Source: Bacillus rhizoplanae (GTDB lineage: Bacteria; Bacillota; Bacilli; Bacillales; Bacillaceae_G). Taken from it: a stretch of 64,000 nt of DNA. This document shows, piece after piece, positions 1 through 64,000 of this stretch. The DNA is taken from contig NZ_CAKJTI010000005.1 in the NCBI RefSeq assembly GCF_917563915.1, positions 124,001 to 188,000 of the forward strand, given 5' to 3'. The notes beneath the pieces were generated by a model that was not told the origin of the DNA, ran no database searches, and saw nothing but the letters and a program-made list of their open reading frames with translations. Each line of letters starts with the position of its first letter. Within the stretch, counting starts at the first letter, position 1. A program made the position numbers and the translations under genes.

Positions 1-1083
1 GTTTTTTACATTTTTTACTTCTTTTACTTCTTTTGTATTTTCCTCACGATATTCAATATTCGCAGGATCTAATCCATTCCCTAAAGAACCGTATAAATGT
101 GCTTTATGCGGATCAATTAGCTCGCTATCTTGGTAATACACACGCGGTGTATTCCAAAGCGTAGCTAACGCTTTCCCCATCGGCATTTCATGATAGCGCT
201 CTGGCCACATTTCTTTAATTTTCTCTTTTACTAACGGATAGTATTTCGAGCTCATACCTGGGAACAAGTGATGTTCTGTATGATATGAGAAATTAAAATG
301 TAACACATCTACCCAGCGCGGTACTGTTACTGATAAACAGTTGGCAAGCGGATCGTTTACAGGAACAATCGGGTTCAAACGGTGATTTGTTGCGATATAT
401 CCCATTACAATAGCGTTTGCAATTAATAATGGAATAACATAAGCAAAAAACCATTTTGCAGGACCCATAATAAACAATAAACTAATCCACACTGTCCATG
501 GTAAAAGAAGCTGGAACCATACAGATTTTTTATTCTCTGGTTTAAATTCCTTTATAAAAAGAGTGAACATACGAGACGAATGCACTGTAAATTGAAGCGT
601 TAACGATAGAAAGCTAAAGAAAGAACGAACATGCAACGGAAGGCGATATACCCAGCGTAAAAATTTGCTTTTCTTAAACTTCTCCATTGTTGGCCACGCA
701 TCCGGATCATTCTCCTCATGCTGTGTATGCACATGGTGAGTCAAATTGTGCCACTTTCTCCACAACTTTGGTCCAGTTGATAATGGCAAGAACGCAATTG
801 CTCCAAGAAAATCTCGCAGCCAAGCTTTTCTTACTACTGTACCATGTAAAATTTCATGTCCAAGAAATCCCATAGATGCAAAACATAATCCTAGAACGAT
901 TGCAATTCCAAGATTAGCCCACACGTTCAAATCTAATAAACCAATTGTCAGAAATCCCGCTACCGTAATGAGTAAATAGGCTAGTCCACCAAACAAACGA
1001 GTTGGGACTGGTTTAAATGCCTTCTTTGGCAAATGCGGTGATACACGTGCTGCATACCATCCAAACGTATGAAGATCCTTCAT
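1..1083 (-). CDS. Fatty acid desaturase, 3' end cut by window edge
   Basis: Membrane di-iron acyl-lipid desaturase that introduces a double bond into fatty acyl chains. The ATG at 1083 follows a GGGGGC-type ribosome site, and the frame stays open to base 1 (361 codons seen). The three His clusters are visible: HEILH at residues 76-80, HNLTHH at 112-117 and HTEHH at about 280, which is the metal-binding signature of the family. Hydrophobic membrane segments lie near residues 33-75 and in the middle of the protein. It is transcribed alone, divergently from the Rieske/FAD gene. Family assignment is firm; the position of the double bond is not predictable from the sequence. Confidence 0.93.
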   Translation of the reverse strand, partial: MKDLHTFGWYAARVSPHLPKKAFKPVPTRLFGGLAYLLITVAGFLTIGLLDLNVWANLGIAIVLGLCFASMGFLGHEILHGTVVRKAWLRDFLGAIAFLPLSTGPKLWRKWHNLTHHVHTQHEENDPDAWPTMEKFKKSKFLRWVYRLPLHVRSFFSFLSLTLQFTVHSSRMFTLFIKEFKPENKKSVWFQLLLPWTVWISLLFIMGPAKWFFAYVIPLLIANAIVMGYIATNHRLNPIVPVNDPLANCLSVTVPRWVDVLHFNFSYHTEHHLFPGMSSKYYPLVKEKIKEMWPERYHEMPMGKALATLWNTPRVYYQDSELIDPHKAHLYGSLGNGLDPANIEYREENTKEVKEVKNVKN

Positions 1084-1617
1084 TCTTTTGCCCCCTTTTC
1101 ATGCCGCGCTTATGCACCTTGCATATATCGATTGTCGTTTCCAGATTGATAATACTATTATTATAAAATTTTCTTTCCCAAAGAAAATTATGCTCACTTA
1201 ATCTTACAATTATTATTCATTGAAAAATATTTCTCTTTTTACTCTTTATCAACCTTTCCACTAGATGAATCATATCAGTAGACTTTCTATATTGTCAATA
1301 ACTTTTATGACCTAGTAATAAAAGTTGGTTATATTTTCATAATCACTTCCTATGTTACTAAAGAAAAGATGCTTATTTACCAACATTTACACTCCATATC
1401 AATTCTTCATCACTTCGTTACTAAACACTTAATGTTGTGAAGGATACTATACTTAATCCTATTTGTCCTGTGTTATGTCAAGAAAATTAAAACAAAGAAT
1501 CATATATAGAACTTCTGTTATTTTATTATTTTAAAATAATTTATTTTTGACACATGAAATTTCTGTTATTGGAAAAATTAAGTAAAAGAAACTAATTAGA
1601 ATAAGAGGTGCATTCAT
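1084..1617. promoter_or_regulatory. Divergent intergenic region with inverted repeat at the desaturase promoter
   Basis: This 534-base gap carries the upstream regions of two divergent genes. On the minus strand a TATAAT-like -10 lies at 1160-1165. Overlapping the expected -35 zone is an exact inverted repeat, AATTTTCTTT-ccc-AAAGAAAATT, at 1167-1189, a plausible operator or hairpin. No further gene or repeat was seen in the rest of the gap. Confidence 0.45.
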
Positions 1618-3144
1618 TTGGAACATGAACAACTTCCAAGATTTCCAGAACCATATTGGCGGGACTCTACTAACTTCCCTACTTTCCCAAAGCTAACTGA
1701 GAACATTAAAACAGAAGTTGCCATTGTCGGAGCAGGTATCACTGGCATTACAACAGCGTACTTACTTGCAAAAGAAGGAATCAAAGTTGCATTAATTGAT
1801 GCCGGAAATATTTTAAACGGAACAACTGGACATACAACTGCAAAGATTACAACCCAGCACGATCTTATTTACGATGAACTAATTAGCAATTTTGGGGAAG
1901 AGAAAGCGAGATTATATTACGAAGCAAACGATAAAGCGCGGCAATTTATAAAAGATACCGTACAACAGCACAATATCCAATGTGATTTCACAGAAGAAGA
2001 TGCTTATCTATATACGAATTCAGCCGACAATCTACACAAGTTAACGAAAGAATTAGAAGCATATAAAAAGCTTAATATCCCTGGCGAATACATAGAAAGT
2101 ATCCCGCTTCCAATTCCTATCAAAGCGGCACTTGTTATAAAGAATCAAGCACAGTTCCATCCGCTTCGCTACTTAGCGGCGCTTGTCGAACAATTCATTG
2201 AAGCTGGCGGCGTTATCTACGAAAACACAACTGCAGTTGATGTGGAAAAAGGATCTTATCTGCAAGTCATTACAAGGGAAGGACATCGAATCACCTGTAG
2301 CTATATCATTTCCTGTTCGCACTTTCCGTTTTATGATGCGAACAGCTTTTTCTTCGCAAGAATGTACGCAGAGCGCTCTTATGTCCTTGGTGTAAAAACA
2401 AAACAAGAGTATCCAGGGGGAATGTATTTAAGTATTGATAATCCGAAGCGCTCCCTTCGCTACACAGCAATGGGTGATGAAAAATTGGTGTTAATTGGTG
2501 GTGAAAGCCACAAAACAGGACAAGGCATTAACATGATGAATCATTACGATGCACTACAAGCATTTGGCGAAGAAACCTTTGGCATAAAAGAAATTCCATA
2601 CAGATGGGCAACACAAGATTTGATTACACTTGATAAAGTTCCTTATATCGGACACATCAATGAAAATAACCCTAACATTTTCGTCGCAACAGGGTACCGT
2701 AAATGGGGCATGACAAATGGAACTGCGGCAGCTTTATTACTAAAAGCATCCATTATGAAAATCGATAGTCCATATAAAGAACTGTACGCGCCATCGCGAT
2801 TCCATGCGAATGCAGATATAAAAACGTTCGTCACTCAAAACCTCGACGTAGCAAAACATTTAATTGAAGGAAAACTGGAATTTGCGCTTCGTAAACCAGA
2901 AAATCTCGAAAATGGAGAAGGTGCTGTCGTAAGCGTAAATGGGAAACGTGCTGGTGCTTATAAAGACGATGACGGCAAACTTCACATTGTCGATACAACT
3001 TGTACACACTTAGGCTGTGAAGTGGAATGGAATAGCGGTGATTGTACGTGGGATTGCCCTTGTCATGGTTCGCGGTTTTCGATTCAGGGAGATGTGATTG
3101 AGGGGCCGGCTGATAAGGGGCTGAAGAGGATTGAAGATATATAA
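1618..3144 (+). CDS. FAD-dependent oxidoreductase with C-terminal Rieske domain
   Basis: 508-residue protein of the DadA-like amine/amino-acid oxidoreductase family. The N-terminal FAD-binding Rossmann motif VGAGITG is near residue 37. The C-terminus is a Rieske [2Fe-2S] domain with CTH at 462-464 and CPCH at 480-483, the expected Cys/His ligands. The start is TTG at 1618, seven bases after GAGGTG; no in-frame ATG has a better site. No signal peptide, so it should be cytosolic. Substrate is unknown; the Rieske fusion suggests electron transfer from the flavin to an iron-sulfur partner. Monocistronic and followed by a bcr-like hairpin that may terminate it. Confidence 0.88.
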   Translation: MEHEQLPRFPEPYWRDSTNFPTFPKLTENIKTEVAIVGAGITGITTAYLLAKEGIKVALIDAGNILNGTTGHTTAKITTQHDLIYDELISNFGEEKARLYYEANDKARQFIKDTVQQHNIQCDFTEEDAYLYTNSADNLHKLTKELEAYKKLNIPGEYIESIPLPIPIKAALVIKNQAQFHPLRYLAALVEQFIEAGGVIYENTTAVDVEKGSYLQVITREGHRITCSYIISCSHFPFYDANSFFFARMYAERSYVLGVKTKQEYPGGMYLSIDNPKRSLRYTAMGDEKLVLIGGESHKTGQGINMMNHYDALQAFGEETFGIKEIPYRWATQDLITLDKVPYIGHINENNPNIFVATGYRKWGMTNGTAAALLLKASIMKIDSPYKELYAPSRFHANADIKTFVTQNLDVAKHLIEGKLEFALRKPENLENGEGAVVSVNGKRAGAYKDDDGKLHIVDTTCTHLGCEVEWNSGDCTWDCPCHGSRFSIQGDVIEGPADKGLKRIEDI

Positions 3145-3178
3145 TATTATACCTTCTCTTTATGTTTTATCATGAGCT

Positions 3179-3257
3179 CCCGGGCAGTAAGAGCTTGATT
3201 GGTGAGAGCTGTCTATCAGTGGGGTATTACTCCCCACTGATAGACATTTCACTTTTA
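3179..3257 (-). repeat. Internally deleted bcr1-like element with strong hairpin
   Basis: About 79 bp resembling both ends of a minus-oriented bcr1: CGGGCAGTAAG at the left, a shortened GATTGGT centre, then CAGTGGGG/CCCCACTG and a terminal TTTCACTTTTA. The arms 3210-3224 and 3232-3246 pair perfectly over 15 bp with a 7-base loop. The roughly 75 bp middle section of normal bcr1 is missing. It may act as a terminator for the oxidoreductase gene. Confidence 0.65.
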
Positions 3258-3338
3258 CCTTTTTCGTTGGATTAATTGCTTTCATTGCTGTTTTCTTTAT
3301 CCGAACTAATCAAGACAAAACCCTCAGCACTACTACTA

Positions 3339-4115
3339 TTACCAGTGCTCTTTCCAGCTTTTATATAACATTTCTCGAAACAATACATTTAACTTCTCAA
3401 TGTCTATAACTAATCTCTTTTCTAGACCTTTCACATACTCCTCGTAATACGTAATTGTTCCTTCCAAAAATTCATTCAATGCTGTAATTTTTGGTCCTGC
3501 ATCCAGCTCGATACCTGCTTTTTTCTTCTCAAGCAGTTCCTCAATTTCTTTCAAAAGGTCTGCATCCAAGACTAATCCATTCACTAATCTTTCAAACTCA
3601 ACAGGCGGCAATGTTCCTTTCTCTTCTAACCATCTGCAAGCTAATATTGGACGTAATACATAAAAGTATTTCTTCAACTTTACTTCTTCACCTTGCAAAA
3701 ACGTGCGATAGTTTTTAGATGCCATATGTAAATAATGATACATCGTTGCTTTTAGATCAAAATGACTACTCATTTCCTGCAAACACTCCGGAAGATTTGA
3801 TGTCTTAGCGTATACAATTGGTGAAAGAATCCACTCTATCAAAGCTGGATTCGATTTAGAAAATAACTGTAATGCTTTACGGAGTTCCCAGCCGCTTATA
3901 TCAAGGGCATCGCTGATTGGATACTCAATGACATCCCGCTTTTGCTCAATTGATAGGTACCAGTCCATTCGATGTACGTATACAAAACGGACATCATAGT
4001 CACTATCTTTTGATGGAAAGCCCCACGCCCTGCTTCCGGATTCAACAGCGAAGAGAATCTTTACGTCGTTTTCGCTTTCAATTCGTTGTAACTCTAATTG
4101 AATTTTTTCTCTCAT
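3339..4115 (-). CDS. YcgL-type predicted nucleotidyltransferase
   Basis: 258-residue protein with the minimal nucleotidyltransferase signature: ESGSRAWGFPSKDSDYDVRF near residues 22-41, i.e. a GS motif followed by DxD-type acidic residues. Family members are often called YcgL or COG3541; the substrate is unknown. I place the start at the ATG at 4115, preceded by GAGAGTGA, because family similarity begins at MREKIQ; an upstream ATG at 4130 after GAGGAA is possible. The gene stands alone, with a bcr1 copy just upstream. Confidence 0.8.
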   Translation of the reverse strand: MREKIQLELQRIESENDVKILFAVESGSRAWGFPSKDSDYDVRFVYVHRMDWYLSIEQKRDVIEYPISDALDISGWELRKALQLFSKSNPALIEWILSPIVYAKTSNLPECLQEMSSHFDLKATMYHYLHMASKNYRTFLQGEEVKLKKYFYVLRPILACRWLEEKGTLPPVEFERLVNGLVLDADLLKEIEELLEKKKAGIELDAGPKITALNEFLEGTITYYEEYVKGLEKRLVIDIEKLNVLFREMLYKSWKEHW

Positions 4116-4245
4116 ATTTATCACTCTCATTTTTCTATCATTTCCTCGGAAATTCGACACCGAATCCAAAACACCTGCCTTTAGTATGGCATCTGCGATA
4201 ACATACATATACAAGTTTTCTATGTATGTCGTGTCTTCCTTTAAG

Positions 4246-4402
4246 ATAAAGTGAAACTTCCATCAGTGGGGGTTTTCTTCATCCCCCACTGATGGTTAGT
4301 TGAACCAATCGGGCTTTTACGGGCAGTTATCCCCCACCTATCTTCTTTGCTTCTCTCTGAATCTTGAGGTGGGGGTCTTACTGCCCGTTAATGCGGGATA
4401 AA
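4246..4402 (+). repeat. bcr1 element, copy 1
   Basis: 157 bp bounded by ATAAA on both sides (4246-4250 and 4398-4402), the TTTAT target duplication typical of bcr1. It contains the hairpin CATCAGTGGGGG/CCCCCACTGATGG, a central GAACCAATCGGGC, and a second stem formed by GGGCAGT...CCCACCT with AGGTGGG...ACTGCCC. No coding capacity. Intact. Confidence 0.92.
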
Positions 4403-4509
4403 ATGTCAATGAAGAGGATTCTCTATTTCTCAACTATACCTTCAAACACCACTCCTAAAAGACACTATTACATGTCACTTCCTCGTTAAGCAGGATAAGA
4501 TCTCAAAAA

Positions 4510-4541
4510 AATAACACCTTGGAAGCCAAGGTGTTATTTTT
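4510..4541 (-). terminator. Terminator of the double P-loop ATPase gene
   Basis: AATAACACCTTGG-aag-CCAAGGTGTTATT with T runs on both sides, overlapping the stop codon of the gene to its right. Probably works in both directions. Confidence 0.8.
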
Positions 4542-5646
4542 GCTCTTGTGATATTTTCTCTGCAATCCGTTCAAACTCAGCTTGAATTTCATCTTTAAGC
4601 GAATCCACTTTGTCAAAATCCATCGCTGTAATATAAATTTTCTCTAATTTGTCACGTACAGTTTTCGCTTTCGCTAAATAGGACATCGCTTCATTCATTT
4701 TTTCTCTATAGCGCCTTGATACATCTTGAATTTCTACTGCATATTTTTCATCTGTTCCCGGTGCAATAATGAGCTCATACATATCAATAATTTCATCACT
4801 CTCACGTGTCGGAAAATATTCATGAGGTGCTGTACTATCAAAAATTGCAAAGCCAAGCTCTCTTACAATAACCATATCAAGACTATTTGGATCAAAGCCG
4901 CAATGATATATCTCAACATCGAAGCCCTTCTCTTCAGCTGCCGCTGCTAATTTTTTTAACATCGTCGATTTTCCAGAACCAGGACGCCCTTTTATAAAAT
5001 AACGCTTCCGTACATCTTCCGTTAAATTTGGAACAAAATCAACTGCTCCTTTTGGCGTTGCGGCCCCTAAAAAACGATGCTTCACATTTGCTTGTTTCGT
5101 ACACGCTTTATCAGTAAAAAATTGCTGTATGAGCTGTTCTGTCAGCTCATTTGCTTTTTCAAAATCAATATGGTCAATATAAAACTTCTCCCACTCATCA
5201 TGAATCTCTAGCGCCGTCTTAAAACACGCATAAGCTGACTGAAACGCACTGCTCGCTTCTGATGTATAACGCATAATCTCATCTTTATGCGCCCCAAGTT
5301 GAGTAGAATCCCAAGCTACACCTAAGTTTACATACTCTTCTACAACGCCTGGCGCTTTCGGTTCAATAACATGCGGCGCTGTTCCATCAACAATTCCAAC
5401 TTGTAATGACGGAATAATCACACCATCAATCGAATTATTGTCAGACGAACAATGTAAAAATTCAATATCATACCCTTTCTTCACCCACTCACGACCAATC
5501 AGCTTCATAAGCGAAGATTTTCCTGTTCCAGGTCCACCTTTTAAAATAAACAATCGGTCTAATCCCGTTAAGTTCTCTTCAAATAAACTGTAAAATCCCC
5601 TTGCTGTATTACCGCCAGCATAATAATTTTTTATATTTCCTGTCAC
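4534..5646 (-). CDS. Double P-loop NTPase (PRK06851-type)
   Basis: 370-residue cytosolic protein made of two similar halves, each with a Walker A motif: GGPGTGKSS near residues 37-45 and GRPGSGKST near 220-228. Each P-loop is followed at a similar distance by a conserved stretch (EFLHCSSDNNSIDGV and EIYHCGFDPNSLDMV) and by a TAPH tetrapeptide, so the halves arose by internal duplication. No helicase or ABC signature is seen. The family is common in Bacilli and Clostridia but has no established function that I know of. Monocistronic, ending in the terminator at 4510-4541. Confidence 0.82.
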   Translation of the reverse strand: MTGNIKNYYAGGNTARGFYSLFEENLTGLDRLFILKGGPGTGKSSLMKLIGREWVKKGYDIEFLHCSSDNNSIDGVIIPSLQVGIVDGTAPHVIEPKAPGVVEEYVNLGVAWDSTQLGAHKDEIMRYTSEASSAFQSAYACFKTALEIHDEWEKFYIDHIDFEKANELTEQLIQQFFTDKACTKQANVKHRFLGAATPKGAVDFVPNLTEDVRKRYFIKGRPGSGKSTMLKKLAAAAEEKGFDVEIYHCGFDPNSLDMVIVRELGFAIFDSTAPHEYFPTRESDEIIDMYELIIAPGTDEKYAVEIQDVSRRYREKMNEAMSYLAKAKTVRDKLEKIYITAMDFDKVDSLKDEIQAEFERIAEKISQEQK

Positions 5647-5771
5647 TGCCTTTCACTCCCTTGTAAGCAGTTTCACTACATAAGCTACAATATGCAAACT
5701 GGGAAGAATAGGTGAATACCCATCTACAAATCAAAAAAGAGAAACTCATAACAGTTCCTCTTCATCTCTGA

Positions 5772-6947
5772 CTATTCATTTCTATATTTCTTTCTCCATG
5801 AATACAGAAGAAGGCTAAACATAACTACAGTTTGCAACATAATAATCGCCGCATCCCAAAAATATAAATTCGACATTGGTTTTTGCAAGTTAGGAATAGT
5901 TTGCTTCATCATATACACCGCTTGCGGAATATAAAACATAACTGCCAATGTAATTGTTACAGTAACGCCAATAACATAAAACAGGCCATAAAAACGAACA
6001 ATCTTCTCTTCGCCATTAAACAATTCACTATTGTTTACACGGAGTTTTGGAACAAACAGACCTTTTATATAACGCTTTCCATTCTCCATTAAATTATAAC
6101 AAGCCGTCATATTTTCAAACACATAATACAAATCTGTTTTCATATATATGCAGCATTGATATGCCATACGTAAAGTAGTATCAAATACAATAAGTGCAAG
6201 AATCCCTAATAATACTTGTGAATGGATTGGAAAAAGAAGTTGAATTATTAAAGCAATAAATAAAATAACTGTATCAAAACTCATTCCAGCTAAATACAGA
6301 ATGTTTCTCTCTTTAGCAGGCAACTTCCAAACAGATGACATATCTGTTTCAAGTACAACGAAAAACAACCGGTGTCCAAATTCAACCTTTGTCGGAAAAT
6401 CATACGCCCTAACCGCAAGCACATGTCCCATTTCATGAATAAACACCAAAACAAATGTAACAAAAGCCAAAACTAGAATATTAAACGTCATTACATTAAA
6501 CACAAACAAATCTTTATAGTTTGGCAATAAAGATGGATTTACGATAAACAAAGCGATATTCACTACAAAAAGAATCGCATAGAGCAGCATTGTCTTTTGA
6601 GTAAAAAAGAACTGACCAACCTTTGGAGAAATCCATGAAAACCCTAATTTCTCCTTCTCTTTCTTACAAACTATTTCCTCACCATCTACTGATTGAACAA
6701 GCTCTAAATCTAGCAGTTGCTCTGCAAAATCAAGCATATCGACGTCTTCTTCAGGATACTGTTCTTGTAATTTCTCTTCTACTTCTCTTAAATTGAATCC
6801 CTTTTGAATCATAGTAATTGCATCAATACAGATTGGAGGCATTTCATAAAATTCACCAGTTACTGCATCTTCAACAATGTAGTTTTTTTGATCATGACGG
6901 ATTTCTATGTTATGTAATATTAATGTTAAGTCATATATTAGTTTCAT
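5772..6947 (-). CDS. PqqD-like/M50 site-2-type membrane metalloprotease
   Basis: 391 residues. Residues 10-95 resemble a PqqD-type winged-helix leader-binding domain. Several membrane helices follow, and the zinc motif HEMGH lies at 171-175 inside a helix, with a possible third ligand in LAGMSFD near 222. This architecture matches M50 proteases of peptide maturation clusters such as YydH of the Bacillus epipeptide locus. The start is the ATG at 6947 after AAAGGTGAG; a GTG at 6956 overlaps that ribosome site. It lies 72 bases downstream of the 23-residue peptide gene, separated by a hairpin that may reduce read-through. Expected role: cleavage of the peptide in or near the membrane. That partnership is inferred from gene order. 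Confidence 0.82.
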   Translation of the reverse strand: MKLIYDLTLILHNIEIRHDQKNYIVEDAVTGEFYEMPPICIDAITMIQKGFNLREVEEKLQEQYPEEDVDMLDFAEQLLDLELVQSVDGEEIVCKKEKEKLGFSWISPKVGQFFFTQKTMLLYAILFVVNIALFIVNPSLLPNYKDLFVFNVMTFNILVLAFVTFVLVFIHEMGHVLAVRAYDFPTKVEFGHRLFFVVLETDMSSVWKLPAKERNILYLAGMSFDTVILFIALIIQLLFPIHSQVLLGILALIVFDTTLRMAYQCCIYMKTDLYYVFENMTACYNLMENGKRYIKGLFVPKLRVNNSELFNGEEKIVRFYGLFYVIGVTVTITLAVMFYIPQAVYMMKQTIPNLQKPMSNLYFWDAAIIMLQTVVMFSLLLYSWRKKYRNE

Positions 6948-6978
6948 AGTACTCACCTTTTTCTACAACAGCTGAAAT

Positions 6979-7012
6979 AAATAAAAAAGGATGCTTCGCA
7001 TCCTTTTTTATT
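6979..7012 (-). terminator. Terminator-like attenuator between peptide gene and M50 gene
   Basis: Perfect 15-bp stem AATAAAAAAGGATGC with a TTC loop and a T run, starting 8 bases after the peptide stop codon on the coding strand. Partial termination here would give far more peptide mRNA than protease mRNA, a common arrangement in precursor-peptide operons. Confidence 0.8.
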
Positions 7013-7019
7013 TGTATTT

Positions 7020-7091
7020 TCATTCCCACCATGGCCAATTGCACCACCAGCATCCTGTCAACTTCACTTTGTTTAGTTTACGAATTTTCAT
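7020..7091 (-). CDS. Putative 23-residue Cys/Trp-rich precursor or signal peptide
   Basis: ATG at 7091 to TGA at 7020-7022. The ribosome site AAGGAGGTGA six bases upstream is one of the strongest in the window. The product has a basic N-terminal half (MKIRKLNKVK) and an aromatic C-terminus CWWCNWPWWE: five Trp and two Cys in ten residues. It is too short for routine gene callers. It sits 27 bases after the stop of the HD-GYP gene and just before a PqqD-like/M50 protease gene, with a terminator-like hairpin between them. A short peptide next to a leader-binding membrane protease suggests a RiPP precursor or a processed pheromone; streptococcal WW-motif peptides processed by the M50 protease Eep are a loose parallel. 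I do not recognise a described family. Confidence 0.72.
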   Translation of the reverse strand: MKIRKLNKVKLTGCWWCNWPWWE

Positions 7092-7118
7092 ACCTTCACC
7101 TCCTTTTTAATTAACAAT

Positions 7119-8282
7119 TTACATCTTTTCTTTACAAGATAATTTTTGATGAGTTTCTTTCCAAGCAGGATACACTTTTGGAAACAATTCCACTAGATAG
7201 GGATCAAACTGTGTCCCGTTCCCTTCAACAATTCGTTTATACGCTTCTTCTAGTGGAAGTGCCGCTCGGTAAGATCGTGAAGATGTCATTGCATCAAAAG
7301 CATCTGCAACTGCTGTAACACGAGCGAGTAATGGAATTTCAATTTCTTTTAATTGATCTGGATACCCATTCCCATCCCAGCGTTCATGGTGAGAACGAAT
7401 CACACTAATTCCTCGTTGTAAACCTTCTACTCCTTTCATCGCACCCGCTCCAACAGTCGTATGCGTTTTAATAACTTTAAACTCTTCAGCCGTTAAACGA
7501 GAAGGTTTTGTTAAAATATGATCTGGAATATGTATTTTTCCAATGTCGTGAAGTAAACAAGCATAATAAAATTCTTTTAATTCATCTGCCTTAAATCGCC
7601 CTGTTTCTTTCGCCAATATAAGTGCATAAGCAGCCACTCGTTCACTATGTCCTCTCGTATAAGGATCCTTTAATTCTAAAGTTGCAATAACTCCTTTTAC
7701 TAACGCTTCTAATTGTCTATCGTATGAGTTTTTTATAACCCCTACATAACGTTTAAAATGCTTTAACAATATATAAGCTATAATAGATAACAAGAATATA
7801 GATATAACCGGTAGTACAACAGTAAATGATTGTAATACTAATCCAATTAAAAGATATTTACCTAACACTCCTAAAACAACGAACCAAAAAAAACGTGTGT
7901 TTAGAAACATAGGCGTGAATAAAATTGCAAATAACTCTACAATATTGCCACTTGCATATGCTCTTGGGTGCATTAAATAACTTCCTAAATCCTCTATAAT
8001 CGTTAGTAGGGTATAAACACTAAAACAAATATATTTTATTGATTGTTCATTATTTTTTTTAAAAACATAATACATCACTGGTAATAAAAGTACCATAATA
8101 ATATAAAACCACGGTCCCATAAAACTTGTAGACGTTGTGCTATTTTTCATAAAGTAAATAGGAAATATGTAATTACATAAAAAATCATATAATATAAAAC
8201 ATAAATAAAATAATGATATAAACCATTTGACAGTATTTCGTTCTTCCATTCTCACAACAGAACTAATTTCTAATTTCACCAT
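7119..8282 (-). CDS. Membrane HD-GYP domain protein (probable c-di-GMP phosphodiesterase)
   Basis: 387 residues. Residues 20-180 form about six membrane helices with an ASGNIVELFAILFTPMF segment that recurs in the neighbouring histidine kinase. The C-terminal part is an HD-GYP domain: HDIGKIHIPDHI from residue 245 and HHERWDGNGYP at 298-308, with all metal and GYP residues present, so it should hydrolyse cyclic di-GMP or a related dinucleotide. The start is the ATG at 8282, six bases after GGAGGG; upstream GTG and ATG codons overlap that site. The peptide gene follows by 27 bases, so the two are probably cotranscribed. Confidence 0.85.
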   Translation of the reverse strand: MVKLEISSVVRMEERNTVKWFISLFYLCFILYDFLCNYIFPIYFMKNSTTSTSFMGPWFYIIMVLLLPVMYYVFKKNNEQSIKYICFSVYTLLTIIEDLGSYLMHPRAYASGNIVELFAILFTPMFLNTRFFWFVVLGVLGKYLLIGLVLQSFTVVLPVISIFLLSIIAYILLKHFKRYVGVIKNSYDRQLEALVKGVIATLELKDPYTRGHSERVAAYALILAKETGRFKADELKEFYYACLLHDIGKIHIPDHILTKPSRLTAEEFKVIKTHTTVGAGAMKGVEGLQRGISVIRSHHERWDGNGYPDQLKEIEIPLLARVTAVADAFDAMTSSRSYRAALPLEEAYKRIVEGNGTQFDPYLVELFPKVYPAWKETHQKLSCKEKM

Positions 8283-8482
8283 ATTTCCCTCCATTAGATG
8301 CACGTACTCTAAGAAGTTATATTGTTTATTTTAATATGCAGCTACATAGTTAAGATGACCAATCATAATAATTCGCCATTTATCGACATTTTCCTCTATT
8401 ATAAATGAAATATTTTCTAAATGAAATAGATCGTCCCCCTCTTTAACCATACTTTTACATTTTATTTACTCATAATCATGTA

Positions 8483-8524
8483 TAAAAAAACTCTTCTTTC
8501 ATCGTTTGAAAGAAGAGTTTTTTA
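8483..8524 (-). terminator. Terminator of the histidine kinase gene
   Basis: Near-perfect stem AAAAAACTCTTCTTTCA with a four-base loop and T run, 10 bases past the kinase stop. It separates the kinase from the HD-GYP/peptide/M50 unit. Confidence 0.85.
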
Positions 8525-8533
8525 TACATATAT

Positions 8534-9769
8534 TTATTTTACCTCTGCCACCGGCAACATAACATTTACCTTTGTCCCAACGCCAATCTTGCTTTCAAAT
8601 ACTACTTTACCTTGATGCTCTTCAATGATTTTATATGTAACCATTAGTCCTAAGCCCGTTCCATTTTCTTTTGTCGTATAAAAAGCTTCACCTATTTTAT
8701 CTATTTTCTCTTGATCCATTCCACATCCTTCATCAATAACACTCACTACAATCTGATTATCATGAACTAAATTTGCTTCTACAATAATATTACCGCCATT
8801 TGGCATAGACTCTATCGCATTTTTAATAATGTTAAGAAATACTTGTTTCATTTGTTTTTCATCACATTGTATAGATGGTAATGTTTTATCGATCATTGTC
8901 GAAATGGTAATGCCATATTGCGAAGCCGGCTGTTCTACAATATAAATCACATAAGCTAAAATATCTTTTATATTATGTAATTTATATTCTCTCTTTTTCG
9001 GCTTTCCAAGGACCATTAATTCACTAACAATCGTATTCATACGCTCAATTTCTTGCACCATAATGTTATAATACTCGACATCTTCAGGATGTTTTTCTCT
9101 CTGCAATTGCGTAAATCCTTTTAATGCTGTTAATGGATTACGGATTTCATGTGCAATCGTAGTCGCCATTTTTCCAACGACTGCTAGTTTTTCAGCTTGC
9201 TGCACTTCTTCAAATATTTTTGTAATAGTACGTACATACGATTTGAAACGTGTTAACAAAATAAAGGATATGATTGCGAGAATCGCACATAATACGATTG
9301 GGATAATAACCGTTGATATATGTAAGATAATCCCTAAAAGGGCATATTTCCCAATCATACCGAGCGAGACTAACCAAAAATATCGTTTATTCACAAAAAG
9401 GGGCGAAAACAGAACGAGAAACTGTTCTACTGCATTCCCACTTGCAAATTTTTGTGAGGCCCCTAGATAAATCATTATACTATTAAGTAAATCAATAAAG
9501 GTATATCCGAAAAATATGATATACTTTACAGCATACGGATTTTTCCTTTTTATTAAGTAAATTCCAATCGGCAATAACAGAAACATGAAAATATGCACTC
9601 CAAACCCTAATCCGCCTTCTGGAAAACCGATTGGCCGATCATCTATTTTCATTGCCGGATAAATAAAATAAAATATGATATCATAAGAGAAAAAAATAAT
9701 ATAAAACAAACTTAAAAAAAGCTTTAATGCTTTAATTTCCTCTTTTATGAGCATATCAGCTTTGTCCAC
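8534..9769 (-). CDS. Sensor histidine kinase with six-helix membrane sensor
   Basis: 411 residues. Residues 15-180 are membrane helices sharing ASGNxVExF, an FWxVxLG stretch and GKYxLxG with the HD-GYP protein. The kinase core follows: HEIRNP with phospho-acceptor H207, N box NIIKNAIES, G1 DEGCGM and G2 GTGLGL. No PAS or HAMP domain is visible and no response regulator gene is adjacent, so it is an orphan kinase; such orphans in Bacillus often feed the sporulation phosphorelay, but that is only a possibility here. The start is GTG at 9769, seven bases after AAGGAG. Its ligand is unknown; the shared sensor suggests the same signal as the HD-GYP protein. Confidence 0.87.
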   Translation of the reverse strand: MDKADMLIKEEIKALKLFLSLFYIIFFSYDIIFYFIYPAMKIDDRPIGFPEGGLGFGVHIFMFLLLPIGIYLIKRKNPYAVKYIIFFGYTFIDLLNSIMIYLGASQKFASGNAVEQFLVLFSPLFVNKRYFWLVSLGMIGKYALLGIILHISTVIIPIVLCAILAIISFILLTRFKSYVRTITKIFEEVQQAEKLAVVGKMATTIAHEIRNPLTALKGFTQLQREKHPEDVEYYNIMVQEIERMNTIVSELMVLGKPKKREYKLHNIKDILAYVIYIVEQPASQYGITISTMIDKTLPSIQCDEKQMKQVFLNIIKNAIESMPNGGNIIVEANLVHDNQIVVSVIDEGCGMDQEKIDKIGEAFYTTKENGTGLGLMVTYKIIEEHQGKVVFESKIGVGTKVNVMLPVAEVK

Positions 9770-9875
9770 GCTAAAACTCCTTTATACATAGCATCAATTT
9801 TATATACTACTTGTTATTTTATAAGAAAAAAACAAATTTATGAAACTATTCTTTCTAACATAGATTGTTATTCAT

Positions 9876-10354
9876 TAAACAAATTTTGTTTTCTTAAATA
9901 CTTTATTGATTCCCTCAACATAAGAGTGAAAACACATTAATAAAATATACGCCGCCCAATACTACAGTAGAGATAATCATTGTCATCAAATTATTCGGTT
10001 GTTGAGATACAGTAATAATTATACTGTACTTTATAACGTTAAAATCCAAAAATACCTTTTACTTATAAAAATAGGAACAAAGAAAGTTAACACAACTTCT
10101 ACAAAATTTCCACTTTCCAATTCAGCATCATCTCTTAAATACATTCGCACGTTACGGAAAATATATCCAAATAAATACCCTATTAAATATATATTTCACG
10201 ACATGTAGAATTTCTTTCTTTACACAATATATGCTAAGTAATAATAAAAGTAAAATGATCATACATAAAAAATAATATAAGCAAAATTAAACACCCATAA
10301 AAATAACTTGGCACTCTTCATTTCTTCTTCAAACAATATAGTATTTGGATTCAC
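9876..10354 (-). pseudogene. Decayed third copy of the membrane sensor domain
   Basis: A GTG at 10354 behind AAGGAG opens a frame reading NPNTILFEEEMKSAKLFLWV, similar to the kinase N-terminus, but it stops after about 31 codons. Further fragments in shifted frames match the same domain: ESGNFVEVVLTFFVPIFISK (compare SGNAVEQFLVLFSPLFVNK), RYFWIL, and LMCFHSYVEGINKVFKK (compare LLTRFKSYVRTITKIF). At least two frameshifts and two stops are present, the middle is shortened, and no kinase or HD-GYP domain follows. It is a degraded paralogue of the two downstream genes. Confidence 0.75.
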
Positions 10355-10451
10355 CTTAGACTCCTTTGCGTGTTTATATAATTGAGAATAAAAAATGTTT
10401 CCAATGTTTTATTATATCGATAAAAAAACAACCTACAATCCTACTTTAAAA

Positions 10452-10609
10452 ATAAAGTGAAACTTCCATCAATGGGGGGTTTTCTTCATCCCCCACTGAT
10501 GGTTAGTTGAACCAATCGGGCTTTTACGGGCAGTTATCCCCCACCTATCTTCTTCGCTTCTCTCTCAATCTTGAGGTGGGGGTCTTACTGCCCGTTAATG
10601 CGGGATAAA
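10452..10609 (+). repeat. bcr1 element, copy 2
   Basis: 158 bp with ATAAA at both ends. Same two-stem layout as copy 1, with one extra G in the first hairpin (AATGGGGGG). Located between the sensor pseudogene and the small excisionase-like gene. Confidence 0.92.
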
Positions 10610-10611
10610 AA

Positions 10612-10665
10612 GAAAGAGAACTATTTCTAATTTGTTGTATCTACAATTAGAAATAGTCCTCTTTC
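10612..10665. terminator. Long hairpin adjoining bcr1 copy 2
   Basis: The arms at 10612-10632 and 10645-10665 pair over 21 positions with one mismatch around a 12-base loop. It lies on the downstream side of the excisionase-like gene, so it may be its terminator. It directly abuts bcr1. Confidence 0.6.
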
Positions 10666-10826
10666 TATCCCTTGTTTTCTTCCACTACTCTTAAATAGCT
10701 TTTTTATTTTCTTCATATATGGTTTTACCTGAAGTAGGCTAATCTTTCTGAATCCTATTTAATTAAGCCTTTTTTCTTCTATGACTAAAATCAATAATTA
10801 ATTCATATTTTCTAAGTACACGATTC

Positions 10827-11057
10827 CTAGTCCTCGTCTTTCACATCGATATCTTCAGGAATTGGTTCGTTTAATATTTCTTCTACTAACTTTTTATATT
10901 TCTCCATTTGTTCTAAGTGCGTATTAAATTGCTCTTTATTCAGCAAGTACTGTTCTCCATCATGGACAGCACGAATACGTTTTTGTTGGATTAAGCTTTC
11001 AATATACGATTCTGGCATACTTAAAAATTCAGCTGCTTCTTTTATTGTTAAATACAA
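10827..11057 (-). CDS. Small excisionase/MerR-type DNA-binding protein
   Basis: 76 residues. The N-terminal part (LTIKEAAEFLSMPESYIESLIQ) is a helix-turn-helix of the excisionase-family type; an acidic tail (IPEDIDVKDED) follows. The start is TTG at 11057, nine bases after GGAAGGA; there is no in-frame ATG nearby. Proteins of this size are usually regulators or excision factors, but no integrase or attachment site is visible here, so a regulatory role is more likely. Monocistronic. Confidence 0.72.
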   Translation of the reverse strand: MYLTIKEAAEFLSMPESYIESLIQQKRIRAVHDGEQYLLNKEQFNTHLEQMEKYKKLVEEILNEPIPEDIDVKDED

Positions 11058-11209
11058 TCTTTTCAGTCCTTCCCTATATAAACGAAGTAAATGAAATTAC
11101 TCCTTCTTATTAATCAATTCGCCTTCCGTTCGTATAAACTTTACCACACCCAATGCGTATTTGGGAGATAACAATGCAGATATATGTTCAAATTGTATTC
11201 TATATAAAC

Positions 11210-11241
11210 AAAAGATTAGGGAAATCAATCCCTAATCTTTT
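11210..11241 (-). terminator. Terminator of the drd operon
   Basis: AAAAGATTAGGG and CCCTAATCTTTT pair perfectly around an 8-base loop, directly after the aldolase stop codon. Confidence 0.88.
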
Positions 11242-11242
11242 A

Positions 11243-11884
11243 TTACTTTTGACCGTACGTCTCAAACTTCTTCGCTAATACAGCCATTTCTTCCTCTGGC
11301 AATAGTTTCGGTTCTCCAATACATTTCGTTTGATAATAAATTTGCGCACAAAATTCTATCTCTTCTGCGACTGTAAACGCTATTTTAATATTATGTCCCC
11401 CTGCAATTAGTCCATGATTCGCAAGTAAAACAGCGCGGCGATCTATCATTCCTTCATAAGCTGCTTCTGCTAATTCTTTCGTACCGAATGTTGTATACGG
11501 TGCACAGCGCACATTTGGACCTGCAAAAGCTACTAAATAAGAAACAGCTGGAAGCTCCCACCCTAATGATGCAATTGTTTTTGCATAAGGAGAATGTGTG
11601 TGCACAAGTGCATTCAAGTCGTCTCTTTTTTGATAATAAATGAGATGCATATCAAGCTCACTAGATGGTCTTCTTGTTCCCTCTATAACATCTCCATCTA
11701 AGTTCAGTACAACCACATCTTCAGGCGTTGTCTCAAAATACTCTAATCCGCTTGGACTCATCGCTATAAGGCCTTGTTCACGATTAAAAATACTAATATT
11801 ACCGCCTGTCCCCTTTGTTAGTCCGCTTGTGATTAATTTCTTTCCATACTCTACAATTTCTTCTCTCTCTTTTTGTAGTAACAT
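11243..11884 (-). CDS. drdA: Class II aldolase, probable 5-deoxyribulose-1-phosphate aldolase
   Basis: 213-residue zinc-dependent aldolase of the L-fuculose-phosphate family. Zn ligands are visible in LVHTHSPYAK and ANHGLIAGG, with the phosphate-binding TGGNIS near the N-terminus. As last gene of the operon with an MtnK-like kinase and an MtnA-like isomerase, it fits DrdA of the 5-deoxyribose disposal pathway described in B. thuringiensis, cleaving 5-deoxyribulose 1-phosphate to acetaldehyde and DHAP. The ATG at 11884 lies six bases after GAGGAGG; upstream ATG and TTG codons overlap that ribosome site. Confidence 0.85.
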   Translation of the reverse strand: MLLQKEREEIVEYGKKLITSGLTKGTGGNISIFNREQGLIAMSPSGLEYFETTPEDVVVLNLDGDVIEGTRRPSSELDMHLIYYQKRDDLNALVHTHSPYAKTIASLGWELPAVSYLVAFAGPNVRCAPYTTFGTKELAEAAYEGMIDRRAVLLANHGLIAGGHNIKIAFTVAEEIEFCAQIYYQTKCIGEPKLLPEEEMAVLAKKFETYGQK

Positions 11885-11916
11885 ATACATCCTCCTCAAC
11901 GGGACACTTGTTATGG

Positions 11917-12702
11917 CTAGTTTGCTACAATAACTGGTATTCCATATTTTTCATAGCTTGTAATACATTCTTGCTGCATCGGTGTAAGTGGTATAAGTTC
12001 ATCTGTAATAATTTTTGTAATACGCTGCTTATCACAGACTTCAAAGAAAGCGACCTTTCCAAGCTTTGTATGATCCATCAGAACGATGACTTCATTTGCC
12101 TTATTCACTATCGCCTGCTTCGCTTCCCCTTCATCTATCGCTGTATCTGTTAAACCTTCACGGAAGCTTAGCCCTTTACTTGAAATAAAAACTTTATCAA
12201 TATAAATCGATTGAAGATATTGATGCAAGGATGCCCCCATGACAGATAATGATTTTCCTCGTAAAAAGCCGCCAAGTAAGATCACTACAATGTCTGGTGC
12301 ATCTGCCAGCTCAATTGCAATGCTCAAATTATTTGTTACAACTGTAAGGCTTTTGCGGTCTTTAATGAACTTGCTTACCTCAAGCGCCGTTGTACTTGCA
12401 TCAAAAGCTATTACATCACCATCTTCAATGAGCTTTGCGGCTTCTTTCGCAATAGCCATCTTTTCTCGCTTATTACTGTTTAACCGCTCTTCCATGGAAG
12501 CTTCATATACACGCTTCGTTTTCAGCTTTACACCGCCGTAGACCCGAATAACCTTACCATCCTTTTCAAGCCTCTCTAAATCCCTGCGTATCGTCATTAA
12601 TGACACTTGAAAGACATCACTTAAATACGAAACATCTGCGTATTCCGTCTTCTCAAGCATCTCAATAATTTTATTTCTTCTATCTGCTGGTGAATTAGAC
12701 AT
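11917..12702 (-). CDS. DeoR-family transcriptional repressor of the drd operon
   Basis: 261 residues. N-terminal DeoR winged helix (VSLMTIRRDLERLEKDGKVIRVYGG at about 34-58), then the sugar-phosphate sensing DeoRC domain with FDASTTALEV and TNNLSIAIEL. It is encoded between the isomerase and aldolase genes and so probably autoregulates the operon, releasing DNA when a sugar phosphate binds. A candidate operator lies at 15160-15172. Start ATG 12702 after AGAGGAT. Confidence 0.88.
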   Translation of the reverse strand: MSNSPADRRNKIIEMLEKTEYADVSYLSDVFQVSLMTIRRDLERLEKDGKVIRVYGGVKLKTKRVYEASMEERLNSNKREKMAIAKEAAKLIEDGDVIAFDASTTALEVSKFIKDRKSLTVVTNNLSIAIELADAPDIVVILLGGFLRGKSLSVMGASLHQYLQSIYIDKVFISSKGLSFREGLTDTAIDEGEAKQAIVNKANEVIVLMDHTKLGKVAFFEVCDKQRITKIITDELIPLTPMQQECITSYEKYGIPVIVAN

Positions 12703-12755
12703 GATAATCGATCCTCTTTTATTTATTTTCTTATATGTCTAATATGCAAAATTTA

Positions 12756-13802
12756 TTATTGCTGAAATAACTTTTTTAAGTTCTCCGCAAACGGTGGACG
12801 TACAATGCCCTTCTCTGTAATGATTGCGGTAATATTCTCATGCGGCGTTACATCAAATGCTGGGTTGTACACCTTGCTATCTTGCGGTGCTGAATATTGT
12901 CCAAAGCGGTTAATAACTTCAGAAGCATCGCGTTCTTCAATCGGAATCTCTTTCCCCGTTGGTGTTTTCAAATCAATTGTTGGTGTCGGTGCTGCTACAT
13001 AAAATGGAATGTTATAATACTTTGCTAAAATAGAAACACCTAACGTTCCAATCTTATTCGCTACATCACCGTTTGCTGCTACGCGATCACATCCGACAAT
13101 TACTGCATCAATTTTCCCTTGTGACATTACCATCGCTGCCATATTATCGGTGATGACCGTTACATCAATGCCAGCTCGCTGCAGCTCTAACGCTGTTAGT
13201 GTAGACCCTTGTAATCTTGGACGCGTTTCATCAGAATAAATTTTTAAATCCCAGCCTTTTTCCTTGGCTAAATACATCGGTGCTGTTGCAGTTCCGTATT
13301 TTGTTGTCGCCAAAGCACCCGCGTTACAATGCGTTAACACACCCATACCATTTTGAAATAACGTAAGTGCATGTTCACCAATTTGACGGTTAATCTCCTC
13401 GTCTTCTTTATGAATCTTTTTTGCTTCTTCTAACAATCTATTTTTCAAATCTTTAATAGATAAATGAACATTTTCTTTTGCAACGTTCTCCATTCTCTCA
13501 AGCGCCCAAAATAAATTTACAGCTGTCGGTCTTGAAGTCGCCAAATAAGCACATACTTTTTCAACTTCATTTATAAACAGCTCTATTGAATTTTCCGGTA
13601 TTTCTTTCACTCCTAAATACACACCGTAAGCTGCTGAAACTCCAATCGCTGGTGCACCGCGCACCTTCATCACTTGAATTGCATCCCATACGCTCTCTGC
13701 TGTTGTAAAAGATTCATAGACAACCTCATTTGGTAATAAAGTTTGGTCTAATAAAACTAAAGCGTCATCTTTCCATTGAATTGGTATTAATTGCTCAGAC
13801 AT
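12756..13802 (-). CDS. drdI: MtnA-like aldose-ketose isomerase (5-deoxyribose-1-phosphate isomerase)
   Basis: 348-residue member of the MtnA/eIF-2B isomerase family. Catalytic regions are visible: [15 protein letters not shown] with the active-site Cys, and [17 protein letters not shown] with the active-site Asp. MtnA normally isomerises methylthioribose 1-phosphate; next to a class II aldolase instead of the MtnWBD enzymes, the substrate is more likely 5-deoxyribose 1-phosphate (DrdI). Only 12 bases separate it from the upstream kinase gene, so the pair is cotranscribed and perhaps translationally linked. Confidence 0.87.
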
Positions 13803-13814
13803 AATCTTCTCTCC

Positions 13815-15047
13815 TTACTTTGTGTTAAGTGACAGTGCTTGTATTTTTAACGTTTGTAAAAAATCATTGCCTATTTTGTGCGTACTTGCCTGTAAAATAA
13901 ACAACTTCGCAGCTTGCAAACAAATGCGTTCTGCTCTAGCACGAGCTTCTTCATCTGCAATAGATATGATATCCTTTACTTTTGCTAAACCAACAATGCG
14001 GCGAATTAATTCAAGACCAGTAACAGCCGCTGTATCTTCTAGGACAGACTGTAAATACAAACGACTAAATCCTTCTTCTTTTGCCATAATGTCTGTAACA
14101 TGCGCATTCCAAGTTTCTAAAAATTTTACTGAAAACAGATCAATTACATCCGTAATCGTAGACTCCAACCAGTTCATATAAGCATCTTTTTCTATCCCAG
14201 AAACCATTGTCGCATCCGCATTTGCCCATGCAAATATTAAGTTTGCCACAACATTCCCGATGTCATATCCCATCGGTCCATAAAACGCAAATTCCGGATC
14301 AATCACCTTTGTAGAATCTTTTCTTACAAATACAGAACCAGTATGCAAATCTCCATGCAGCAAAGCTTGTGCATTTGTCATAAACGAAAACTTCAGCTTC
14401 GCCACTTCCATGCGAAGTGCGTCATCACTATATATATGCTCTCGAATCCAGCCTTCATTTAAAGAAAATAACTCATTTCTTTTGTTATGATCTGTAAACG
14501 GCTCAGAGTACACAAGATCTTCTGTAATCTCACATAACTCCGGATTTATATAGTTCTTCACTAACTCCTTTTTCTCTTTATGATTCATTACCACATCTGA
14601 TGTTAATAGCAATGTATTGACCATAAAGGTCGTTAAATCATCTGCAAGCTTTGGAAAGATTTGATGATTCATAAGCGCAGTACGAAGAATCGTATGATCT
14701 GACAAATCTTCCATCACACAGCAATTCATTACATCATCATACAAATACACATTCGGCACGAGCTTTGGTGCCAGCTTCCCCTCTAGCTGGAGCACATCTG
14801 ACTCAATGCGAATACGATTCGTAGATAATTTAAACTCATCAGAAATACGCGCCGTATCTCCTGCTTGCTTCACAATAACAGAAGTTCCCTTCTCTTCATC
14901 CCAAACACGGAACACATAATTTAAATTACCATCCCCAATTTCCTTGCACTGCAAGCGCTGTGCATCTTCGAACATCGACACCTTTTCCATCACATACGGT
15001 ATTACATCACTAGCTTCCATTAAAAAATACTTGGTGAACTTAGACAT
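13815..15047 (-). CDS. drdK: MtnK-like kinase (5-deoxyribose kinase)
   Basis: 410-residue kinase of the methylthioribose kinase/APH fold. Motifs: [11 protein letters not shown] near residue 37 (nucleotide loop), [14 protein letters not shown] (catalytic loop Asp) and [16 protein letters not shown] (metal-binding Asp). First gene of the drd operon. It should phosphorylate the 1-position of 5-deoxyribose; methylthioribose kinase activity cannot be excluded from sequence. ATG at 15047 follows GGAGGGG. The leader carries a promoter, a palindrome and a cre site. Confidence 0.86.
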
Positions 15048-15067
15048 AAATTTCCCCTCCGCAACAA

Positions 15068-15082
15068 ATGTAAACGTTTTCT
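15068..15082. promoter_or_regulatory. CcpA cre site in the drd leader
   Basis: ATGTAAACGTTTTCT matches the cre consensus WTGNAANCGNWNNCW at every defined position. It lies downstream of the promoter and just before the drdK ribosome site, where CcpA would act as a roadblock, implying glucose repression. Confidence 0.75.
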
Positions 15083-15159
15083 TTAAGCCGTAAAAAATAA
15101 TAGATTGATACTATTTTATTCAATCTATGTTACAAATTGTTCTTTTTGAATTATTTTTT

Positions 15160-15172
15160 GTTCGAAACGAAC
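15160..15172. promoter_or_regulatory. Candidate DeoR operator in the drd promoter
   Basis: Perfect palindrome GTTCG-AAA-CGAAC about 12 bases downstream of the -10 box, close to the expected transcription start. A related half-site (TTGTTC) lies about 20 bases further on. Assignment to the DeoR protein of this operon is inference from position. Confidence 0.5.
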
Positions 15173-15183
15173 ATCTAGTTTTT

Positions 15184-15211
15184 ATTATATCTCGTTAAGG
15201 ATGGGAGTCAA
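15184..15211 (-). promoter_or_regulatory. Sigma-A promoter of the drd operon
   Basis: On the minus strand TTGACT (15206-15211) and a perfect TATAAT (15184-15189) are separated by 16 bases. It is the best sigma-A promoter match noted in the window. Confidence 0.8.
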
Positions 15212-15270
15212 TATTTTCCTATATAAAACAAAAGGCTCTTTATGTATCCAAAAGCTTCTTGTTCATTTTT

Positions 15271-15738
15271 TTAATATAAGAAGCAGGCAATCCATCTTGT
15301 AACTGCTACTTCATGCCCAGGAACCAAGTGCCACTTTCCAACCATATATGTAGCCATCCCATTCAACTTTAAGATTTCAGCTAAAGTGGCAGCAGCATCT
15401 GAAATTCTCCCTCGTTTATTAGGGTATTGAGGTCCCCAATCTAGTTCAGTTATAAATCCCATCCCCACAGAATGGCAGTTACGGCCTGTTAAAAGACAAG
15501 CACGAGTAGGAGAACACAAAGGGGCTACATTAAAATTATTGTAACGCAGGCCATTTTCAGCTAATGAATCAATATTAGGTGTTTCAATCTCTGAACCAAA
15601 GCAACCTAAAGCCGAGTAACCCACATCATCTAAAACAATATATATTACATTAAGCGCAGATTTTTTATTGGAACTTTCAAGTCCTGTCCTCAATCCCATT
15701 ACCATCTTTCCTTTCATACTGACAAGGTTTGTAAACAA
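15271..15738 (-). pseudogene. Truncated arylsulfatase
   Basis: Encodes about 150 residues that match only the N-terminus of an arylsulfatase: NVIYIVLDDVGYSALGCFGS with the metal-binding Asp pair, the formylglycine signature CSPTRACLLTG, and GKWHLVPGHE. Family members run to 500-780 residues. After GHEV the frame reads VTRWIACFLY and stops, while the +1 frame continues as LQDGLPASYIKKMNKKLLDT, probably the C-terminal tail left after a large internal deletion. The N-terminal start is uncertain (several ATGs between 15690 and 15720). Not expected to be active. Confidence 0.8.
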
Positions 15739-15910
15739 TGGATCATATTAAGTAATTTATTAAAAGGACAATTTTATCATGAATATTCTAGTTAAAAAGA
15801 AATGGCAAAATGATGAGTCATATCATCCTTGTAAAAAAGTGCTCTCTTTCAGACATCATCCAAAAACATTTATCATACTAAATTTCACTTTATCGATTTA
15901 ACATCACTGT

Positions 15911-16519
15911 CTAATACGCTAATCGATATATCAAAAACCGCTCATTTAAATTTCGTTCATACAAACCTGGCAGTATAACTTCCTCTTTCAATTCAAACGA
16001 GGTTTGATTATCTAAAAAATAGATATAATCTTCTGATGGATAATATAACACTAGTTCTATTTCCCGTTCTACTTCTTCCACTGAAAGTAGTATGTTATTT
16101 ATCACATTCATAAACACTTGCACCGAAAACGGATTAAAAAAGTAAAACTTATTATCCAGGGGATCAATCTCATACTCTTGCGCCAAGCAACAATGAAAAT
16201 GAATTTTATCTTTACTTTTTTTAGCCTTCTTCAAATAACTTTTTCTATTGTCCATTGCTTCTTGATAGAAAGTCTCGTTCATTTCTATCCCTACTACAGA
16301 TGCCTGACAGAAATGGTGGATATAAAAATTCAATCGTCCTTTTCCGCATCCAAAGTCAACAATTTGGTCATTACTTTTCAGTTCATACTTACTAAATAAT
16401 TGTTCTAGTGCAAGATACGGTGTTGGTTCATAACGATGATAATGCAAAGACTCGTAGAACCCCTTTTGCTCTCCTACTGTTTTTATGTTTAATACTGCAT
16501 CATAATATTGTTCGTTCAT
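15911..16519 (-). CDS. SAM-dependent methyltransferase
   Basis: 202-residue class I methyltransferase. The SAM-binding glycine motif VDFGCGKGRL is at about residues 54-63, followed by an acidic residue in GIEMNE; FFNPFS near 128-133 occupies the place of a post-motif NPPY-like substrate site. Target unknown. ATG at 16519 behind AAGGAG. Monocistronic. Confidence 0.82.
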   Translation of the reverse strand: MNEQYYDAVLNIKTVGEQKGFYESLHYHRYEPTPYLALEQLFSKYELKSNDQIVDFGCGKGRLNFYIHHFCQASVVGIEMNETFYQEAMDNRKSYLKKAKKSKDKIHFHCCLAQEYEIDPLDNKFYFFNPFSVQVFMNVINNILLSVEEVEREIELVLYYPSEDYIYFLDNQTSFELKEEVILPGLYERNLNERFLIYRLAY

Positions 16520-16543
16520 TTATTGCTCCTTCTCTCTAAAAAA

Positions 16544-16568
16544 AGAATCCTAATAAAATTAGGATTCT
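16544..16568. terminator. Hairpin upstream of the methyltransferase gene
   Basis: AGAATCCTAA and TTAGGATTCT form a perfect 10-bp stem, with an A run on the left side, i.e. a T run on the minus strand. It sits immediately before the ribosome site of the methyltransferase gene, so it could attenuate it or end a lost upstream gene. Confidence 0.55.
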
Positions 16569-16836
16569 ACTTATCATTCTTTTTTAATCAAGCCACATAT
16601 CATATTCACAAATTATATCAGACAAAACATGTGTGATATTAGTAAAAACTGAAGAACATACATAGAAGAACCCTTGCTCGTTGAAATGATTTTTTAAAAT
16701 CATTTCAACTCCTTTCCATGCCGAGAACATTTATGTGAATGCTATTCGCTTTCACATAAATTAAATCTTATATTTTTCCAATGACATATAATCCAATTTT
16801 ATCATATACAAAAGTTTCGAACCTGTACCATATGAA
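16569..16836. other. Gene-free stretch with two perfect inverted repeats
   Basis: No ORF with a ribosome site. At 16681-16708 lies a 28-base perfect palindrome (TTGAAATGATTTT and its complement around TT). At 16730-16760 TTTATGTGAA and TTCACATAAA pair around an 11-base loop. Function unknown. Confidence 0.5.
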
Positions 16837-16886
16837 AAAGCTACCCTGAAAAGGACAATCGTTTTTGACCTTTTCAGGGTAGCTTT
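16837..16886. terminator. Strong bidirectional hairpin
   Basis: AAAGCTACCCTGAAAAGG and its exact complement form an 18-bp stem with a 14-base loop. It stands between the methyltransferase and the bcr1 copy, downstream of the M20 hydrolase gene, for which it may be the original terminator. Confidence 0.6.
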
Positions 16887-16908
16887 CGTATCTTCAAATA
16901 GAAACAAT

Positions 16909-17064
16909 ATTATCCCGCATTAACGGGCAGTAAGACCCCCACCTCAAGATTCAGAGAAAATCGAAGAAGATAGGCGGGGGATAACTGCCCGTAAAAGCCC
17001 GATTGGTTCAACTAACCATCAGTGGGGGATGAAGAATCCCCCACTGATGGAAGTTTCACTTTAT
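16909..17064 (-). repeat. bcr1 element, copy 3 (minus orientation)
   Basis: 156 bp from ATTAT (a one-base variant of TTTAT) to TTTAT at 17060-17064. Both bcr1 stems are intact. Its right end supplies the TAA stop of the M20 hydrolase gene (17061-17063). Confidence 0.92.
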
Positions 17065-18167
17065 TTTAAAACTTCCAATACCGTTTGCTTCAATATTTGC
17101 ACGCCATCTACTATACAAGCGTGATCAAACGTCATGTGAGGATGGTGTAATCCTGGCTTTAAATTCGCACCTAATCCTAACATGACAGCTTTTAAGTGCG
17201 GCTTTTTAACCGTATAATAATGAAAATCATCACTTCCTGCTGTGCGAAGCGATGCGGTGCAGCCCTCTGCGCCATACGTTTGCAGAATTCCCTTACGAAG
17301 GAACTGTTCTGCTTCATCTGATACCACTGCTCCCGGTACATAATCGACCCATTCATAAGAAATCTTTACACCCATCGATTCAGCTGATTGAATAACTTGT
17401 TCTATCTTTTTCTTTAACTCTTCCAACAGCAGATTGCTTTCTGCCCTTACATCTAAGGCAAACTGACCGTTCCCTGGAATGATATTTAAACTTTCACCAC
17501 CAGCTTGGCATCTCGTCATTTTAACGGAATATGAATGTTGTGGTGAAAGCCATATATTTTTCAATCCAATGTTAATCATCGAAATTACATCGATTGCGTT
17601 CACACCTTGGTGCGGCCGCGCACCATGAGCGTCAGTTCCATATATATGGGCTTCTAAAAAGTCAGCTGCTCCATGCCGAATGGATGGTGCTGCTTGTTTC
17701 AATGATAATTCCTCTATTGGTCGTAAGTGAATACCGAATAAGAAATCGGCATCATCCACAACACCTTTCTCCACCATCTTCAGAGCTCCGCTTCCTTTTT
17801 CTTCTGCAGGCTGAAAAATAAATCGAACCGTTCCTGTTTGCCACTCTGCATTTTTTAACTGTAAAATAAGTCCCATCACAATTGTCATATGACCATCATG
17901 ACCACATGAATGATTTGCTTTGAACTCCCCATCTACCTCTTGCCATAATGCATCCATATCAGCTCGAATGGCAACAACTGGTTTCCCACTTCCCATTTCT
18001 GCTACTACTCCAGGACAATCATCAAATGTTTTATAAGAAATTCCTTCTGCCTCTAAAAATTTTGTAATATAAGTAGTCGTATTATGTTCATGCCAACTCA
18101 CTTCAGGATGCTCATGTAAATATTGAAAAATTTCGTTTAGACGCTCCTGCAAATCTTCTCTTTTCAA
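17061..18167 (-). CDS. M20-family amidohydrolase, possible N-succinyl-amino-acid hydrolase
   Basis: 368-residue metallopeptidase of the M20 aminoacylase type. Metal and catalytic residues are visible: CGHDGHM near residues 88-94, PAEEKGSGA near 120, and a final His in HHPHMTFDH. Its divergent neighbours are an enolase-superfamily racemase and a GNAT, so a role in removing an N-acyl (probably succinyl) group from L-amino acids is likely. The stop codon lies inside the terminal TTTAT of bcr1 copy 3, so the insertion used the end of this gene as target without altering the protein. Start ATG 18167 after GGGGGAGC. Confidence 0.82.
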   Translation of the reverse strand: MKREDLQERLNEIFQYLHEHPEVSWHEHNTTTYITKFLEAEGISYKTFDDCPGVVAEMGSGKPVVAIRADMDALWQEVDGEFKANHSCGHDGHMTIVMGLILQLKNAEWQTGTVRFIFQPAEEKGSGALKMVEKGVVDDADFLFGIHLRPIEELSLKQAAPSIRHGAADFLEAHIYGTDAHGARPHQGVNAIDVISMINIGLKNIWLSPQHSYSVKMTRCQAGGESLNIIPGNGQFALDVRAESNLLLEELKKKIEQVIQSAESMGVKISYEWVDYVPGAVVSDEAEQFLRKGILQTYGAEGCTASLRTAGSDDFHYYTVKKPHLKAVMLGLGANLKPGLHHPHMTFDHACIVDGVQILKQTVLEVLK

Positions 18168-18448
18168 CTCGATGCTCCCCCTTCTATACGCAAAACAATT
18201 CTCTTAAGGCTGTTTTGAAATGACATTTACTCCATACTAAAAAGCCTTTTGTTTTTCAAAAACATATTGAATATTCATTTAAATGTCAAGCGACACTTCT
18301 CCCCGTATCGATGAATGTTCCACCTTTTCGCTATATACTGCTTCCAACTATTTCATATTGAATTACTATCTTAATATATACGTTAACTTATCTTTGCATC
18401 CCTACACTTACCAAGACAGCAAGGATAGTACTAAAAAAGAACAAAAAG

Positions 18449-19735
18449 CTACATTAAAGACGTAGTATGAAAAGAATAAATAGGAAGCTTTAGCTCATAA
18501 AGGGCGCGAGGACGTCCTTGTTGATAGGGCATCTCCTCACCGCAAATATTTGCATACCCTTGATCAACCAATTTCTTTAAAATACGCTCTGTTGTGCGTC
18601 TTGTTACTTGTAAATACTCCGAAAGGTCGGCTGCTGTAAATTGAAGTGATGAACGAGACTGACTAAATTGAATGATTTTCGATAAATTTGCCGGACTAAG
18701 CTTTGTTTCTTTCGCTATCTTTAATAGTTCTTGGTCATCATTTTTAAGACTCTGGACTTTCTTTTCTTTTGGAAAAGGACCGAACAGTTCTTTTTCATCC
18801 GTTAATATATAACAACAGCTTTCCATTTGATTGTTTGTTGCGAAACTTTGAGCAATTTTAGCGTTTTGTTCCGCTTCTTTTACTGTTCTCCCGTAGCCAA
18901 ATCCGAGCACTATAGGATCTTTCGAATTGCTTAAAAAGTTTTGAAGGGAACTTCTTTTTATAAGTGCCTCAATATCACCACGCGTCGTATACAAAATGTA
19001 TGAGGTGTCATCTACTTGACGAAATGAACCGTGAATTTCACGAGCAAACGTATCGAGATGCTCCGTTGACATATAGTGTGATGCTGGGAATGCTATCACA
19101 CATGCTGCAACAGTCGCTGAATAACTTTTCGCTAATTGTGCTTTTGCTTTTGCATCTTTTAATCCTTGTATAAGAGCTTTTGTCGGATCAAGCATTCGCT
19201 GTGAAGGCACACCAAGTTCGATAAGTTTGTCATAGACAGCATGAACACTCGTTAATGCTAAATCAACCAATCCTGACTGGTACCGAGAGTAATGAAAATC
19301 AACAATCGCTTTTATTTCAAACATATTCGGTAACATATCTTGATAATCCATAACATGAGGAACCCCTGTAATCCCGATATCAGTGAAAACATTTGTAACG
19401 AAAGATGAATTCACTAAATCAATTGAAACTCGCTCTGGTTGAATGTTTTTATGGTGTAAAATGAAAAGTAAAGAAGATGCAAGTACCATTTCGCTTTGCT
19501 GCAAATAAATACTTGGAATTCGTAATTGTTCTCGCATTTCTTTTGAAATATAATAAGGTATAACACCGGAGAAGAAGATCACATCACACGGCTTTAAATG
19601 CCGAATAATTTCCGAAGATTCTTTCGGATGAGAATAAACATAAGGCTCAATCTCTATATCTTCGACTTGGTGGGCAACAGCCACAAGGTTCTGAATAGAC
19701 TCTTGTGTACCAATAACCGCAATTTTTATCATCAT
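18449..19735 (-). CDS. Regulator with N-terminal sensor and C-terminal winged helix
   Basis: 428 residues. Residues 1-190 look like a PrpR/ligand-receptor type sensor domain (DVIFFSGVIPYYISKE, then LPNMFEIKAIVDFHYSRY). A central region contains GFGYGRTVKEAEQNA, reminiscent of a degenerate nucleotidyl cyclase-like fold. The C-terminus holds a winged helix: LQFTAADLSEYLQVTRRTTE followed by RILKKLVDQGYA. Divergent from the racemase gene and just upstream of the M20 gene, it is the likely regulator of this D-amino-acid set. The start is the ATG at 19735 or the next codon. I do not recognise a named orthologue. Confidence 0.7.
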   Translation of the reverse strand: MMIKIAVIGTQESIQNLVAVAHQVEDIEIEPYVYSHPKESSEIIRHLKPCDVIFFSGVIPYYISKEMREQLRIPSIYLQQSEMVLASSLLFILHHKNIQPERVSIDLVNSSFVTNVFTDIGITGVPHVMDYQDMLPNMFEIKAIVDFHYSRYQSGLVDLALTSVHAVYDKLIELGVPSQRMLDPTKALIQGLKDAKAKAQLAKSYSATVAACVIAFPASHYMSTEHLDTFAREIHGSFRQVDDTSYILYTTRGDIEALIKRSSLQNFLSNSKDPIVLGFGYGRTVKEAEQNAKIAQSFATNNQMESCCYILTDEKELFGPFPKEKKVQSLKNDDQELLKIAKETKLSPANLSKIIQFSQSRSSLQFTAADLSEYLQVTRRTTERILKKLVDQGYANICGEEMPYQQGRPRALYELKLPIYSFHTTSLM

Positions 19736-19826
19736 TTGTTCAAACTCCTTATAACTATTTAACGACTATTTAACGACAACTATATCAAATGCACAAGAGC
19801 ATTGTAAACAGAAAGGGGTCTTTTCA

Positions 19827-20936
19827 ATGAAAATCACAGCAATTCATCTTTATGCAATTCGTTTACCGCTTCGCAATCCATTTATCGTAAGCTATGGTAC
19901 TTATCCTGATATGCCTTCCATTATTGTAAAACTCGAAACTGATGAAGGCATTATTGGTTACGGAGAAGGAGTAGCTGACGAGCATGTTACATGTGAAACA
20001 TGGGAAAGCACTTTTCATATTTTAAAACATACATTAGCTCCTGCCTTGCTAGGTAAAAATCCAATGAATATCGAGAAAATACATGACATCATGAATCAAA
20101 CTATTTACGGGGTACCTACTGCCAAAGCTGCGATTGATATAGCTTGCTTTGATGTAATGGGAAAAAAACTCGGACAGCCTGTGTATCAATTGATTGGCGG
20201 ACGCTATCATGAAGAATTCCCAATTACCCATGTTTTAAGCATCGATTCCCCAGAAAACATGGCCGACGAAGCTGCTTCCATGATAAATAAAGGCTATCAA
20301 TCTTTTAAAATGAAAGTCGGAACAGATGTCAAAAAAGATGTTGAGAGAATTGAAGCTGTACGTGAACGAGTCGGAAATGATGTCGCAATTCGTGTCGATG
20401 TAAACCAAGGCTGGAAAAACAGTGCGACGACGTTAACTGCATTACGTTCGCTTAAGCATTTGGACATTGATTGGATTGAACAGCCTGTTATAGCCGATGA
20501 TATTGACGCAATGGCTCACATTCGATCAAAAACAGACCTTTCTCTTATGATTGACGAGGGATTAAAAGGGCCACGTGAAATGCGCCAAATTATTCAAAAG
20601 CAAGCAGCTGATAAAGTGAACATTAAATTAATGAAGTGCGGCGGAATCTATCCAGCTGTCAAACTAGCCCATCAAGCAGAAATGGCTGGCATCGAATGTC
20701 AAATTGGTTCAATGGTCGAATCATCCATTGCCTCTTCCGCAGGATTCCATGTCGCTTTTTCTAAAAAAATTATTACAAGTGTTGAACTAACAGGGCCATT
20801 AAAATTCACAAAAGATATCGGGAATCTCTCCTATGATGTCCCTTTTATTCGCCTAACAGAAAAGCCTGGATTAGGCGTTGACGTCGATGAAGATATACTC
20901 AACGAGCTAACTGTTTTTCAAGATATTGTTCGCTAA
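19827..20936 (+). CDS. Enolase-superfamily racemase/epimerase (N-succinyl amino acid racemase-like)
   Basis: 369-residue TIM-barrel enzyme of the muconate lactonizing subgroup. All catalytic residues are visible: K161-M-K163, metal ligands D191, E218, D243, and K267. Such proteins were first called L-Ala-D/L-Glu epimerases; a B. cereus homologue has been reported to racemise N-succinyl-arginine. Neighbouring GNAT and M20 genes favour the N-succinyl racemase role. ATG at 19827 behind AAAGGGG. The gene is full length; an IscB/omega-RNA element begins just after its stop codon. Confidence 0.83.
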   Translation: MKITAIHLYAIRLPLRNPFIVSYGTYPDMPSIIVKLETDEGIIGYGEGVADEHVTCETWESTFHILKHTLAPALLGKNPMNIEKIHDIMNQTIYGVPTAKAAIDIACFDVMGKKLGQPVYQLIGGRYHEEFPITHVLSIDSPENMADEAASMINKGYQSFKMKVGTDVKKDVERIEAVRERVGNDVAIRVDVNQGWKNSATTLTALRSLKHLDIDWIEQPVIADDIDAMAHIRSKTDLSLMIDEGLKGPREMRQIIQKQAADKVNIKLMKCGGIYPAVKLAHQAEMAGIECQIGSMVESSIASSAGFHVAFSKKIITSVELTGPLKFTKDIGNLSYDVPFIRLTEKPGLGVDVDEDILNELTVFQDIVR

Positions 20937-20940
20937 AGGA

Positions 20941-21245
20941 CTAAATCAATAGTAGTCATTTTTATATACAAAAGTATACAAACGTGGGCAAACATGTTCG
21001 TATACTTACTATTGATTCGGTTTCAAGCCTAAGTGAGTGCGTTTTGACGAAAGTTAAATTGCATGATGAACTACGATTGATGAGTAAGTTGAAGACTTAC
21101 CCTCGGATACACGCTTTAGTCCGTTGCTCTAAGAGTGTGGAAGGATGACCGAATACTACTGCCCTGTAGTCAAACACCGAAACACATGAACTCTCATCTG
21201 TCATTGGCAAAAAGCGAAATTCTCCGAAAGGATGGCTGGTCAGAA
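20941..21245 (+). ncRNA. Omega RNA (HEARO) of the IscB element
   Basis: About 300 bases without a convincing ORF end directly at the iscB start, the known position of HEARO/omega RNAs. Structure is evident: AATCAATAGTA (20944-20954) pairs with TACTATTGATT (21007-21017), AGTATAC (20973-20979) with GTATACT (21000-21006), GTAAGT with ACTTAC near 21082, and ACTACTG with CTGTAGT near 21157. The stretch TTTCAAGCCTAAGTGAGTGC from about 21021 looks like the conserved core. The RNA directs the IscB nuclease; its 5' end should hold the guide. Exact boundaries are uncertain. Confidence 0.72.
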
Positions 21246-22478
21246 ATGACTAAAAATAAAAACAAAGAATATTGTTTTGTATTGGATGTAGAAGGAGGAA
21301 AATTAGCTCCTACAAGTGTCAACAATGGATGGTACTTAATTAGGAAGAAAAGAGCAAAACTTGTTGCAAAATACCCAATGGTAATTCAACTTCATAAGTC
21401 AGTGGAAGATGTAGATTATAAAATTAGATTGGGGATAGACGATGGTAGTTTACACGTTGGGGTTGGGTTAGTACAAGAATGTAAAACAAAAAATAAGCCA
21501 ATCTTTAAAGCTACTATTGAACATCGAAAAGATGTATCAAAGCTAATGGAGAAAAGAAGAGGACATAGACGATACAAAAGAAATCACAAACGGTATCGTC
21601 AAGCAAGATTTGATAATCGTGCAAGTAGTAGAAAAGAAGGAAGAATCGCACCTAGTATACTCCAAAAGAGACAAACGATTATTAGGTTTGTAAATAAGAT
21701 TTCAAAATGGATAGACATTGCAAGTATTCACTTAGAAGATGTTGCGATAGACATACGAGCATTAACTGATGACAAGAAGTTATACAGATGGCAATATCAA
21801 AAATCCAATCGGCTAGATGAAAACATGAGAAAGGCTGTAATTATACGGGACAAATATAAATGTATGGAATGTGGAAACTCAAACTGTATGTTAGAAGTAC
21901 ATCATATTGTCCCTAGAAGGTTAAGAGGCTCTAATACATTAGATAACCTGATTACACTATGTAGTAAATGTCACCAAAAAACAGAAGATAAAGAAGAAAA
22001 GTTTGTTGATAAGTATCAAAAAATGATTAATGGAAAGAGTTTACGGCTAGACTTTGCTCAACACGTTATGCAAGGTAAAAACTGGTTACAACAACACTTA
22101 TCTCAGTATGGTACTTTGCTTTTAACAAGTGGTGGAGATACTGCAAATAGGAGAATAGATTGGGGTATTGAAAAATCACATTCTAATGACGCTTTAGTTA
22201 TTTGTGGGTTAAAGATCAATGATACAAATATAAAAGACTGGGTCATTAAACCAATCAGAAAGAAAACGAAAGCAATACATTCCGAAACTTATGGGTTTAG
22301 GCATAGAGATATTGTACAATACACAGACACAAAAAAGGTAACTCATGTTGGCTATATTACTGCAATGTACCCAGATAAGTTACAAATTAATATCCAAACA
22401 AAAGAGAAACACCTAAAAAGAGTAAATGCAAGAAAAAGTGTACTAAAGTGGAGATTTAGAGGGTTGTATTTCCTATGA
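21246..22478 (+). CDS. iscB: IscB RNA-guided endonuclease
   Basis: 410 residues. Order: N-terminal PLMP-type domain (FVLDVEGGKLAPTS, residues 11-24); RuvC-I with GIDDGS and D65; arginine-rich bridge helix (RRGHRRYKRNHKRYRQ, 104-119); RuvC-II with E164 in HLEDV; HNH domain with CxxC at 207-210, HH at 219-220, N234 and CxxC at 239-242; RuvC-III with SHSNDA and D315; then a C-terminal domain. All nuclease residues are present, so it should be active. The ATG at 21246 is chosen because the 37 upstream codons lie in the RNA scaffold. No TnpA transposase is nearby, so it would depend on one elsewhere. Confidence 0.93.
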   Translation: MTKNKNKEYCFVLDVEGGKLAPTSVNNGWYLIRKKRAKLVAKYPMVIQLHKSVEDVDYKIRLGIDDGSLHVGVGLVQECKTKNKPIFKATIEHRKDVSKLMEKRRGHRRYKRNHKRYRQARFDNRASSRKEGRIAPSILQKRQTIIRFVNKISKWIDIASIHLEDVAIDIRALTDDKKLYRWQYQKSNRLDENMRKAVIIRDKYKCMECGNSNCMLEVHHIVPRRLRGSNTLDNLITLCSKCHQKTEDKEEKFVDKYQKMINGKSLRLDFAQHVMQGKNWLQQHLSQYGTLLLTSGGDTANRRIDWGIEKSHSNDALVICGLKINDTNIKDWVIKPIRKKTKAIHSETYGFRHRDIVQYTDTKKVTHVGYITAMYPDKLQINIQTKEKHLKRVNARKSVLKWRFRGLYFL

Positions 22479-22528
22479 ATGACCACACATGAATACTTTT
22501 GTGTATATTTTTTGAAGGAGGCCATAGC

Positions 22529-23224
22529 ATGAACATTCTTTATGAAGGAACGTTAAAACAAAACGAGCAACCATTCAAAGTCACACCATTATCTTTGCAT
22601 CACATCGAGCAAATTTTATCCGTACAAGACGATGTAATTGAAGCACTAGAAAACAAACAAAGCTTACAGCCTCTTACATTAGAAGAATTTCAAAATATAT
22701 TAACAGGAAATGGCTTAATGATCGGTGCTTTCGCAAACGAACAACTAATTGCATTTCGCGCGCTCTTAATTCCACCTATCGATGAAGAACATTTAGGATT
22801 GGATATTGGCTTACAAGGTGAAGAATTAGAACGGGTCATCTATCAAGAAGTATCAAATGTTCATCCAACTCACCAGGGAAACGGCCTTCAAAAAATGTTA
22901 GCAAAATTGATTATGGCGCAATTAAAACAAGTAGATAACAAATACGATTACGTTTGCTGTACTGTTGCGCCGTTTAATATCCCTAGTTTAAAAGACAAAT
23001 TTGCTCAAGGGATGGAAGTTGCTGCGCTGAAAGAAAAATATAGTGATCGGTTGCGGTATGTGTTTGTGAAAGATTTGAAGAGTGAGAGACAAATAGAATG
23101 GGTGAACGTAGAAGAACTTCTAATGAGTGATATTGCTGGGCAGAAAAAGTTGCTGATGGAAGGTTATCGTGGGTATGAGATGGAGTTTCGTGGTGGGGAG
23201 TATTTGGTGCGGTTTGGGAAGTAA
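22529..23224 (+). CDS. GNAT acyltransferase, possible D-amino-acid N-succinyltransferase
   Basis: 231-residue GNAT protein. The acetyl-CoA/acyl-CoA loop is VHPTHQGNGLQKML near residues 110-123, after a beta strand EVSNVHP. In other Bacilli a GNAT gene next to an N-succinyl racemase and an M20 hydrolase succinylates D-amino acids; the same trio is present here. The ATG at 22529 lies seven bases after GAAGGAGG; an upstream in-frame ATG at 22499 has no ribosome site. The IscB element separates it from the racemase gene. Confidence 0.75.
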   Translation: MNILYEGTLKQNEQPFKVTPLSLHHIEQILSVQDDVIEALENKQSLQPLTLEEFQNILTGNGLMIGAFANEQLIAFRALLIPPIDEEHLGLDIGLQGEELERVIYQEVSNVHPTHQGNGLQKMLAKLIMAQLKQVDNKYDYVCCTVAPFNIPSLKDKFAQGMEVAALKEKYSDRLRYVFVKDLKSERQIEWVNVEELLMSDIAGQKKLLMEGYRGYEMEFRGGEYLVRFGK

Positions 23225-23225
23225 A
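23186..23225 (+). repeat. Direct repeat, copy A (3' end of the GNAT gene)
   Basis: The last 40 bases of the GNAT gene (TTCGTGGTGGGGAGTATTTG onward) recur at 26003-26040 with a 3-base deletion and a few substitutions. Confidence 0.7.
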
Positions 23226-23268
23226 ATAACAATAGCGCATTTTCTAATATTATTTACTACGAAGAAAT

Positions 23269-23309
23269 AAAAAGGTGAGATACTACTATCTGTAGTGTGT
23301 CACCTTTTT
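23269..23309 (+). terminator. Terminator of the GNAT gene
   Basis: AAAAGGTGA and TCACCTTTT flank an inner stem ACTACTA/TGTAGTG-like, ending in a T run. Confidence 0.75.
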
Positions 23310-23390
23310 CAATAAAACATCCTTCTTAGAAAATGGTAGAGAAAACTTGATAATTTTCTCCTTCCATCTTTAATTGTATACTCGCCCTCT

Positions 23391-24260
23391 CTATAATTTC
23401 GAGCAGTTCCTTAAGTAATATTGATAAAATAATTCATCGGACCAACCCATTCGATGCTTTAGTTCAGTTAAATAGGCCAATATAATAATGGGGCCATCTG
23501 AATTGGACTGAAAAGAAACTCCTCTTTTTTGAAGATCATTTGCTAATGGAGTGATCATTTCAATATTTCCACTACGATAAATCGCCTCACTACAAGTAGA
23601 AACTTCCTTCGCAAATTTTAATAGCCCTCTTTCATGCAGTTTCGCTTTTTGTGACTCATAAATGCCATACGCACAACTGAATAATACATCGATGTCCTTC
23701 AACGTAAGTGTTTCTTTTCCAATAAATAAATTTTGTGTTTCTTTTTCGAACATCCGAATAATTGGAATGTCTCGCTTTTTTTCTTTCAAAGCATGTAAAA
23801 TACTCATGTAATACCATGATTGGTCACGTTTTCCACGATTAAAACGCGACCATACTTGATCGCCTTCTCTTTCTACGTCCTCTTCAATGGACCGTAAGTT
23901 ATGTAATTTATCTGCGACGATCAAAGTAATCTCTTCATTCGAACGGTGTGGAAGAGATAGAATGGTATGTTTTTTTCTTTCTTCCCATGACAACGATTTA
24001 TCTGGTTCTGAAGCCGCCTTAACCAATCTCAACACTTCTTCGCCAAAATGCTCGCACAACTCAACCTCGGTTGTATTCGTATCTTCTAAAGTATCGTGCA
24101 ATAACCCTGCAACAATCACTTCATCACGCTGCTTTGCTTTCTGTAAAATGAGTGCTACTCCAAACGGATGTATAATGTACGGAATATTAGTACCCTTTCG
24201 CATTTGGCCTTCGTGCTTGATAGCAGCAAACTGCATCGCTTTCTCAATTAATCTGCTCAT
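23391..24260 (-). CDS. HD-domain hydrolase (RelA/SpoT or MESH1-like)
   Basis: 289 residues. N-terminal HD domain with H in IIHPFG, LLHDTLEDT near residue 53 and ADKLHNLRSI near 115, the order seen in (p)ppGpp hydrolases. No synthetase, TGS or ACT domain follows, so it is a stand-alone hydrolase of unproven substrate; the C-terminal 150 residues have no recognised motif. Start ATG 24260, nine bases after AAAGGAG; upstream in-frame ATGs overlap this site. Lies inside the segment bounded by the 40-base direct repeats. Confidence 0.8.
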   Translation of the reverse strand: MSRLIEKAMQFAAIKHEGQMRKGTNIPYIIHPFGVALILQKAKQRDEVIVAGLLHDTLEDTNTTEVELCEHFGEEVLRLVKAASEPDKSLSWEERKKHTILSLPHRSNEEITLIVADKLHNLRSIEEDVEREGDQVWSRFNRGKRDQSWYYMSILHALKEKKRDIPIIRMFEKETQNLFIGKETLTLKDIDVLFSCAYGIYESQKAKLHERGLLKFAKEVSTCSEAIYRSGNIEMITPLANDLQKRGVSFQSNSDGPIIILAYLTELKHRMGWSDELFYQYYLRNCSKL

Positions 24261-24299
24261 GTACCTCATCTCCTTTACCTTCATTTATATTCATAACAT

Positions 24300-24336
24300 A
24301 AACACCGCTCAGAATAAAATCTTCCGAGCGGTGTTT
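24300..24336. terminator. Perfect 11-bp hairpin
   Basis: AAACACCGCTC and GAGCGGTGTTT flank a 15-base loop, upstream of the HD gene. The gene it once served is not obvious. Confidence 0.6.
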
Positions 24337-24909
24337 ACTCCTCCAACTACTAAAGCCATTCAATTTTACAAGATTCTTCTTTTACAGTTAGTGTTTCTTT
24401 AAATTGAACAAGCTGATTCAAAAGATACATTCATGGAAATTTTCAATTCAAAAGACTGTATTCCTGAAAACTTAGATTCGGATAATAAATCACCGGAATC
24501 TGATGAATTTTCAGATGAAGAGAAAAGAATATTACAATTAATAATTAAAAAAAGGCTTTGGTCCAGACCAAAACCTTTTTTTATAAACTACTTTTCAATA
24601 CTATTGTATCTAAAAATATATGAGTTTATACAATGCTATTTAATATCATATGAAACGTGTACGTCTAACACGTAAATCCAGCTACCCCTCACTATTTTTT
24701 ATCTACACTTCTCCTTTTTTGTAGATTAATTATATAACTGCTGAAAATTGATTCTTCTCTTTTTAATCTACATATGCATATTATATTACATGTGTTTTTT
24801 TTGTATACAAATAAAAACACAGAAAGCAGGTAGAAAATAATAGACAAATGATCAACGTTTTCATGAATATATTGAATTTCTATCCACTGAAGGGGGAGAT
24901 CGAGTCCTA
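24337..24909. other. Intergenic region with a second terminator and no convincing gene
   Basis: An 80-codon frame from 24433 has no ribosome site and runs through a clear terminator at 24547-24583 (AAAGGCTTTGGTC and GACCAAAACCTTT with T run), so at most its first 38 codons (EFSDEEKRILQLIIKK) could be the tail of a lost gene. The remainder is A+T-rich upstream region of the AI-2E-type permease. Confidence 0.45.
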
Positions 24910-25944
24910 ATGATGCAAATGAAAAATTTCTTTCAAAGTAAAGGATTTCAAAGGTTGCTTGTGTTAATAATTTTAACCATTATATTATATGGGTTAAAAA
25001 GTATGATTAATTTAATATTGATTACCTTTATCCTTACGTTTTTAATGGATCATTTTCAAAGGTTTATTTCTGAAAAGCTTAATCGTTTTGTACGGATAAA
25101 TAGGAAAGTGATTATCGCTTTTTTATACATTGTTTTAGTTATGTTGATTGTTACCACGTTATATAAATATTTACCGGTCATTACCGTTCAAATTTCACAG
25201 TTAATTCATCAGTTTCAAGTGTTTTTTAAGCAGCCACCTGATAATGAAATTATAAAATATTTGATTTCTACCATTAAAGAGATGGAAGTATCAAAGTATA
25301 TTGAACAAGGTGTCGATGTTATTTATCATTCTTTAGCTAATATTGGAAAAGTAAGTTCGCAAATATTTCTTTCCCTTATTTTAAGTTTGTTCTTCTTGTT
25401 AGAAAAAGAGCGTATTATAGCTTTCACTTCTAAATTTAAAGATAGTAAGCTTAGCATTTTTTACAATGAGATTGCATTTTTTGGACAGAAATTTGTACGT
25501 TCATTTGGAAAAGTTATTGAAGCACAGTTTTTAATCGCTGTTATAAATTGTATCCTTTCAGTTATTGCACTTTGGCTTTTAGGATTTCCGCAGCTCCTTG
25601 TATTAGCAGTAATGATTTTCTTGCTTGGGCTCATCCCAGTTGCAGGTGTAATCATTTCGCTATTTCCACTTTGTATTATTGCCTATAATATTGGTGGGAT
25701 TACATATGTAGTATACATTTTAATTTTCATTACAGTCATTCATGCGTTTGAAAGCTATGTTTTAAATCCAAAATTTATGTCTGCAAAAACGAATTTACCA
25801 ATTTTCTATACGTTTATGATCCTTATATTTTCAGAGCATTTTTTTGGTGTGTGGGGGTTAATAATTGGGATTCCGATTTTTATCTTCTTGCTTGATGTAC
25901 TTGACGTGAAGAATGAGGAGAAATCGTATGTAGATGTGGAATGA
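24910..25944 (+). CDS. AI-2E/PerM-family membrane permease
   Basis: 344 residues with about seven to eight membrane helices. Typical family features: a long soluble stretch after helix 3 (about residues 90-145), LGFPQLLVLAVMIFLLGLIPVAG near 225-247, and a final LIIGIPIFIF helix. The family includes AI-2 exporters and Na+/H+ antiporters; the substrate cannot be read from sequence. ATG at 24910 about nine bases after AAGGGGGAGA. Monocistronic with its own terminator. Confidence 0.85.
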   Translation: MMQMKNFFQSKGFQRLLVLIILTIILYGLKSMINLILITFILTFLMDHFQRFISEKLNRFVRINRKVIIAFLYIVLVMLIVTTLYKYLPVITVQISQLIHQFQVFFKQPPDNEIIKYLISTIKEMEVSKYIEQGVDVIYHSLANIGKVSSQIFLSLILSLFFLLEKERIIAFTSKFKDSKLSIFYNEIAFFGQKFVRSFGKVIEAQFLIAVINCILSVIALWLLGFPQLLVLAVMIFLLGLIPVAGVIISLFPLCIIAYNIGGITYVVYILIFITVIHAFESYVLNPKFMSAKTNLPIFYTFMILIFSEHFFGVWGLIIGIPIFIFLLDVLDVKNEEKSYVDVE

Positions 25945-25960
25945 TACCTTGAAGGCACGT

Positions 25961-25994
25961 AAAAAGCAATCCAAGTATATTGGATTGCTTTTTA
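25961..25994 (+). terminator. Terminator of the AI-2E-type permease gene
   Basis: AAAAAGCAATCCAA and TTGGATTGCTTTTT with a short loop and T run. Confidence 0.9.
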
Positions 25995-26002
25995 TCTCGC
26001 TA

Positions 26003-26040
26003 TTCGTGGGGAGTATTTGGTGCGGTTTAGGAAGGAAAAT
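26003..26040 (+). repeat. Direct repeat, copy B
   Basis: Orphan copy of the 3' end of the GNAT gene: TTCGTGGGGAGTATTTGGTG followed by CGGTTTAGGAAGGAAAAT. It is not part of any ORF here. Confidence 0.7.
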
Positions 26041-26061
26041 GGCTGAATCAGTCACGCCTCA

Positions 26062-26211
26062 GTTATCCCGCATTAACGGGCAGTAAGACCCCACACCTCA
26101 AGATTGAGAGAATCGAAGAAGATAAGTGGGGAAACTGCCCGTAAAAGCCCGATTGGTTCAACTAACCATCAGTGGGGGATGACTCCCCCACTGATGGAAG
26201 TTTCACTTTAC
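26062..26211 (-). repeat. bcr1 element, copy 4 (minus, diverged)
   Basis: 150 bp with decayed ends (GTTAT left, TTTAC right) and small deletions in both stems (CCCCACACCT; GATGACTCCCCC). Older than the other copies. Confidence 0.88.
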
Positions 26212-26236
26212 TATAAGATGACGTGTTCTCAAAAAT

Positions 26237-26282
26237 GGGAAAGTTTCCCTTTCGCAAAGGATCGAAGAGGGAACTTTCTCAT
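26237..26282 (-). terminator. Terminator of the DHA2 efflux gene
   Basis: GAAAGTTTCCCT pairs with AGGGAACTTTC around an 18-base loop, next to the stop codon of the efflux gene. Confidence 0.75.
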
Positions 26283-27832
26283 TACTTATTAAGCTCTAAC
26301 AAATCCCTCTGTTTCAGATTTTTCCTTATTGTCTTTTGCTCAACCTTATAACGATCTCCACCTACAAATAAGGAAACAAGCAATCCAATGATACCAGCTA
26401 CCATTGCCAATATAAAGCCATGGTGCAATGCTGTTTCTAATGCCCCTCTCATGAATTCTACTAGCTGAGGAGGAAGCTGTGTATGATTTTGCATCAAGAT
26501 TTCTGGTTTTGCTAATTTATCAATTTGATTAGCCGGCATTTGAGAGGATGCCGCAAAATCTATCATCTTTTCTTTTAAATCATTGTTCACAATGGTTGCT
26601 GTAATTGCAGCCCCCATCACACCACCAATACTTCTCCAAAACCCAACAACTGATGAAGCAATTCCCATATATTTCATATCAACGGATTGAGCGACAGCAT
26701 TTTGTGCGACACTCATAAGCGGACCAAGAACAATTAATCCCATTGTGATCATCACAAGAGTTACTGTCAATTTCGCAGTATCATGTGTAATGTTACTAAG
26801 CATGTAAGCTTCAAATATTCCAACTGCCATCGAAATTACCATGATAGTACGGAAAGGAACTTTCGTACAAAGGAAACCTCCTAAAATCGCCCCGATCATA
26901 ATCGGAAACATCATCGGTGTTAATACACCATTTGAATTTTCATTCCCAATAATAGCTACTGAAAGAATTGGAAGATACGTAATCGCAGAGAACATGATTG
27001 CTCCCTGACAAAATACAACAATACTTGTACCTAGCACCATTTTATTTTTAAATATGGAAAGAGGTAAAATCGGTTCACTAGCCTTTCTTTCCACTAATAT
27101 GAACAACACAATTGATATCGCAGCTGCACTAAACATTCCAATAATTTGAGCGGAATCCCAAGCATAATCCTTTCCGCCCCATTCTAAACCGAGAAGAAGG
27201 AGAACAGTTGAAGCAATTAATAAAACCGTTCCAAGATAATCAACTTTTGGTTTATGTTCTGATTTAGATTCCTGTAAAGAAAACAACAAAGTAATAATTG
27301 ATAAAATGCCAAAAGGTACATTTACATAGAAGCACCATCTCCACCCTAACCAAGAGGCTTCAGAAATCCAAGTACCGATTTGTGGTCCAAGGACTGAGGA
27401 TATACCAAATATCCCGGCAAACACACCAGACATTTTTGCTGCTTGTTTAGGATCCGTAGAAATTGAATAAATAATTGTGAATGAAATCGGAAAAATAGCT
27501 CCTGAACCTATCCCCTGAATAACACGATACGCAATCAACTGATCTATACTTTGAGCAGTTCCACATAATGCTGAGCCAACTAGAAATAAACTGATCCCGA
27601 GTAGATAAAACATTTTTCTTCCAAATAAATCGCTCATTTTCCCAAACACAAGCATCGTACTTGTTGCCGCAAGCATATAAGCCGTAAAAACCCAGCTCAT
27701 TTTATCAAATCCACCAATATCTTTAATGACTTGACTAATGCTCGCAGAAACAATGGTGTTATCCAAAGAGGACATAAACAGTCCTAACGCCATGGCTACG
27801 ATTACAAAAGGCATTCTTTTATTCTTTTCCAT
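26282..27832 (-). CDS. DHA2-family (EmrB/QacA type) 14-helix drug efflux MFS transporter
   Basis: 516 residues. MFS motif A GKMSDLFGRKM near residues 64-74, motif C-like GSGAIFPISF in helix 5, LDNTIVSASI (motif D1 of the 14-helix family) near residue 23. Predicted proton-driven export of cationic drugs or dyes. Start ATG 27832 six bases after GGGGAGAG; the earlier ATG at 27856 precedes this site. No TetR or MarR regulator is adjacent. Confidence 0.88.
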   Translation of the reverse strand: MEKNKRMPFVIVAMALGLFMSSLDNTIVSASISQVIKDIGGFDKMSWVFTAYMLAATSTMLVFGKMSDLFGRKMFYLLGISLFLVGSALCGTAQSIDQLIAYRVIQGIGSGAIFPISFTIIYSISTDPKQAAKMSGVFAGIFGISSVLGPQIGTWISEASWLGWRWCFYVNVPFGILSIITLLFSLQESKSEHKPKVDYLGTVLLIASTVLLLLGLEWGGKDYAWDSAQIIGMFSAAAISIVLFILVERKASEPILPLSIFKNKMVLGTSIVVFCQGAIMFSAITYLPILSVAIIGNENSNGVLTPMMFPIMIGAILGGFLCTKVPFRTIMVISMAVGIFEAYMLSNITHDTAKLTVTLVMITMGLIVLGPLMSVAQNAVAQSVDMKYMGIASSVVGFWRSIGGVMGAAITATIVNNDLKEKMIDFAASSQMPANQIDKLAKPEILMQNHTQLPPQLVEFMRGALETALHHGFILAMVAGIIGLLVSLFVGGDRYKVEQKTIRKNLKQRDLLELNK

Positions 27833-28513
27833 TGCGCTCTCTCCCCATTTCTTCAATCCTATCCACTCAAATAGAATAACATTTTTCCATTAAATAACAA
27901 TAAAATTCAGAAGTGATTTTTTGACAAAAAGCGACTTCATTTGTAATAAAAACAGCTACTGACTATAATTATGCTTTGAAATTTAGACTATGTGGATTAA
28001 TTGTCGCGAAAGTTACTTTAAATGTATTGAGTCTATATTTCTGTAGATATAAAGAGAAGCCCACTTCCGGGAAGGAAGTGGGCTTTTTCTTATTGAAGTA
28101 CTAATGTTGCCACGCACTCCACATGTGCAGAGTGTATGTGGCAACACATGGGTGCTGGTGAGTCTTACTAAATCTGTAAATAGCACGTGGTCAATACCTC
28201 GTCTTTTGCTTCTCATTTTACCTTTCGTTTCACATTTACCTTAAATCTTAGAAATGTATATCTTAATGCTTTCTAGAATAGCAAAAGCACCTATCTAAGT
28301 TTGAAATAAAGGATAGGTGCATCACAATGAAACTTTAATAATATAAAAATAGCCATTTCATCCCTGGTATGGGTGGAAAATCGTTATTACGATTTTTTAA
28401 AAATTTGAGAGATTAATAGATAAATATTGACAGTCATAATCTAAAGTAGTTGAAGATGTAAGTATATTGTATAATTTTTTTCTTCAAAAGTATTAGCACT
28501 ACTTTATAAGTAC
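27833..28513. other. 681-base region without a gene
   Basis: Contains the efflux promoter region, a perfect terminator-like hairpin at 28055-28088 (AAGCCCACTTCC/GGAAGTGGGCTTTTT), and copy 1 of the GTTGCCAC repeat. No supported ORF. Confidence 0.6.
28106..28166 (+). repeat. GTTGCCAC hairpin repeat, copy 1
   Basis: About 60 bp: GTTGCCAC pairs with GTGGCAAC, inside it CACTC pairs with GAGTG around CACATGTG, followed by the unpaired tail ATGGGTGCTGGTGAGT. Two further copies lie at 30584 and 32384 in the same orientation. I do not recognise the family; it could be one of the lesser bcr types. Confidence 0.65.
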
Positions 28514-29614
28514 TCACTTCTTGCGAGCAGAGTAGCTCTTGGGTAGTTTCAGACTATTCTGTTCCATGACCACACGCAGGCGGTCCGGATAGTCAGTGAT
28601 CATTCCGTCGACGCCATCATTGATAAGCTTTTGCATAGTAGGCTGGTCGTCAACCGTCCAGGGAATGACCTTCATTCCGTACTTGTGCGCTTCCTGAACC
28701 ATGCTTTTCGTCACATAGGGCACGTAATTCTCATCAGTAACCTTGCCGTTCTGCGGGAAACCGTGCACTGGAGAGATGGCGTCTATTCCTAACGAGTGGG
28801 CAGCCGCAACGGGGTCTCCGCCAAAGTCGTCGATATCAATTCCACCTAACCATGGAGAGGAACCCGGCTGACCAGGCTGCAGGAACTCTGGACCGTTGGT
28901 CAGTGCAACGAGAGGTAAACGAGGCTCAACCTCGTGCATTCGTTTGAGCGCTCCCCAGTCGAAGCTTTGAATCGACACCCGGTTGAGCATACCGGCTTCG
29001 CGAACTTCTTTGGCAACAATCTGTACGAATTCTTCACGTGGAGCAGTCTGCTCAGGTGCACCGGCCTCCACCTTCGTCTCGATATTCATCCACACATTGT
29101 TGGCGTTATAGAGCTTGATAAGGTCGAAAATCTCGGTTAGCAGTGGTATTTGAGCACCAGGGCTCGGGTGCTGACCTGGGAATTGCGGCAACGTCTTTGA
29201 GCCACAATCCAGCGTTCGGACTTGGGCAAGGGTTAGATCTTTTATGTACTTACCGACGTAGGGGTACTCAGGGTCACCAACGAATGCAGGACTCGTGTCC
29301 ATGCACTTGGAACCCGAAATCTTTCGGTCGTGCGAAATAACAGCTTGATGGTCTTTGGTGATCTGCACGTCAAGCTCAAGTGTGCTCACACCGACTTCGA
29401 GAGCATGGGAAAACGAGGCAATCGTTGACTCAACGGTTAGCCCAAGTCCGCCTCGGTGTGCCTGCAGGTCGAACCCTTTAGGACCAAAACTCTTTGAGGT
29501 GCCTGACCAGGACGGATTCTCAGTGGCTGAGGCTGATTGTGCTGAAACTTGGCTAGCTCCTGAATACACCATAAGGGCTGCCATTGTTGCTAATATAAAT
29601 TTTTTCCTCTTCAT
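28514..29614 (-). CDS. Secreted glycerophosphodiester phosphodiesterase, G+C-rich and chimeric
   Basis: 366 residues. Signal peptide of about 25 residues (MKRKKFILAT...ASQVSA), then a GDPD domain with HRG at 53-55, ELD at 80-82 and HD at 95-96, and a late NDGVDGMITDYPDRL. It would hydrolyse glycerophosphodiesters outside the cell. The mature part is strikingly G+C-rich, with codons such as GTC, CGG and CTG unlike all neighbours, whereas the signal peptide codons are A+T-rich as in Bacillus. This suggests transfer, perhaps from an actinobacterium, with a native-type signal peptide. ATG at 29614 after AAGGAGATGAG. Confidence 0.9.
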   Translation of the reverse strand: MKRKKFILATMAALMVYSGASQVSAQSASATENPSWSGTSKSFGPKGFDLQAHRGGLGLTVESTIASFSHALEVGVSTLELDVQITKDHQAVISHDRKISGSKCMDTSPAFVGDPEYPYVGKYIKDLTLAQVRTLDCGSKTLPQFPGQHPSPGAQIPLLTEIFDLIKLYNANNVWMNIETKVEAGAPEQTAPREEFVQIVAKEVREAGMLNRVSIQSFDWGALKRMHEVEPRLPLVALTNGPEFLQPGQPGSSPWLGGIDIDDFGGDPVAAAHSLGIDAISPVHGFPQNGKVTDENYVPYVTKSMVQEAHKYGMKVIPWTVDDQPTMQKLINDGVDGMITDYPDRLRVVMEQNSLKLPKSYSARKK

Positions 29615-29884
29615 TTCTGCTCATCTCCTTATAAAATCTATTACTCTTATAAGTTTAGATGACTGATGTAATATCCCTATTAATAATATGATAAGAAATA
29701 GTAAAGGGAAATAAAGCGCTTACACACAGGAATTGAAGAAAATAAAATTATCAATCTTTGTCCAGCTACGATTCACCTCTAAAGTAATTATCAATTTCTA
29801 CGATCTTTTTAAATTTTGCGAATTTTTAGCATTAATTATCTATGGTATAACATGTTAGAGGTGATTGATCTTTTCAGAGTTTAA

Positions 29885-30525
29885 GGATGGTATGTCAACA
29901 CTAAACTAGATAAAAGTAATCTTTTTACGAATGTACTATTCTGTGCTGAATGTAAAAGAGGTATGTGGTATAATGCAAATCAAAAAGGATATCGTTGCGG
30001 CGGAAACATTAAACATGGATCTGTTTTTTGCGAAAATCAAAAGCGATTAAAGAAAAGCAGCTAAGTGAAACTATATTAAATGATTTATCAATCCTTTTTG
30101 AAGAACTAAAAATGCCCCACTTTAACACAGAACTTCTAAAACAATTCAAAATCAAAAGAAAGCTTATTATGAATTTAATTTCTTCGATTGAAATTAAATT
30201 AAAAAATCTAAACCAAAAAAAGCTACAATATTACGATTTATTTGTTGAAGAAGAAATTTCGAAAGAAGAGCTTGAAGAACTGAGAGAAATGATAATGGTA
30301 AAAATTTCGGATTTTCAAAATCAAATAATAAATCTAAACTCTTAAATTGAGGAAATTGTACAAGAGGACTATGTTCTGGCCTTAAAAGATACTTTAAAAG
30401 AATTCTTGTCGTTAAAAGAGCTTACAAACAAAATGCTCCATACTTTTGTAAATAAAATTGAATATCGAATTGATGGTAGTATTGAAATACACTACAATTT
30501 TGCAAATCCGTTAAAAGAAGTGTAA
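29885..30525 (+). pseudogene. Decayed C-terminal part of a large serine recombinase
   Basis: Starting without a start codon, the frame reads NLFTNVLFCAECKRGMWYN and YRCGGNIKHGSVFCENQK, a zinc beta-ribbon of large serine recombinases. A frameshift near 30040 leads to AIKEKQLSETILNDLSILFE and a coiled-coil of about 90 residues. An in-frame TAA at 30343 interrupts it; the same frame continues IEEIVQEDYVLALKDTLKEF to a final stop at 30523-30525. The catalytic N-terminal domain is absent. It is the relic of a phage or integrative element. Confidence 0.78.
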
Positions 30526-30556
30526 AGGCAACGTACCAATAAAGGGACGTTGCCTT
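30524..30556 (+). terminator. Terminator after the recombinase relic
   Basis: AAGGCAACGT and ACGTTGCCTT with a 12-base loop and T-rich tail. Confidence 0.75.
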
Positions 30557-30583
30557 CTTTATATTATTTAGTTTTTAAAATAA

Positions 30584-30648
30584 GTTGCGCCACGCACTCC
30601 ACATACGCGGAGTGTATACGGCAATACAATGAGATGTTTGTGAGTTCA
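30584..30648 (+). repeat. GTTGCCAC hairpin repeat, copy 2 (diverged)
   Basis: GTTGCGCCACGCACTCCACA, then CGGAGTGTATACGGCAATAC and a diverged tail GAGATGTTTGTGAGT; several substitutions against copies 1 and 3. Confidence 0.6.
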
Positions 30649-30717
30649 GTTATAAGAGAAGAAGCAATTATAAACTAAAACTGTAGTGCAATAGTAATCG
30701 CTCCAACTATGTCACTG

Positions 30718-31425
30718 CTAAACAGTCATTTTCCAGCCTGATAATGCCAACCAGTTTTCCAGTTCCTTATAATCAGGCATTATTTTCCCAACAAGGCGCC
30801 AAAAGGATCGATCATGATTTAGATGGACCATATGGCACATTTCATGAACGACTACATAGTCGATCACCTGCTGAGGTGCCATTGCTAGCTTCCAATTAAA
30901 CGTTAACTGTAGATTTGAATCACAAGTGCCCCACGTACGATTACTATCTGTAATACGAATGGACCGTGGTTTTGTTTTAAAGTTACTTTGATACGATTTA
31001 ATACTCTTCTCTACTAATGCCTTACACTGCTTATAGTAAAATCGTTTTAAAGCTTGTTGTATTTTCTCATTCTTAAGCTCTTTCACATAAATATGTAGCT
31101 TATCTCCCTCAAACACTGCGTTATCTTGCTCAATACTTGCATCTTGAGAAATCTGTATCGGATATGTGTTCCCTAAATATAGAAAGCCCTCTCCTTGATC
31201 ATAAGCTTTTTCCTGAGGACCACGCACTCGCTCCTGCATTTCCTTACGTGTTTTCTGAATCCAATCCCATTTCTCCTCTAACAATTGGACTAAGTATTCA
31301 ACAGGCGTTCCTTTCGGAGCTTGTACTTCAACATTTCCGTACGAATCTACATAAATACGTACAGATTTTTTCTTCTTATAATTTATATGAAAATTAATTG
31401 TCTCACCTAAATATGTATGTACCAT
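30718..31425 (-). CDS. YgjP-like zinc metallopeptidase (DUF45)
   Basis: 235 residues. The C-terminal half has VVHEMCHMVHLNHDRSFW: HExxH plus a third His, the DUF45/M48-like zinc motif, preceded by RTWGTCDSNLQLTFNWKLAM typical of the family. N-terminal half is beta-rich (IRIYVDSYGNVEVQAP). No signal peptide. Homologues sit in restriction-modification loci or stand alone; the substrate is unknown. ATG 31425 behind AGGTGATGA. Confidence 0.85.
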   Translation of the reverse strand: MVHTYLGETINFHINYKKKKSVRIYVDSYGNVEVQAPKGTPVEYLVQLLEEKWDWIQKTRKEMQERVRGPQEKAYDQGEGFLYLGNTYPIQISQDASIEQDNAVFEGDKLHIYVKELKNEKIQQALKRFYYKQCKALVEKSIKSYQSNFKTKPRSIRITDSNRTWGTCDSNLQLTFNWKLAMAPQQVIDYVVVHEMCHMVHLNHDRSFWRLVGKIMPDYKELENWLALSGWKMTV

Positions 31426-31464
31426 TTCATCACCTAGCGTATTTGTTCTTGTTATTTTTACAAA

Positions 31465-31500
31465 TAAAAAAGAGTAGGTTACAAACTCCCTACTCTATCT
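31465..31500 (-). terminator. Terminator of the DUF1456 gene
   Basis: AGAGTAGG/CCTACTCT stem with T run on the minus strand. Confidence 0.8.
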
Positions 31501-31545
31501 ATTATATCATTTACTGTTTAACATAAATGTTACAATGCTTATTCC

Positions 31546-32076
31546 TTATCCTCTATACTTTACAGCTAATCCCTTTACGAAATTCCTTGCGTATCTATCG
31601 CCGCACTCTTTGTAATTTTTATGGCCTTTTTTTCTTAATAGAGCGCCTAACTCTCCTTTTGTCACCTTAACTCCTACGCTGTCTAATATATCAAGCACAT
31701 CTTCACTCGTTAACGAAAGTGCTATTTTCATTTTCTTTAGAAGAAGGTTATTGGCACTCTCATTACTCTGCAAAGGCATCGCTTGTCCAGCTGGTTGCCC
31801 TGGTTTCGGATCTTGCTTTCCTCTTTTTAAAGTAATAAATCCATTTAAAAATGACTCTAACATCATCATATCGCATGTTAATACGTAATCATCTTCGACT
31901 ACATCAGCATTTTCAGCTTCATGCTGGGGACTTTTCTTTACTTTTGTAAGCATATCAACTACTTCTTCTTTCGTTACTTCAATGCCACCAAGTTTAAATA
32001 TCTCTACCATATCTATATCTTTTATATCCATAGCATATCTTACTCTTTTTAATATATCATTATTGCTCATTGCCAT
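31546..32076 (-). CDS. DUF1456 (YehS-like) protein
   Basis: 176 residues formed by two copies of the same helical domain: NNDILKRVRYAMDIKDIDMV at 4-23 and NLLLKKMKIALSLTSEDVLD at about 108-127, each followed by a GGIEVTKEEV/VGVKVTKGEL segment. The linker is rich in Pro, Gln and Gly. Cytosolic, function unknown. ATG 32076 six bases after GGAGGAC. Confidence 0.85.
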   Translation of the reverse strand: MAMSNNDILKRVRYAMDIKDIDMVEIFKLGGIEVTKEEVVDMLTKVKKSPQHEAENADVVEDDYVLTCDMMMLESFLNGFITLKRGKQDPKPGQPAGQAMPLQSNESANNLLLKKMKIALSLTSEDVLDILDSVGVKVTKGELGALLRKKGHKNYKECGDRYARNFVKGLAVKYRG

Positions 32077-32582
32077 TGTTAGTCCTCCTAAAATGTTGAT
32101 TATTTATACGGCTGTTAAAGTCTATCCTCTAACATGCTTTAAACTATCATGTTTAATATAACCTTTTAGTTAATATCCGCTAAATTAATACTTTAACATT
32201 TTAAAGATAGGTTTTATAGTCTTACCCGAACTTTTCTCCATCATTGTATCTATAGATCTCTTACGTGTTTGTTGTATGCTTATAAAAAGATTTCCCTCAT
32301 AACATTAACTAAAAGAAAAAACAGTGCTTTGATTTCTCAAATACACTGTTCTTTTCCAGCTCTACGCTTATTTTAAACTCAACCAAGCTACACACTCTAC
32401 ATGTACAGAGTGTATGTGGCAACACAAGGGTGCTGGTGGGTTTATTACATTCTTAAGACCTTCTTCTTTCAGAAAACAGACCTTACCAAAACAAAAGTTG
32501 CCGTCTGCAAAGGAACTCGAAACTGAACAAAATAAATACACATAAGTTGATGTGATTCACTTTTTCTCTAACTTTTTGAGGG
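32077..32582. other. 506-base region without a gene
   Basis: Holds the DUF1456 upstream region, a hairpin AACAGTG/CACTGTT at 32319-32350, and copy 3 of the GTTGCCAC repeat. Nothing else recognised. Confidence 0.5.
32384..32444 (+). repeat. GTTGCCAC hairpin repeat, copy 3
   Basis: CACACTCTACATGTACAGAG, then TGTATGTGGCAACACAAGGG and TGCTGGTGGGTTTA; the left outer arm has decayed but the right part is close to copy 1. Confidence 0.65.
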
Positions 32583-33572
32583 TTACATCATTCCACTGTC
32601 ATCTGTCTCATCAACACTCTTTTCAAATTTATCAAGCAATGCACGCACTTCATCTGTTGATTTCGTGCTCATCAATTGATTTCTTAATTCAGCAGCTCCA
32701 TGGAATCCTTTGACATAAATTTTGAAAAAGCGATGAAGCCCTGTGATTGAACGTGGTAGTACTTCCGCATATTGATCTTGAAGATCAAGCTGCAGTCTTA
32801 AAAGATCAAGGTGTTCTTTACTGGTATGCTCTTTTGGCTCTTTTTCAAAAGCAAAAGGATTTTTAAAAATACCTCGCCCGATCATAACACCATCAATACC
32901 ATATTTTTCAGCAAGCTGCAGCCCGATTTGACGGTCAGGAATGTCTCCATTGATTGTTAGTAGCGTATTTGGTGCGATGCGGTCACGTAATTTTTTGATT
33001 TCCGGAATTAGCTCCCAATGCGCATCTACTTGGCTCATTTCTTCTCTTGTACGTAAATGAATAGAAAGGTTCGCAATATCCTGTTTTAAAATATGCGTTA
33101 ACCACTCCTCCCACTCATTTAGCTCCTTAAAGCCAAGTCGTGTTTTCACGCTGACAGGCAGTCCGCCCGCTTTTGCTGCTTGAATAAGTTCTGCCGCAAC
33201 GTCTGGACGCAGAATAAGGCCACTACCTTTCCCTCTCGATGCCACATTCGGTACAGGGCAGCCCATATTAATATCGATGCCTTTAAATCCTAGCTCTGCC
33301 ATGCCAATACTCATTTGACGGAAATATTCGGGATTATCCCCCCAAATATGTGCCACCATTGGCTGTTCATCTTCTGTAAAAAGCAAACGGCCACGCACAC
33401 TTTTCATACCCTCTGGATGACAATAGCTATCCGAGTTTGTAAACTCTGTGAAAAATACATCCGGTCGACCGGCTTCACTTACTACGTGACGAAAAACAAC
33501 ATCTGTCACATCTTCCATTGGTGCAAGTACAAAAAATGGTCGTGGTAAATCACGCCAAAAATTATCTATCAT
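32583..33572 (-). CDS. tRNA-dihydrouridine synthase
   Basis: 329-residue FMN enzyme reducing uridines in the tRNA D loop. Family motifs: LAPMEDVTD at about residue 17, [19 protein letters not shown] with the catalytic Cys, VKTRLGF, INGDI and [12 protein letters not shown] choose ATG 33572 because GAGAGGA lies upstream and family similarity starts there; a GTG at 33593 would put that site inside the gene. Monocistronic. Confidence 0.9.
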
Positions 33573-33628
33573 TTCAAACTCAAATCCTCTCACTATGGAT
33601 ACAACTTCAAACTCTCGGTCAAAAAATA

Positions 33629-33784
33629 TAAAGTGAAACTTTAATCAGTGAGGGTTTTCTTCATCCCCCACTGATTATTAGTTGAACCAATCGGGCTTTT
33701 ACGGGCAGTTTATCTCCCACCTAACTTCTTTGCTTTCACCGAATTTTGAGGTGGGAGTATTACTGCCCGTTAATGCGGGATAAA
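33629..33784 (+). repeat. bcr1 element, copy 5
   Basis: 156 bp with ATAAA at both ends (33629-33633, 33780-33784). Some substitutions (AATCAGTGAGGG, ATCTCCCACC). Lies upstream of the dihydrouridine synthase gene, between it and the rlmCD terminator. Confidence 0.9.
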
Positions 33785-33939
33785 GCCAAATGTTCCACTT
33801 CTTTTACACTTATATCATGCTTAATAACTTATTATCAAACACAAGTACATTTGGACATTTATAATTTGTGAAAAACTATTGTGAAAATCGGCAATGTTTA
33901 TTTTAACTAAAATCGGTCCTGAATGGTATTTTTATAAAC

Positions 33940-33985
33940 AAAAAAGCAGATGGTATAGATTTTTTCTATATCAACTGCTTTTCTA
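33940..33985 (-). terminator. Terminator of rlmCD
   Basis: AAAAGCAG...TATAGA and TCTATA...CTGCTTTT pair around a T-rich loop just past the stop codon. Confidence 0.75.
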
Positions 33986-35362
33986 TTATACCAACTCCAA
34001 CCACGCGACCGCTTCACAATGCGTCGTATGCGGGAACATATCCACAGGCTGCACTTCCTGCGTCTTATATCCACCTTCTTCAAGAATCTTCAAGTCGCGT
34101 GCAAGTGTCGCTGGGTTACATGATACGTATACAACACGCTTTGGCTTCATGTCGATGATTGTATTTAGTAGTGCTTCATCACAGCCTTTACGCGGCGGGT
34201 CGACTACGATTGTGTCGGCGATGATGCCTTGTTTGTACCAATTTGGAATGACTACTTCTGCTTCGCCTACGCCAAATTCAACGTTTGTTATGTTGTTTAG
34301 TTCTGCGTTTCGGTTTGCGTCTTCGATTGCTTCTGGGACGATTTCAACACCGTATACTTTTCTTGCTTTTTGCGCTAGGAATAAGGAGATTGTTCCGATG
34401 CCGCAATAAGCGTCGATAACTGTTTCATTTCCATCTAATTTTGCGTACTCAAGCGCTTTGTCGTACAGTACTTTCGTTTGCGTTGGGTTTACTTGATAGA
34501 ATGAACGTGCTGAAATGGCAAATTTAATATCGCCGATGAAATCATAAATATATTCTGATCCGTATAGGACTGTCGTTGTGTCGCCGAAAATTACGTTCGT
34601 ACGTTTGTTGTTTACATTTTGAACGATGGATTTTACACTTGGGAATTTCGCTGTAATTTCTTCGATGATTGCATTTTTGTTTGGAAGTTCTGCAGTACGT
34701 GTAATAAAGACAAGCATGATTTCGCCTGTAACTTGTCCGTAGCGAGCCATTACGTGACGAAGTGTTCCTTTATGACGCTCTTCGTTGTACGCCGTAATGC
34801 CGTGTTTCTCACAAATGCGTTTTACTTCTTGAATTAATGTATCGTTTTCTTCCGCTTGGATTAAACATGTTTCCATATTAATGATGTCATGCGTTCCTTG
34901 GCGGTAGAAACCAGCGACAAGTCCACCTTCACGTTCTCCAATTGGCACTTGTGCTTTGTTTCGATATATCCATGGATTTTCCATGCCAAGGACAGGGTGA
35001 ACAGGTACATCATGCAGTCCACCGATGCGCTGCATAACGTCACGCACTTGTTTTTCTTTTGCTTGCAGTTGTCCTTCATATGTTAAGTGCTGAAGCTGAC
35101 AACCGCCGCACTGGTTATATACTGGACATTCTGCCTCTTTGCGATATGGGCTCTCTTTATGAAGCTTCATTAAACGACCGAAAGCAAAATTCTTTTTCAC
35201 TTTAATAATTTTAATTTGTGCTTCTTCACCTGGTAATCCGTTTTTCACGAAAATAGGATAGCCATCTACTTTCGCAACACCGGCACCGTCATGTGTTAAA
35301 TCTTCAAACACTACATCTATAAACTCGTTTTTTTCAACTGGTGGTGTCATTTTATTACTCAT
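33986..35362 (-). CDS. rlmCD: 23S rRNA (uracil-C5)-methyltransferase RlmCD
   Basis: 458 residues. N-terminal TRAM domain (about 10-65), an iron-sulfur Cys cluster [14 protein letters not shown] near 77-90, then a SAM domain with [22 protein letters not shown] and the catalytic Cys in [13 protein letters not shown]. In Bacillus the orthologue YefA methylates two uridines of 23S rRNA. ATG 35362 seven bases after AGAGAGGT; ATGs further up precede that site. Confidence 0.9.
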
Positions 35363-35436
35363 TTTCCGACCTCTCTTTTTCATCACACTGCGTTACATTT
35401 TACCATACTCCAAGGCTCTTTAGCCATTGGAAGAAA

Positions 35437-35467
35437 AAAAGCTATTGACGAATTTTGTCGCTTAATG
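35437..35467 (+). promoter_or_regulatory. Likely sigma-A promoter of the riboswitch transcript
   Basis: TTGACG near 35443 and an extended -10 (TGTTACGCT) about 18 bases later, ending some 25 bases before the aptamer. The -10 match is weak. Confidence 0.4.
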
Positions 35468-35499
35468 TTACGCTACTACTAATTCAATACGGATGGTGT

Positions 35500-35572
35500 T
35501 ACCTCATATATACTTGATGATATGGATCGAGAGTCTCTACCCGGCAACCGGAAATTGCTGGACTATGGGGAA
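35500..35572 (+). ncRNA. Guanine-class purine riboswitch aptamer
   Basis: P1 is formed by CCTCATA and TATGGGG; conserved joining regions TATGG (35520s) and GAGTCTCTACCCGG, then CAACCGG and GGACTATG. The C in GACTATG (35563) is the base that pairs with guanine or hypoxanthine; adenine switches have U there. It should turn off the downstream nucleoside permease when guanine is plentiful. Confidence 0.92.
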
Positions 35573-35606
35573 AACTAATGAATATTAGCTTTTTTGTGTA
35601 TATAAA

Positions 35607-35668
35607 GACTCATATTGATTAGCTTTCTCGCATAGAAGGAAGTGGATCTGTATGGGTCTTTTTTTATT
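35607..35668 (+). terminator. Riboswitch-controlled terminator
   Basis: GACTCATA (35607-35614) pairs with TATGGGTC (35651-35658), followed by a run of T. The right arm resembles the aptamer's TATGGGG, allowing mutually exclusive pairing. Confidence 0.75.
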
Positions 35669-35767
35669 TTCATTTTAAAAGTCAGACATCATACGTATGA
35701 CTTAAAAACTTCGAGATTAACTTCTCTATTTCTTACAAAATAACAACATCTGAAAGGAGCAAATTTT

Positions 35768-36964
35768 GTGCAATATGTGATGAGTATCATTGGCATTCTT
35801 GCCGTATTAGGAATTTGTTTTGCTTTTTCCAACAACAGAGCAAAAGTTAATTTCCGCGCTATTATTATTATGCTTGCTTTCCAAATTTTAATTGGTTGGT
35901 TTGTATTTGGAACAAAAATTGGTCAGCAAATCATTGTTTTCATTGGTAAAGTCTTTAATAAATTGATTCAACTTGGTACTACAGGTGTAGACTTTTTATT
36001 TAACGGAATTCATAAAGATTTTGTCTTTTTCTTCAATGTATTATTAATTATCATCTTTTTCTCCGCACTACTTTCTGTTTTTAGTTATCTTGGCGTTTTA
36101 CCTTTCATCGTGCGCGTTGCTGGCGGTGCGATTTCGAAAATTACAGGCCTGCCGCGTGTGGAATCGTTCCACGCTGTGAACTCTGTCTTCTTTGGATCAA
36201 GTGAAGCGTTACTTGTTATTAAAAATGACCTGCAGCATTTTAATGCAAATCGTATGTTTATCATTTGCTGTTCAGCAATGAGCTCTGTATCTGCTTCTGT
36301 CACAGCATCTTATGTGATGATGTTAGATACAAAATACGTATTAGTGGCCCTGCCGCTGAACTTATTCTCTAGTCTAATTGTTTGTTCACTATTAACACCA
36401 GTTGATACGGCGCAAGAAGATGAAAAACTGCAAAAGTTCGATAAAAATCTTTTTGGCAGCAGCTTAATCGATGCGTTGATTAACGGTGCATTAGACGGTT
36501 TAAAAGTAGCCGGAATTGTTGCGGCATTAATGATTGCTTTTATTGGTGTAATGGAAGTTGTAAACTTCGTGATTTCTTACGCATCAGGCGCACTTGGTCA
36601 TAAAATTACACTACAACAAATTTTCGGTTACATTCTTTCACCGTTTGCATTCTTAATGGGAATTCCAGCACACGATGTGATTTCTGCCGGCGGTATTATG
36701 GGGACAAAAATTGCATTAAACGAATTCGTTGCTATTCTAGATTTAAAGAACATCATGAATACATTATCCCCGCGCACAGTTGGGATTGTTACAGTATTCT
36801 TAATCAGTTTTGCAAGCATTAGTCAAATCGGTGCAATTGTCGGTACAATTCGTGCCCTATCTGAAAAACAAGGGCGCATTGTATCACGCTTTGGATGGAA
36901 GCTCCTTTGTGCTTCGACGCTAGCTTCTATTTTATCTGCAACAATTGCAGGGTTATTCATTTAA
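35768..36964 (+). CDS. NupC-family concentrative nucleoside transporter
   Basis: 398 residues, CNT family: about nine membrane helices with GQQIIVFIGKVFNKLI, the NSVFFGSSEALLVIK substrate motif near 139-153, and SAGGIMGTKIALNEFVA near 306-322. Imports purine nucleosides by cation symport. Start GTG 35768, eight bases after AAAGGAG. Control by a guanine riboswitch matches B. subtilis nupG (yxjA), its probable orthologue. Confidence 0.92.
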   Translation: MQYVMSIIGILAVLGICFAFSNNRAKVNFRAIIIMLAFQILIGWFVFGTKIGQQIIVFIGKVFNKLIQLGTTGVDFLFNGIHKDFVFFFNVLLIIIFFSALLSVFSYLGVLPFIVRVAGGAISKITGLPRVESFHAVNSVFFGSSEALLVIKNDLQHFNANRMFIICCSAMSSVSASVTASYVMMLDTKYVLVALPLNLFSSLIVCSLLTPVDTAQEDEKLQKFDKNLFGSSLIDALINGALDGLKVAGIVAALMIAFIGVMEVVNFVISYASGALGHKITLQQIFGYILSPFAFLMGIPAHDVISAGGIMGTKIALNEFVAILDLKNIMNTLSPRTVGIVTVFLISFASISQIGAIVGTIRALSEKQGRIVSRFGWKLLCASTLASILSATIAGLFI

Positions 36965-36970
36965 CTATGC

Positions 36971-37007
36971 AGGCAGCTCCCTATTTAAAATAGGGAGCTG
37001 CTTTTTG
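36971..37007 (+). terminator. Terminator of the nucleoside transporter gene
   Basis: GCAGCTCCCTATTT and AAATAGGGAGCTGC with a T run. Confidence 0.92.
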
Positions 37008-37037
37008 TTTTCTTCACAAAAATTTTACATATTGTTC

Positions 37038-37193
37038 ATAAAGTGAAACTTCCATCAGTGGGGGTTTTTTTCATCCCCCACTGATGGTTAGTTGAACCAA
37101 TCGGGCTTTTACGGGCAGTTGTCCCCCACCTATCTTTCTCGCTTTTCTCTAAATCTTGAGGTGGGGTCTTACTGCCCATTAATGCGGGATAAG
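37038..37193 (+). repeat. bcr1 element, copy 6
   Basis: 156 bp; ATAAA at the left, ATAAG at the right. Lies between the transporter terminator and the first deacetylase-like gene. Confidence 0.92.
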
Positions 37194-37301
37194 CTAATAA
37201 AATACAGTATTTTTGTCGTAATTAACCAAAAAAGGATATTTCCCTCTATATATGAGAGTGATATGATTAACAAGGGTATAATACACAATAGAAGGATGGA
37301 T

Positions 37302-38423
37302 ATGATGAAAAAATATGCACTAATGGCTTTACTTTCTTCTACCATTCTCACAGGCTGCAACACTAGTGTAACTGGTGATAAACAGAAAAAAGATGCAGCT
37401 GCTGAGAAACAGGTGGAACCGCAAAAAGTTGAAGCAAAAACAGTAGATGTTCCCTTAACGCAAGGGAACATAACATGGGAGCCATTTGCACCTGATGCAA
37501 AAAATACTGTGCTCTATATGAATAATTTACGAGATGCGTTTAAACAAATACAATACCACGTTTGGCGCACCGCTGATGGCCCTGAAAGCAAACAAACATT
37601 TTCATCTCAAGAAAAAGAACATAACTTTGCTTTGCCATTCCACTTAAAAGCCTTCAATTTGAAACGCGGGGAATATCAAATTGAAACAACAGGATTAAAA
37701 GAAGATGGCACACAAGTACCTCTTGCTAAATCTACAATTACCTTTCAACAATCTGTACCAATTCTAATGTATCATGCGATTGAAAAATACTCTGGACCAG
37801 GTGACGGTGAGTTAGGTTTGTATGTACCGCCAGCACAGTTCGAATCACATATGAAATATTTAAAAGATAACGGGTATACAATGCTGACATTTGAACGTTG
37901 GAACGATATAAATCGTGTCAATAAACCTATCTTTATAACGTTAGATGACGGGCGAAAAAATAATATGAATGCCCTTCATATTTTACAAAGTTTAAAAGAT
38001 GACAAATTCCAGCCAGCAGCGACAGAGTTTATCGTTGCCAATGATATTGATGCACCAAATCGTCTTTCAAAAGATGAAATCAAACAGATGGTAGATTCTG
38101 GTATTTTCTCCATACAATCGCACACATCTACTCATGCTATGATGGCTTATTCAAACAATTACGATGAAGAATTACGCGTTTCAAAAGAGAAAATTGAAAG
38201 TCTTACTGGTCAGAAAATAATTGCTCTCGCATATCCAGTAGGCTCTTATAACGATCAAGCTGTTGCAGAAACAAAAAAATATTACGAATTTGCAGTAACA
38301 ACAGATCATGGCAACCATATGACAAAAGGTTTACCGAACGAACAATATTTAATTAAACGCCATTTTGTCGGACCTAACACATCAATGGCGCAATTTACAG
38401 CATTGGTAAGAGAGCGCAATTAA
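37302..38423 (+). CDS. Lipoprotein polysaccharide deacetylase-like protein, paralogue 1
   Basis: 373 residues. Lipoprotein signal with lipobox LTGC near residue 18, a Lys/Glu-rich linker, a beta-sandwich region (ITWEPFAPDAKNTVLYMNN), then a NodB deacetylase domain: ILMYHAI, TLDDGRKNN (canonical TFDDG) and the zinc motif SHTSTH, with AYPVGSYN near the end. It should act on cell-surface glycans. The start is ATG 37302 after GAAGGATGG; an open frame extends upstream into bcr1 but has no ribosome site. Confidence 0.85.
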   Translation: MMKKYALMALLSSTILTGCNTSVTGDKQKKDAAAEKQVEPQKVEAKTVDVPLTQGNITWEPFAPDAKNTVLYMNNLRDAFKQIQYHVWRTADGPESKQTFSSQEKEHNFALPFHLKAFNLKRGEYQIETTGLKEDGTQVPLAKSTITFQQSVPILMYHAIEKYSGPGDGELGLYVPPAQFESHMKYLKDNGYTMLTFERWNDINRVNKPIFITLDDGRKNNMNALHILQSLKDDKFQPAATEFIVANDIDAPNRLSKDEIKQMVDSGIFSIQSHTSTHAMMAYSNNYDEELRVSKEKIESLTGQKIIALAYPVGSYNDQAVAETKKYYEFAVTTDHGNHMTKGLPNEQYLIKRHFVGPNTSMAQFTALVRERN

Positions 38424-38681
38424 TTATATAAATGCAAATTGGAAAACCGACATAAAACCCCCTTTCTTTTTAGGTGGGCGAGAGCATCTGGCCATGCCTA
38501 GAAGCTGTTAAGGTCTTTTCCCGCCACATGCAGGAGTGAAAACAAAGGGAGAAAACAAGTGCAGATTATGTTTTGCTGTGCATAGCAGCGACTCATATGT
38601 GGAAAAATTAGAATGGATTTACATATTTTAAGGCTGTTAGCAGCCTCTTCTTATACAATTTGATTAAAGGATGCTTATTAT
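38424..38681 (+). other. Structured leader region before deacetylase paralogue 2
   Basis: Contains nested pairing: GGTGGG (near 38473) with CCCGCC (near 38521), and inside it AGCATCTGGC with GCCTAGAAGCT around CAT. GCTG/CAGC follows near 38575, and AAGGCTG/CAGCCTT-like at 38630-38646 is followed by T-rich sequence shortly before the next start. It resembles a cis-regulatory RNA, but I cannot match it to a known class. Confidence 0.4.
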
Positions 38682-39761
38682 ATGAAAAAATACATTTCTA
38701 CTATACTACTCTCTACTCTGTTCATCTCTGGTTGTAGTAATACGGCTCAAACAGAACCGAAAAAAGAAACAACGACTTTCAAGCAGCAAACAGAAGAGAA
38801 AGTGCAGCCACAAGGAACTATTTCATGGAATCCGATTACATACGAATCAACAAATACCGTTATATATACAAAAGATGTAAAAGATCCCCTTACAGAAGTA
38901 CACTATAAAATTTGGCGCACTGCTGACGGAAAAGAGAGTGCAAAAACATTTTCTTCTAAAGAAAAAGAGAACCATTTTTCTTTACCGTTTGATTTAAAAG
39001 AATTTGAAGGAAAGCGCGGCGAATATCAAATTGAAGCAATCGGTGTAAAAGAAGATGGGAAAACCATTCCACTTGCAACATCGGCAATTGTATTCCAGCA
39101 ATATGCACCAATTCTAATGTATCATGCGATTGATGATTATAAAGAGGGCAATGGCCTAAAAGATCTGTTTGTATCTCCTGCTAACTTTGAAGCGCAGATG
39201 CAATATTTGAAAGACAACGGCTATACATTGTTAACCTTTGAACGCTGGAGTGACATTAACAAAGTCAACAAACCAATTTTTGTTACATTTGATGATGGTA
39301 TGAAAAATAATATGAATGCCTTTCATATTTTACAAAGGCTTAAAGATGATAAGTTCAAGCCAACCGCGACAGAATATGTAATTGTCAATTCCATCGATAC
39401 AGAAGGCTCAATATCTACAGCAGATATAAAAGAAATGATTGATTCCGGCATTTTTTCTGTTCAATCTCATACAGCAACGCATGCCGATTTGCCGAAAATT
39501 ACAAACTATGAAGAAGAGCTAAAAGACTCGAAGGAAAAACTCGAAAAGATTACTGGCAAACCCGTTATCGCTATTGCTTATCCATTTGGCCATGTAAATG
39601 ACCATGTTGTTGCTGAAACGAAAAAATATTACCAATTTGCGACAACAACAAAACCTGGTCAATTTATTGAAAAAGGCGAGCCAGATGAATTGTTACGTAT
39701 AAAACGTGTCCGTATTCATAACTCAACAACTGTGGAACAGTTTGGGCTGGCAATTAAATAA
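38682..39761 (+). CDS. Lipoprotein polysaccharide deacetylase-like protein, paralogue 2
   Basis: 359 residues, closely similar to the preceding protein throughout (IQ/YHxWRTADG, PILMYHAID, YTLLTFERW). Lipobox ISGC near residue 18. NodB motifs TFDDGMKNN and SHTATH are canonical here. Tandem duplication is evident. Start ATG 38682 after AAAGGATG. Confidence 0.87.
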   Translation: MKKYISTILLSTLFISGCSNTAQTEPKKETTTFKQQTEEKVQPQGTISWNPITYESTNTVIYTKDVKDPLTEVHYKIWRTADGKESAKTFSSKEKENHFSLPFDLKEFEGKRGEYQIEAIGVKEDGKTIPLATSAIVFQQYAPILMYHAIDDYKEGNGLKDLFVSPANFEAQMQYLKDNGYTLLTFERWSDINKVNKPIFVTFDDGMKNNMNAFHILQRLKDDKFKPTATEYVIVNSIDTEGSISTADIKEMIDSGIFSVQSHTATHADLPKITNYEEELKDSKEKLEKITGKPVIAIAYPFGHVNDHVVAETKKYYQFATTTKPGQFIEKGEPDELLRIKRVRIHNSTTVEQFGLAIK

Positions 39762-39796
39762 GAAAATAGAACTCGATTCCAATCGGGTTCTATTTA
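39762..39796 (+). terminator. Terminator of deacetylase paralogue 2
   Basis: AAATAGAACTCGATT and AATCGGGTTCTATTT with a two-base loop. Confidence 0.85.
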
Positions 39797-39856
39797 TATT
39801 TTCAGAATTTTCATGTATCATGTACATAAGAACTATTTACGCAAAGGAGAATATAT

Positions 39857-41086
39857 ATGTCATTTAAACAAACGTTAGAAAAGTATGCTGCCCTAGCAGT
39901 AAATGTCGGAGTAAATATTCAACCGGGACAAACATTAAATATCAGTGCACCAATTGAAGCTGCTCCATTTGTTCGTCTTGTTACAAAGAAAGCTTATGAG
40001 TCAGGTGCAAAGCATGTGTATGTCGATTGGGTTGATGAAAATTTAACACGTTTAAAATTCGACTTAGCACCAGAGGAAGCATTTTCTGAATTCCCTGCTT
40101 GGAAAGCGCATGCACGTGAAGAACTAGCAAAAGAAGGGGCAGCATTTTTATCCATTTACGCAGAAAACCCTGATTTATTAAAAGGTGTAGATCCAAAGCG
40201 CATTGCTAGCGCAAATAGAGCAGCTGGAGAAGCAATGAAAACAGTTCGCGAATATATGATGACTGATAAAGTAAGCTGGTGCGTTATTTCTGTTCCAACA
40301 ACAGAATGGGCAGCAAAAGTGTTCCCTGATGTACCGGAAGAAGAACAAGTAGCAAAATTATGGGATGCAATTTTCCAAGCAACTCGTGCTGATTTAGAAA
40401 ATCCTGTTCAAGCTTGGAACGAGCATAACAGTAACTTACATACGAAAGTAAACAATTTAAACGACAAACACTATAAAGCACTCTACTATAAAGGGCCAGG
40501 AACAGATTTAACAATCGAACTTCCTGAAAAGCATTTATGGGTTGGTGCTGGCAGCGTTAACGAAAAGGATGTACCATTCATGGCAAACATTCCAACAGAA
40601 GAAGTATTTACAATGCCATTAAAAACAGGCGTAAACGGCTATGTAACAAGTAAAAAACCATTAGTTTATGCAGGAAATGTTATCGATAACTTTACGCTTA
40701 CATTCGAAAATGGTCGCATTGTAGACTTCAAAGCTGAAGTTGGCGAAGAAACATTGAAACATTTAGTCGAATCAGATGAAGGTTCTCACTTCTTAGGAGA
40801 AGTGGCATTAGTACCGCACGACTCACCTATTTCTAATACAAATATTTTATTCTACAATACATTGTTTGATGAAAACGCATCTTGCCATTTAGCAATCGGT
40901 AATGCTTATGCTTTTAACTTAGACGGCGGTAAAACGATGTCTAAAGAAGAACTAGCAGAAAATGGTGCAAACTCTAGTATTACACACGTAGACTTTATGA
41001 TTGGTTCTGCTGAACTAGATATTGACGGTATTACAGCGGATGGTACACATGAACCAATCTTCCGTAAAGGAAACTGGGCGTTTTAA
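39857..41086 (+). CDS. ampS: M29-family aminopeptidase
   Basis: 409-residue cytosolic metallo-aminopeptidase of the thermophilic M29 family. Metal ligand regions: a Glu in VGAGSVNEKDVPFMANIPTE, EVALVPHDSPIS, and HLAIGNAY with THVDFMIGS near the C-terminus. Cleaves N-terminal residues from peptides. ATG 39857 behind AAGGAG. Confidence 0.92.
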   Translation: MSFKQTLEKYAALAVNVGVNIQPGQTLNISAPIEAAPFVRLVTKKAYESGAKHVYVDWVDENLTRLKFDLAPEEAFSEFPAWKAHAREELAKEGAAFLSIYAENPDLLKGVDPKRIASANRAAGEAMKTVREYMMTDKVSWCVISVPTTEWAAKVFPDVPEEEQVAKLWDAIFQATRADLENPVQAWNEHNSNLHTKVNNLNDKHYKALYYKGPGTDLTIELPEKHLWVGAGSVNEKDVPFMANIPTEEVFTMPLKTGVNGYVTSKKPLVYAGNVIDNFTLTFENGRIVDFKAEVGEETLKHLVESDEGSHFLGEVALVPHDSPISNTNILFYNTLFDENASCHLAIGNAYAFNLDGGKTMSKEELAENGANSSITHVDFMIGSAELDIDGITADGTHEPIFRKGNWAF

Positions 41087-41100
41087 TAAGCGTACTAAAA

Positions 41101-41138
41101 AAATCGCATCAACGGTTTCGTTGATGCGATTCTTTTTT
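41101..41138. terminator. Bidirectional terminator between ampS and gabD
   Basis: AATCGCATCAACG and CGTTGATGCGATT, a perfect 13-bp stem with A and T runs on the two sides. Confidence 0.9.
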
Positions 41139-41172
41139 ATCCTGTTATTTTGAGGCATTAAGCACTCACTAC

Positions 41173-41193
41173 CGATAGAAACTTCACTTTATA
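41173..41193 (-). repeat. Remnant of a bcr1 end at the gabD stop
   Basis: CGATAGAAACTTCACTTTAT closely resembles the bcr1 terminus TGATGGAAGTTTCACTTTAT; the rest of the element is absent. The TAA stop of gabD is within its TTTAT. Confidence 0.55.
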
Positions 41194-42640
41194 GACCTAA
41201 TGAAATATATTTAATTTCTAAATACTCTTCAATTCCAAAGTGCCCGCCTTCACGGCCAATACCACTTTCTTTAAATCCGCCAAATGGAGCTTGTGCAACA
41301 GATGGAAGACCGTCATTTAAACCAATAATTCCGTATTCCAATGCCTCACTAATTTGAAAGGCTTGGCTAATATTTGTTGTAAAGATATATGCCGCTAAGC
41401 CATATGGTGTGTTATTTGCACGCTCAATTACCTCTTCAGCTGTTTTAAATTTCGCAACTGGTGCAACTGGTCCAAATGTTTCTTCTGTCATACATAACAT
41501 ATCATCATTTGCTTCGCCGATTACAGTTGGCTGAACAAAATGGCCATTTAATTCTGTAATCTTTTGTCCGCCATTAAGTACCTTTCCACCCTTTTGAATC
41601 GCATCTTCTATATGTTCTTGCACTTTTTCAACAGCTGACTCATCAATAAGCGGTCCAACAGTTGTACCTGCTGCAAAACCGTCACCTACCTTTAGTTCTC
41701 CTACAGCTGTTTGGAACTTCTCTACGAATTTTCCATACACATCTTCTTGAACAAAAACTCGATTCGTACAAATGCACGTTTGACCAGCATTACGGAATTT
41801 TGAGCCGATTACTGCTTCTACAGCCTTATCTAAATCTGCATCATTCATTACAATAAACGGTGCATGACCACCTAATTCTAATGAAACTTTTTTCACTGTT
41901 TCAGCTGCACTGCGCATCAATTCTTTTCCAATTTCCGTTGATCCAGTAAAGGATACTTTTCTTACACGTCCATCATTCATCCATGTATCAGCAATTGCTT
42001 TCGCACTTCCTGTTACGATATTTAAAACACCTTTTGGAATGTCTGCTTCATGCGCAAGTTCAGCTAATTTTAATGCCGTTAATGGCGTTTGGCTTGCTGG
42101 TTTCACGATCGCCGTACATCCCGCTGCTAATGCAGGTGCCACTTTTCTTGTAATCATAGCTGCTGGAAAGTTCCATGGCGTAATTGCTGCAATTACACCA
42201 ACAGGCTGTTTCGATACAAGGATACGTTTATTAGGATGAGAAGCAGGAATCATTTCTCCATATACACGCTTCCCTTCTTCTGCATACCATTCTACAAAGC
42301 TATTCGCATAGTTTACTTCACCAAGCGCTTCTGCGAATGGTTTTCCTTGTTCCTTTGTCATAATAGCTGCAATTTCTTCTTTATGATCATCAATTAACGT
42401 AAACCATTTTTTTAATTTGTTCGCACGCTCAGCTGCCGTTAGCTTTGACCAAGTCTTAAACGCTTCATGTGCAGCATCTACCGCTTGCTTTGCTTCAGTT
42501 ACTCCACCTTTTGGAACAGTAGCAAATACTTCTTGTGTAGCCGGATTGTTAATTTCAATTTGTTCATGCAAATGAACAAATTCCCCATTAATATACATCG
42601 CTTTCTTATCTAAATTGATAGACATTGTTTTTTTATCCAA
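41189..42640 (-). CDS. gabD: Succinate-semialdehyde dehydrogenase
   Basis: 483-residue aldehyde dehydrogenase oxidising succinate semialdehyde to succinate with NAD(P)+, the last step of GABA catabolism. Motifs: TPWNFPAAMI, FTGSTEIGK (cofactor loop), SLELGGHAP with the general-base Glu, and GQTCICTN with the nucleophilic Cys. I place the start at TTG 42640, seven to eight bases after GGGGGAT; ATG 42649 is almost touching that site and ATG 42625 is far from one. Stop shares sequence with a bcr1 remnant. Confidence 0.88.
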   Translation of the reverse strand: MDKKTMSINLDKKAMYINGEFVHLHEQIEINNPATQEVFATVPKGGVTEAKQAVDAAHEAFKTWSKLTAAERANKLKKWFTLIDDHKEEIAAIMTKEQGKPFAEALGEVNYANSFVEWYAEEGKRVYGEMIPASHPNKRILVSKQPVGVIAAITPWNFPAAMITRKVAPALAAGCTAIVKPASQTPLTALKLAELAHEADIPKGVLNIVTGSAKAIADTWMNDGRVRKVSFTGSTEIGKELMRSAAETVKKVSLELGGHAPFIVMNDADLDKAVEAVIGSKFRNAGQTCICTNRVFVQEDVYGKFVEKFQTAVGELKVGDGFAAGTTVGPLIDESAVEKVQEHIEDAIQKGGKVLNGGQKITELNGHFVQPTVIGEANDDMLCMTEETFGPVAPVAKFKTAEEVIERANNTPYGLAAYIFTTNISQAFQISEALEYGIIGLNDGLPSVAQAPFGGFKESGIGREGGHFGIEEYLEIKYISLGL

Positions 42641-42708
42641 CCTTTTCATCCCCCTTTATATTTACTGTACCAATTGCTAAAGAAACATCCAAATGCAATG
42701 GTACTTTT

Positions 42709-44091
42709 TTAAATTCCTTCTTCTCCTCCAACGAGAAGCTCTTCTCCAATAAACTTTTTGATTTTTCTAGTTGCTGCGGACTGACTAATTTTTAAAGTCT
42801 CTGCTACTTTATAACTTGATTGATGTGCTTTATACGTTTTCAAAATAATATTGCGCTCTACTTCCTCTAACATTTCATACAAACTTTTTCCGGATTGTTC
42901 AATTGTAGAATTTTGCATAGATAATGGTAAGTCTTCCAATGTAACAAGCTCATCTGCAGTAATAACAACACGTTCCATCACATTTTCTATTTCTCGGTTA
43001 TTTCCTTCCCAAGGATATTCTAAAAATGCTTGTAATACATGCGGAGATAGCTTCACATTACGCACATACTTCTCATTAAAATGCTGCAGGTAATAATAGA
43101 CTAGTGGTAAAATATCTTCTTGTCTCTCACGTAAAGGAGGGATATAAATCGGAATCACATTAAGGCGGTAATATAAATCCTTTCGAAACGTCCCCTGTTT
43201 CACCATTTCTTTCAAATTTCTATTCGTTGCGGCTACAATGCGCACATCTACTTTTTTTAATTCTCTTCCTCCTACTGGACGGAATGTCTTTTCCTGTAAT
43301 ACTTGTAAAAGTTTCGCTTGAATTTCAAGAGGCATTTCCCCAATTTCATCTAAAAAGAGTGTCCCTTTATGAGCCAGTTCTAAAATGCCTTTTTTCCCTT
43401 CACGATGCGCACCTGTAAAAGAACCACTTGCATATCCAAACAGTTCAGATTCAATTAAATTTGTTGGCAAAGCGGCGCAATTGATTTCATAAAACATTTC
43501 ATTTTTACGATGGCTAAGTTCATGTAAATGGCGCACTAATCTACTTTTTCCAACCCCTGTTTCTCCTAAAACAAGAACCGTGCTATCTACTACGGATACT
43601 TTTTTTATCGTTTCAACTATCCTCTGCATAGCTGCACTTTTAAAAATAAGCCCTTCATGCTCATATGTTTCTCGTAATTCTTTTTTATACGTTTTTAATT
43701 GATCCGTCATTGCCTCTACCTTTTTTCGCAATTGATAGAGCTCTGTTAAATCACGTGAGTAGCTAATGACCCTTCTTAAATTACCGTGATCATCGAAAAC
43801 TGGCCGTGTTCGAACATGTAAATATTCCCCTGACTTTGTTGTCTGTACTAATTCAATTGGCTTTTCTTTTTCGATGACTTCAAGTGTTGCAGACGGATAA
43901 AAAATCCCTTCCTTTTGTAACTCTTTTACACTCTTACCAACCAATTTCTCCGCTGGTAACTGGTAATGTCTTTCGCACATGCTGTTGACACGAACAACAA
44001 TACCTTTCTCATCTGTTACAAAAATCTCATCAAATGCATGTTCAAATACATCTTTTAAATCCATAAATACTCGTTCCTTTTCCGCCACCAT
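42709..44091 (-). CDS. gabR: Sigma-54-dependent activator of the gab genes
   Basis: 460 residues: PAS domain (FDEIFVTDEKGIVVRVNS, about 17-120), coiled linker, AAA+ domain with Walker A GETGVGKS, the sigma-54 contact loop GSFTGA (usually GAFTGA), Walker B GTLFLDEIGE, and a C-terminal TyrR-like helix-turn-helix (SSYKVAETLKISQSAATRKI). In B. thuringiensis GabR activates gabT with sigma-54. The start ATG 44091 follows GGGAGTGA; the upstream codon at 44124 lacks a site. Confidence 0.9.
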   Translation of the reverse strand: MVAEKERVFMDLKDVFEHAFDEIFVTDEKGIVVRVNSMCERHYQLPAEKLVGKSVKELQKEGIFYPSATLEVIEKEKPIELVQTTKSGEYLHVRTRPVFDDHGNLRRVISYSRDLTELYQLRKKVEAMTDQLKTYKKELRETYEHEGLIFKSAAMQRIVETIKKVSVVDSTVLVLGETGVGKSRLVRHLHELSHRKNEMFYEINCAALPTNLIESELFGYASGSFTGAHREGKKGILELAHKGTLFLDEIGEMPLEIQAKLLQVLQEKTFRPVGGRELKKVDVRIVAATNRNLKEMVKQGTFRKDLYYRLNVIPIYIPPLRERQEDILPLVYYYLQHFNEKYVRNVKLSPHVLQAFLEYPWEGNNREIENVMERVVITADELVTLEDLPLSMQNSTIEQSGKSLYEMLEEVERNIILKTYKAHQSSYKVAETLKISQSAATRKIKKFIGEELLVGGEEGI

Positions 44092-44320
44092 TCCAGTCAC
44101 TCCCTGAAGTTTAAATATTTTCAAAGTTTTATAACCCTGCTATGATAAAGAGCATTTGAAATATCACAGATTAACGGTTCATCTTAGAGGATCAATGATA
44201 TTCAAACACGTCCAATTTATATATAATACTTTGTCATTATTATATAACAGGGAGAACTGGAACAGTTGCAAACAAGTTTTTAAAATGAATATTTTAAAGA
44301 AAGCTCAATACACTTTTAGC

Positions 44321-45682
44321 TTATACGTGTGCTTTATCTACTTTTCCATAACAAGCTTGCAGCGATTCTTCAAGAATGTTAAGCCCTTCCTCAAGTTGCT
44401 CATCTGTAATAACAAGCGGCATTAAAACGCGAACGACATTTCCATATGCGCCTGCCGTTAATAGCAATAAACCTCTCTTATTTGTTTCTGCAGTAAGATT
44501 TGCAGCTAACTTTTTATCTGGCTCTTTCGTTACTTTATCTTTCACTAATTCAAAGGCACACATTGCTCCTAACCCGCGAACATCACCAATGCATTCGTAT
44601 TTTTCAGCCATTTGGTGAAAACGATCCATTACTTCTTTTCCAATATGCACAGCACGTTCATTTAAATTTTCTTTCTCCATTACTTCAAGAACAGCTAACG
44701 CAGCGCTGCATCCTAATGGACTTCCAGCATACGTTCCGCCTAATTCACCAGGTGCAGCCTCATCCATTACTTCTTTTCGGCCAATTACACCACTAATTGG
44801 TACACCCGCTCCTAGCGATTTAGATACAGTAATTAAATCTGGTACTACATCGTAATGGTCAATAGCAAAATATTTACCCGTACGGCCAAATCCTGTTTGA
44901 ATTTCATCAGCAACAAACAAAATGCCATGTTCAACACATAAACGATGTACTTCTTTTACAAACTTTTTACCAGGAACGATAAAGCCGCCTTCTCCTTGTA
45001 CAGGCTCCATCACAACAGCTGCAATACTTTCTGGTGCAACCTCTGTGATTAAGAAGTTTTTAAACTCTTCAATGATAAAATCTTCATATTGTTCTTCTGT
45101 TAATCCAGCTGGACGACGATATTCGTAAGGGAATGGAGCTTTATAAACCTCTGGTGCAAACGGACCAAATCCATGCTTATACGGCTTTACTTTACTTGTC
45201 ATTGTCATCGTCATTAATGTACGACCGTGGAACCCTTTTGTAAATGCAATAATCCCTGTTCGTTTCGTATACTTACGAGCAATTTTCACTGCGTTTTCAA
45301 CAGCTTCAGCTCCGCTGTTTAAAAACAATACTTTTTTATCGAAAGCACCTGGCGCTAACGCAGCTAATTTTTCTGCCAATTCAATATACGATTCATACAT
45401 CATTACGTTAAAACCTGTATGGATATATTGATCGATTTGCTTATGAAGAGCCTCTGTAACAGTCGGGTGACAATGTCCGACGTTGATTGTACCAATTGCC
45501 CCAGCAAAGTCGATAAATTGATTTCCATCCACATCTGTAACAAGCGCTCCATGAGCCGATTGTACAAATGTTTGAATTCCATTACTTACTCCTCTTGGTA
45601 CGATATTTTGGCGGCGTTCAAATAATGAAGCTGCTTTTGAACCCGGAATATTTTGATTAACCTTAGCAAAATTTGTTTTCAT
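44321..45682 (-). CDS. gabT: 4-aminobutyrate aminotransferase
   Basis: 453-residue class III PLP aminotransferase. PLP Lys in TVSKSLGAGVPISG, the NSGAEAVENAVKIARKYT phosphate cup, and DEIQTGFGRTGK with the PLP-binding Asp. Converts GABA and 2-oxoglutarate to succinate semialdehyde and glutamate. Start ATG 45682 behind AGAGGTGG; the longer frame to 45748 would run through the sigma-54 promoter and is rejected. Confidence 0.92.
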   Translation of the reverse strand: MKTNFAKVNQNIPGSKAASLFERRQNIVPRGVSNGIQTFVQSAHGALVTDVDGNQFIDFAGAIGTINVGHCHPTVTEALHKQIDQYIHTGFNVMMYESYIELAEKLAALAPGAFDKKVLFLNSGAEAVENAVKIARKYTKRTGIIAFTKGFHGRTLMTMTMTSKVKPYKHGFGPFAPEVYKAPFPYEYRRPAGLTEEQYEDFIIEEFKNFLITEVAPESIAAVVMEPVQGEGGFIVPGKKFVKEVHRLCVEHGILFVADEIQTGFGRTGKYFAIDHYDVVPDLITVSKSLGAGVPISGVIGRKEVMDEAAPGELGGTYAGSPLGCSAALAVLEVMEKENLNERAVHIGKEVMDRFHQMAEKYECIGDVRGLGAMCAFELVKDKVTKEPDKKLAANLTAETNKRGLLLLTAGAYGNVVRVLMPLVITDEQLEEGLNILEESLQACYGKVDKAHV

Positions 45683-45719
45683 TGTATATTCCACCTCTTT
45701 TAGCGATTTGCTTTTTATA

Positions 45720-45737
45720 TTGCAAAATGTGTGCCAA
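45720..45737 (-). promoter_or_regulatory. Sigma-54 promoter of gabT
   Basis: On the minus strand TTGGCACACATTTTGCA: GG at -24 and GC at -12 with correct 10-base spacing, close to consensus TGGCAC-N5-TTGCA. Lies about 38 bases before the gabT start. Confidence 0.9.
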
Positions 45738-45784
45738 TTTTCAAACACACTGTACTCCTATATTTCCATAGGTTTTGACATAAA

Positions 45785-45829
45785 AAATAAGTCCCTAAAG
45801 ACTCAAAGTAAGTCTTTAGGGACTTATTT
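45785..45829. promoter_or_regulatory. Perfect 19-bp inverted repeat upstream of the gabT promoter
   Basis: AAATAAGTCCCTAAAGACT pairs exactly with its complement around 7 bases, 48 bases upstream of the -24 box. Either a second terminator after dgkB or part of the GabR upstream activating site. Confidence 0.55.
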
Positions 45830-45983
45830 AAAAGATTTTTATCTATTCTCGCGTTTCAGTTGCAGGAATGGACGGGACATGCCGACAAAAAATATATGCT
45901 ACATCCATACTTGTTCGCCCAGCGTCCCCTACCCACCCTTCATTAAAAGTACAACGAACTACCAATTTAAATTCTTTACAAAA

Positions 45984-46007
45984 AAACTACCTTTTACAAG
46001 GTAGTTT
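45984..46007 (-). terminator. Terminator of dgkB
   Basis: AAACTACCTT and AAGGTAGTTT around four bases, overlapping the dgkB stop. Confidence 0.8.
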
Positions 46008-46896
46008 CTTCTTGCTCTGGAACAAATAATTCTAAACAGTGATATATATTTTCAAACTCCATCGGTGCATCACCGCCGTACTCACCGTCTAAATTAATCA
46101 TTAACTTTTCTGGAGAATGTACTTTAATTCGATTTGCTTGTGTATATAATACTTTCGGATTATTTATATGCTCACCGCGCTGCGCTTGTGTCGCTGCCTT
46201 AATTAGGTCTGCAATAGAACCCTTTTTTAATATTAACAAATCAAACAAACCATCATTAATAGACGCATACGGCGCTACTTTTTCAAAGCCGCCGACAGAT
46301 CGTGTATTCGTAATTAAAAACATTGTAATTTCTTCTTGCAGCATTTTTCCATCATACTCAATTTCTACATATGTCGGATGCAAAGATGGTAACATTTCAA
46401 TACCTTTTAAATAATATGCAAGTTGCCCAAGTACTGTTTTTAATTTACTTGGTACTTCATATGTTAATTCTGTAATGCGGCCACCGCCAGCAATATTAAT
46501 AAAATATGTATCATTTGCTCTTCCAAGATCAAGAGGTACCGTTTGACCAGCACAAATGATATCAGCAGCTTCTTCGATTGAACGGGGTACACCAATCGCT
46601 CGAGCAAAGTCATTTGTCGTTCCAACTGGGATAATCCCGAACTTTGGAAGGTGCTCATTTCCAACTAACCCATTCACAACTTCATTTAACGTACCATCGC
46701 CGCCTGCTGCAATAACAACATCAAACTTACGCTCTGCCGCTTGCCTCGCTGCTACAGTCGCATCTCCAGGGCCTGTCGTCGCATGACATGACGCTTCATA
46801 CCCTGCTTTCTCTAATTTTTGTAGTACTTCCGGCAAGTTCTTCTTAAATAACTCGCGACCAGAAGTTGGATTATAAATAATTCTTGCACGTTTCAT
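45994..46896 (-). CDS. dgkB: Diacylglycerol kinase
   Basis: 300-residue lipid kinase (YerQ orthologue). GGDGTLNEVVNGL is the catalytic nucleotide-binding motif near residue 66; YNPTSGRE at the N-terminus and a C-terminal beta-sandwich with INLDGEYGGDAP complete the fold. Phosphorylates diacylglycerol released by lipoteichoic acid synthesis. Position next to gatCAB is conserved in Bacillus. ATG 46896; the ribosome site is weak. Confidence 0.9.
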   Translation of the reverse strand: MKRARIIYNPTSGRELFKKNLPEVLQKLEKAGYEASCHATTGPGDATVAARQAAERKFDVVIAAGGDGTLNEVVNGLVGNEHLPKFGIIPVGTTNDFARAIGVPRSIEEAADIICAGQTVPLDLGRANDTYFINIAGGGRITELTYEVPSKLKTVLGQLAYYLKGIEMLPSLHPTYVEIEYDGKMLQEEITMFLITNTRSVGGFEKVAPYASINDGLFDLLILKKGSIADLIKAATQAQRGEHINNPKVLYTQANRIKVHSPEKLMINLDGEYGGDAPMEFENIYHCLELFVPEQEETTL

Positions 46897-47171
46897 ATAA
46901 CATTAGCACAGGAAAACCCTCATTCATCAAAAAGGGAAAGGAATAGCCGCCAAGCATTTGCTTAGCACTCCTATGCGTACCCTCCTCTCAATTCTACATG
47001 TATTTCCTTCAACCTAACAAAGCAATATAATTTCATTGTTAACACTAAATTAACATTTATTTCATATCATATCATGAAAAAATTTCCTCTAGATTTAGAT
47101 TTATCATTATTACAACCTTTTTGCAACTATCATACCATACTTAACTGCAGGTATTTTTCTTATATTTGTCA

Positions 47172-47225
47172 GTTAATCAAACGTTTGTTTAAACTAAATA
47201 CCATTTAAACAAACGTTTGATTAAC
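47172..47225. promoter_or_regulatory. 22-bp perfect inverted repeat containing two TetR-like operators
   Basis: GTTAATCAAACGTTTGTTTAAA and its exact complement are separated by 10 bases. Each arm itself contains the palindrome CAAACGTTTG, typical of TetR-family operators. Could equally be a cruciform or terminator stem, but no T run follows directly. Confidence 0.55.
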
Positions 47226-47226
47226 T

Positions 47227-47259
47227 CAGAAAAACACCCATATTTGGGTGTTTTTCTGT
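47227..47259. terminator. Terminator of the gatCAB operon
   Basis: CAGAAAAACACCCA and TGGGTGTTTTTCTG around a short loop, about 80 bases past gatB. Confidence 0.85.
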
Positions 47260-47337
47260 TTAATCTTCGTTGTTGCACTCTCGTTTCAGCAGCTTCGCGG
47301 TTTCTCATCCTAAGCGAAACGCCTCCACTTTTCGTGC

Positions 47338-48768
47338 TTATCGCTTGTTAATCTCTTCAAGTAAAATTTTGTTAACAAGCGGTGGATTTGCTTGTCCTTT
47401 TGTTGCTTTCATAATTTGACCAACTAAGAAACCAATTGCACGGTCTTTACCGTTTTTGAAGTCTTCAATAGACTGTTCGTTATTATCAAGAATGTCTGTT
47501 ACGATCTTACGAAGCGCTCCTTCATCAGAAATTTGAACAAGACCTTTTGCTTTCACGATTTCTTCTGGGTCTCCACCTTTTTCAATTAATTCATTGAATA
47601 CCTTCTTCGCAATTTTAGACGAAATTGTACCTTTTTCAATTAATTGAATCATTTTAGATAAACCAGCTGGTGCTAATGCTACGTCTTTTAATTCTTTTTG
47701 TTGTTTGTTTAAGTATGCTAATACTTCACCCATTAACCAGTTTGATGTTAATTTCGCGTCTGCACCATCTGCAACTGTTGCTTCGAAGAAATCAGACATC
47801 TCTTTCGTTAATGTTAATACGTGTGCATCGTAAGCTGGTAAGCCAATCTCTTCCACATAACGTACTTTACGAGCATCTGGAAGTTCTGGAATAGAAGCAC
47901 GAACACGTTCTTTCCACTCATCATCAATGTAAAGTTCAACTAAATCTGGCTCTGGGAAGTAACGGTAATCGTCAGATCCTTCTTTCACACGCATTAAGAT
48001 TGTTTTCTTCGTTGCTTCATCATAACGACGTGTTTCTTGTTGGATGATACCACCAGATAATAGTTCTTTTTCTTGACGTACTTGTTCAAACTCAAGACCT
48101 TTTTGTACGTAAGTGAAAGAGTTTAAGTTTTTCAATTCCGCTTTTGTGCCGAACTTCTCTTGTCCAACTGGACGAAGGGAAATGTTTGCATCACAGCGAA
48201 GGGAACCTTCTTCCATCTTACAATCAGACACGCCTGTATATTGAATGATTGATTTTAGCTTTTCTAAATACGCATACGCTTCTTCTGGTGTACGCATATC
48301 TGGCTCAGATACGATTTCAATTAACGGCATACCTTGGCGATTGTAGTCTACTAATGAATAACCTTCACCTGTATGTGTTGATTTACCTGCATCTTCTTCT
48401 AAATGAAGACGTGTAATACCGATGCGTTTCTTTTTGCCGTCTACTTCGATTTCAATCCAACCATTTTCCCCAATTGGTTTATCATATTGAGAGATTTGGT
48501 ACGCTTTCGGGTTATCTGGATAGAAATAGTTTTTACGGTCAAATTTTGTTTCTGTTGCGATTTCACAGTTTAACGCCATTGCAGCTTTCATTGCAAAGTT
48601 AACTGCTTCTTTATTTAGAGTTGGAAGCACCCCAGGATATCCTAAATCAATTACACTTGTTTGTGTATTTGGATCCGCTCCGAATTCTGTTGGACTCGCA
48701 GAGAAAATTTTCGAATTTGTTTTTAACTCAACGTGAACCTCTAAACCGATAATTGTTTCAAAATTCAT
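47338..48768 (-). CDS. gatB: Asp/Glu-tRNA amidotransferase subunit B
   Basis: 476 residues. Starts [20 protein letters not shown], with the kinase-like core ([29 protein letters not shown]) and the C-terminal YqeY-like tail domain. Phosphorylates the misacylated Glu or Asp on tRNA so that ammonia from GatA can amidate it. Third gene of gatCAB, 14 bases after gatA. ATG 48768 after GGAGGCG. Confidence 0.95.
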
Positions 48769-48782
48769 CTATGCTCGCCTCC

Positions 48783-50240
48783 TTACAGACTTGCTTTTTT
48801 TGTATGATAATCTGTTGCTTGCTCGAACGCATGTGCAACGCGATAAATTGTTGCTTCATCGAAGTGTTTACCAATAATTTGCAATCCAAGTGGCATGTTG
48901 TTCGCACCGAATCCACATGGAACAGAAATTGCCGGAACACCTGCTAAGTTTACTGGAATCGTTAAAATGTCGTTTGCATACATTGTCATTGGATCATCGA
49001 TTTTTTCGCCCACTTTAAACGCTGGAGTTGGCGTTGTTGGTCCGATAATAACATCATAGTTTGCAAATACATTTTCAAAGTCATTTTTAATTAATGTACG
49101 TACTTGTTGTGCTTTTTTGTAATATGCATCATAGTAACCAGAGCTAAGCGCGAATGTACCAAGCATAATACGACGTTTTACTTCATCACCGAAGCCTTCG
49201 CTGCGTGTATTCTTATAAAGGTCCATTAAGTTATTCACATTATCAGAACGAACGCCGTAACGTACGCCATCAAAACGTGAAAGGTTAGCAGACGCTTCAG
49301 AAGAAGAAATTAAGTAGTATGTTGCTAGTGCATATTTAGAGTGTGGAAGCGATACTTCTTCCCAAGTTGCTCCCATGCCTTCTAATACTTTTAAAGCAGC
49401 TAGTACGGACTCACGAGCTTCTTCGCCAACACCTTCACCTAAGTATTCTTTTGGCACAGCGATGCGTAAACCTTTTACGTCGCCTGTTAAACCAGCTAAG
49501 TAATTGCCAACTTCAATGTTTGCTGAAGTTGTATCCATACGGTCAACACCTGAAATAGCTTGCAGTAAATATGCATTGTCTTCTACTGTACGTGTAATCG
49601 GTCCAATTTGGTCAAGTGAAGATGCAAACGCAACTAAACCAAAGCGAGATACACGACCATATGTTGGTTTTAAACCAACAACACCGCAATATGCAGCTGG
49701 TTGACGGATAGATCCACCTGTATCAGATCCTAAAGAGAATAATACTTCTCCTGCAGCTACTGCTGCCGCTGAACCACCGCTAGATCCGCCTGGTACGTAA
49801 TCTAAGTTCCAAGGGTTTTTTGTAGCGTAGAATCCAGAGTTCTCGTTAGAAGATCCCATCGCAAACTCGTCCATGTTTAATTTACCAATCGTAATTGTGT
49901 CAGCAGCGTTTAGCTTTTGCACAACTGTTGCATCGTAAATTGGGTCAAAGTTTGCTAAGATTTTACTCGCACACGTTGTACGAAGACCTTTTGTTACGAT
50001 GTTATCTTTCACACCGATTGGCATACCAAATAGTAACCCATTATCTTCAGCGCCTAATTTCGCGTCTAATTCTTTCGCTTTTGCACGTGCATTTTCTTCA
50101 TCTAATGTAAGAAACGCTTTTACGTTATTTTCAACATCCGCAATACGTTTGTAAGATTCATCTACTAAATCCGTAACGGAAATTTCTTTGTTTTGTAATT
50201 TTTTATGTAACTCTGATACAGAATGATCAAATAATGACAT
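48783..50240 (-). CDS. gatA: Asp/Glu-tRNA amidotransferase subunit A
   Basis: 485-residue amidase-signature glutaminase. Catalytic triad K78 (GVKDN), S153 (GGSSGGS) and S177 ([10 protein letters not shown]). Releases ammonia from glutamine for GatB. 15 bases after gatC; ATG 50240 behind GAGGGG. Confidence 0.95.
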
Positions 50241-50255
50241 CGAAATTCCCCTCCT

Positions 50256-50546
50256 CTATTCTAATACTGCTGGAACACGGATTTGATTCTCTTTGTGATC
50301 CGGTGCATTTTTTAATACTTCTTCAACTGGTAAACCTTTTTCAGGTACATCTTCACGCATAATATTTTTCATATCTAGTACGTGTGTTGTTGGTTTTACG
50401 TTTGTTGTATCTAATTCATTTAACTGCTCAGCAAATGTAACAATTGCATCGAGTTGTTTTTGAAATTTTTCTGCTTCTTGATCTGTAATTGCAAGACGTG
50501 CTAAATGCGCAACATGCTTTACGTTCTCAACGGAAATTCTTGACAC
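50256..50546 (-). CDS. gatC: Asp/Glu-tRNA amidotransferase subunit C
   Basis: 96 residues, the small stabilising subunit: [24 protein letters not shown] and the C-terminal [11 protein letters not shown] motif. First gene of the operon; ATG 50546 after GGAGGTGG. Confidence 0.95.
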
Positions 50547-50653
50547 GGCTAGGCCACCTCCATAATATATCGTACAATCTACAATACTATTGATGATACC
50601 AAATTTTCAGTAGTTCAAGCAAGTGAACACATGGGACTTCCAGCATTTTTGCA

Positions 50654-50680
50654 TAAAAAAAGAAAGGCTTTTGCCTTCCA
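50654..50680 (-). terminator. Terminator of the YiaAB-like gene
   Basis: GAAGGCAAAAGCCTTTC with a run of seven T on the minus strand. Confidence 0.85.
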
Positions 50681-50690
50681 TGTCATTTTA

Positions 50691-50924
50691 TCACTTTTCA
50701 ATCGGTTCTTTTTTCGGAAGATGTTCATTATCTTCCTCATTATCACGAATTGTTTTTTGCAGTACAAAACATGACATTGTTAGAAATAATGTACCTATTA
50801 AGTAGTATCCCTTTACACTAAGCGGTTCATCTAGCGTATAAATACCAATTAGCATTCCAGAAAGCGCACAAACGAAAGATGTCCATGCTAAAAACGTGAA
50901 AGCTTGTGTGTTTCTCCTTTTCAT
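50691..50924 (-). CDS. YiaA/YiaB-type two-helix membrane protein
   Basis: 77 residues with two membrane helices (FTFLAWTSFVCALSGMLIGI and GYYLIGTLFLTMSCFVL) and a charged acidic/basic tail. Matches the YiaAB two-helix family, of unknown function. Start ATG 50924, six bases after GGGGGAGAAG. Confidence 0.8.
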   Translation of the reverse strand: MKRRNTQAFTFLAWTSFVCALSGMLIGIYTLDEPLSVKGYYLIGTLFLTMSCFVLQKTIRDNEEDNEHLPKKEPIEK

Positions 50925-51165
50925 TTTTCTTCTCCCCCTTATCATTACTTAATCTATTATTAGATGGGTATACCATCATTCATATTATAAAATCTCACGT
51001 AAAATACCCTATCTCTTGTATTACTCTAGCATACATATGATTCTTTATAAAGAACAAAACGAATATAGTCTGAAAAATTAAAAATAATTATTTGACATTT
51101 ATTAAGATTGAACATAGAATAAAAATAAATATTACGAACCTCGAAATATACGGGAGTGGAAATAA

Positions 51166-51648
51166 TTGCTGCAATACGAACATTTTTTAGATTTACTGCT
51201 CGATAACGCCAAGAAGCTTTTCTATCCAGAAGAATGGGTAAGCCTTGATTTATCACTTTCAAAAACAGAAGTATTCTGTCTACTATGGATGGAGCGAAAC
51301 ACAGACATTACGATGAGTAAAATTACAGAACTTCTTGATATTCCAATGAGTACAACGACAGGTGTAGTCAATCGTCTCGTAAAAAAAGGATATATTGAGC
51401 GCTACCGTAATGAAAGTGATCGTCGTATTGTATTGATTGGTTTAACAGAAGCTGGAATACAACTTGTAGAAGAGGTAAAGCAAAATGCTGCTCATTACTT
51501 CAGCCTTGTGACTGAAGCACTATCAGAAGAAGAAAAAGCATTTTTACTGCAAATCTTCCAAAAAATCATGAACCATATTGCTACATCACAACAAAAAACA
51601 GAAGAAAAGCTTACTTCACCTAAAATGAAAAACATTCCAATTGAGTAA
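51166..51648 (+). CDS. MarR-family transcriptional regulator
   Basis: 160 residues. Winged helix: TMSKITELLDIPMSTTTGVV, LVKKGYIERYRNESDRRI (wing with DRR) and LTEAG, followed by the dimerisation helices. The start is TTG 51166, seven bases after GGGAGTGG. Immediately upstream of the ArsA-type ATPase gene and in the same direction, so it may control it. Confidence 0.87.
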   Translation: MLQYEHFLDLLLDNAKKLFYPEEWVSLDLSLSKTEVFCLLWMERNTDITMSKITELLDIPMSTTTGVVNRLVKKGYIERYRNESDRRIVLIGLTEAGIQLVEEVKQNAAHYFSLVTEALSEEEKAFLLQIFQKIMNHIATSQQKTEEKLTSPKMKNIPIE

Positions 51649-51720
51649 AACCCTTTATGGGTTTTTATTCGAAAATATATTTCGACCCTCGTAATATTCG
51701 ACTATCGAAACAAAGGGGAT

Positions 51721-52905
51721 ATGATGATGAGAATTATTTTGTACACAGGTAAAGGCGGCGTAGGAAAAACAAGTATTTCAGCAGCAACAGCAATCCAAAG
51801 TGCAAAACAAGGACTAAAAACATTGGTGATGAGCACCGACCCTGCTCATAGTTTAGGAGATTCATTTGGTATTAAACTTTCCTCAGAGCCACAAAAAATT
51901 CGAGAAAATCTATGGGCACAAGAAATTAATACAATCTATGAAATGGAAAAAGGCTGGGGTAAACTACAAAAATATATTACATTACTATTCACATCAAAAG
52001 CAGCTGACGATATTACCACAGAGGAACTTACTATGTTCCCAGGTATGGAAGATTTAATTAGTTTACTGCGTGTATTAGATTACTATAAACAAAAAACATA
52101 CGATGTCATCATTATTGATTGTGCTCCAACCGGTGAAACATTAGCTATGCTAAGTTTCCCTGATATGCTCAGCTGGTGGATGGAAAAACTATTTCCAATT
52201 AAACGTAAAGTATTAAAAGTTGTACGTCCTGTTGCACAGCCGCTTCTTGGATTCCCCCTTCCTACCGATGATGCCATGGACGAATTAACACATACTCTCG
52301 AACAACTCGGTGAAATGAGAGATATCTTATCCAACCGAGAAGTAACGAGTATTCGCATTGTTGTAAATCCAGAAAAAATGGTTATTAAAGAGGCTCAGCG
52401 CAGCTTTACGTATTTAAATCTATACGACTACAATGTTGATGCTATCATGATAAATCGCGTCATCCCTAACACCGTAACAGACTCTTATTTTCAAGCTTGG
52501 AAAGATACACAAAAGAAATATAAAGCATTGATTCAAGATAGTTTTCAACCACTTCCTATTTACGAAGCACCAATGTTTGAACAAGAAGTCGTTGGTTTAT
52601 CTATGTTAGAGCGTGTTGGCGATGCTTTATTTAAAAATGACTCTGATCCAACTGCCGTGAAATTCAACGGACGGACGCAATATGTCACAAAAAACGGTGA
52701 TGAATATATCTTTGTTCTTTCCATTCCATTCTCTGATAAAAGTGAACTCTCTTTAAATCAAAAAGGCGACGAACTTATTATTCGTGCTGGTTCCGTAAAA
52801 CGAAACATTACCTTACCAAAAACATTAACGCATTTATCCATTCAAGGTGCAAAATTTGAAGGTGATGTACTTAACATTCGTTTTGGAGGTGTCGTTCATG
52901 CGTGA
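51721..52905 (+). CDS. ArsA/Get3-type ATPase with C-terminal HSP20-like domain
   Basis: 394 residues. Deviant Walker A GKGGVGKTS at residues 10-18, switch I STDPAHSLGD, switch II IIDCAPTGETLAML: the ArsA/GET3 fold. The last 80 residues (EYIFVLSIPFSDKSELSLNQ...) form the beta-rich ArsA-HSP20 domain. No arsB, arsR or arsC is present, so arsenite transport is unlikely; a chaperone-like function is more probable. Start is one of three consecutive ATGs after AAAGGGG. Confidence 0.87.
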   Translation: MMMRIILYTGKGGVGKTSISAATAIQSAKQGLKTLVMSTDPAHSLGDSFGIKLSSEPQKIRENLWAQEINTIYEMEKGWGKLQKYITLLFTSKAADDITTEELTMFPGMEDLISLLRVLDYYKQKTYDVIIIDCAPTGETLAMLSFPDMLSWWMEKLFPIKRKVLKVVRPVAQPLLGFPLPTDDAMDELTHTLEQLGEMRDILSNREVTSIRIVVNPEKMVIKEAQRSFTYLNLYDYNVDAIMINRVIPNTVTDSYFQAWKDTQKKYKALIQDSFQPLPIYEAPMFEQEVVGLSMLERVGDALFKNDSDPTAVKFNGRTQYVTKNGDEYIFVLSIPFSDKSELSLNQKGDELIIRAGSVKRNITLPKTLTHLSIQGAKFEGDVLNIRFGGVVHA

Positions 52906-53092
52906 AGATTTATTACGGAAAATCATTCGGACGAAGATAGAAGTTGGAGGGTATGTTATAAACGGATTACCTGCCCCGCTTCAGCAGCGAGCACACGAGG
53001 TGCTGAACATGTTTCATGAAGAACTAACTTCTTATATAAAGGAACAGAAACAACCTGCGGAAACTTCTTTAAAACGTGTGACAATTGAATAA
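52898..53092 (+). CDS. Small protein translationally coupled to the ArsA-type ATPase
   Basis: 64 residues. ATG 52898 overlaps the ATPase stop by 8 bases and has its own site GGAGGTG six bases upstream. The sequence (MREDLLRKIIRTKIEVGGYV, then APLQQRAHEVLNMFHEELTS) is amphipathic and helical with no membrane segment. Not a family I recognise; the overlap suggests equal production and interaction with the ATPase. Confidence 0.78.
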   Translation: MREDLLRKIIRTKIEVGGYVINGLPAPLQQRAHEVLNMFHEELTSYIKEQKQPAETSLKRVTIE

Positions 53093-53103
53093 CGGTATAG
53101 AAA

Positions 53104-53125
53104 AGACCAGGAAAATTCCTGGTCT
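53104..53125 (+). terminator. Terminator of the ArsA-type operon
   Basis: AGACCAGG and CCTGGTCT around six bases. Confidence 0.7.
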
Positions 53126-53255
53126 CCTCTACTTAAACCTCTTAGTTTTAATTTCATGTAAATTTCTTTATCTCACATTTTTCAAAAAGGAAAACTCCCT
53201 AAACTAATGGAATAATTAAACGAACACAAAATCGAAACTGGAGGCTGTAACTGAA

Positions 53256-53819
53256 ATGAAAACTGCTCTTTTACTCGTCGACATCCAAAATGATTATTTT
53301 CCAAACGGAAAGATGGAACTGCGAAATGCTAGCGAAGCAAGTGAATATGCAAAACGTATACTTCAATATTTCCGTGAAACAAATCAGCCTATTTTTCATA
53401 TTCAACATGTTTCCACTCGTGAAAATGCAACATTTTTTATTCCAAATACAGAAGGCGTACACATTCATAAGAATGTTCGTCCTTTGCAGCAAGAAACAGT
53501 CATATTGAAGCATTATCCAAATAGTTTTCGAGAAACTTCATTATTACAAGAATTACAAGATTTACAAATCGAACACGTTGTTATATGCGGCATGATGACA
53601 CATATGTGCATTGATGCTACAGTACGAGCTGCCTTTGATTTTGGCTTTTCATGTACAGTAATACATGATGCGTGTGCAACGAAAGACTTAATCTTTAAAA
53701 ACGTTTCTATTCCAGCTGTATATATTCACAATACAATTCTAGCTTCCTTAAACGAAGTGTATGCTGAGATAATCAGCACTGAAGAGTTTTTACAGCGCGA
53801 AAAATCCCTTTGGACTTAA
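53256..53819 (+). CDS. Isochorismatase-family cysteine hydrolase
   Basis: 187 residues. Catalytic triad regions: VDIQNDYF with Asp near residue 9, LKHYPNSF with Lys near 85, and GMMTHMCIDATVR with the nucleophilic Cys near 118. Members hydrolyse isochorismate, nicotinamide or related amides; lack of a siderophore cluster favours an amidase. ATG 53256 about ten bases after GGAGG. Confidence 0.86.
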   Translation: MKTALLLVDIQNDYFPNGKMELRNASEASEYAKRILQYFRETNQPIFHIQHVSTRENATFFIPNTEGVHIHKNVRPLQQETVILKHYPNSFRETSLLQELQDLQIEHVVICGMMTHMCIDATVRAAFDFGFSCTVIHDACATKDLIFKNVSIPAVYIHNTILASLNEVYAEIISTEEFLQREKSLWT

Positions 53820-53832
53820 CCAAAGGGATTTT
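53801..53832 (+). terminator. Terminator of the cysteine hydrolase gene
   Basis: AAAATCCCTTTGG and CCAAAGGGATTTT, perfect 13-bp stem overlapping the stop codon. Confidence 0.88.
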
Positions 53833-53833
53833 C

Positions 53834-53987
53834 TTTATCCCGCATTAACGGGCAGTAAGACCCCCACCTCAAGATTCAGAAAAATGGAAGAAGATAGGTG
53901 GGGGATAACTGCCCGTAAAAGCCCGATTGGTTCAACTAACCATCAGTAGGGGATGAAGCGCCCCCACTGATGGAAGTTTCACTTTAT
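53834..53987 (-). repeat. bcr1 element, copy 7 (minus orientation)
   Basis: 154 bp with perfect TTTAT at both ends (53834-53838, 53983-53987). Sits two bases after the terminator of the preceding gene. Confidence 0.93.
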
Positions 53988-54341
53988 ATCGTTTCATTTC
54001 TCTTACGCTTCCATCAGTAACTCTATATTCCTATCAAGATGTATGAAAAAAGAAACACCGCCTTCAGCGAGCAAACTGAAAGCGGTGTCTTCTTGTCTAA
54101 TCATAGATTTTCTTTCAAATTGTATTATACAGGAAATGTGTGAAATTTATACAGAGAAATACTACAAAATACAATATATTTTCTACAAATATAACGTATT
54201 TTTAATAGAAATGTTAAAACTAAGCAGATTCAGCATATATTCACTCTTTTTATTGTAATTCCTAATAAAAAAAGTTTTAGACTAAAGATACTAAGTAAAG
54301 TTCCCATGGTACAAACGAAAATAAAACCTTTTTCATGTTTC
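53988..54341. other. 354-base region without a gene
   Basis: Holds one hairpin at 54053-54093 (AACACCGC...TCAG with CTGA...GCGGTGT). The rest is A+T-rich with no ribosome site or ORF. Confidence 0.55.
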
Positions 54342-55340
54342 TTATCCTAAAGGTCTCATAATTCTTTTGCGCTGTTCAAATGTAGCAATTTCCCTTATTC
54401 CTTTTCCCAAAAGCATTTCCGTATTTTTCTCTACATATGCCCCTAAATCATCAGGAAAATGAGAATCTGAGGATGTGGTAAATGCTACTCCTTCTTGAAC
54501 TAAAATATCTAAAAAAGTTGGACTTGGACACATTTCTTTAACAGGATAACGATAATATAATCCAGCATTAATCTCAGTTGCTGTATTTGTTTCGATTAAC
54601 GCTCTCGCAATTTCTTTATAATGGGAAAGGAGAAGATTCTCGTCCGGCCGGAATTTAAATACTTTTAAATTATCAAGATGAGCAACAAAATCAAATAGCT
54701 CACTTCGAATTGCCTTTTCTACTACATGGAAGAAGTCCTTATATAATTCTACTAAATTATAATTAGAAAAATATTCTTGGGTATCAGGGTTATCAAATCC
54801 CCATCCATATATATAATGAACTGAACCAATTACATAATCCCAATCATATACTCCAAGCAATTCTTTCAGTTCTTTCTCTCCGCCTGGAAAATAATCTGCC
54901 TCCATTCCAAGGCGCAGCTTTATTCCTTCTTTTTCCCAGACTGCTTTTGCGTCTGTAATAACTTGTACAAATTCGTCCATAGATTGTGTCATAACTTGAT
55001 CTAGCCATAATCGTTGCTTTTTGCCAATTTCCGTATCACTCAAGTCCAAATACCGCTCAAAATACGAACGAGTTTCTTTAAAACGATATAAATGATCTAC
55101 AATCCCAACTTCGCTTAACCCTTTTCTCTTTGCCTCTTGTAAATATAAATCGAGCCAAGTTGCATCATATGCACCTTTTTGAAGACGCTGTCCCAATCGT
55201 TCCATACTTTTATTCAACCATTCTAGCGTATGATAATTCTCCTCAATTGGACTAAAATGATTTAAAGCAATATTTGTACGATTAAGCCAGCGCAATGAAT
55301 AAGGCCCTTCCTCTAAATGTAAATGATAATCAACTTTCAT
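54342..55340 (-). CDS. PHP-domain phosphoesterase (HisK-like)
   Basis: 332 residues. Metal-binding motifs of the PHP fold: MKVDYHLHLEEG at the start, VGIVDHLYRF, GMEADYFPGG, GSVHYIYGW, HLDN and SSDSHFPDD. Histidinol-phosphatase-like, but encoded with an ABC importer, so the substrate is probably an imported phosphate ester. ATG 55340 lies inside the end of the deoR gene (11-base overlap) behind AGGTGGAG. Confidence 0.85.
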   Translation of the reverse strand: MKVDYHLHLEEGPYSLRWLNRTNIALNHFSPIEENYHTLEWLNKSMERLGQRLQKGAYDATWLDLYLQEAKRKGLSEVGIVDHLYRFKETRSYFERYLDLSDTEIGKKQRLWLDQVMTQSMDEFVQVITDAKAVWEKEGIKLRLGMEADYFPGGEKELKELLGVYDWDYVIGSVHYIYGWGFDNPDTQEYFSNYNLVELYKDFFHVVEKAIRSELFDFVAHLDNLKVFKFRPDENLLLSHYKEIARALIETNTATEINAGLYYRYPVKEMCPSPTFLDILVQEGVAFTTSSDSHFPDDLGAYVEKNTEMLLGKGIREIATFEQRKRIMRPLG

Positions 55341-56133
55341 ATTGCTCTCCACCTTTGACCATAATCCATTGTAGCATCGTATCTAGCTGGTTTTTTCTCC
55401 ATGCATGCGGCATATCTTGATCACAAATGATATAATCAACCGCCGCCAATGGGCAAATACGATAAAATGATTTTGTATCCACCTTAGAAGAATCAGCCAA
55501 TACAAATATTTGGCTCGCTTGCTTTACCGTTGCAGCAGAAACAATAGCCTCTTCCAAATCATAATCACTCACATCTGTCTGTGTAATTCCTCCGCATGAA
55601 AGAAATACTTTATCAAATTGAAACTCCTGTAGAATTTTACATGTTAAAGAACCAGTAATTGATTTTTGCTCAGGGTTTAATACTCCCCCAAGAATAATAA
55701 CCTTCCCATCGAAATATTCCTCTTCTAATCGTTGATTTAAAATATCGGCTACCGCTAATGAGTTTGTAACGATAGTAACTCGCTGTACATCTTGTATGAA
55801 ATGAGCTAAATGGATGGTTGTTGTTCCTATATCAATCATTACAGTATCCCCATCTTGAATAAACTGTGCAGCCTTTTTTCCGATTTCCTGTTTCAAATCG
55901 TAAAATACATTCATTTTCTGACTAAAATGAGGTTCATTATTTGTTTGATGATAGTTAACAGCACCGCCATGTACTCTTTTCAGTTTTTTCTCTTTTTCTA
56001 AAATATCTAAGTCTCTTCTAATTGTTTCCGGTGTTACTCCTAAACTTTTAGCAAGAGAAGCGACAATAATCTTTTTTTCTCGTTCTAACTGATCTAAAAT
56101 ATATTGGTGACGCTCGAGTAATGATAAATTCAT
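55330..56133 (-). CDS. DeoR-family regulator
   Basis: 267 residues: helix-turn-helix VASLAKSLGVTPETIRRDLD at 24-43, then KRVHGGA and the DeoRC ligand domain (IDIGTTTIHLAHFI, TNSLAVADIL, GGVLNPEQKS). It should sense a phosphorylated intermediate and control the operon it belongs to. Overlaps the ATPase stop by 4 bases (ATGA). Confidence 0.9.
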   Translation of the reverse strand: MNLSLLERHQYILDQLEREKKIIVASLAKSLGVTPETIRRDLDILEKEKKLKRVHGGAVNYHQTNNEPHFSQKMNVFYDLKQEIGKKAAQFIQDGDTVMIDIGTTTIHLAHFIQDVQRVTIVTNSLAVADILNQRLEEEYFDGKVIILGGVLNPEQKSITGSLTCKILQEFQFDKVFLSCGGITQTDVSDYDLEEAIVSAATVKQASQIFVLADSSKVDTKSFYRICPLAAVDYIICDQDMPHAWRKNQLDTMLQWIMVKGGEQYES

Positions 56134-57128
56134 ATCAGTGGAATCACATCCTCTTTACTAATGTATAATTTTTTCAGTTCATTTTCTTGTAAGATCTCTC
56201 TAGTGCTATGAAGATGCTCAGCTGTTATCGTTACATTGTTAGAGCACAATTCATAGCGTGTAACATTTCCAAGCATCATAACCTTATGAATTTTCCCAGA
56301 AATCGTATAGGTATTTGATTGGCATTCAGGGCTAAACACTTCCGGACGTATAGCATATAAGTTATGTGTAAACTCTTCTCCTATTAACAACTTCATTTCA
56401 TCTCTCGTTAATACATTATAATTCCCGATAAATCTAGCCACAAATTCATTGGTAGGATGAGTATAAATTTCATGCGGTGTACCACTTTGGGCAATATGCC
56501 CTGCATTTAAAATGTAAATTTTATCACTAACAGCCATTGCCTCTTCTTGATCATGCGTAACTAGTACAGTCGTCATATTTAATTCCTGTTGAATAGATTT
56601 CAACAACTTCTGTAAGCTTTTACGAATTTGTGCATCTAATGCGCTCAACGGTTCGTCTAAAAGCAACACTTTCGGTTCTGTTACAAGAGAACGAGCTAAT
56701 GCAACCCTTTGTTGTTGTCCCCCAGATAATTCCCTTGGATAAGATTGCTCTTTTCCTTGTAATCCAACAAGGGCAATCATACGAGATACTTTTTGGCGAA
56801 TCGTCTCTTTGTCCATTTTTTTCATCTTTAATCCGAACGCTACATTTTCTTCTACAGTCATATTTGGAAATAATGCATATGCTTGAAATACCATTCCCAC
56901 TTGGCGGTCTTTCGGTTTTGCATTTGTCACATCTTTTCCGTCAATTTGAATTGTACCGCTGTCCATTTCTGTTAACCCTGCTAAAGTTCGAAGCAACGTA
57001 CTTTTTCCGCAACCGCTTGGTCCTAATAACGTTACAAATTCCCCCTCTTTAAAAGAAAGAGATATATCATGCAGAACTGTTTGATTATTAAAGGACTTCG
57101 TAAGGTTTTCTATTGTGACATAACTCAT
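56130..57128 (-). CDS. ABC importer ATPase (PotA/FbpC type)
   Basis: 332 residues. Walker A GPSGCGKST, Q loop VFQAYALFP, signature LSGGQQQR, Walker B VLLLDEPLSALD, H loop TVLVTHD, then a C-terminal TOBE-like domain. Energises the two permeases encoded next to it; gap to the upstream gene is one base. Confidence 0.93.
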   Translation of the reverse strand: MSYVTIENLTKSFNNQTVLHDISLSFKEGEFVTLLGPSGCGKSTLLRTLAGLTEMDSGTIQIDGKDVTNAKPKDRQVGMVFQAYALFPNMTVEENVAFGLKMKKMDKETIRQKVSRMIALVGLQGKEQSYPRELSGGQQQRVALARSLVTEPKVLLLDEPLSALDAQIRKSLQKLLKSIQQELNMTTVLVTHDQEEAMAVSDKIYILNAGHIAQSGTPHEIYTHPTNEFVARFIGNYNVLTRDEMKLLIGEEFTHNLYAIRPEVFSPECQSNTYTISGKIHKVMMLGNVTRYELCSNNVTITAEHLHSTREILQENELKKLYISKEDVIPLI

Positions 57129-57129
57129 A

Positions 57130-57909
57130 TTACACTGTCTCCTTTTTTATACGTGTCATTTTTACAATAATTGTCGAAAGAATACACATTAAAAAGAAAT
57201 AGCAAACTACAATAGCACTCGCAATGTGCCCACTTTTGCTTAAATTTTGATACAAATACGTTTGAATCGTTTCGAAACGTCCTCCGACAAGCAAGTTAAT
57301 TAATACAAATTCGCCAAACAACATAGAGAATGACAAGAGAGACGATACTAAAAGCCCAGATAAAATGTTAGGTACAATAATTTTCATAAATGCCGTAAAG
57401 CGACTGGCTCCCAACATTTCTGCTGCTTCCATCAATGATTTTGCATGTATTGTACGTAAACTATTTCGTGTTCCTTGATACATATAAGGAAGAATTGTAA
57501 CAAAGTAAGCTCCAACAACTACTAATACCATCGAAATTCCGCTGCTTGAATAAGAACGGATTAAACCTACGCCAATAATGACACCGGGCATTGCATACGT
57601 CATGATAATAAGCGCTTGTACAAACTTTTCTAATCGAGGTGCATATACAACAATTGAAAATATTGCAGGCACCATAATGACAATTGCTAATACAGTAGAC
57701 CCTAACGATAACAGTAAAGATCGTCCAAAAGCTTCTATAAAACGCATATCATTAAATAAATCGCTGTACCACTGCAATGTCAGCCCTTCTGGCAATATCG
57801 TTCTATTCCACTCTGTCGCAAAAGAATATAGAATTGTTGCAAGCAACGGAATAAACAAATACAAAAAAACGATTCCTATTGTAACGTAATGATAAAACGG
57901 TCGTTTCAA
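57130..57909 (-). CDS. ABC importer permease, second subunit
   Basis: 259 residues, six membrane helices, with the EAA loop MEAAEMLGASRFTAFMKIIV near residues 163-182. Overlaps the preceding permease gene by 4 bases. Confidence 0.92.
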   Translation of the reverse strand: MKRPFYHYVTIGIVFLYLFIPLLATILYSFATEWNRTILPEGLTLQWYSDLFNDMRFIEAFGRSLLLSLGSTVLAIVIMVPAIFSIVVYAPRLEKFVQALIIMTYAMPGVIIGVGLIRSYSSSGISMVLVVVGAYFVTILPYMYQGTRNSLRTIHAKSLMEAAEMLGASRFTAFMKIIVPNILSGLLVSSLLSFSMLFGEFVLINLLVGGRFETIQTYLYQNLSKSGHIASAIVVCYFFLMCILSTIIVKMTRIKKETV

Positions 57910-58751
57910 GATAAATCCCTCCGAATTTTACGAGTTAACCATTCATTAATTAACATCGCTACTACTAGCACTAAGCCTAAAAGAACCGCTAATGCACTAC
58001 CTAGTTCAGGACGGGCGAATATATCTCCTGATACTAAAGCTCCTACTCGAATTGTCACAAGATTATACGTACTTCCAGTTAGCGCGTAAGCTGAAGCATA
58101 TGCCCCCATTGCATTAGCAAACAAAATGCTAAATGTCCCTGCGATACTTGGCAATATAACCGGCAAGCCAATTCGTAGCCAAAATTGATAAGAAGATGCT
58201 CCAAGTAATACAGCTGCTTCTTTCCATTGTTTTTGAATTCCGGCATAGACTGGGTAAAGAAGCATGATTCCTAACGGTAATTGAAAATAAATATAAATTA
58301 ATACAAGCCCTGACCAAGAATATAAGTGGAAGGAGCTTAACGTATCCCACCCCAATTGTTGAAACAATAACATGAACAATCCACTATTCCCTAATAAGAC
58401 AATGAAAGCGAAGGCTAAAGGAACACCTGCAAAATTAGATGTTAAGTTCGCAAAAATTAAAATTCGATCTTGTATTTTTCTAGGAAAAAGAGTGATTGAG
58501 TACGTTGCAAACACAGAAATTAAAATCGCAATAAAGCTTGAAACAATCGAAATCAAAATACTATTTTTAAATGCTTGATGATAATAAGAATTCTTAAACA
58601 CTTCTATATAGTTGGAAACAGTGAAACCATTTCCTCCTGTTTGTTGAAAGCTTCCATAAATCATAGAAATGAGCGGAACAACTAAAAATAGCACAATCAA
58701 TAAAAAGAACGGAATAAGACTTGCTATAAGCATTCCATTAATACGTTTCAA
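57906..58751 (-). CDS. ABC importer permease, first subunit
   Basis: 281 residues, six membrane helices, EAA loop WKEAAVLLGASSYQFWLRIG near 176-195. Separated from the upstream phosphatase gene by 36 bases that include a terminator-like hairpin. Confidence 0.92.
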   Translation of the reverse strand: MKRINGMLIASLIPFFLLIVLFLVVPLISMIYGSFQQTGGNGFTVSNYIEVFKNSYYHQAFKNSILISIVSSFIAILISVFATYSITLFPRKIQDRILIFANLTSNFAGVPLAFAFIVLLGNSGLFMLLFQQLGWDTLSSFHLYSWSGLVLIYIYFQLPLGIMLLYPVYAGIQKQWKEAAVLLGASSYQFWLRIGLPVILPSIAGTFSILFANAMGAYASAYALTGSTYNLVTIRVGALVSGDIFARPELGSALAVLLGLVLVVAMLINEWLTRKIRRDLS

Positions 58752-58773
58752 ATTTAAAACTCCTCTCTTAAAA

Positions 58774-58809
58774 GAAAAGGCGTCTTCTTAAATGAAAGAC
58801 GCCTTTTTT
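58774..58809 (-). terminator. Internal attenuator of the ABC operon
   Basis: AAAAGGCGTCTT and AAGACGCCTTTTTT around nine bases, between the phosphatase and permease genes. It could keep binding protein and phosphatase above permease levels. Confidence 0.75.
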
Positions 58810-59621
58810 ACACCAGGAATAACTAAATTTTGCATAAGGTGTGACGGCTGAATTCCAAGTAAATTACAAACTAAAGGAGCAATTTGTAATTGAGGAATTT
58901 CCTCCTCATATATTCCTGTTGTCACTTTATCACTAATGATAAACAACGGAACATCACGATCAGCCGCTGTTGTTCCCCCATGATTACCGTCATCATTCAT
59001 TCCATGATCTGCAGTGATAATCACTTGATATCCAGCTTCTATCCAAGCCGGTAAAATATTTGCTAAAATGACATCTACAGCAATAACCCGATTACGATAT
59101 CTAGCTGAATCTGCTGTAAATTTATGTCCGTCATCATCTACATTCATAGAGTGAACATACAAGAAATCCGGTTGATATGTTCGAAGTAAGTAATTAGCAT
59201 CCGCAAACAAATGTGTATCTGGATAATGATCTTCCCAATAGAAAATGCCTTTTTCAATTGGGCGGGAATCGTCCAATTGAATACGATCCGTTTCAGGATG
59301 AAACGGCGCTTTATTATATAGCTCACTTACCCAGTAGTACGAAGCCGTTGCATTTGTTAAACCATGTTTTTTCGTTAAATGAAACAAACTTTCCTTATTT
59401 GATAAACGAACTACATTATTTGTTGTAATACCATTTTCATAAGCTGGAGTACCTGTCAACAACACCTCATATAAAGGACGAGACATCGATGGCAATTCTG
59501 ATTTCACTTTATACCTTGCTGCTTTTCCCTTTTCAACAAGGTGATGCAAGTATCCCATTTGCATCACCGCAGTGTCATAACGCAAACCATCAATCATAAT
59601 AAATGCAAGTTTATTTGACAT
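58788..59621 (-). CDS. Alkaline-phosphatase-superfamily hydrolase
   Basis: 277 residues, metal-binding motifs MIDGLRYD at 8-15, a nucleophile region LPSMSRPLYE, VHSMNVDDDGH and TADHGMNDDGNHGG. Related to nucleotide pyrophosphatases and phosphonoacetate hydrolases. No signal peptide, so it acts in the cytosol on an imported phosphoester or phosphonate. Overlaps the binding-protein gene by 11 bases. Confidence 0.85.
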   Translation of the reverse strand: MSNKLAFIMIDGLRYDTAVMQMGYLHHLVEKGKAARYKVKSELPSMSRPLYEVLLTGTPAYENGITTNNVVRLSNKESLFHLTKKHGLTNATASYYWVSELYNKAPFHPETDRIQLDDSRPIEKGIFYWEDHYPDTHLFADANYLLRTYQPDFLYVHSMNVDDDGHKFTADSARYRNRVIAVDVILANILPAWIEAGYQVIITADHGMNDDGNHGGTTAADRDVPLFIISDKVTTGIYEEEIPQLQIAPLVCNLLGIQPSHLMQNLVIPGVKKASFI

Positions 59622-60708
59622 ACATTAACACCTGCTCTTGCCATAATTGCGGTAATTGTTTTGTTACATCTTCCCAAGCTTTTTCATCTGCTACATGTCG
59701 TACATTTTTGTACATTGTATCTGGCAGAAGCTTTGCCTTTACGTCTGCAGGAAGCTTTACATTTTCACGAATTGGACGAGCATATCCATTAGCTAAATTG
59801 GTTTGTCCTTTATCTGATAAAATATACTCACGTGCTAACATAGCTGAGTATGGATGTTTTGCATACTTATTGATAATCGTAGCATAACCAGACATAACGG
59901 ACGTTTCTTCTGGAATAACTACATCAAAACGATTTGGATCAATTTTATCTCGATATCCTAATGCATTAAAATCCCAGACGATTGCAACATCAACTTCTCC
60001 TTTTTCTAAAGCTGCTAAGTTAGGCTCAGCTGTACCTAAACGTCCTTGTTTAGCTAACTTTTGAAAGAAGTCAACACCCGGCTGGATATTCTTCTCATCT
60101 CCACCGTTTGCGTAAGCTGCGGCTAATACCCCAAATTGTGCTTGATTTGCTTTTTGTACATCACCGATTGTTACCTTGTAATCTCCTTTTTCGAGATCCT
60201 TCCATGATTTTGGTGGGTTTTTCACTTTATTCTTATCTGTGATGAATGCGAGCGTTCCTGTATAACCCACTACCCAATGGCCATCCTTATCTTTCGCCCA
60301 TTCTGGTATATCATTCCAATAGGATGTTTTATACGGTAATGTTAATCCTTTTTCTTTTGCCAATGGACCAAAAGCAATACCAACATCACCGATATCTCCC
60401 GTTGCATCATTCTTTTCCGATTCGAACTTCGCTAACTCTTCAGCACTCGACATATCTGTATCTGTATGTTTGAGGCCGTACTCTTTATTCAAGTCATCCC
60501 AAGTCCCTTTCCAGTTTGCCCATGCATCAGGCATCCCTACTGAATTGACCTCTCCCTCTTTTTTCGCCTTTTCTACAACTTCTTGAAGCGAGAGCTTATT
60601 ATAATCAATTGCTTTTGCCTCTTTTTCTTCTTTACTTGAACATCCTGCAAACATAGAAACTGCTAAAGCACCTGCTGTTACGACCTTCCAAATCGATTTT
60701 TTATTCAT
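59611..60708 (-). CDS. ABC importer substrate-binding lipoprotein
   Basis: 365 residues. Lipoprotein signal with FAGC near residue 22, then a periplasmic-binding fold of the iron/polyamine/phosphonate class (VNSVGMPDAWANWKGTWDDL, GDVGIAFGPLAKEKG, VDVAIVWDFNALGY). First gene of a seven-gene operon. Start ATG 60708 after GGGAG; an earlier ATG at 60765 would bury the signal peptide. Confidence 0.9.
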   Translation of the reverse strand: MNKKSIWKVVTAGALAVSMFAGCSSKEEKEAKAIDYNKLSLQEVVEKAKKEGEVNSVGMPDAWANWKGTWDDLNKEYGLKHTDTDMSSAEELAKFESEKNDATGDIGDVGIAFGPLAKEKGLTLPYKTSYWNDIPEWAKDKDGHWVVGYTGTLAFITDKNKVKNPPKSWKDLEKGDYKVTIGDVQKANQAQFGVLAAAYANGGDEKNIQPGVDFFQKLAKQGRLGTAEPNLAALEKGEVDVAIVWDFNALGYRDKIDPNRFDVVIPEETSVMSGYATIINKYAKHPYSAMLAREYILSDKGQTNLANGYARPIRENVKLPADVKAKLLPDTMYKNVRHVADEKAWEDVTKQLPQLWQEQVLMYVK

Positions 60709-61046
60709 ATAAAAGTCAGTCTCCCTTTTTGTTTTATTGTTTGTTTGCTTTTGTTTATACTTCAAATAATAATAAACAAATATAAAGCAAAAATTAAAAA
60801 CTTGTAAATGTTTAGTTTTTTAATCGTTAAGGAATTGTAAATTTATAAAATTATTCGTACTTTTTAAAGGTCGGATGTAACATACCTCGAACATCATTTC
60901 AATAAATTTGAATTTTCAGATATCATTAAGTGTAGCAACAACAAAGCATCTATAACTAAAATGGTTGTAGAAACCCGATAATTACTAATTAATGGAACTT
61001 ATAGATCATTAAGAATATATAGCTTTAGAGACAGGAGGGGATTTCA
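60709..61046. other. 338-base divergent promoter region
   Basis: A+T-rich, between the divergent ABC operon and the PH-domain gene. No repeat, hairpin or cre match stands out. Confidence 0.5.
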
Positions 61047-61460
61047 TTGTATTTTCCATCAAAAAAAGATTTATGGTTATATCCCATTTATTTTGGTTGT
61101 ATAATTGCTTGTTTTGTTCCACTATTTATAAGAAGAGACTACGAAGTTCTTTTTTTCACAATACCTTTTGCAATCTTGTTAGTTTGGAGTTGGTTTACAA
61201 CAGGATATAAAGTAAATAACGATCTACTAATCATCCAAAATGGTCCGATAAAAAAGAGAGTTTCAATAAAAGATATAAAAAAAATTACACAAACAAAAAA
61301 TCCGTTAGCATCTCCCGCACTTTCAATTGACAGGCTTGAAATAATTTATGGCTCTGATTTTGGAATGGCACTTGTGTCTCCAAAGGATAAACAAAAATTT
61401 GTATCTTTGTTGAGAAGCATTAATCCAAAAATTGAGGTGGAAAACAGGCTAAATCAATGA
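61047..61460 (+). CDS. Membrane-anchored PH-domain protein
   Basis: 137 residues: two membrane helices (LYPIYFGCIIACFVPLFI and VLFFTIPFAILLVWSWF), then a bacterial PH-type domain (LLIIQNGPIKKRVSIKDIKK ... YGSDFGMALVSPKDKQKF). Function unknown. Start TTG 61047 six bases after AGGAGGGG. Confidence 0.82.
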   Translation: MYFPSKKDLWLYPIYFGCIIACFVPLFIRRDYEVLFFTIPFAILLVWSWFTTGYKVNNDLLIIQNGPIKKRVSIKDIKKITQTKNPLASPALSIDRLEIIYGSDFGMALVSPKDKQKFVSLLRSINPKIEVENRLNQ

Positions 61461-61467
61461 ACTTTTG

Positions 61468-61497
61468 GAGTGATTTTGAGAATCACTCTATTTTTAT
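61468..61497 (+). terminator. Terminator of the PH-domain gene
   Basis: GAGTGATT and AATCACTC with a five-base loop, followed by TATTTTTAT. Confidence 0.85.
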
Positions 61498-61508
61498 CCC
61501 GCATTAAC
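61493..61508 (-). repeat. 16-base bcr1 remnant
   Basis: TTTATCCCGCATTAAC is identical to the bcr1 terminus; nothing of the remaining 140 bp is left. It follows the terminator T run. Confidence 0.6.
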
Positions 61509-61581
61509 ATCACCATTATTTAAATCATACTCTATTAAGCTAACATATCTGTTCAGCGCAACCTTCAGAATAACACGAACA

Positions 61582-61613
61582 AAAAAGACCTTCCCACTAA
61601 GGAGAAGGTCTTT
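61582..61613 (-). terminator. Terminator of rocA
   Basis: AAAGACCTTC and GAAGGTCTTT around ten bases, directly after the rocA stop. Confidence 0.88.
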
Positions 61614-61623
61614 CCTATACTTC

Positions 61624-63171
61624 TTATAGAGTTTCAGAAGTTGTTTTTGCTTGCATGTGTAATGTTAAATAATCAGGGCCACCAGCTTTAGAGTCTGTAC
61701 CAGACATGTTAAAGCCACCGAATGGTTGGTAACCTACGATTGCACCAGTACATCCACGGTTGAAGTATAAGTTACCAACATGGAAGTCTTCACGTGCTTT
61801 TTCAATATGTTCACGGTTATTAGAAACAACTGCTCCTGTTAAACCGTATTCTGTATTGTTCGCAATTGCAAGCGCATGATCAAAGTCTTTTGCTTTGCAG
61901 AATGCTACAACTGGTCCGAAGATTTCTTCTTTCATTAGACGAGCATCTTCTGCAACGTCAGCAACGATTGTTGGCTTAATGAACCAACCTTTAGAATCAT
62001 CACCTTCGCCACCTGCTACAAGTTTACCTTCTTCTTTACCAATAGCAACATAGCTCATTACTTTATCGAATGCAGCTTGGTCGTTAACTGGTCCCATGCT
62101 TGTACCTTGCTCAGCCGGGTTTCCTACTGTTAATTCACTTGTTAATTCAATTGCACGGTTTAATACGTGATCGTATACATCTTCATGGATTACCGCACGA
62201 GAACATGCAGAACATTTTTGTCCTGAGAAACCAAATGCAGATGCAACGATAGATTTTGCTGCTAATTCAAGATCTGCTTCTTTATCAACAACGATTGTAT
62301 CTTTACCGCCCATTTCAGCGATAACACGTTTTAACCAAATTTGTCCTGGATTTACTTTTGCTGCGCGTTCGTAAATACGAATACCAACATCGCGTGATCC
62401 AGTGAAGCTGATGAAGCGTGTACGAGGATGATCAACTAAGTAATCTCCAACTTCAGATCCGCTACCAGGAATGAAGTTTACTACGCCTGCTGGTAAGCCA
62501 GCTTCTTCTAATACTTCCATAAACTTCGCTGCTACTACAGGTGTTGTACTAGCTGGTTTTAATAATACAGTGTTACCAGACACTAATGCAGCTGTTGTCA
62601 TACCTGCCATGATTGCAAATGGGAAGTTCCAAGGAGAAATGATAACACCTACTCCTAATGGAATGTAAGAGAAACGATTATATTCCATTGCACGGCTTTC
62701 TACTGGCATGCCATCTTTTAATTTCAACATTTGACGAGCATAATACTCCATGAAGTCGATTGCTTCTGCTGTATCAGCATCTGCCTCATTCCATGGTTTA
62801 CCTGCTTCTTTTACAAGAATTGCGGAAAACTCATGTTTTCTGCGGCGAACGATTGCAGCTGCGCGGAATAAAATGTCTGCGCGCATTTCTGGTTTCGTTT
62901 TTCTCCAAGTTTGGAATGTTTCATCCGCTACTTGCATTGCTTTTTCTGCTAATTCACGACTTGCCTTTGAAACGCGACCAACGACCTCTTCTTTATTTGC
63001 AGGGTTTACAGAAACGATTTTATCGTCTGTAGTGATTTTTTCTCCCCCAATAATTAATGGATAGTCTTGTCCAAGATAAGATTCTACTTTCTTTAAACCT
63101 TCTTCAAACGCTACTTTGTTTGCCTCTACTGTAAAATCTGTAAATGGCTCATGTTTGTATGCTACTACCAT
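61624..63171 (-). CDS. rocA: 1-pyrroline-5-carboxylate dehydrogenase
   Basis: 515-residue aldehyde dehydrogenase forming glutamate from pyrroline-5-carboxylate in proline and arginine breakdown. [18 protein letters not shown], the general-base Glu in VIAEMGGKD and the nucleophile in GQKCSACSR are visible; length fits the family. ATG 63171 after AGGGGAGG. A cre-like site lies just upstream. Confidence 0.93.
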
Positions 63172-63191
63172 TATTTTAGCCTCCCCTTAGA

Positions 63192-63206
63192 AAAAAACGT
63201 TTACAT
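63192..63206. promoter_or_regulatory. cre-like site upstream of rocA
   Basis: On the minus strand ATGTAAACGTTTTTT differs from the cre consensus at one defined position. Its place just before the ribosome site suggests CcpA repression. Confidence 0.5.
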
Positions 63207-63307
63207 AATACAACATTATTCTACACGATAATTTCGATTTGTTCAAATATTCTTAGACTTATATTTTAAAAATTAAATAATTTTTTAAATATAATAAATA
63301 AAAAAAC

Positions 63308-63331
63308 AACATGATGCATATGCATCATGTT
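63308..63331 (-). terminator. Terminator of the TSUP permease gene
   Basis: 24-base perfect palindrome AACATGATGCAT/ATGCATCATGTT followed by a T run on the minus strand, overlapping the stop codon. Confidence 0.82.
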
Positions 63332-64000
63332 ATAAAATATGAACGTATTCCCAAAAATTTTTCCCAATTAACAAAATGGTTACTGTCAAAAATAAAATTC
63401 GTATATATCCTACACCCTTTTGAACAGCAAATCTTGAACCGAGATATGCCCCTGCAATCATTGATAAACCCATAATCAAACCATATTTAAACTGAATTGC
63501 ACCTAAAAATAAAAATGTAATCAATGATACAATATTGCTAACAAAATTTAAAATTCGACCAGATGCTGCTGCACCGATAAAATCCATCCCAATTAATAAA
63601 AATGCAAAAATTAAAAATGAACCTGTGCCCGGCCCAAAAAAACCGTCATAAAATCCAAGCATTAAAATGACGAAATAAAATAAAAATGTTTTTCCTTTCG
63701 TCATTTTCTTATAGGTAGATACACTACCCCAATCTTTTTTTAAAATAATAAAAATTGCAATTAACACAAGTAAAACTAACACAAGAGGTCGCAAAACATC
63801 CGGTGGGATGTACTTTACAACAAATGCCCCTGCAACTGCCCCAACAATTGTGAACGGAATTAGCTTCCCTACAATGCGAAAATCTACTTTTTTAGAACGA
63901 ATAAAATAAACCGTACTCGTAAATGAGCCCATTGTTGCTGCCAATTTATTTGTAGCGATAGCCGAAGCTGGAGGCAATCCAATAAACATAAGTGCTGGAA
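63330..64000 (-). CDS. TSUP/TauE-SafE family permease, 5' end cut by window edge
   Basis: About 223 codons to the window edge. The frame continues past the in-frame ATG at 63989 as PALMFIGLPPASAIATNKLA, the conserved N-terminal repeat of the family, so the true start lies outside. Helices include ILMLGFYDGFFGPGTGSFLIF, the second repeat signature. Probable anion (sulfite, sulfonate or related) exporter; substrate unproven. Confidence 0.88.
   Translation of the reverse strand, partial: PALMFIGLPPASAIATNKLAATMGSFTSTVYFIRSKKVDFRIVGKLIPFTIVGAVAGAFVVKYIPPDVLRPLVLVLLVLIAIFIILKKDWGSVSTYKKMTKGKTFLFYFVILMLGFYDGFFGPGTGSFLIFAFLLIGMDFIGAAASGRILNFVSNIVSLITFLFLGAIQFKYGLIMGLSMIAGAYLGSRFAVQKGVGYIRILFLTVTILLIGKNFWEYVHIL

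What the first reader, a model, noticed from the sequence alone, without database searches (positions are those of the whole stretch)
7020..7091. Unannotated 23-residue CWWCNWPWWE peptide next to a PqqD-like/M50 protease
Seen: an excellent ribosome site, a tiny ORF with five Trp and two Cys in its last ten residues, and a downstream membrane protease with a PqqD-like leader-binding domain. Known: such proteases mature precursor peptides (YydH in the epipeptide locus), and M50 Eep processes WW-motif streptococcal pheromones. Inference: this is a new RiPP or peptide-signal module. No radical SAM, YcaO or ABC exporter gene is near, so it would be a minimal system.
Basis: partly seen in the sequence, partly recalled or inferred. 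Interest (0 to 1): 0.88.

Follow-up and report, generated by a model that had tools for sequence, protein, structure and literature searches.

The report
Tiny CWxC peptide–protease–sensor signalling module
A hidden 23-residue peptide gene belongs to a three-gene set kept together in many Bacillus-like bacteria (a membrane sensor that probably breaks down a cyclic-dinucleotide messenger, the tiny peptide, and a membrane protease that probably trims it), which looks like an undescribed peptide-signalling system.

Summary
The ORF at 7020-7091 (-) is a real, unannotated gene. All 41 relatives of the neighbouring protease found by sequence search carry it upstream: a Lys-rich leader (typically MKIRKLKKVK), Thr, then CWxC and a variable hydrophobic tail. 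Leader and motif are under strong protein-level constraint, the tail is not. The invariant is CWxC, not the window's five Trp. In a draw of 397 genomes the peptide and this protease subfamily occur in the same 43. The predicted protease structure has a RiPP-recognition (PqqD-like) domain and a site-2-protease core. In two syntenic settings the three genes are absent together while a neighbouring MASE12 histidine kinase remains. Best reading: the protease removes the leader and the CWxC core is a signal sensed by the MASE12 domain. Processing, release and sensing are inferred. A sister protease subfamily sits near ThiF-like proteins and ~20-residue peptides of similar design. No description was found in the papers searched.

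The parts
7020..7091 (-). precursor peptide gene, MKIRKLNKVKLTGCWWCNWPWWE (leader about residues 1-12, core from about CWWC; the cut site is not known)
7099..7105 (-). Shine-Dalgarno AAGGAGG of the peptide gene
   Evidence: upstream bases printed
7041..7052 (-). CWWC codons; first C, first W and second C are invariant in 42 of 42 loci
6979..7013 (-). hairpin (16-bp stem, 3-base loop) between peptide and protease genes, terminator-like; a loose GGATG..CATCC-like pattern is in 37 of 42 loci
5772..6956 (-). RRE (PqqD-like)-M50 site-2 protease; likely true start ATG at 6947
6681..6929 (-). RRE/PqqD-like domain of the protease (residues about 10-92)
6423..6437 (-). HEMGH motif; H174, E175, H178 and D275 invariant in 32 of 32 aligned proteins
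7119..8303 (-). MASE12-HD-GYP protein, predicted membrane-sensing cyclic-dinucleotide phosphodiesterase, directly upstream (27-nt gap)
   Evidence: (PF20971 107.9 bits, cut-off 27; HD_5 121 bits)
8534..9769 (-). MASE12 histidine kinase, frequent but not constant neighbour (37 of 42 loci, some copies cut by contig ends or split)

Best explanation
A three-gene peptide-signalling module. (1) A short precursor with a Lys-rich leader and a CWxC core is made, probably in excess over the protease because a hairpin terminator follows the peptide gene. (2) The RRE (PqqD-like) domain of the membrane protease binds the leader and the site-2-protease core cuts the peptide, releasing the short hydrophobic CWxC core to or across the membrane. 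(3) The core is sensed by the membrane MASE12 domain of the HD-GYP protein encoded directly upstream, which changes breakdown of a cyclic dinucleotide, most likely c-di-GMP; a MASE12 histidine kinase is a possible, optional second listener. Shown here: the conserved gene set, the protein-level selection, the domain make-up by profile and predicted fold. Inferred: expression level, cleavage, release, sensing, output and substrate. Whether the two Cys form a disulfide or other link is open; no modifying enzyme is a constant neighbour.
For: Peptide in 41 of 41 protease relatives. Same 43 of 397 genomes for peptide and protease subfamily; MASE12 in 42 of those 43, the exception (G088) having its peptide 693 bases into a contig, versus 10 of 354 others (Fisher p 6e-46, not corrected for kinship). 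Adjacent upstream gene MASE12-HD-GYP in 42 of 42 loci by motif and in 34 of 34 genome loci by profile (ten of the 34 share a contig with the first set). All ten MASE12 genomes without the peptide carry only the kinase form. HD-GYP, peptide and protease absent together in two syntenic settings. Stop/start overlap of HD-GYP and peptide in 19 of 42 loci. RRE and S2P folds. Conserved leader and CWxC, variable tail. Sensor domain more variable than output (mean identity 0.44 vs 0.75). Core distances track the HD-GYP protein's MASE12 after control for its HD-GYP domain (36 loci, partial Mantel r 0.40, 0 of 2000 permutations) or for the equally fast MASE12 of the kinase (31 loci, r 0.555, p 0.0002; reverse r 0.04, p 0.29). 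The sister protease subfamily also lies near ~20-residue ORFs (17 of 18 loci).
Confidence: 0.6

Rival explanations
1. The peptide is processed by the RRE-S2P but acts as an antimicrobial or other RiPP-like product; the MASE12 proteins only regulate or sense damage.
For: An RRE fused to an intramembrane site-2 protease removes the daptide leader (PMC10036551, passages), and the M50 protease EpeP is reported sufficient for production of the epipeptide EpeX (PMC10885120, passages). The protease scores weakly with the daptide (20 of 32 members, best E 4.3e-10) and YydH/LiaK (2 of 32, best E 0.0037) models. The core is Trp/Cys-rich and hydrophobic.
Against: One strong match per genome; no modifying enzyme, exporter or immunity gene as constant neighbour; a fixed link to an HD-GYP gene in every locus checked. 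Peptide not found on plasmids (not sought on phages); protease only as distant relatives on 27 plasmids (the 20 listed are under 30% identity) and not on phages.
Confidence: 0.17
2. The peptide is a membrane microprotein that stays in the cell and binds the MASE12-HD-GYP protein directly; the protease removes or switches it off (regulated intramembrane proteolysis) rather than releasing a pheromone.
For: Same co-occurrence, overlap and covariation data; the peptide is short, basic at the N-terminus and hydrophobic at the C-terminus; no exporter as constant neighbour.
Against: An RRE-like domain on the protease suggests leader-guided maturation; the sister loci with several precursor-like copies look biosynthetic.
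Confidence: 0.17
3. The ORF is a leader peptide for transcription attenuation: ribosome stalling at Trp (or Cys) codons controls the hairpin and so the protease gene.
For: Trp codons near the end of a short ORF followed within a few bases by a terminator-like hairpin.
Against: Trp number varies from one to five across loci; the Lys-rich leader is conserved at the amino-acid level with free synonymous change (pS 0.82, pN 0.093), which an attenuator does not need; five of 42 loci lack even the loose GGATG..CATCC pattern. An alternative antiterminator was not looked for.
Confidence: 0.04
4. Chance ORF.
For: Short ORFs are common (29 ORFs of 20 aa or more overlap 6300-8500 on both strands).
Against: 41 of 41 relatives, pN/pS about 0.09 over leader and motif, same 43-genome distribution as the protease.
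Confidence: 0.01

Closest known systems
Daptide RRE-fused site-2 protease (MpaP; NCBIfam NF041824)
   Same: N-terminal RRE domain fused to an intramembrane site-2 protease found next to short precursor ORFs (PMC10036551, passages); profile similarity, best E 4.3e-10, in 20 of 32 members.
   Different: Window protein scores 16.7 bits against a cut-off of 300; no aminotransferase, methyltransferase or decarboxylase among the neighbours scanned; the window peptide does not end in the Thr from which the daptide end group is made.
Epipeptide system EpeX/YydF with M50 protease EpeP/YydH
   Same: Short Bacillus precursor matured by a membrane M50 protease thought to cleave and export (PMC10885120, passages).
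   Different: No radical SAM gene among the neighbours scanned; the YydH/LiaK model is reached weakly by only 2 of 32 members.
Short hydrophobic peptide pheromones processed by Eep and sensed by Rgg (recalled, no call)
   Same: About 20-residue precursor, basic start, hydrophobic C-terminal end, M50 protease.
   Different: The receptor candidate here is a membrane MASE12 enzyme, not a cytoplasmic Rgg; the protease carries an RRE-like domain and is encoded beside the peptide.
DSF sensing through the HD-GYP protein RpfG (recalled; only a reference title on an HD-GYP protein in Xanthomonas cell-cell signalling was seen)
   Same: A cell-cell signal linked to an HD-GYP phosphodiesterase.
   Different: Here the suspected signal is a gene-encoded peptide and the sensor domain is fused to the HD-GYP enzyme.
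Pearlin M50 proteases TglG/TmoG
   Same: Membrane M50 proteases acting on small scaffold peptides (PMC10885120, passages).
   Different: They release single C-terminal amino acids from a scaffold; here no modifying enzyme is a constant neighbour and a whole tail varies.

Membership tests
M50 / site-2 protease | Pfam PF02163, HExxH and third ligand Asp | tested here: met
RRE / PqqD-like domain | winged-helix RRE fold at the N-terminus | tested here: met
RRE / PqqD-like domain | binding to the leader of this peptide | not testable with these tools
   needs a binding assay or a complex model
Daptide biosynthesis | score above the NCBIfam daptide protease cut-off | tested here: not met
   16.7 bits vs 300
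Epipeptide (YydF/EpeX) locus | radical SAM epimerase next to the precursor | tested here: not met
   none among the six window ORFs scanned at 3339-9769 or eight L001/L003 neighbours; neighbours in other loci were only clustered
RiPP | post-translational modification of the core beyond cleavage | not testable with these tools
   no modifying enzyme is a constant neighbour; mass spectrometry needed
Rgg/SHP pheromone system | adjacent Rgg regulator | tested here: not met
   window neighbours are MASE12 proteins, the protease and an ATPase; adjacent gene in all 42 loci is MASE12-HD-GYP
MASE12-HD-GYP phosphodiesterase | MASE12 plus HD-GYP with intact motifs | tested here: met
   PF20971 107.9 bits, HD_5 121 bits; HD and HHERWDGxGYP invariant in the 36 of 42 proteins aligned; substrate not tested
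Peptide quorum-sensing system | secreted mature peptide with activity on a receptor | not testable with these tools
   no experimental data at hand
Trp attenuation leader peptide | conserved run of regulatory codons before an attenuator | tested here: not met
   one to five Trp across 42 loci; amino-acid conservation of the Lys-rich start

The most novel reading that the evidence does not exclude
A new kind of one-component peptide-to-second-messenger signalling: a gene-encoded CWxC peptide, matured by an RRE-guided intramembrane protease without any other dedicated enzyme, is the ligand of the MASE12 membrane domain and directly tunes a cyclic-dinucleotide phosphodiesterase, making MASE12 a peptide-receptor domain.
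Probability: 0.45. Interest if true: 0.92.

Novelty: new variant of a known kind. Interest (0 to 1): 0.8.

Why it matters
No paper on the MASE12 sensor domain turned up in the library searched (two hits, one of them locus tags, the other an imaging paper by its listing). A gene-encoded peptide locked to a MASE12-HD-GYP gene gives a concrete candidate ligand, and would tie peptide signalling straight to a cyclic-dinucleotide messenger in Gram-positive bacteria. It also suggests that RRE-fused site-2 proteases reach beyond modified RiPPs: a precursor with no constant modifying enzyme, and a sister group with ThiF-like proteins and mini-precursors. No Pfam or NCBIfam family matched the peptides tried, so such genes are easily overlooked in standard annotation.

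Tried and rejected
Plasmids: no match of the region or of one relative's peptide, only distant proteases and HD-GYP proteins without 80% coverage; phages: no protease, peptide not sought. Rfam on 5000-10500: seven matches up to E 1, all under their gathering scores, several on the hairpins. Solved structures by sequence: none for the protease, only the HD-GYP part of the sensor. Per-column search for a peptide-binding site in MASE12 gave mostly clade markers. A second structure job (MASE12-HD-GYP) and a Foldseek 'pdb' job could not be placed: queue full. Brunsing 2005 on sporulation kinases is not held; in the passages seen, PMC12700454 does not name this locus, and PMC5816809 counts HD-GYP proteins in the B. 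cereus group but tests GGDEF/EAL ones. The class-level search found 9 of 378 genomes, six of them seen before, so spread beyond the order is not established. Literature searches for this system: (and 49 for the kinases); no description found. Attenuation and chance were set aside for the reasons given under rivals.

Full report
Observation. On the same strand follow a terminator-like hairpin (6979-7013) and the M50 gene (5772-6956); upstream lie a MASE12-HD-GYP gene (7119-8303) and a MASE12 histidine kinase gene (8534-9769).

Is it a gene? A search of the genome collection with the protease gave 41 loci at 39-55% identity, named Neobacillus, Fredinandcohnia, Gracilibacillus, Ornithinibacillus, Bacillus spp. 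and one unclassified Bacillota bin. All 41 hold a short ORF of the same kind upstream of the protease gene, most within about 80 bases; in L013 about 1.9 kb lies between, in L029 287 bases. Over the 42 peptides M1, L6, K10, T12, C14, W15 and C17 are invariant. Over leader codons 2-10 pS is 0.82 and pN 0.093; over CWxC pN is 0.047 (pS 1.20, few synonymous sites, saturated); over the first three tail codons pS 0.73 and pN 0.54. The second tail residue is aromatic in 37 of 42. The number of Trp is one to three in the relatives, five in the window. So the conserved object is a Lys-rich leader plus CWxC plus a variable hydrophobic tail.

Distribution. I gave 23 of the 41 loci's genomes to the peptide profile: 23 of 23 matched, one strong match each, with a few weak extra matches (E 0.008-0.09). 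In a draw of 397 genomes of the order it matched 43, one each, E 1e-7 to 1e-13. The protease profile matched 60 of 397 at 1e-10 or better: 43 at E below 1e-114, which are the same 43 genomes as the peptide's, and 17 weaker, one of them (G047) partial. MASE12 (PF20971) was found in 52 of 397: 42 of the 43, and 10 of the 354 others; the exception G088 has its peptide 693 bases into a contig. The searches score only part of the candidates of a loose first look, so absences are not absolute. A class-wide draw gave 9 of 378, three of them new.

The third partner. The gene directly upstream of the peptide is MASE12-HD-GYP in 42 of 42 loci by motif; 36 of these were aligned and keep the HD-GYP motifs; Pfam agrees for the window, L032, L035 and L134; and a profile finds it in 34 of 34 genome loci, ten of which share a contig with the first set. 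Its stop overlaps the peptide start in 19 of 42 loci. A MASE12 kinase is within the fetched stretch in 37 of 42, in six of them downstream of the protease; a few copies are split or cut. In the ten MASE12 genomes without the peptide the MASE12 proteins are all kinases. Two of these settings are telling. In L129 the kinase and the downstream genes of the Neobacillus locus are present, but HD-GYP, peptide and protease are not, and part of the remaining gap aligns to DNA that lies just after the protease in relatives. In L126-L128 and L130-L132 an acetyltransferase-like gene, the kinase and an HtrA-like gene follow each other, while in L134 HD-GYP, peptide and RRE-M50 stand between kinase and HtrA-like gene (gene names there are my reading of N-termini, and gain or loss is not decided). 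So HD-GYP, peptide and protease are present or absent as a unit; the kinase does not depend on them.

A sister group. I fetched 18 weaker protease loci (L106-L123; 16 genomes without the peptide, one of them with two copies, and a second copy in G168). All 18 have a ThiF-like gene near the RRE-M50 gene by clustering (Pfam tested for three), and 17 of 18 have one to five short ORFs of about 20-26 residues with a similar basic start, for example MKIEVKKTEKLKPTYVPYAG, the first of five related copies in L106 (none found in L116). This supports the idea that this protease family handles mini-precursors.

Covariation. The sensor part of the HD-GYP protein is more variable than its output part (mean pairwise identity 0.44 vs 0.75, 36 proteins). 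Peptide-core distances follow MASE12 distances after control for the HD-GYP domain (36 loci, r 0.40, 0 of 2000 permutations; the reverse 0.004, p 0.45), after control for HD-GYP and all protease parts (29 loci, r 0.39; 25 CWWC-only loci, r 0.27; p 0.0005 each), and after control for the kinase's equally fast MASE12 (31 loci, r 0.555, p 0.0002; reverse 0.04, p 0.29). Against this: with the larger control set the HD-GYP domain keeps r 0.19 (p 0.006), the leader also shows some association with MASE12 (r 0.21, p 0.013), and for the kinase its catalytic part does better than its MASE12. Column by column the top positions look like markers of one clade and include HD-GYP positions. Partial Mantel tests are too lenient with shared ancestry. 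I take this as suggestive only.

The hairpin. A stem scoring 7 or more was found in 28 of 42 loci against 17 of 210 base-shuffled controls; 15 of the 28 have a clear T run; a loose GGATG..CATCC-like pattern, for which no control was run, is in 37 of 42. It would let the peptide be made in excess over its protease. Why its sequence is so alike across genera is not explained.

Mechanism. Most likely the peptide is led by its leader to the RRE domain, cut by the protease, and the CWxC core then acts on the MASE12 domain of the HD-GYP enzyme, changing a cyclic-dinucleotide level. c-di-GMP is the usual substrate of HD-GYP enzymes (PMC5816809, passages), but the closest solved relative is named a 3'3'-cGAMP phosphodiesterase. 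The gene set, selection and domain make-up are shown; the rest is inferred. The strongest rivals are a product with antimicrobial activity and an internal microprotein regulator removed by the protease. Attenuation and chance are unlikely.

Known or new. No Pfam or NCBIfam family matched the peptides tried. No paper on a CWWC peptide in Bacillus, on M50 with PqqD and precursors of this kind, on MASE12 or on peptide-sensing HD-GYP proteins was recognised in the listings; only openly licensed papers are held. I class it as a new variant of a known kind (site-2-protease-matured peptide systems), with the peptide-to-second-messenger link as the bold reading.

Noticed in passing
L106-L123 (18 loci): Sister RRE-M50 subfamily near a ThiF/E1-like protein and, in 17 of 18 loci, one to five ~20-26-residue precursor-like ORFs; in four loci (L106, L108, L111, L112) some end in GG. 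Probably an undescribed mini-precursor system.
   Followed up: partly
L117, L119, L120: Here the ThiF/M50 pair also has a solute-binding-protein-like gene (SBP_bac_5 by Pfam in L119) and an MFS-like transporter, with three identical precursors each ending in RPGT.
   Followed up: no
window 6979-7013 and equivalents: The hairpin after the peptide keeps a GGATGC..GCATCC-like sequence across genera (37 of 42 by a loose pattern), more than a terminator needs.
   Followed up: partly
L124-L133: MASE12 histidine kinases in genomes without peptide, MASE12-HD-GYP or this protease; their ligand is open.
   Followed up: partly
L001 7340-11672 and equivalents in 24-25 of 42 loci: In these loci the module is followed by a protein without Pfam match, a molybdopterin oxidoreductase, a 4Fe-4S protein and a Rieske protein.
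   Followed up: no
L013 4067-6000: About 1.9 kb of extra DNA separates peptide and protease in this one locus.
   Followed up: no
window 15271-15738: 155-residue ORF that reads like the first part of a sulfatase, possibly a truncated gene (my reading).
   Followed up: no
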